Shown piece by piece: positions 1-22,932 of a stretch of 22,932 nucleotides of DNA (positions within the stretch are counted from its first letter, which is position 1; every line of letters begins with the position of its first letter). Below the pieces are notes generated by a model, which saw only the letters and a program-made list of their open reading frames with translations, did no database searches and was not told the origin of the DNA. The stretch spans positions 1 to 22,932 of the IMG/VR virus record IMGVR_UViG_3300032293_001257; one strand, 5' to 3'. The translations under genes were made by a program, and so were the position numbers. The stretch comes from a virus.

Positions 1-2015
1 GCAAGACCAGATATTCCATTGAACTTTGATTGGGATATATTTGTTGGATTTTCAAAATTATAGTAAGGTTCTGTATATCCAAAGTACAAATCCCATTCTA
101 TTGGTTCTTTTGCAGAATCGCCACAAACAATCGTTGACATATCGTTTGCTACTATTCCATCTTTTCTGTTTGAAGACGCTATGATATCGAATGCTCTTAT
201 TTCTCCCGAAGAAAACGCATGAACACCATTTCCATAGTTATAACAAGCCCTTCCAGAGTTTATTGTAAGAAGACTTCCATTAGAGCAGAAATAACCATCA
301 GAACCATTAAAGCAAGAGAACGAAGAGTCTCCGTTAATAAAACTCTTTGAAACAGCAACTATTCCATATTTAGAAGAGCAAGTGGAAATAGAAGCATAGG
401 CATTGATGTATGAATTCTCTGAAGAATAGTAGTTTGCAAACTGATTTCCAGCCGCAACTGTTCTCGGAGCATTTATATTTGAATGGTTTCTTGACTCGAA
501 TCCAGTATAGTTGCAGCAAGAGAATGCTCCAACCTCTCTAAACACTTCTGGATCGGAAAACTTGTCAGCCAAAACATTTATGCTAGACTTGTTATTTGCA
601 AAGAATCCGGCTCCTTTGAGGAAGCCTATTGCACCAACTTGATGTAGATTTACAGATGAACTGTTCTCAACACGAACTCCATGTCCACGACTTCCGGACT
701 TGGACACTAATAGAATGTTCTTCAGTTCTGGTGGTTTATTTGCATTTGCTATAACAAATCCATCAGATGTGCACTCAATTATAGTCTTAAATCCCTTTGC
801 TCTGAAATCATTAGTATCTCTGTAATTTCTTATAGATGTGTTTAGACCTGTTGTCTGTGCAAGCCGTGAGTACTGCTCCCAAGAATCTCCAAGAGGCTCT
901 TCATTGTTTGTCGAGTCAAGATACATTCCTGTCAAACCAACTCTATTTGGAATTATAGTGTTTATTCCTAAATTATTGAGAACAGGAATATACAGGGTAT
1001 TGTCGTGATTGCTTATATCTGTGAAAAATGTTGTTGGTTCTTTATCAAGATCATATGTTGCACCATATCCAAATTCTACTGCAACTCTATAGCCAGGAAG
1101 AGAAGCAGAATCCCCTGACACTCCTGATGTTAATCCAGAGAAGAAAAGAGGATCTTGAAGAACAGTCGAAGAACCGTATCCTTGTTCATATCTTCCTACA
1201 ATTCCTTGTGGAGTCAAGTATGCTCTTCTTGCAAATGTGGCAACATATTCAACCAATCCCATTGTATATGTGGGATTTGGATTTTTGATTTGAACAGTAA
1301 CATAATCAACTTTATTACTAGGATTTGCGTTAACATTCAAGTCAGAAACAGTTCTTGAATCCAAATCAATTTTGTCTACTATCTTATGGACTCCAATAAT
1401 AAGAGATGCTCTTAATTTTTCGGCTGTTACTGGATATGGTGTTGCGAATTGTCTTCCATTAGTAGTATCTCTGAACTGAAAGAAAGACGGATTAAGATAC
1501 TTTTGATATCTGTTATCATAAACAGCAAGATACTCTCCTATTTTGAGACTATTTCCATTACTTACTATCAACTGTGCATAGAATCCATTTTCAGCAGCAA
1601 GAGTTGTTCCTGTGTAGTATTCTCCCTCTATCTTTATTTTTCCGTGATCGACGGCATCATAGTAAGAGACACCCAATACAGAGTGATCCGTTGGTGCTTC
1701 ACCCTCAATAACTAGTCTGTCTGAAACAGGGTGGTCAACAACAACAGGATTCAAGAAACGATGATATCCTGGTTGCACTCTTGCGTCTATTTTAGAACCT
1801 GTTATACCAGATAATTTGATTGTTATTTTTACTTCATCATCTATAAATTGGTCATTTAGAGAGTTAAGAGTTTCTTGTATGAGGATATTTGAAGCGGTTT
1901 CTCCAACTTCAATTGTCTCATATGGAGAAGAAATAGGCGTGCCGACAGACAGTTTCTTATAAAAACTGCTGTCTAGATTTGATACATCGAAGTTGAAACC
2001 AGAAGAATTTGCCAT
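1..2015 (-). CDS. Beta-helix tail spike/fibre-like structural protein, C-terminus beyond window
   Basis: This frame stays open from an ATG at 2015 to the window edge, giving 671 residues with the stop outside. The start is preceded by GGAG five bases upstream, 15 bases after the stop of the collar-fibre gene. Residues 1-400 (starting MANSSGFNFD) are a beta-rich region I do not recognise. From about residue 405 the protein becomes rich in Gly, Ser and Asn with a short periodic pattern. Residues 551-619 are three exact 23-residue units, each beginning with Gly and carrying Asn at unit position 20, as expected of coils in a right-handed parallel beta-helix. Several Cys residues fall in the same region. 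Beta-helices are typical of phage tail spikes and of fibres that bind or cut surface polysaccharide. Its place at the end of the fibre genes supports an adhesin or spike role. I see no catalytic motif, and any C-terminal trimerisation domain would lie outside the window. The fold is an inference from periodicity. Confidence 0.75.
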   Translation of the reverse strand, partial: MANSSGFNFDVSNLDSSFYKKLSVGTPISSPYETIEVGETASNILIQETLNSLNDQFIDDEVKITIKLSGITGSKIDARVQPGYHRFLNPVVVDHPVSDRLVIEGEAPTDHSVLGVSYYDAVDHGKIKIEGEYYTGTTLAAENGFYAQLIVSNGNSLKIGEYLAVYDNRYQKYLNPSFFQFRDTTNGRQFATPYPVTAEKLRASLIIGVHKIVDKIDLDSRTVSDLNVNANPSNKVDYVTVQIKNPNPTYTMGLVEYVATFARRAYLTPQGIVGRYEQGYGSSTVLQDPLFFSGLTSGVSGDSASLPGYRVAVEFGYGATYDLDKEPTTFFTDISNHDNTLYIPVLNNLGINTIIPNRVGLTGMYLDSTNNEEPLGDSWEQYSRLAQTTGLNTSIRNYRDTNDFRAKGFKTIIECTSDGFVIANANKPPELKNILLVSKSGSRGHGVRVENSSSVNLHQVGAIGFLKGAGFFANNKSSINVLADKFSDPEVFREVGAFSCCNYTGFESRNHSNINAPRTVAAGNQFANYYSSENSYINAYASISTCSSKYGIVAVSKSFINGDSSFSCFNGSDGYFCSNGSLLTINSGRACYNYGNGVHAFSSGEIRAFDIIASSNRKDGIVANDMSTIVCGDSAKEPIEWDLYFGYTEPYYNFENPTNISQSKFNGISGL
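159..365 (-). repeat. Three 23-residue beta-helix coils (protein-level repeat)
   Basis: Codons 551-619 of the leftmost gene encode three consecutive units of exactly 23 residues, beginning GIVAVSKSF, GYFCSNGSL and GVHAFSSGE. A fourth unit begins GIVANDMST at residue 620. Unit position 1 is Gly, position 10 is Ile/Leu, position 20 is Asn in all three, and position 18 is Cys, Cys, Ser. The DNA copies are diverged, so this is an old structural repeat and not a recent duplication. Confidence 0.7.
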
Positions 2016-2030
2016 ATTTTCTCCATCCAA

Positions 2031-3671
2031 TCAGTACACAAACTTTATGTTATTTATTGTCAAAATATTTGGTTTGAATTGTGAACCTGTTGCCGTTGAA
2101 AGATAGTAAGAGAACTTGAAAGCAGGAGTTGATGTTCCGTTTACAGTTGCCTGATATATCTGTGCAGCAATTGTTGCATGGAATGGTATTTTGATTTTAT
2201 TGGAACCATTTGCATAATGCGGAAGAGTTATCGTGTCTATAGTATCAAGACCCGTTGTTCCACCAAAACCTATCAAATTGATATTGACTGTTCCATCTGT
2301 GCTTCCTGGATTTGGCTCAATCTCAATAGAGCCATGAAGATGTACAATTCCTTTTCTTCCCAGAGGAGCACTTGTTCCTGTTAAAGGAGTGACCAGTGCA
2401 GAAGGTCTTGGAGAACCATTTTTGTGTATAAGATTTGCAGTGGTATTGGTGTAAATATTTGAACCAGAAGGAGATATGGTCTTAAAAGTTATGCTATCTC
2501 CGTCGATTTCATCAACTACAACAATGTCATCGGCACTCACTGTGTCTGTGTCTATTGTCAGATCAACAAGATTTGATAGTTTGTTGCTTACAAATTTCCA
2601 CTCTGCGCCATCAAATCTAATTAGATCTCCGCTTTCTGGAATATCAGTCTTATCCACATTTGTTAGGCTCTCAACATTCACATCAAGAAGTGCAAATTCT
2701 GATTCAGCCTTTGCCCGTATTATCCAGTTTGCAACAGAGTAAGGAGGCATATTATTGTGTGGAGAGTTTCCACCGACTGCATCTGTTTTATAAGAAGGAG
2801 CAATAAACCCATCTGCTGGTTTTGTAGCAGAGGTTCCATCATAGTCAAAATTGGGAGATCCAACACGATCATCGCTTCCCCACCAATGGTCTACTCCTCC
2901 TGTATCTGTTACCGCTGGCTTATGACTGTGTGCTGGCATTTCTGCGACAGACAGTGTGTGTTTTTCCTCTCCACCGAATTCTCCTATAAATCTTGTTGTC
3001 AGATTTTGAGCCGCACCAGCACCAACAAGAGTTCTTCCACGAAAATCAGGTAATTTGAATCTTCCGTCGATTACTTCTCCATATACAGAGCCAATAAGCC
3101 TGTAGAGTTCTGGATACGAATCAATGCTTACATAAGATCCATCACACAATAGCCAGTTTTTTGGTATAAGAGTCGTATTTCCTATAAAAGGAGAGACAGT
3201 TCCAACAGGTTGGATTGCAGAAATATTGACATATCCACGATAAGATATACCATTGACTATCCCGGGCATTCCTAGAATATGATATCCACCATCAACTACT
3301 TGCACTATTGGTATTCTTGTTGTACCCAATGCAACTGGTGGGGTTGATTTTACAGATCCTGCTGTTGTTTCGCTTAAGTAGAAGACAGAACCTAATTCTT
3401 GTGTTCCATTTATACCTTTGATTGTTGCATTTGCTATAAATCCTTGAGTGACCACTGTATAGTTTCCGTTGCTAAGAGCAGTAACCACACCAACAACAGA
3501 AGATTTAGTTCTGTCTGCTGCGTTAGCAAGTACCAACTTTCCTCCGCTATATGCAACAACAGAACCTATGGTTATGTTGCTATCTGCAAGAGAGGTTTTT
3601 ATCTCTATCTTATTTGTTGGTTGAAGATATACTTCAAACGGACTGTTTCCAAATATTCTTGTAGTTGACAT
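2031..3671 (-). CDS. Tail-collar-domain fibre protein (short tail fibre gp12-like domain)
   Basis: This 546-residue protein starts at an ATG with AGGAG just upstream, overlapping the end of the preceding gene. Residues 165-320 match the phage tail-collar domain. WLLCDGS (173-179) is followed by a YPELYRLIG segment, then GRFKLPDFRGRTLVGAG (203-219). Next come the EEKHTLSVAEMPAHSH motif (235-250) and HNNMPPYSVANWIIRA (305-320). The His-X-His in AHSH is the motif type that binds metal in T4 gp12. Residues 58-135 form a beta-rich module that resembles a part of the neighbouring 1034-residue protein. About 220 residues follow the collar domain (TISPSGSN near the middle, ending NNIKFVY), whereas the collar is near the C-terminus in T4 gp12. 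The gene position, downstream of gene 8, agrees with T4 gene 12. I infer a virion fibre or host-contact protein. It is a gp12-like domain in a different architecture, so I give no gene symbol. Confidence 0.85.
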   Translation of the reverse strand: MSTTRIFGNSPFEVYLQPTNKIEIKTSLADSNITIGSVVAYSGGKLVLANAADRTKSSVVGVVTALSNGNYTVVTQGFIANATIKGINGTQELGSVFYLSETTAGSVKSTPPVALGTTRIPIVQVVDGGYHILGMPGIVNGISYRGYVNISAIQPVGTVSPFIGNTTLIPKNWLLCDGSYVSIDSYPELYRLIGSVYGEVIDGRFKLPDFRGRTLVGAGAAQNLTTRFIGEFGGEEKHTLSVAEMPAHSHKPAVTDTGGVDHWWGSDDRVGSPNFDYDGTSATKPADGFIAPSYKTDAVGGNSPHNNMPPYSVANWIIRAKAESEFALLDVNVESLTNVDKTDIPESGDLIRFDGAEWKFVSNKLSNLVDLTIDTDTVSADDIVVVDEIDGDSITFKTISPSGSNIYTNTTANLIHKNGSPRPSALVTPLTGTSAPLGRKGIVHLHGSIEIEPNPGSTDGTVNINLIGFGGTTGLDTIDTITLPHYANGSNKIKIPFHATIAAQIYQATVNGTSTPAFKFSYYLSTATGSQFKPNILTINNIKFVY

Positions 3672-3683
3672 CTATCTCTCCTA

Positions 3684-6600
3684 TTAGGCCAGTCCTGTGA
3701 GTTTATTGTTTATAGTTCCAGAGAAACCAGAAGCGTCAAGCGTATAGACGGTTTCAAAATATCTATGATAGGTAATGGAAGTTGGATCTGTTTCACGGAA
3801 AACAGAAATGTGATTCTTTTTCAGAGAATATGGATCGGTTGATCCACAGGCTCCCTCTATTCCCTGTTTGGTTATGTCTATTGCTGTTTTTATTGCTGGC
3901 AATTGAGCCATAGTTGTGTTTATATTTGTTCCAGTAAACAGTTTTGGTCCACTTGAACCTGTGCTGATTGGATAATATCCACCATGAGCAAGAACTATAT
4001 TTTGGAAATAGCGATCACACTCTGTCTTTTCTTCGGCATATGATTTCTTTGAGTAAGGTTTTACTTTCATTCCCTTTGATAGTTGTAGTGCTGTCACTAT
4101 GAAGGATTCACCCTCATTAAGAGATCCAAACTCTATGAATGGTGCTACAAATGAATCACCCACTCCTGTTGCCCCCGTGTATGAAAGGGATTCGGATGAG
4201 AATGCAAACTGATACCTATCATAAGTTGAGCCAACATTCAAAGAGTAGAAATTACCACCACTTGTTCCAACTCCATCCGATATGAACACATTAGAAGACT
4301 CTGTTACTGCATATGTCGATCCACTAGGCCAAACGAACGCAACACCTGTTGTGATTCCCATCGTTCCTATTGTATCCGATTTAGCATAGAAAGAGAAATT
4401 CATGTCATGGTCTGATAGAGTTCTGTGATCTGGAATGACTGCATAAAGACGGCACTTTCCAGATCCGCTACTCTGCGTGAATTTTAATTCATAATTTGGT
4501 CTTTGTGGTAGAGAATCTAATTGACTTCCTGTTAGTTGCTGTCTCTCCACACGCATGACTCTTGTTCTGTTTATTGTATCAAAGAAGTATCCGTCTGCAA
4601 CATAACCTGATAGCAGATAAAATGGACTATCTGTAGAATAAGATGCACCATGTGGATATTCGACAACGGATGTTCCACCAAATGTCACACCATTGGCAGT
4701 AGAACCTTCCGCACCGTTGTAGGTTCCCCCGAATGTATCAAGACGAGTCCAAAGATCTATTCCAGAATTGAGAATCTTATTTCTGTTACCACCAATTTCT
4801 CCTAATAGTTCTGGATTGTCTATTTCTCCTGTATCGGTATCATAATATATTGGTTGTGTTTCGGCTGAAGTTATGGAGTAGGTAAGACCCAAACCTTGAT
4901 AGGGTTGGAACAGTCCTGCTTTCTTTCCTTCTATTGTTCCAAGATATATGAATAGTGGTTTTGCTACATTTGCTCCAGCATTATAGAATTCAACAGGATT
5001 AAACAGATTTCCAGAGGCAATAGTCACTCCACCATAGCAGTTGGCATCATTGCCATTCATCGTTCCACCAAGGTAGAAGAGATAGCCTGCTGTCAGCCCA
5101 AGAGTGTAGATTTGATCGTATCCTGTTGCGCCAGATCCTTGTACAGGAATATCAAACACTCCTTGTCTAACGATCACAGCATAATTTACAGGACTTACTG
5201 TTATTCCAATGCTTCCACAAATTCCTATAGCATCTTCGTCTGCTGTTCCTCGGAGCGTTGCACCACCAACGAATATTGTTCCTGTTGAAGGAGCAAAAGA
5301 ACCAGCAGTTATACCTGTTGGGAAAGAATTGACAAAGACTCTTATTCCGCTCAATCCACTTAATGGAAGAGAGTCATCGTAGACATAACCTCTGACTGTA
5401 TATCCATTTCCTACTATAGAAACATTTTCTCCCTTTGAGAAAATTGAAGTTGAATAGGAAGTTCCTCCTGTTACAGGAACTTGCAGAATATAGTCATCAC
5501 TTGTGATGGATTCGATTATACCAACAACTTCTGCTTCTTTATATCCTGTGCTTGGATCTGCATCCCATCTTGCTCTAATGTATTTTCCATTAGAATCAAG
5601 ACTTAATACTGTTCCTGGTTTGAAAGTAGAAGTAGCCTCTGCAAATTGTCCGGAGTCAGCGGTTGCTGCTAACTCTACAACATCTCTATTCTGCCATCCG
5701 TAATGAAGAACTCCTGTATTGTTTGTTCCAGGAATGCTAAATTTTGATGCTCTTGTTGTGAATGAACCAGATCTCTCTGATGATCCAGAAGAACCATCGT
5801 GTATTGATCCTATTTTTACTTCAGAATTTGCAAATAATTCAAGAGAATCAAAATCAGTAATGCCTTCTCTTTTGATCTTCAGGGTTCCTATTGATCCCCC
5901 TGTTGCTGATTGATATAACTTCCATCCAAGTGGAGTTGATGCCGAGTCTTGACCTTTAGTTCTGATGGAAAGACTCGGTGCGCTTCCACTAACACCAACA
6001 AACACAAAAGAACCATCTGGTGCAATAAATGAACCGTCTACTTGTAGATTTTCTGATAGACGGAAAGCATAATAACCTAGAGAATTTCCTTCGGAATTTT
6101 GATATAGGAAGAACTTGTCTCCAGATGCACCCTTAACCACAAATCCAGATCCCGATCCACCAGCAAGAGACACATTATTAAGCAGACCAGACTGAACACC
6201 CGGATCATCAGTTGATCCTGCGGATGATAGGAATAATAATCTGTCATCAAAATGAACTTCTGATGAATTGAAAACTACTTCGGAGCCATCGAAGTATATC
6301 TTTCCAGAAAAACGGTGATCTCCGCAAATCCCATAAGGAATCGAATCTTTTGCAAATACCTTTAGAGGTCTAAAGTTGCCATCGCCACGAGATCCTGTTG
6401 CTGCAACAAGAACATAGTCTTCGTTTTGTACATACGCTGTGTGTCCATCAATCAAGAAAACTGATGCAGCCTCTGCATTATTTGGGTCAAACCGTAGAGC
6501 GTATGTGCCACCTTCGGCTTGAGAAACGACAGGTGTGTCTAGAGCAATAATGCTTAAGCCATAACCATAATTCGATCCTGTAGAAGCAAGATTTATCGAC

Positions 6601-6788
6601 AACACCTCTCTCGCCACGGGGTTCGATACAACATCTCTTCGGTGAATAATACCGCCAGTGCCTTGTACATCATATATTCTAATTTGATTGACAACGCTTA
6701 TCGTATCGTTAACTCTTTGATACAACTGAAGAAAGGTATCATCAAGACCAACTGGTGATATGGTGTGTAGATTTTGGCTTAGACTCAT
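3684..6788 (-). CDS. Large tail fibre-like virion structural protein
   Basis: This 1034-residue protein starts MSLSQNLHTI at an ATG inside an ATGA overlap with the upstream 57-residue gene, with GGAG upstream of it. Most of it is Gly/Ser/Thr-rich beta sequence. Two stretches (roughly 430-470 and 515-625) have the pattern of a Gly-hydrophobic-Gly strand, then NYxV or DYIL, then GxF or Gly-rich turns. The second resembles residues 58-135 of the next gene. From about residue 665 (NKILNSGIDLW) to 925 there is a jelly-roll-like domain of the kind found at the end of many phage fibres. It closes with KPYSKKSYAEEKTECDRYFQ, a recurrent tail-fibre C-terminal motif, and a further 110 residues follow. 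The neighbours are a coiled-coil gene before it and a collar fibre after it, so a fibre or baseplate-periphery role is likely. The exact position in the virion cannot be told from sequence. Confidence 0.75.
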   Translation of the reverse strand: MSLSQNLHTISPVGLDDTFLQLYQRVNDTISVVNQIRIYDVQGTGGIIHRRDVVSNPVAREVLSINLASTGSNYGYGLSIIALDTPVVSQAEGGTYALRFDPNNAEAASVFLIDGHTAYVQNEDYVLVAATGSRGDGNFRPLKVFAKDSIPYGICGDHRFSGKIYFDGSEVVFNSSEVHFDDRLLFLSSAGSTDDPGVQSGLLNNVSLAGGSGSGFVVKGASGDKFFLYQNSEGNSLGYYAFRLSENLQVDGSFIAPDGSFVFVGVSGSAPSLSIRTKGQDSASTPLGWKLYQSATGGSIGTLKIKREGITDFDSLELFANSEVKIGSIHDGSSGSSERSGSFTTRASKFSIPGTNNTGVLHYGWQNRDVVELAATADSGQFAEATSTFKPGTVLSLDSNGKYIRARWDADPSTGYKEAEVVGIIESITSDDYILQVPVTGGTSYSTSIFSKGENVSIVGNGYTVRGYVYDDSLPLSGLSGIRVFVNSFPTGITAGSFAPSTGTIFVGGATLRGTADEDAIGICGSIGITVSPVNYAVIVRQGVFDIPVQGSGATGYDQIYTLGLTAGYLFYLGGTMNGNDANCYGGVTIASGNLFNPVEFYNAGANVAKPLFIYLGTIEGKKAGLFQPYQGLGLTYSITSAETQPIYYDTDTGEIDNPELLGEIGGNRNKILNSGIDLWTRLDTFGGTYNGAEGSTANGVTFGGTSVVEYPHGASYSTDSPFYLLSGYVADGYFFDTINRTRVMRVERQQLTGSQLDSLPQRPNYELKFTQSSGSGKCRLYAVIPDHRTLSDHDMNFSFYAKSDTIGTMGITTGVAFVWPSGSTYAVTESSNVFISDGVGTSGGNFYSLNVGSTYDRYQFAFSSESLSYTGATGVGDSFVAPFIEFGSLNEGESFIVTALQLSKGMKVKPYSKKSYAEEKTECDRYFQNIVLAHGGYYPISTGSSGPKLFTGTNINTTMAQLPAIKTAIDITKQGIEGACGSTDPYSLKKNHISVFRETDPTSITYHRYFETVYTLDASGFSGTINNKLTGLA

Positions 6789-6958
6789 TGAGTGGCTCCG
6801 ATACCTCTATTGTCTTGTAGAAGATTTAGTTTTTCCTCTATTTCTGCTATTTTTCTCTCTAGTCTATCTATGCGTTCTTCTGTTTTCTTTTTAGAATCTC
6901 TGTTTTTGAGGAATTCGAGATACTGTGCTTTATTTTTGTTGATGTAAATATTATCCAT
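6785..6958 (-). CDS. Small coiled-coil protein (57 residues), unknown function
   Basis: This short gene is easily missed. Its ATG at 6958 overlaps the TAA of the 1739-residue gene (TAATG), and its TGA overlaps the next ATG (ATGA). Translation is therefore probably coupled at both ends. The protein begins MDNIYINKNKAQYLEFL and is highly charged. Residues 26-48 (TEERIDRLERKIAEIEEKLNLLQ region) have hydrophobic residues spaced 3 and 4 apart (I30, L33, I37, I40, L44, L47), a clear coiled-coil pattern. The last ten residues, ending GIGATQ, look flexible. There is no signal peptide or membrane segment. Lying between two large virion proteins, it could be a trimerising linker, an assembly helper, or a small clamp on the fibre base. 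The gene call is strong because of the exact double overlap. The function is unknown and the coiled coil is inferred by eye. Confidence 0.8.
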   Translation of the reverse strand: MDNIYINKNKAQYLEFLKNRDSKKKTEERIDRLERKIAEIEEKLNLLQDNRGIGATQ

Positions 6959-9900
6959 TATCTCACCGTTGAAACAACAGTAAAGTTTCTTAACTCTGGA
7001 TAGAATTCAATCGCTTGAGTTGATGTATCTGTAAGATTCGATAGAAGAACAATTTTAACAGAGAAAGAGACAAAATTCTTGTAATTATCTGTTTCATCTA
7101 ATTCAAACACCAATTCTTTGAATTTATCTTTGGTTGATGTTGAAGCACCAAAAACTCTACTCATGGCTTTATATGGTTTGTTGTCAAAGTCTTGTTCTCC
7201 TTCATAAAGAACTTTTGCATACAGTTTTAGTTCAAAATCTGCTGGTAGTTTTGCTTCAACTGTTGCTCTCAAAACATTTGCAGGAAGATCTAGATCTGTT
7301 CTTCTCGTAATGTATTTCATTTTAGAACCAAGAGAACCACCGAAACTGAGAGTTTCTTTATCTTCTCCAACATCGGTTGTGCTTGATATTTGATTCTTTA
7401 TTGTCAAAAGACCAATTTTTCTAAAATCGACTATTGGCGATACATCTTCTCTTGTTGTTTGTATTCCAACGATGAGTCTAGAGGTATCAGTTCTAAAAGT
7501 GTCAGACTCTTCAATATCTGTATTAGAAGAAATCTTTCTTCTACCATTTGCTGTGTTCAATTCATAGACAACACTTCCTGTTGTTGTTTGCCAGTTGTTG
7601 TTAGCAAGATAAACAAGATCTAGTTTTGCTTCGGAATCCACACCGCCAATAAGAGGAAGTCTTGGCTTTAGAGTAAAGGAATTTTGAGTAGTTCTGAATG
7701 ATTTTCTATGCATAGAGAATCGTAGAGTTGTTGAATTGTCTCCCTGTTGACCAAATGCACTTCCACTGAAGAAAGAGCCAACTCCATATGGTGAAGAGGC
7801 AAACACTGCTTCTTCTGAGTTTACGACTCCATTGTCTACTCTTGTGACTCCTCTTTGCGAAATGTGAACTTTGTAGTTATTAGAGTTGCTCTTTATCACA
7901 AGAGCATAGTCTCCAGCAGCCAAGAAAACAGGCTCTACAGACTCAAATTCATTGTAACCAGAGGAAGAAGGGGATATTTCTACTCTAGAGTTTTTGATGA
8001 TATTATGAATATCAACCTTGCCATTTATGAGTTTTCTTATTTCTATTGATACGGGTATTGTTGTATCTACTTGAGAGAAATACACTGAAGCATAATCAAG
8101 AATCAATCCTTGTGGGTATTCTTGTTTATCAATAAAGAAAGTTTGATATATTCCATTGATATTCGATGAATCGCTATAGAGTGTTTTTTCATTTTGAACA
8201 AATATATCACTACGACCTATTGGTAATATCTCTGTTTCGACAGAATCGTCTTGCGTTGCTATTTTGTTCTTCCATTCACTTCCTATATTTTGATATATTG
8301 CCGACGCATAGGATGGTTTGGTTGTTGAAGCAGATTCGATAATTTTAACAACCTTGTTACCCGTGATATAACTTGCAGCGGGTATTCTCAAGACAAACTC
8401 AACATAACCGTTGGAATTACTCTTTACCTCTGAAAGTGATGCAAGAGACTTTGAGTAGATTCTAGAGGAAGAAACAGGAGTTATTAAGTTATCAAAATAA
8501 ACCGAGAATACTGTATTAGGCTTCAGAGAGTAACCACGAACAAGGATATAGTTTTCTGGTGAGAAGAAACTCAATGCAGAATCAACATATTTGCTTGATT
8601 TTGGATCAGTCAGAGCAAAACCACCACTAGAAATTGTTTTCTTATGATTTGCAAAAAGGGATTCTTTATTGATGCTTCTTGAAAATCTAGATGGTGCTAT
8701 GTTTGTGATAGAATCTGAGAATCCCTTGGAAGATGCTCTGTCTTTTTCTATTGCTACCTCATCAAAAATACTATCTCCAAACCATAGGCTCTTCCAGAAT
8801 GCCCATTGCGTTCCGAATCCTTTGTTTCTTCCATTTGGTTGAACACACTCTCCACCTGATTCCCATGCATCATTCTGTCCACGGCTGTTGTTTCTGACAA
8901 CGGGCTTTGTTGTTTGGTCTATCCAAAGGTGATAAGGTCTGTCTATCGAAAGATATCCATGCCAATCTGTAACACCAAATCCATTGACAGAAACTTCGTT
9001 TGTTCCCTGATCGTTGCTAATAAGAGTCACACCTGTTGTGTTCTCTGGTGCAAGACCATAGTATGCTGTATTTCCAGAAAGAGGATATCCAGAATTAGGA
9101 ACAAAATCAAAGAAGGATGTTGTAAATGGGGATCTCAAAACTCCTTTGCTGAAATCCATAGAGCAGTTGTATTCGTCGTTCGATACATCTCCAACATAGT
9201 GTCCACCAAAATCATCAACAACCATTCCTGTGAGATACTCGTTTTGTAGAGACGCACTCTGTGCTCTTGCTTTATTTTCAAGAGTCTTTAGAGAAAGTGA
9301 CTTTTCAATCTCTGCCAATCGGTTTTGCATATCGTTTAGTTCGGATAGTGTCACAGACTTTATAGGAGTCTTGTTGACAATGAAGTCTTCTGACGAAAGA
9401 ATTCTTCCTGGCACTCTTATCTCTGCGATAACACATCCGTCTTTAGGATACTCTCTTGCCATAGGAACAGCAGCAGGCTCTCCAGTAAGAACAGACATTG
9501 TTCCGTCTTCACGGAGAACAAGTAGATCTATTCTTGGAAGATCAAGCGAATAACTTGTTTCAACAGCAGCGGAGGAATCAGGAGATGGGAACCATCTACC
9601 ACGAAGAATGGAAGACTTGTTTACTCCATTCTCTATAAGACCTTCTTCTGTGCGTACTAGTCTGTAGTCTATAGCATCGGAAAGAGATATTACTTCTCCA
9701 CTCACACGATCCAAGAAATTTGGGATTTCGTCGTAAGATAGAGTGAGTTGATTTCCATTGAGATCAAGACCGTGGAAAGCAGATATCTCATCTCCATTCT
9801 TATTGAATCCATAAGAGTTCACGGTTATTGGTCCGTAGAATCCTGGTGCAATAGGGATATGCTCAAAATATTGGAATTCTACAATGTATTCTCTTGAAGA

Positions 9901-12177
9901 TGAACTATCTGAACCGATCACCGATGTTCTCTCGTTTGGATCAAGCGTAATAGAACCATGATCGTATCTGTCGTTTCTCTGACCATCATCGAATACAAAT
10001 TTAGAAGTCAAATCTGTTCCTGATCCATCTTTGATTGATTTTAGTTTGTAGATGTCGGAGAACCCAAGGCTCAATGTGCTGTTTACCGCAAAATTATGAA
10101 TGTAAGAGCCTCTTGCTTCTTTTAGTATTTTCTTTCTATGTGGGATTGGATCATCTGAAACTCCAGCGGAGGCTCTAGAAGATGCTTTTTCTGGAAAGCG
10201 AACCTTGGCTATAAGATAACACTTTCCTGCTGTTGGTACTGTTAATAGTTCTCCGTCCTCGGATGTTGCTTGTTCATCTAATCTATCAAGAACAACAGTA
10301 ACTTTGCTCTTGCTCTCTATAAGAACATATGGAGCATTTCTTTGTTGTTTTAGTGGAATAACCTTTCCGTTAACTATAACTGTAAACAGATCTGGATCTC
10401 CAATGATGGCCTCTTCTCCGACCTGTCCGTCGTTGAACACACCGTTTGGAATATCCATAGAAAATTCTGCAACAGTTCCTGTTGTTGTTGATACGCCAAG
10501 TCCTCTAACGCTTTTTGTTGTGATATCGGAAACAAAATCTCTAGTTATCATATAATCAGAATCAAACACATTCTTTATGTTTGAACCCTTTGGAATACGA
10601 TAGACCAGTCTTCTGTTTGCTCCCTGTAGTGTGTCGCTACAGGTGAGAGGGATCGTGCTTTCAATTGTAAATACCTTTTCTCCGTCAAGAGAAAGAGTAC
10701 AAGCCTCTGCAAAAAGAGAACTCTCTGGTATTGTTGAAACATAACTCTGCAATTCGTTATAGTGCAATCTATAGGAAGTGGCATCGTTTTTTGAGATATC
10801 AAGAAGAGTCAAGCATCCTATTTTTATGCCATCGCAGTTGACTATTTCTAGACGAACTGCTTCATCTGAAAAGAGTTTCTTGATTTTTCCGCTTCCATAG
10901 TAATTTGTATTGACGGAAGAGTAATCATAACCAGAGACTCCTCCAAAAAGAGGAGTGTCTGGGTTGCTCTGTACGATGATTGCATCTGACAAGCACTGTT
11001 GATTTAGAGGTTGGTTGAATAGTCTTTTTGGATCTGCGCTAGTGCTAATTGATACTGCTTGATTTTCTATGATTTCAATGTCGGTGCAGTTTACAACCGC
11101 TCTTCCACTATTAACATACAGTGTTGTTCCTATAATGTCTAGTATGAATGGCTTGAGTATTTGATCTTGACAATCTTTATCTGTTTCAAGAATAGACAGA
11201 GGAAAATCATTTGCAACTCCTGCATCTATTCTTGTCTCTCCATCAACAATTGTTGCCAAATCTATGGCATCAAGATCGGTTTCATCTATTGATTGAACTA
11301 GGCTTGGGGTGATCTTTAGACGATCTGCTCCAGGAGCAGCAAAATTATAAAAACCTGCGGATGGGTCGTATAATGTAGGGTCTTCTTCTGTTGTGATAAA
11401 AGAAGAAACTAGTTTGAGAAGAATCTTTGTATTTTGAATAGACGGAGCATAGTTTGTGTATATACAATCACTGTTTGTTGTAAGAGTTGTTGAAATTGGA
11501 AGAACTAAAGGTTCAGAATTTACAATAAAGTATCCTTTTTTGTATAGTATACCTGTTCCCAATCTTGCCAACAAGGCATCGCCGTAGGACAAAATTCCTG
11601 TTGTTGTATTTTTATGCTGTGCGTCCAGTACACTGTAGGCATCTGCCCCTATTCCTAGAATATTAAAAGTAAACAGAGTCTGTTCTGCCTCTGCTTCATC
11701 AATTATGGTGACAAGAAGTTGTTGATCTGCAACTGGAGAGGAGGATAGAGAAGAGACATCTGTCAATTCGAATCCGTTAGTATAATCAAAGAATATGACC
11801 CAATTATTATATGTTGATATTTCTGCATTAGAGAAATTATCTGTTATTTGTTTTACTTCCACTATCTTGAATTTACAAACATTCGATCCAGAAGACAACT
11901 GTCCTAATTTTCCTTTTAGGTAGGACACATCTTCTTCTGATCTAAATTTCAAGAATTTAACCTCTCCTATTCGGAAATCACAACCACTAACAACAGGAGA
12001 GTTGATGAATTTGTCACCTATAGAAGATATTTGATTCTGTAAAAGAGTCTGAATCTGTGTTAGTTCACGAGATTGAATGGCTCTACCTGGACGAAAAAGA
12101 ATTTTTGAGTAATTCTTTTTAGAATCAAAGTCGTCAAAGTATGGTGGTTTGTTGACGATCCCTAGTTTATCAGACAT
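6958..12177 (-). CDS. Giant baseplate/fibre structural protein, DUF4815-like N-terminus
   Basis: This is the largest gene in the window at 1739 residues. It starts at an ATG preceded by GAGG, which overlaps the TGA of gene 8. Residues 9-55 (NKPPYFDDFD, then NYSKILFRPGRAIQSRELTQ, then a QTLLQNQI helix) match the N-terminus I know from DUF4815 proteins of large phages. In those proteins an F-R-P/A-G-R-x-x-Q-x-x-E-L motif is characteristic. A helix around residues 935-965 (ELNDMQNRLAEIEKSLSLK) predicts a coiled coil separating the N-terminal half from a beta-rich C-terminal half that looks like stacked jelly-roll domains. The gene sits directly after gene 8, where T4 has genes 9, 10 and 11. It may therefore do a baseplate-periphery or fibre-anchoring job, but I see no convincing similarity to gp9, gp10 or gp11. 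The virion role is inferred from context and the DUF4815 assignment is from memory. Confidence 0.75.
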   Translation of the reverse strand: MSDKLGIVNKPPYFDDFDSKKNYSKILFRPGRAIQSRELTQIQTLLQNQISSIGDKFINSPVVSGCDFRIGEVKFLKFRSEEDVSYLKGKLGQLSSGSNVCKFKIVEVKQITDNFSNAEISTYNNWVIFFDYTNGFELTDVSSLSSSPVADQQLLVTIIDEAEAEQTLFTFNILGIGADAYSVLDAQHKNTTTGILSYGDALLARLGTGILYKKGYFIVNSEPLVLPISTTLTTNSDCIYTNYAPSIQNTKILLKLVSSFITTEEDPTLYDPSAGFYNFAAPGADRLKITPSLVQSIDETDLDAIDLATIVDGETRIDAGVANDFPLSILETDKDCQDQILKPFILDIIGTTLYVNSGRAVVNCTDIEIIENQAVSISTSADPKRLFNQPLNQQCLSDAIIVQSNPDTPLFGGVSGYDYSSVNTNYYGSGKIKKLFSDEAVRLEIVNCDGIKIGCLTLLDISKNDATSYRLHYNELQSYVSTIPESSLFAEACTLSLDGEKVFTIESTIPLTCSDTLQGANRRLVYRIPKGSNIKNVFDSDYMITRDFVSDITTKSVRGLGVSTTTGTVAEFSMDIPNGVFNDGQVGEEAIIGDPDLFTVIVNGKVIPLKQQRNAPYVLIESKSKVTVVLDRLDEQATSEDGELLTVPTAGKCYLIAKVRFPEKASSRASAGVSDDPIPHRKKILKEARGSYIHNFAVNSTLSLGFSDIYKLKSIKDGSGTDLTSKFVFDDGQRNDRYDHGSITLDPNERTSVIGSDSSSSREYIVEFQYFEHIPIAPGFYGPITVNSYGFNKNGDEISAFHGLDLNGNQLTLSYDEIPNFLDRVSGEVISLSDAIDYRLVRTEEGLIENGVNKSSILRGRWFPSPDSSAAVETSYSLDLPRIDLLVLREDGTMSVLTGEPAAVPMAREYPKDGCVIAEIRVPGRILSSEDFIVNKTPIKSVTLSELNDMQNRLAEIEKSLSLKTLENKARAQSASLQNEYLTGMVVDDFGGHYVGDVSNDEYNCSMDFSKGVLRSPFTTSFFDFVPNSGYPLSGNTAYYGLAPENTTGVTLISNDQGTNEVSVNGFGVTDWHGYLSIDRPYHLWIDQTTKPVVRNNSRGQNDAWESGGECVQPNGRNKGFGTQWAFWKSLWFGDSIFDEVAIEKDRASSKGFSDSITNIAPSRFSRSINKESLFANHKKTISSGGFALTDPKSSKYVDSALSFFSPENYILVRGYSLKPNTVFSVYFDNLITPVSSSRIYSKSLASLSEVKSNSNGYVEFVLRIPAASYITGNKVVKIIESASTTKPSYASAIYQNIGSEWKNKIATQDDSVETEILPIGRSDIFVQNEKTLYSDSSNINGIYQTFFIDKQEYPQGLILDYASVYFSQVDTTIPVSIEIRKLINGKVDIHNIIKNSRVEISPSSSGYNEFESVEPVFLAAGDYALVIKSNSNNYKVHISQRGVTRVDNGVVNSEEAVFASSPYGVGSFFSGSAFGQQGDNSTTLRFSMHRKSFRTTQNSFTLKPRLPLIGGVDSEAKLDLVYLANNNWQTTTGSVVYELNTANGRRKISSNTDIEESDTFRTDTSRLIVGIQTTREDVSPIVDFRKIGLLTIKNQISSTTDVGEDKETLSFGGSLGSKMKYITRRTDLDLPANVLRATVEAKLPADFELKLYAKVLYEGEQDFDNKPYKAMSRVFGASTSTKDKFKELVFELDETDNYKNFVSFSVKIVLLSNLTDTSTQAIEFYPELRNFTVVSTVR

Positions 12178-12185
12178 CTATTACC

Positions 12186-14267
12186 TCAAATCTTGATAAG
12201 AATTGATATTCTTTCGGTTTGTACTCTATCTCTTTCCTTTGCCTCTGTATTTTCTATGTATACGATTTCTCCAGAAAGAGGCTCAAGGTCTGGTGGATCT
12301 ATGGATACTATTTGACCTTCTCCTGCATCAGCAATTATATCTGTATCTGGATAGTCTATACGATCAAACTTTATAGAAGTGCCAACGCCACTTTCTACTA
12401 GATTTTCTAGTCCAACAACTCCCACCAATTCAACATAGTATTGTGCAATATTATCAGAACTTGGTGTTATAGAGAAAATACGGGCATTGAATCTATCATA
12501 AGATATTCCATCAGCATAAACATAGCCATTTACAAAACCAGATACAACTGTGTCAAATGCAGTTCCCGTCACCCCAACAGTTGTTGATAATTTATAAACC
12601 TGCTCTGTACTGTTTGCAGAGAGATAAGGAATAGAAGAAACAACAAATCCAACAGAGTCTGCTTTTCTACGGAACTCTGCACCAGGTGAAATATGGCTGT
12701 ACATCGAAACAGTTTCTCCTGTTACTCCTGATGTACTAGTTAGCAGGCTTCCGTTTAGATTCTTTACTAGCAATATCCAGTCTTTGCCTGTGCTTCTTAC
12801 ACTCTCTATTCTTCCTATAGATTTTGTGGTTTCTGCGAAAAGATAATTACCTGGTACTATTGTTTCGACATTTGCTAGACTTGAGGTTGTTCGAACAACA
12901 ACTTCGTTAAATTTTGAATTTTCTGTTCCTGCAATTTGACTCGAATTGTAAAGAAGAGGATTCTTTACAAGAGATATTTGTCTAAATGGACCGTCAGCAA
13001 GCCGCAGAGTTCCTGCCTTTTCTCCTCCATTAACATCAACACATATCTGAAGATAGGTTGGATTTAATTCAGAAACTGCATCATATCCATGACCCTTTAT
13101 TGGAGATATGTTTGCATTGGCTATAAAATCTGTCAGTGTGCTTTCTGGTTGTGGAGATCCACAATATGCTATGGTGTAGTCTCTTCCACGATTTGTTACA
13201 ATAAATTTTTCTATATCAAATTGATTTGGATATTCGGTCAGTTTTAGATATCCCTCTGCACTAGAGCCATCTCCGTATATTTTTATTGTTGGTGCAATCT
13301 GATAAAAAGAACCAGCGGGAACACTTCTTGGAAGAGGTTCATTGAAGGAAACTAAACCCCCTCCACTACTGTATGTGTAGCCTGTTATCTGTCTGTGTAT
13401 ACCTGATGCAGGTCCACTTGTAATGACAACGGTAAACTGATTGTATGCGCCATTTATTTGACTTACAAGATTTGCTGGACCTATTGTCATGCTCGTAGCA
13501 CCACTGGCACCAGACACTATCTTATAGTTGATATTCTTTGCAGAGGATATAGAGAAATCCGCACCAGTTCCTGTTGCAAGTCCTACTCCTGGTTTTACCG
13601 AAACACTATCAATAGTTCCGGGAATTGCATTATCTTGTACTTCATATTGTAATATTCTTTCTCCATATTTGTAGTTAGCATTTGCTCTGCTTACGGGGAT
13701 ATAGTTTGTCTCTTCTGTGAAGTCTGTAATGAGTCTTCTCTGATGATCGGGTATAGTGAACATATACTTCCATGTATATCCATCAGGAAGAGAAAAAGGA
13801 AGACTAGTATCTTTGATATTGGGTTCAAAAAGAGAAGGAACACCTGTCAATTCGTTGTTTCTTCCGTTCTCTAAACACTTATAGACACTACCATCACTTG
13901 TGTATACAAAGAAAATATAGGCTTCATCGAAGATATTGAGATTTGAGACATATTTTCCATATCTTGTTCCCTTTTTCCATTGAATCAAAGGAAGCATTAA
14001 TGCCACATCATTAACAGAAACACGCTTTGCAAAGAAACCATTTCTCATGTTCTGATTGAATGTAACGGTATCGTCTGTTGGAAATGGTACAGTCTCTCCT
14101 CCTTCTGACAGTCTTATTCCGACAGTTGATGTCCACGGAAAACTTCTTCCAAGCATAACAAAATAGGATTTTTCTGGATCTATGAGTTCTTGGTACAGAG
14201 AACTTGCTATTCCCTTTCGGATAGCCTCTCTTGTTGATCTTTCGATTGATGTGTCTAAACTGCTCAT
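12186..14267 (-). CDS. 8: Baseplate wedge protein gp8 (enlarged)
   Basis: gp8 is a dimeric wedge subunit in the T4 baseplate that contacts gp7 and gp10. This homologue has 693 residues, about twice T4 gp8 (334). The family motifs are at both ends. They include a YFVMLGRSFPW segment (35-45), PFPTDD (61-66), VYKCL (128-132), PDGYTWKYMFTIP (161-173), and PFRQISLVKNPLLYN (427-441). The C-terminus is LSGEIVYIENTEAKERDR, ending ISILIKI. In T4 gp8 the corresponding segments are GRSEPWS, a YPTDS, DGYVWEYLFEIP, FRQISIITNPL and SGEMIYMEN. The extra length lies between about residues 205 and 425 and between 445 and 660. The second insert holds beta-rich Gly/Ser sequence. The start has AGGA eight bases upstream and lies 14 bases after the preceding stop. 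It follows the gene 7 homologue with one small gene between, close to T4 order. The identification rests on remembered T4 sequence. Confidence 0.88.
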   Translation of the reverse strand: MSSLDTSIERSTREAIRKGIASSLYQELIDPEKSYFVMLGRSFPWTSTVGIRLSEGGETVPFPTDDTVTFNQNMRNGFFAKRVSVNDVALMLPLIQWKKGTRYGKYVSNLNIFDEAYIFFVYTSDGSVYKCLENGRNNELTGVPSLFEPNIKDTSLPFSLPDGYTWKYMFTIPDHQRRLITDFTEETNYIPVSRANANYKYGERILQYEVQDNAIPGTIDSVSVKPGVGLATGTGADFSISSAKNINYKIVSGASGATSMTIGPANLVSQINGAYNQFTVVITSGPASGIHRQITGYTYSSGGGLVSFNEPLPRSVPAGSFYQIAPTIKIYGDGSSAEGYLKLTEYPNQFDIEKFIVTNRGRDYTIAYCGSPQPESTLTDFIANANISPIKGHGYDAVSELNPTYLQICVDVNGGEKAGTLRLADGPFRQISLVKNPLLYNSSQIAGTENSKFNEVVVRTTSSLANVETIVPGNYLFAETTKSIGRIESVRSTGKDWILLVKNLNGSLLTSTSGVTGETVSMYSHISPGAEFRRKADSVGFVVSSIPYLSANSTEQVYKLSTTVGVTGTAFDTVVSGFVNGYVYADGISYDRFNARIFSITPSSDNIAQYYVELVGVVGLENLVESGVGTSIKFDRIDYPDTDIIADAGEGQIVSIDPPDLEPLSGEIVYIENTEAKERDRVQTERISILIKI

Positions 14268-14281
14268 GTTTTATTCCTATT

Positions 14282-14632
14282 TTATATTTCAGCGGAAAAT
14301 GGAGGTGGTGTTGTGGTGGATGAGGGTTTTGAAGGTTTTGTTGGATTTGGAACGATAACTGGTATAAACTCATCAAAACTATCTGAATACATCGGTTTAT
14401 CTTCGTTTTTTGACCGATTAACCTGTACATACCAATCATCGTATTTTTCTGTTTTTAACTTATTTTCTACTTTTACTTTTATGGTGTCTGTTTCTGATGT
14501 TATCTGTACAGACTGCTTTGTATATTCGTAGATAGTTGTGTTGTCTAATGGGATTTTCCTTGTGGAAGGATCTGTAACATCAGATTTTCCTACAAAGTTT
14601 TTTGATTTTTTACCGTCGAATCCTGTTATCAT
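14282..14632 (-). CDS. Small wedge-operon protein with proline-rich tail, unknown
   Basis: This 116-residue gene sits between the gene 7 homologue and gene 8. Its ATG comes one base after the TAA of the upstream gene, with GAGAAG about six bases before it. Residues 1-90 are polar and charged with beta-strand-like stretches (SVQITSETDTIKVKVENKL, 41-59) and a YDDWYVQVNRSK segment (64-75). Residues 91-116 are rich in Pro, Thr and Ser (PVIVPNPTKPSKPSS, then TTTPPP) and are probably disordered. It has no signal peptide, membrane segment or Cys. T4 has no gene between 7 and 8, so this is an insertion relative to T4. Its position suggests a minor baseplate part or an assembly factor that bridges gp7 and gp8. 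I do not recognise a family. Confidence 0.7.
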   Translation of the reverse strand: MITGFDGKKSKNFVGKSDVTDPSTRKIPLDNTTIYEYTKQSVQITSETDTIKVKVENKLKTEKYDDWYVQVNRSKNEDKPMYSDSFDEFIPVIVPNPTKPSKPSSTTTPPPFSAEI

Positions 14633-14633
14633 T

Positions 14634-16301
14634 TTAACTTCTCGCTATGGATGGTATTGGTAATAGAAGCATATCTTGTATCTTTACAGATCCCATTGAA
14701 GTATTTGGCAGCACTGGACTGTCTTCTCTAAAAGCACCGTTGTTGGGGTGTGGAAATTGAACCCATATGGTTGAGCCTGCGCTTTGATTCTCTATTGCAC
14801 TGAACAGAGGACCAGAAGCAAGAGGTCTGAATGCTCCGCTATTCCCGCCAACAATAGAACCATTAGGTATTGATGGTGTTGACCTAATTCCTTCGCTGGG
14901 ATTAACAAAAGGATCGTTTGGATTTGTTTCATCTAGCCAACGGCTAAAGACAAATCCAAATCTTCTAGTAGGATCACCATCGGTTGTTGGCGGTGAATAA
15001 CCGCTAGGATTTCCATTCGAAAAGTTGTTTGAAGGTATAAATGAAGCATAAGCACCGAGAAATGGATATTCGTAGCGAACAACTCTAGTTTTATACTCTG
15101 TTGGTCTTATGGAATACACATTATTATAAAGAGAATTGAGAATAACAAATCCTGAAGGGTGAACAATGTCTTTTATTGCTTTGATGTATGATTCCAGAGG
15201 TCTTTTTGACTTTACTCTATATGAAAACTGCTGATACTCAAAACTGTCCTGTAGTTTTGATGAGTTGCTTGATAGATTTTTGTTGTCTTTATATTCTGAT
15301 ATTGATAGAGATAGAACAGATTGTGTAATGCTAAATTGAGATCCTGTTCCCAATGCTGTGTCAACAGACACTATATCAGAACCGCTATAGTTTACAGGAT
15401 TGCTAAAAAGACGAACTTTTGTTATTGCTCCGTCTTCGTCTGTTAATGAGACAAATCCCTTTATGTGTTCTTGTAGTGTATTTCCAACAGTGAAAAAATC
15501 TCCAACAACATAATCTCTACCACCACTGACTATTTGTAGGTCAGAAACACTAAGTACGGGATAAAATGGAAAACTCTTTCCATTTTGAATAATGAAAAGA
15601 GGCTGACTATCTGATTGTATAAAATCTCCAACAACATCGGAAAGAGTTAGAGCATAGTATTCTTTTCCATTATGAAAAAATTCATGTATAGTCTGAATTG
15701 TTGCTGAACCTATAACATCGACAACTCCCTGATATTGCTGTATCTGCAACCCGTTTACCACGGATGGATCAAATCCATTAAGGAGGTTTGCTGTATCTTT
15801 AAGAAGATATACCATTCTATAGTCACGATAGTTTGCCGATGAAAGCACAAATATTTCATCTCTAGGATATTCTATCGTCACTTCGGTGTCTGCAATAAGA
15901 CGGAACAACAATCTAATAGATTTTTCGCTTCCTTTAATCTTGTATATTTCACGAATATTTTTTATTATGACTCTCTCATCTGGTCTATGATCTGCGTCAC
16001 CAAAATGGGTCTTGTAGAAATCTTTAGGAAATCCATCAAGAAATGTCTTCTTAAAATGCTCCAAGAATTGACTAGAAGTTGTGTCGATATCAAAATATCT
16101 GTTGCCATTTTGTAAAAATTCAACAGGATTGCCTTCTTGGTCTAGCCACTCATAGTATGCCTCTAGAAACTCTATAAACAGAGGATATTCATCAAGTATA
16201 AACCCAGGAACGGATTGTTTGAAAGCCTTTGAGAACCCACTTCTTCTTGTGGTATCAATAGGTCTATCTGCTGGAGTATTTGATGAAAGAAATATAGACA
16301 T
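14634..16301 (-). CDS. 7: Baseplate wedge gp7-like protein, short form
   Basis: In T4, gp7 (1032 residues) starts wedge assembly and bridges gp6, gp25, gp53, gp8 and gp10. This 555-residue protein carries what looks like the gp7 C-terminal core only. Residues 34-60 (FILDEYPLFIEFLEAYYEWL and following) correspond to the T4 stretch around NFEAFCEAYIQYLSDGYG. Residues 113-147 (KNIREIYKIKGSEKSIRLLF then RLIADTEVTIEY) correspond to SYDFYSTKGIEASYKFLFKVLYNEEVEIE. Residues 358-390 (QFSYRVKSKRPL, then IVHPSGFVIL) correspond to the T4 SYYVMKIKSNLP and RFVHPVGFGFIAI segments. The roughly 600-residue N-terminal part of T4 gp7 is missing. The gene lies directly after gene 6, as in T4, one base after its stop, with AGGAAG upstream. 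Residues 400-555 are a Gly/Pro/Ser-rich tail. I am confident in the homologous core. The equivalence to full gp7 function is inference. Confidence 0.75.
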   Translation of the reverse strand: MSIFLSSNTPADRPIDTTRRSGFSKAFKQSVPGFILDEYPLFIEFLEAYYEWLDQEGNPVEFLQNGNRYFDIDTTSSQFLEHFKKTFLDGFPKDFYKTHFGDADHRPDERVIIKNIREIYKIKGSEKSIRLLFRLIADTEVTIEYPRDEIFVLSSANYRDYRMVYLLKDTANLLNGFDPSVVNGLQIQQYQGVVDVIGSATIQTIHEFFHNGKEYYALTLSDVVGDFIQSDSQPLFIIQNGKSFPFYPVLSVSDLQIVSGGRDYVVGDFFTVGNTLQEHIKGFVSLTDEDGAITKVRLFSNPVNYSGSDIVSVDTALGTGSQFSITQSVLSLSISEYKDNKNLSSNSSKLQDSFEYQQFSYRVKSKRPLESYIKAIKDIVHPSGFVILNSLYNNVYSIRPTEYKTRVVRYEYPFLGAYASFIPSNNFSNGNPSGYSPPTTDGDPTRRFGFVFSRWLDETNPNDPFVNPSEGIRSTPSIPNGSIVGGNSGAFRPLASGPLFSAIENQSAGSTIWVQFPHPNNGAFREDSPVLPNTSMGSVKIQDMLLLPIPSIARS

Positions 16302-16302
16302 C

Positions 16303-18273
16303 TTATCTTCCTAGAGTTGGTATATTGATAGGAACAGAGTTTGGAAGAGGAGGTAGTGATGGAAGATTTGGCGTAATGTATGGAGAAGGACTTCGTATGG
16401 CCTCTCCTCCTTGAACAACCACTGGACCCTCTGGAATTTGATTCTTTGCACTGAGTACAGCATTGAAATCGGATGTTCCAATCCTGATTAGTCTTTCTAT
16501 CTCTTCCTTTGTGAACGCCTTTGTAGAAATGCTATCGGAAGTTGATGTAATGATCTTGTTTTGCATTGTAAAGATATCATCAGTCAAGGGTTGAACTCTA
16601 ACTTTGATGTGGTCAAGTGTTCCGTAGTTTTCTGGTTTGAATGCAAAGAGAGTAACATTTCCTGTGAGATAGTCGATTTCCCCTGCTTCTTTTACAATGC
16701 TTCTTTTCGCTTCACCTGATCCGCTTACAATTGATATTTTGCCGTTTCCGTCATCCTCTAGAAAACAAGTTTTGGTTGCACCAACACTATTTTTGTAAGA
16801 AAAAGTCGAAGATCTAAAAGACCCCTTGTATCCTTTATATGGGTTAAACACTGGATTGTGGAATTGCAATTGGACAAGTGTTGGATATCTTGTACTTGGC
16901 TTTATTCTTTGCTCTACAAGAGTTTCAAGTCTTGTTCCGAGGATTGCAGAATCCACTTCATCTAGAATTTTGTTTAATTTTGAACCAAAAAATGGAGTAT
17001 CAAATTTCTCTAGAACTGTATCGAAGTACTCTAGAGTTTTAGATTTCTGTAGAGCAGAAATCTCATTTCTGGAAAGAGAGGTCTTTGTTGGATCGAATGT
17101 TGTATTGATGTTGACCACTGCATAGAGATACTGTGGATCTACTATTTCTGGAACAATACCAACAATTGTCTTTGATTTCAGATCCTCAAGTATTGTTTCT
17201 TTTTCTACGGAAGGCAAATACAGTCCTGCATTTGGCTTTATTGAGACAAATACTTTTCCGAATTGTGGAGGATTGTTCTCTTCTCCACCCCATACCTTGA
17301 TACTTTCTGCACGGGGATATACTGTTTGTATAACGCTTTCAAAGTCTCTTGATGTGACTGTGCGATTTTGAGCAACAAACGCCTTTGGCGCATTTCTTCT
17401 AATATCTGTTATATCTTCTGGATCTGCTCCACCAATAGAAGAAGAAACAGTTGATACTGACACTCCTATTTTTGAAAACGAAGCAAAATAATTTCCTGCT
17501 GATCCTGAATTTTGTAGATATTCGATATAAACAATGTTACCGTTTGCAAGATTTGCACCAAGAATTCCGTCTCCAAAATATACCTCGTACTGACCATCAT
17601 ATGCTGCTTGAACAAAGAACACCTTTTCATCTGGACCAAGTTGTGAAAAATCTGTAACTCTTGTCCAAGATTCTGTGTCATCGGTTGCTGCCGTTTCGCT
17701 CTGTCGAATCTTTACTCTTATTGTCGAAACATCGGCATCCGCTGGTACAAGAAATTTATGTTCTCTTTTTCTTGCATCGTGAACATAGGTCAGAGTTTGA
17801 AGAATACCTTCATATACTGAAGCATTGTTGACTCTCCAATCGTTTACTCCATACTCTTCATACTCGTAGTCCTCTAGGAATGTAAAGATTTTGGTTACTG
17901 CCTGGTTGTTTTCGTTTACATAAGAACCTGATATATACTCTCCTCTGTTTATAGTTCCAGAAGAGGTTTTTGTGAGATTTATTATAGCCTTCGCTGATGT
18001 TTGTGATCGTGGAAGATAGTTGAGGAGTTTCGCATGGGATATGATGGAATCTCTTCTTGATGCGCTATCAAGAAACATCTCATTTCCAACCATGCTTGCA
18101 TAAAAAGCCATATAGTGGGTATTATATGCAAGTATGTCCATAAGAATATTAAGAGAGGAGCCTTCAAAATCATATCCATTGAACTTTTGTTTTGAGCGAA
18201 GATATTCAATAAAATTGCTCTTTATTTGAGCAAAATCCAATTGTGTTATATTGACAAAGTTGTCGTTAGCCAT
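16303..18273 (-). CDS. 6: Baseplate wedge protein gp6 (J-like)
   Basis: gp6 forms the inner ring of the contractile baseplate and is related to P2 gpJ. At 656 residues this matches T4 gp6 (660). The signature is residues 36-90: FEGSSLNILMDILAYNTHYM, then ASMVGNEMFLDSASRRDSII, then the KLLNYLPRS end. FGDGILG (233-239) and the RRNAPKAFVAQNRTVTSRDF segment (292-311) with GKVFVSIKP (339-347) are the conserved baseplate-J core. The last 30 residues are unusually Pro/Ile-rich (SPSPYITPNLPSLPPLP) and probably extended. The ATG is one base after the gene 25 stop, with GAGG about 11 bases upstream. The 25-6-7 order means that the conserved triangular wedge core is encoded in one block. Confidence 0.95.
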   Translation of the reverse strand: MANDNFVNITQLDFAQIKSNFIEYLRSKQKFNGYDFEGSSLNILMDILAYNTHYMAFYASMVGNEMFLDSASRRDSIISHAKLLNYLPRSQTSAKAIINLTKTSSGTINRGEYISGSYVNENNQAVTKIFTFLEDYEYEEYGVNDWRVNNASVYEGILQTLTYVHDARKREHKFLVPADADVSTIRVKIRQSETAATDDTESWTRVTDFSQLGPDEKVFFVQAAYDGQYEVYFGDGILGANLANGNIVYIEYLQNSGSAGNYFASFSKIGVSVSTVSSSIGGADPEDITDIRRNAPKAFVAQNRTVTSRDFESVIQTVYPRAESIKVWGGEENNPPQFGKVFVSIKPNAGLYLPSVEKETILEDLKSKTIVGIVPEIVDPQYLYAVVNINTTFDPTKTSLSRNEISALQKSKTLEYFDTVLEKFDTPFFGSKLNKILDEVDSAILGTRLETLVEQRIKPSTRYPTLVQLQFHNPVFNPYKGYKGSFRSSTFSYKNSVGATKTCFLEDDGNGKISIVSGSGEAKRSIVKEAGEIDYLTGNVTLFAFKPENYGTLDHIKVRVQPLTDDIFTMQNKIITSTSDSISTKAFTKEEIERLIRIGTSDFNAVLSAKNQIPEGPVVVQGGEAIRSPSPYITPNLPSLPPLPNSVPINIPTLGR

Positions 18274-18274
18274 T

Positions 18275-18670
18275 TTACTTCAGCCTCTCTATTGGTAAGA
18301 ATATCTCCACAGTTTCGAAATTAGGCATCTTTTTGATTCTATATTTTACAGACACTTCATATTTATTATCTTCTGGTGATGCTTTTACTAATACTTCAAT
18401 ATCTTCTATTCTTGTTTCATAAGTTTCTAGAAGATTTTTGATATCAATACGCATTGACGCTGCACTAACTCGGTCAATAGGCTCAAAGAGCAATCCATAG
18501 AGAGGAGAGGCAATTTCTCGGTTGAATGGTTTATCAAATGGGGCAAGTTTGACAAGATTCTTTATTGACTGCTTTACCGCTGTTTCATCTGAAACAGTTG
18601 CAATATCTCCTGTTAGAGGGTGCTTTTTAAAAGAAAGGTCTATATCACGATATATAAAGGATGTACTCAT
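18275..18670 (-). CDS. 25: Baseplate wedge protein gp25 (lysozyme-like fold family)
   Basis: gp25 joins the wedge to the sheath and is one of the most conserved parts of contractile injection systems. This copy has 131 residues, the normal length (T4 gp25 has 132). The family pattern is clear. It has a YRDIDLSFKKHPLTGDIAT start (7-25), SIKNLVKLAPFDKPFNREI (35-53), SPLYGLLFEPID (55-66), a helix through LLETYETRIEDIEVL (80-94) and a final beta strand IEIFLPIE-like (here VEIFLPIE). The ATG overlaps the TAA of the upstream gene as TAATG. In T4 gene 25 lies elsewhere in the tail gene cluster, with 53 and 26. Here it is immediately before gene 6. Confidence 0.95.
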   Translation of the reverse strand: MSTSFIYRDIDLSFKKHPLTGDIATVSDETAVKQSIKNLVKLAPFDKPFNREIASPLYGLLFEPIDRVSAASMRIDIKNLLETYETRIEDIEVLVKASPEDNKYEVSVKYRIKKMPNFETVEIFLPIERLK

Positions 18671-19305
18671 TATCCGCCTCTTTTCTTTGTTGTACTAAGC
18701 AGATACTGTATGCTGTTTCTTATCTTTACAAATTTATCTTCGAATTTAGTCTCTTCAACTTTATCTGCAAAAGACCAGCCACACCATTCGCATAGAATAC
18801 ATCCAACTTGCCCTCCACGGGTATTTCGAATAGGCAAAAGAGAAATCATAAGAACATGATTTGACTGTAGATATGACTTGAAATATGAATCTTTCATATT
18901 GCTGACAACAATAAGGGTAGATTTATCGTTTTCTAATATTTCAAGCATATCCACGAATAGAGAAAGCATCTGATCGGTGTTTCCCTTAAATGTCGGAACC
19001 ATTCCTGGATGGCAGGATTCGTGGGTCATCGACATCTTTTTCATAGAGTTTCCATTCGCAAAACTGCTACCATTGTGGTACTGAAACAGTTTTGTTCGGC
19101 ACGAGTCTGCATCATGGCGCAGTTCTGATAGTAATTCTTGGATATTTCTATCCAAATGCATCTCTTTTTGTTGCTTGGATTTTGACCACTCTTGCTGTAT
19201 CTTTTGTACTATTGGGCGAATCATGCCATACCAGCCTATGACTCCTCCACCTAAAATAGCAGAAATCGTTGAACCCAATTCAAACCAAGATTTCATATCG
19301 CTCAT
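18670..19305 (-). CDS. Membrane-anchored protein with GAF-like domain, unknown
   Basis: This 211-residue protein lies between the PAAR-like gene (ATGA overlap) and gene 25 (TAATG overlap). Residues 10-31 (LGSTISAILGGGVIGWYG region) form one probable membrane helix, followed by a polar, probably helical linker (KIQQEWSKSKQQKEMHLD) and a domain from about residue 52. This domain has LRHDADSCRTKLFQYHNGSS (62-81) and MSMTHESCHPG (91-101). Then comes MISLLPIRNTRGGQVGCIL (153-171) and a closing helix (190-204). The pattern of hydrophobic strand, turn, Gly-hydrophobic strand and C-terminal helix fits a GAF fold, a small-molecule or sensor domain. Cys69, Cys98, Cys169, Cys172 and Cys175 stand out. 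The last three form CILCEWC, which could bind a metal or cofactor. The membrane helix has no cleavage site, so the domain is likely cytoplasmic. I do not know its function. The fold is inferred by eye. Confidence 0.7.
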   Translation of the reverse strand: MSDMKSWFELGSTISAILGGGVIGWYGMIRPIVQKIQQEWSKSKQQKEMHLDRNIQELLSELRHDADSCRTKLFQYHNGSSFANGNSMKKMSMTHESCHPGMVPTFKGNTDQMLSLFVDMLEILENDKSTLIVVSNMKDSYFKSYLQSNHVLMISLLPIRNTRGGQVGCILCEWCGWSFADKVEETKFEDKFVKIRNSIQYLLSTTKKRGG

Positions 19306-19589
19306 CTGGAAACCCCATATTTTCCTCCGATATCACCATTGATACTGCCTCCACGGGAATGGAGATCTTTCACTGGGTTTCCATTAATGGTGAATCTTGA
19401 TCCTAGATCTGCACCTAAAACCACGGTGCTCCCGTCAGCCTTTCTAACGGTAGTGGCAGAAGACAGAACAGGGGAACCATTGGCTGTGTGGCGTTCAGAG
19501 AGCAATCCAGTAATTGTAGAAATTGCTCTTTTTCCGTTTTGGTCTTTATAGACGAATAGATCGCCTGATTTTCCTACAGGTGTTCCCAT
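19302..19589 (-). CDS. PAAR-like spike-tip protein candidate
   Basis: This small gene (95 residues) begins MGTPVGKSGD. I chose this ATG over one six codons upstream because GGAGGG (19600-19595) is spaced five bases before it. PAAR proteins cap the tip of the central spike and often begin with a Met-Gly-x-Pro-Val/Ala-x-x-x-Gly-Asp motif, as here. Near the middle are HTANGSPVLSSATTVRKADG and a later FTINGNPVKDLHSRGG, which resemble the ING-x-PV steps of PAAR repeats. T4 has its PAAR gene, 5.4, just upstream of gene 6. This one lies two genes upstream of gene 6. Its short length and its overlap with the next gene fit a compact virion part. The usual His/Cys metal ligands are not obvious: only two His and no Cys are visible, so this remains tentative. 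Confidence 0.5.
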   Translation of the reverse strand: MGTPVGKSGDLFVYKDQNGKRAISTITGLLSERHTANGSPVLSSATTVRKADGSTVVLGADLGSRFTINGNPVKDLHSRGGSINGDIGGKYGVSR

Positions 19590-19594
19590 GCATA

Positions 19595-19600
19595 CCCTCC
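19595..19600 (-). promoter_or_regulatory. Ribosome binding site that decides the PAAR-like start
   Basis: GGAGGG on the minus strand lies five bases before the ATG at 19589. The in-frame ATG at 19607 lies upstream of this site and has no comparable match before it, so the downstream ATG is preferred. Confidence 0.7.
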
Positions 19601-19607
19601 ATTCCAT

Positions 19608-19615
19608 TATGTATA
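19608..19615 (-). promoter_or_regulatory. Possible T4-type late promoter (TATACATA)
   Basis: The widest gap in the window, 36 bases, contains TATACATA on the minus strand, one base away from the T4 late consensus TATAAATA. It ends 18 bases before the chosen ATG, so a transcript starting about six bases downstream would have a very short leader that still carries GGAGGG. I found no exact TATAAATA at other gene junctions. The sequence is short and AT-rich, so a chance match is quite possible. Confidence 0.25.
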
Positions 19616-19625
19616 GAATAAAATG

Positions 19626-20135
19626 TTATGGAGAGGTTACAAAAAAGCGGGCATTAAAAGGAGTTTCAATATAACAATCAGGATCTTCTGTGGCAAGAGT
19701 TATTGTTATAACACCCATTGCGATTCCTGCCATATAGTAGTCTACTCGCAAACGATCAGTTTCGGCAAATGTTCCAAGATTTAAAGAGGTAAAAGTAAAA
19801 GTTTTTGTTCCTGCACTTGCTGATTGATTTATAGTCCTAGAAGAACTTGCCTGTACTGTTCCTGCTGAATTTATACGATGAAGAGTAATGGCAATACCTG
19901 CATTAGTATTACCTACTGTTACCTTTACTCTTACTGTATAGTTTCCTGTAACAGATGCTTTTGTTCCTGGATGCAGAGGTTCTGTGAATGCTCTTTGTTC
20001 CTCTGCGGTATTTGCAGCAATTGAAGCAGAAATTGTTGATGCTGCTCCGCTAGTATTATAGCGAAGATACTTATTCCAGTCCGCTCCACCTGTAAGATCT
20101 GAATTTATGGAAGAGAGAAAATGTCTAGTTGCCAT
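19626..20135 (-). CDS. Small beta-sandwich virion protein, unknown
   Basis: This 169-residue protein starts MATRHFLSSINSDLTGG at an ATG that lies 11 bases inside the end of the preceding gene. It is almost all beta strand, rich in Thr, Ala, Ser and Val, with a YTVRVKVTV strand (66-74), an IAITLHRINSAGTVQ strand pair (81-95) and TKTFTFTSLNLG (109-120). The end, ITITLATEDPDCYIETPF then NARFFVTSP, would complete a jelly-roll. This looks like the small head or accessory domains that decorate phage fibres and tails. It follows the repeat fibre, so it may attach to the fibre, or be a separate minor virion protein. There is no signal peptide or coiled coil. The family is not recognised. Confidence 0.65.
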   Translation of the reverse strand: MATRHFLSSINSDLTGGADWNKYLRYNTSGAASTISASIAANTAEEQRAFTEPLHPGTKASVTGNYTVRVKVTVGNTNAGIAITLHRINSAGTVQASSSRTINQSASAGTKTFTFTSLNLGTFAETDRLRVDYYMAGIAMGVITITLATEDPDCYIETPFNARFFVTSP

Positions 20136-20463
20136 TCGATGCCTCTGCCATCATTTGAGAGAAAGCGGAACTCATTTCTTCTTGGGATACCATTCCTCCT
20201 CTTTTGAGAAAGGAACCATCTGGATTGTTTGGTTCTATAAATGTACCATCTGTTGACAAAGACTCGCTTTGACCAATAGAACCATCGGAACTCATCCAGT
20301 ACCAATCGCCATACACATGAACATTTCCCATTTTTAAACCGTTGTCCCATCCCAGGAATTCATAAACTCCAAGAACTCCATCAGATGGAGCAGCAATCCA
20401 CTGCTCCAGTGTATTTCCTGACACTACTCCACCTCCACTATACCATATTTTCCAAGTTTTCAT
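20125..20463 (-). CDS. Small Trp-rich fibre-associated protein, unknown
   Basis: This 112-residue gene follows the large fibre by a single base. I place the start at the ATG at 20463 (MKTWKIWYSGG) because GGAG at 20474-20471 is seven bases upstream. A longer version starting at 20484 would overlap the fibre and leave that site inside the gene. The N-terminus is Trp-rich (WKIWYSGGG), followed by EQWIAAPSDGVLGVYEF and, near residues 50-65, VYGDWYWMSSDG. A similar arrangement, a WxxWYSDG start, then W-x-x-AP-x-DGV, then G-x-DWYW, recurs in small phage proteins I recall as hypothetical. The last 20 residues are Met/Ser-rich (SQEEMSSAFSQMMAEAS) and probably helical. Directly after a fibre gene, it could be a fibre tip, an accessory or an assembly factor. 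The function is unknown. Confidence 0.7.
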   Translation of the reverse strand: MKTWKIWYSGGGVVSGNTLEQWIAAPSDGVLGVYEFLGWDNGLKMGNVHVYGDWYWMSSDGSIGQSESLSTDGTFIEPNNPDGSFLKRGGMVSQEEMSSAFSQMMAEASNGN

Positions 20464-20464
20464 G

Positions 20465-22932
20465 TTAGAACTCCAGTGTAACACTTAATTCATTAGGATT
20501 TCCACTAACACCAGCAATAGTTAACCAAACGAAACTTGATGCAGATATTGTTCCATTGTTGAACGATGTTGTGCTCAAACCTGTGGTTGTATTTGTACAA
20601 TTTATACCGCTAGTAACAACTTCTGTTCCTGTTGCTGATCTGTCTGTGCCGTATCTAACACTGAATGTTACTCCTGTTCCTGCACCTCTTATAACTGATT
20701 CTATGTTCGAAAGGGTTAGTGCATTTGATGTATAGAACATGGTAATGTTGTCTGTGGTGGTTGGAGCATATACAGATATGGATCTTCCAAGTTTGACCGA
20801 ACCAGTTAGGCCATTTACTGATGAGACACCGACAACTGCACCTGTTAGTCCATTGAATGAAGATACAACTTGAACAGCACCTGTGGCTCCATTTACGGAT
20901 GAAACACCCTGAACAGCACCTGTTAGCCCATTGAATGAGGATACACCAGATGAACTACTAGAAACAGTACCCCAATAGAGTTGTCCACCTCCATCAGTGA
21001 GCATTGCCTGTCCGCTAGTTCCATTTGAAGCAGGGAATGTATAACCCCAAGATGATGGAGCGTAAATATCATCATAATCACCATCAGATATTTGTAATGC
21101 TTGTGTGATTAAAAATGTTCTTTGGATTCCAGTAAAAATGTAATATGGAGAACCACCATTATATTCAAAACCATACGCTACAACTGTATTTACATTCGTT
21201 CCATCTGTATTGAATATAGTACCCGTCGTAGCATCTAATTTAACTTGATTTGGTGAAGAAGTAGCATCAAATGATCTTGCAGAAACTGTTCCAGATGATG
21301 CGACATATGATAGTGGTGTTGTAACATTGTCAACCAACAGGCTTTGTTCACCAGCAGTTGCGGCGAAGACGAGATATCTTGTGGCACTGCTATTTGTGCT
21401 GCCAATTATCACTGTACTTGCACTCAATCCTGTGATATCACCAGTCTTTCCATTTACAGAAGAAACACCGACGACTGCTCCTGTTGAGCCATTGAATGAA
21501 AGAACACCTGTATTGAAAATGGAGTAGGCATCTCCAGAACTATCTACTACTATTTTTGTGCCAGTCCCTGATTGAACTGTGACGGTATCTGCGCTTAAAT
21601 CTGCTTGTATAAGTGGAGTTCCCTCAACTGCTCCTCCGGTTGCAGTGAACACCATTGAGAGGAATGTGTTTGCTGCTTGGTTTGTGATAGTAAAGGCATC
21701 ACCAGCACTATTTCCTGTGAGGAGAATTCCTGCTCCCGCATTTATTGTAAGGGTATCTGCTGTTCCTGTTGCATAAAGATCTGTATCAGCAGATTGAGAA
21801 CCACCATTTGTTGATAGTAAAATTCTAGTGAAAGCACCAGCAGGAACAGAAATTGCACCTGTAGCACCGTTTACAGAAGAGACAGCGGTAACAGCACCTG
21901 TAAGACCATTTACAGAAGAGACAACCGCTTTGGTCAGCGCAACTGTTCCGCTATCGTTTGGTAGTGTAATGGTTCTGTCTGCTGTTGGCTCGGCAACAGT
22001 TAATGTTGTTTCAAAACCATCACTAGCAGAAGAACCATCAAAGATGATATTGCTTGAAAACTCAATTGGTCCTAATCCTCCATCAACTGATTTTGTTTTA
22101 AGTCGTAAATCTGCACCAGAAATGCGAATCTCATTTGCACTGTTTGGAATTGTTAGATTAGGAAGTTCATACAATAGTGTATTTACATCCAAAGGAGTCA
22201 ATACGATATTGCCATATGGCTTGATAAGAACATCTTTGTTTCCACCGGCTATGTTTGACGCAGTTTTAACGCTTAGTGTACCTCCACCAGAGTAAATCTC
22301 TGAATTGCTACCAAAAGCAAGTGAAGCACCGGATGGCAAAGATAGTGTATTTACAGATGGATTGTATGTGAAAGTCTCTTCGCTATCGTAATAAACCGAA
22401 GACTGCGATACTCCTGACACAATTAATCCTACTACGAAGTCACTATTACTCGAAGAAGATACCGTTCTTACACTGTAAGCCTGAATATTTGTTGCAGATG
22501 TTAGACCTGTGACTCTTCCATATTGATCTACAGTTACTACTGGTATCACTGATGCTGAACCAGTTGTTCCAGAGATAACACCAGAAGCCTCTAATGATAA
22601 AGATAAAGTTTTACCAGATATCTCTTTATCCTCATTTATTCCAGTTCCGCCAACTATAGAAATAGTTCCAGTTATACCATTAATAGAAATTACATAATCA
22701 CCAACTGGTCCTGTGACACCTTGGATACCTTGAGATCCTGTAGCACCTGTTGGACCAGTGACACCTTGAATACCTTGAGATCCTGTAGCACCTGTAGCAC
22801 CAGTGACACCTTGGATTCCTTGAATACCTTGGATTCCTTGGATACCTTGAGATCCTGTAGCACCAGTGACACCTTGGATTCCTTGGATACCTTGAGATCC
22901 TGTAGCACCTGTTGGACCAGTGACACCTTGGA
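20465..22932 (-). CDS. Large tail fibre with collagen-like and SSVNG repeats, N-terminus beyond window
   Basis: The frame is open from the window edge to TAA at 20465, giving 821 visible residues. A GTG at 22549 is not the real start because the same frame continues upstream without a stop. Visible residues 2-79 are 26 uninterrupted Gly-X-Y triplets ([16 protein letters not shown] type). Nine 13-residue repeats of the [10 protein letters not shown] kind follow in groups of one, two, two and four. Between them are beta-rich spacers. One holds [14 protein letters not shown] (around visible residue 322), a common fibre motif. The last 100 residues, from about [12 protein letters not shown] to NELSVTLEF, form a probable C-terminal beta domain. 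The composition is that of a long, trimeric fibre shaft with a terminal head. Two small genes follow it closely. I infer a receptor-binding or side-fibre role. Confidence 0.8.
20786..20941 (-). repeat. Four tandem 13-residue repeats in the fibre
   Basis: Four consecutive 39-base units encode [39 protein letters not shown] and [13 protein letters not shown]. They are the last and longest cluster of this motif and lead straight into the C-terminal domain. Phe and Val alternate at position 3 of each unit. Confidence 0.85.
21425..21502 (-). repeat. Two tandem 13-residue repeats in the fibre
   Basis: Two 39-base units encode [13 protein letters not shown] and [13 protein letters not shown], the same pattern as the four-unit cluster. 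They repeat its Phe-then-Val alternation at position 3. Confidence 0.8.
21842..21919 (-). repeat. Two tandem 13-residue repeats in the fibre
   Basis: Two 39-base units encode [13 protein letters not shown] and [13 protein letters not shown]. They follow the [11 protein letters not shown] motif and precede a beta-rich spacer. Confidence 0.8.
22652..22690 (-). repeat. Single diverged 13-residue repeat next to the collagen-like region
   Basis: One unit, [13 protein letters not shown], keeps the NG-x-TG core and begins one residue after the last Gly-X-Y triplet. It joins the collagen-like segment to the repeat-bearing shaft. Confidence 0.6.
22694..22932 (-). repeat. Collagen-like Gly-X-Y repeat region
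   Basis: Twenty-six consecutive triplets are visible and the array continues past the window edge. The commonest triplets are GIQ, GVT, GAT and GSQ, with a few GPT and one GPV. The last triplet is GDY. Pro is rare, as in bacterial and phage collagen-like proteins, which lack hydroxyproline. The DNA copies are almost identical over blocks such as the [10 protein letters not shown] unit, which would allow copy-number change by slippage. Such segments form stiff trimeric rods in phage fibres. Confidence 0.9.

Follow-up and report, generated by a model that had tools for sequence, protein, structure and literature searches.

In the window (the whole stretch of DNA analysed here, 22,932 nucleotides of the IMG/VR virus record IMGVR_UViG_3300032293_001257), a gene embedded in the baseplate wedge operon of a T4-like phage, which we call gene X (18670-19305, minus strand), encodes a 211-residue membrane-anchored protein with a GAF fold. 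For the family to which this protein belongs, a lysis-control role resembling that of the T4 holin T is the best-supported reading, and we give roughly an even chance to the proposition that the gene X protein is itself a T-holin-related membrane protein that controls lysis and helps to set its timing. A lysis-timing role is more likely than one in building the baseplate. This reading supplies a testable function for a phage family listed as unknown in PHROGs and points to a GAF-type sensor fold in the regulatory domain of T4 T, the best-studied of the lysis-inhibition holins. Lysis timing in many phages could, if this is true, depend on a small-molecule or redox sensor.

Counterparts 52-99% identical to the open reading frame of gene X occur in seven further contigs, and it therefore represents a real gene. 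As the earlier note had described, it is locked between two neighbours on the minus strand: its start overlaps the stop of the gene at 19302-19607 (ATGA), and its own stop overlaps the start of the gene encoding the baseplate wedge protein gp25 (18275-18670; PF04965, PHROG 261) in a TAATG sequence. Gene 25 is followed by a gp6-like wedge gene (16303-18273, minus strand; PHROG 219, PF21379) and then by genes for more wedge proteins, and judging from the overlaps gene X would be co-produced with wedge proteins. The designation of the upstream neighbour as PAAR-like holds by position, but less so by sequence: the gene has no Pfam PAAR match and a weak PAAR profile match (E 0.006), and it sits where true PAAR genes are found in Methylophilales phage Melnitz, Pelagibacter phage HTVC008M and Nitratidesulfovibrio phage SRB7757. 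The gene X protein itself (the window protein) has no match in Pfam (E up to 1), NCBIfam or PADLOC, and its PHROG matches are confined to PHROGs that carry no functional annotation, with no tail or baseplate family among them.

Two further features of the surrounding region were observed. A small ORF of 93-116 residues lies between wedge genes (14282-14632), and its counterparts in two relatives (L007 5882-7591 and L142 5731-7425) are proteins of 564-569 residues that begin in a similar way but have gained a large additional domain, in the manner of an anchor with exchangeable cargo. A tail-fibre-like repeat protein (20465-22549) is mosaic when compared with that of an otherwise nearly identical phage (L002 459-2489), the ends being alike and the middle different.

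Taken at face value, the operon position of gene X could mean that its product is a virion or baseplate component, or a tether of assembly to the membrane. In the window clade, whose members are 52-99% identical and include two contigs (L004 and L005) that encode the same protein, gene X always separates the PAAR-position gene from gene 25 (7/7 IMG/VR contigs), and in most of these contigs its start and stop codons overlap its neighbours. This slot is nevertheless empty in HTVC008M and SRB7757 and is occupied in Melnitz by an SNase-like gene and a small ORF (intervals compared: L137:3665-4988, L138:4241-5001 and L139:4306-5000), so wedge assembly does not require gene X; the PAAR-gene 25 slot in T4-like phages is a variable insertion slot. 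Homologues beyond the clade are mostly outside tail operons, and the window protein, as stated above, matches no tail family. The linkage to gene 25 on which the earlier note had put weight is constant within the clade but not outside it, where more distant homologues lie away from gene 25; this agrees in part with the note's own refuting condition of homologues scattered relative to gene 25. A structural role, or the assembly tether suggested in the note, is unsupported. We regard a virion, baseplate or tethering function as very improbable, and a wedge role for gene X was set aside on the grounds that the slot is empty or differently filled in other phages. One family member (L079:3894-4568) is located among tail genes, beside a Phage_tail_2 tube gene, and represents a second tail-module case.

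An AlphaFold2 model of the gene X protein, computed from a 48-member alignment of the family (A5), has a mean pLDDT of 93. A single long helix (residues 2-66; 19108-19302, minus strand) comprises the membrane segment and a connecting helix, and is followed by strands at residues 70-81 and 87-98, by helices, by strands at 153-160 and 166-174, and by a C-terminal helix. In a Foldseek search of the PDB, the best matches were phytochrome and cyanobacteriochrome GAF domains (PF01590; for example 6oaq, 6mgh and 8k9o) with E values from 1e-7, which confirms the GAF fold proposed earlier and assigns it to residues 69-207 (18685-19101, minus strand). Unlike those GAF domains, the window protein is membrane-anchored, has no output domain and carries an HNG signature. 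The periplasmic domain of T4 holin T (6psk_T) ranks 33rd (E 9.9e-6, TM 0.71 by target) and is the sole phage protein among the best 50 PDB matches, and a Foldseek search of BFVD returned phage GAF proteins without functional annotation together with three annotated holins, from Proteus phages phiP4-3 and Stubb and Serratia phage PS2. At the sequence level, PF01590 is matched by 29 of the 48 family members at E up to 0.1 (best 3e-7); the window protein matches neither PF01590 nor PF13185, and a direct PDB sequence search with the family profile yielded weak GAF matches only (E 0.026).

The relative L022, whose gene is endolysin-adjacent, was modelled as well and possesses the same fold with a separate N-terminal helix at residues 2-13; its best 50 PDB matches are GAF domains and GAF-containing sensor proteins, and T is absent from them. 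As modelled, the gene X family is by fold equally close to generic GAF domains and to T. The C-terminal domain of T4 holin T (6psk_T) itself appears GAF-like by fold; Pfam gives no GAF match for this domain, and a search of open-literature full text for holin and GAF found no paper describing it as GAF-like.

The gene X family comprises 106 loci in IMG/VR and the named phages searched, 50 of them non-redundant after removal of loci at least 90% identical. It is phage-restricted; no relative came up in either of two scans, which require short exact motifs, across 84,980 genomes of bacteria and archaea. A peptidoglycan hydrolase is encoded within three genes of the GAF gene in 24 of the 29 non-redundant loci of clusters 0, 4 and 5, the largest groups of the family, which derive mostly from marine and flavobacterial-type phages plus Leptospira phage LE1; these loci are related and hence do not amount to 29 independent events. 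The type of hydrolase varies (M15_3, M15_4, Amidase_2, GH24, CHAP/TIGR02594, M23) while the GAF gene is constant. Several of these cassettes additionally encode a PHROG 3427 holin or small membrane proteins; where another holin is present, the GAF protein is not necessarily the one that serves as holin. The same arrangement is seen in members of PHROGs 14038, 30125 and 38864, which have no annotated function and match in sequence at E 7e-11, 2e-5 and 4e-3: the gene directly precedes an M23 endolysin in Leptospira phage LE1 and an M15 endolysin in Nonlabens phage P12024S, whereas in the window clade it resides in the baseplate operon. Among the three functions that the earlier note had floated, it is lysis timing, and not the tether, that gains real support, from these endolysin-adjacent relatives and from the fold shared with T4 holin T.

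The remaining 21 non-redundant loci have no endolysin link in the stretch seen and are distributed among the window clade (6), a PhoH-linked clade (4), a DnaJ/ClpB-linked clade (7) and singletons (4). The PhoH- and DnaJ/ClpB-linked clades, which lie away from lysis genes, count against a lysis role. In the window-clade contigs neither an endolysin (GH24, Amidase_2, M15_3) nor a holin was found; all of these contigs are structural-module fragments, and endolysin searches in this clade are therefore uninformative.

To compare the family with holin T by sequence, its 48-member profile was aligned using hhalign with that of a T family enlarged by members from T5-like and Vibrio phages, which gave a probability of 90.8% and an E value of 1.2e-6 over 138 columns. 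Restricted to the domain, the score was 34.6; 200 column shuffles reached no more than 21.8, and nine unrelated families compared with the T domain no more than 16.0. This link emerged only with 48 family members and the wider T family, a first profile comparison with 20 family members having been not significant. The window clade alone has no significant similarity to the T profile, and its link to T thus runs through the family as a whole. Aligned family and T positions include G85/G132, K90/K137, G101/G148, P158/P176, G168/G186 and W174/W192, the T residues of these pairs being conserved or even invariant across the T family. Of all parts of the gene X family, the DnaJ-linked clade, adjacent to DnaJ/ClpB and sugar-transferase genes (L114, L115, L124-L127, L129), resembles T most: its alignment with T extends from end to end (204 columns, E 2.9e-4) and takes in the N-terminal amphipathic helix. 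Among T5-like and Vibrio phages, annotated T-type holin genes stand directly before the endolysin in Salmonella phage Sepoy, Klebsiella phage K32PH164C1 and Vibrio phage Dax, as do many family members, and T4 gene t (L010:4222-4878) adjoins tail-fibre genes and so provides a precedent for a holin gene in a structural cluster.

A narrow version of the lysis-control reading would make the gene X protein a true T-type (class III; PF11031; PDB 6psk, 6px4, 6pxe) pore-forming oligomeric holin that has diverged in the window clade. Like T, the protein is about 210-220 residues long and combines one N-terminal membrane helix, a connecting helix that resembles the 'bridge helix' of T4 T (PMC12162936), and the same C-terminal fold, and the full-length alignment of the DnaJ-linked clade points the same way. 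All T relatives match PF11031, however, and the window protein does not. It also lacks the N-terminal amphipathic helix that is essential for pores in T4 (PMC12162936): the tail ahead of the membrane segment, about 9-12 residues long, is just that short in 4 of 6 window-clade members, and in the window protein it has a low hydrophobic moment and no strong amphipathic helix.

Predicted topology separates the two proteins further. The one N-terminal membrane helix that had been proposed was recovered as a single hydrophobic segment at residues about 10-32 (residues 10-31, 19213-19278, minus strand, on the boundaries of the earlier note), weak by Kyte-Doolittle hydropathy in the window protein (1.22) and clear in most relatives (1.6-2.3). 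Lysine and arginine residues in the window clade average 1.2 before this helix and 6.5 within 20 residues after it, a charge pattern that predicts a cytoplasmic GAF domain. The pattern is reversed in T and in the DnaJ-linked clade, and the C-domain of T4 T is periplasmic, where it binds the antiholin RI (PMC11413866). Failing these T-defining features, the window protein is not filed as a T holin; pore-former status is not claimed for it, the amphipathic helix being missing, and we consider a true T-type holin rather unlikely.

The broader lysis-control reading can be stated as follows. The gene X protein would be an inner-membrane protein whose one N-terminal helix runs on rigidly into the GAF-fold domain, and late in infection it would help to set the time of lysis from the host inner membrane. 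It might do so as a holin or, slightly likelier in the window clade, by switching the lysis machinery through its membrane-tethered GAF domain; such a switch would act on another holin. Placement in the baseplate operon would just supply late expression, and the protein would not be part of the wedge.

Closer examination of the 48-member alignment reveals a conserved polar signature, R-HNG-S-E-G, in the GAF-fold domain. R70 is found in 47/48 members; H77-N78-G79, within FQYHNG (residues 74-79; 19069-19086, minus strand), is invariant (48/48); and the segment KMSMTHESCHPG (residues 90-101; 19003-19038, minus strand) contains S92 (S or T in 48/48), E96 (47/48) and G101 (48/48). A second motif, CILCEWC (residues 169-175; 18781-18801, minus strand), was, like FQYHNG, correctly positioned in the earlier note. 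Its cysteines, C169, C172 and C175, are invariant in the window clade together with C69 and C98, and C69, C169 and C172 are nearly or wholly clade-specific. Neither the polar signature (R70, H77-N78-G79, S92, E96 and G101) nor these clade-specific cysteines are features of T.

Such conservation makes ligand sensing by gene X possible and bears on a reading unrelated to lysis, according to which the protein is a membrane-tethered sensor or effector whose cytoplasmic GAF domain is a binding site for a small molecule or metal and either changes the physiology of the host or counteracts a defence signal. The signature residues suggest a ligand or active site, the clade-invariant cysteines fit a cytoplasmic metal or redox site, the charge pattern would put the domain in the cytoplasm, and neither the PhoH- nor the DnaJ-linked clade is located in lysis cassettes. 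Outside those clades, on the other hand, most non-redundant family loci are endolysin-linked; the protein matches no signalling or defence family (none in PADLOC), and an output domain is absent. On balance a sensor unconnected with lysis seems unlikely, if less so than a true T-type holin.

An extension of the lysis-control reading would join T and this large unannotated phage family in one superfamily of membrane-tethered GAF proteins, of which the window clade would be an inverted form, with a cytoplasmic GAF domain through which an internal ligand or redox state gates lysis and with its gene in the baseplate operon; we hold this fuller scheme to be doubtful. Among divergent family members, two (L012:5938-6654 and L123:5890-6687) contain cysteine-rich insertions, CGDCPNIVK and CPVCPFKTKC, that resemble small metal-binding loops, and the L012 member is followed by a subtilase gene.
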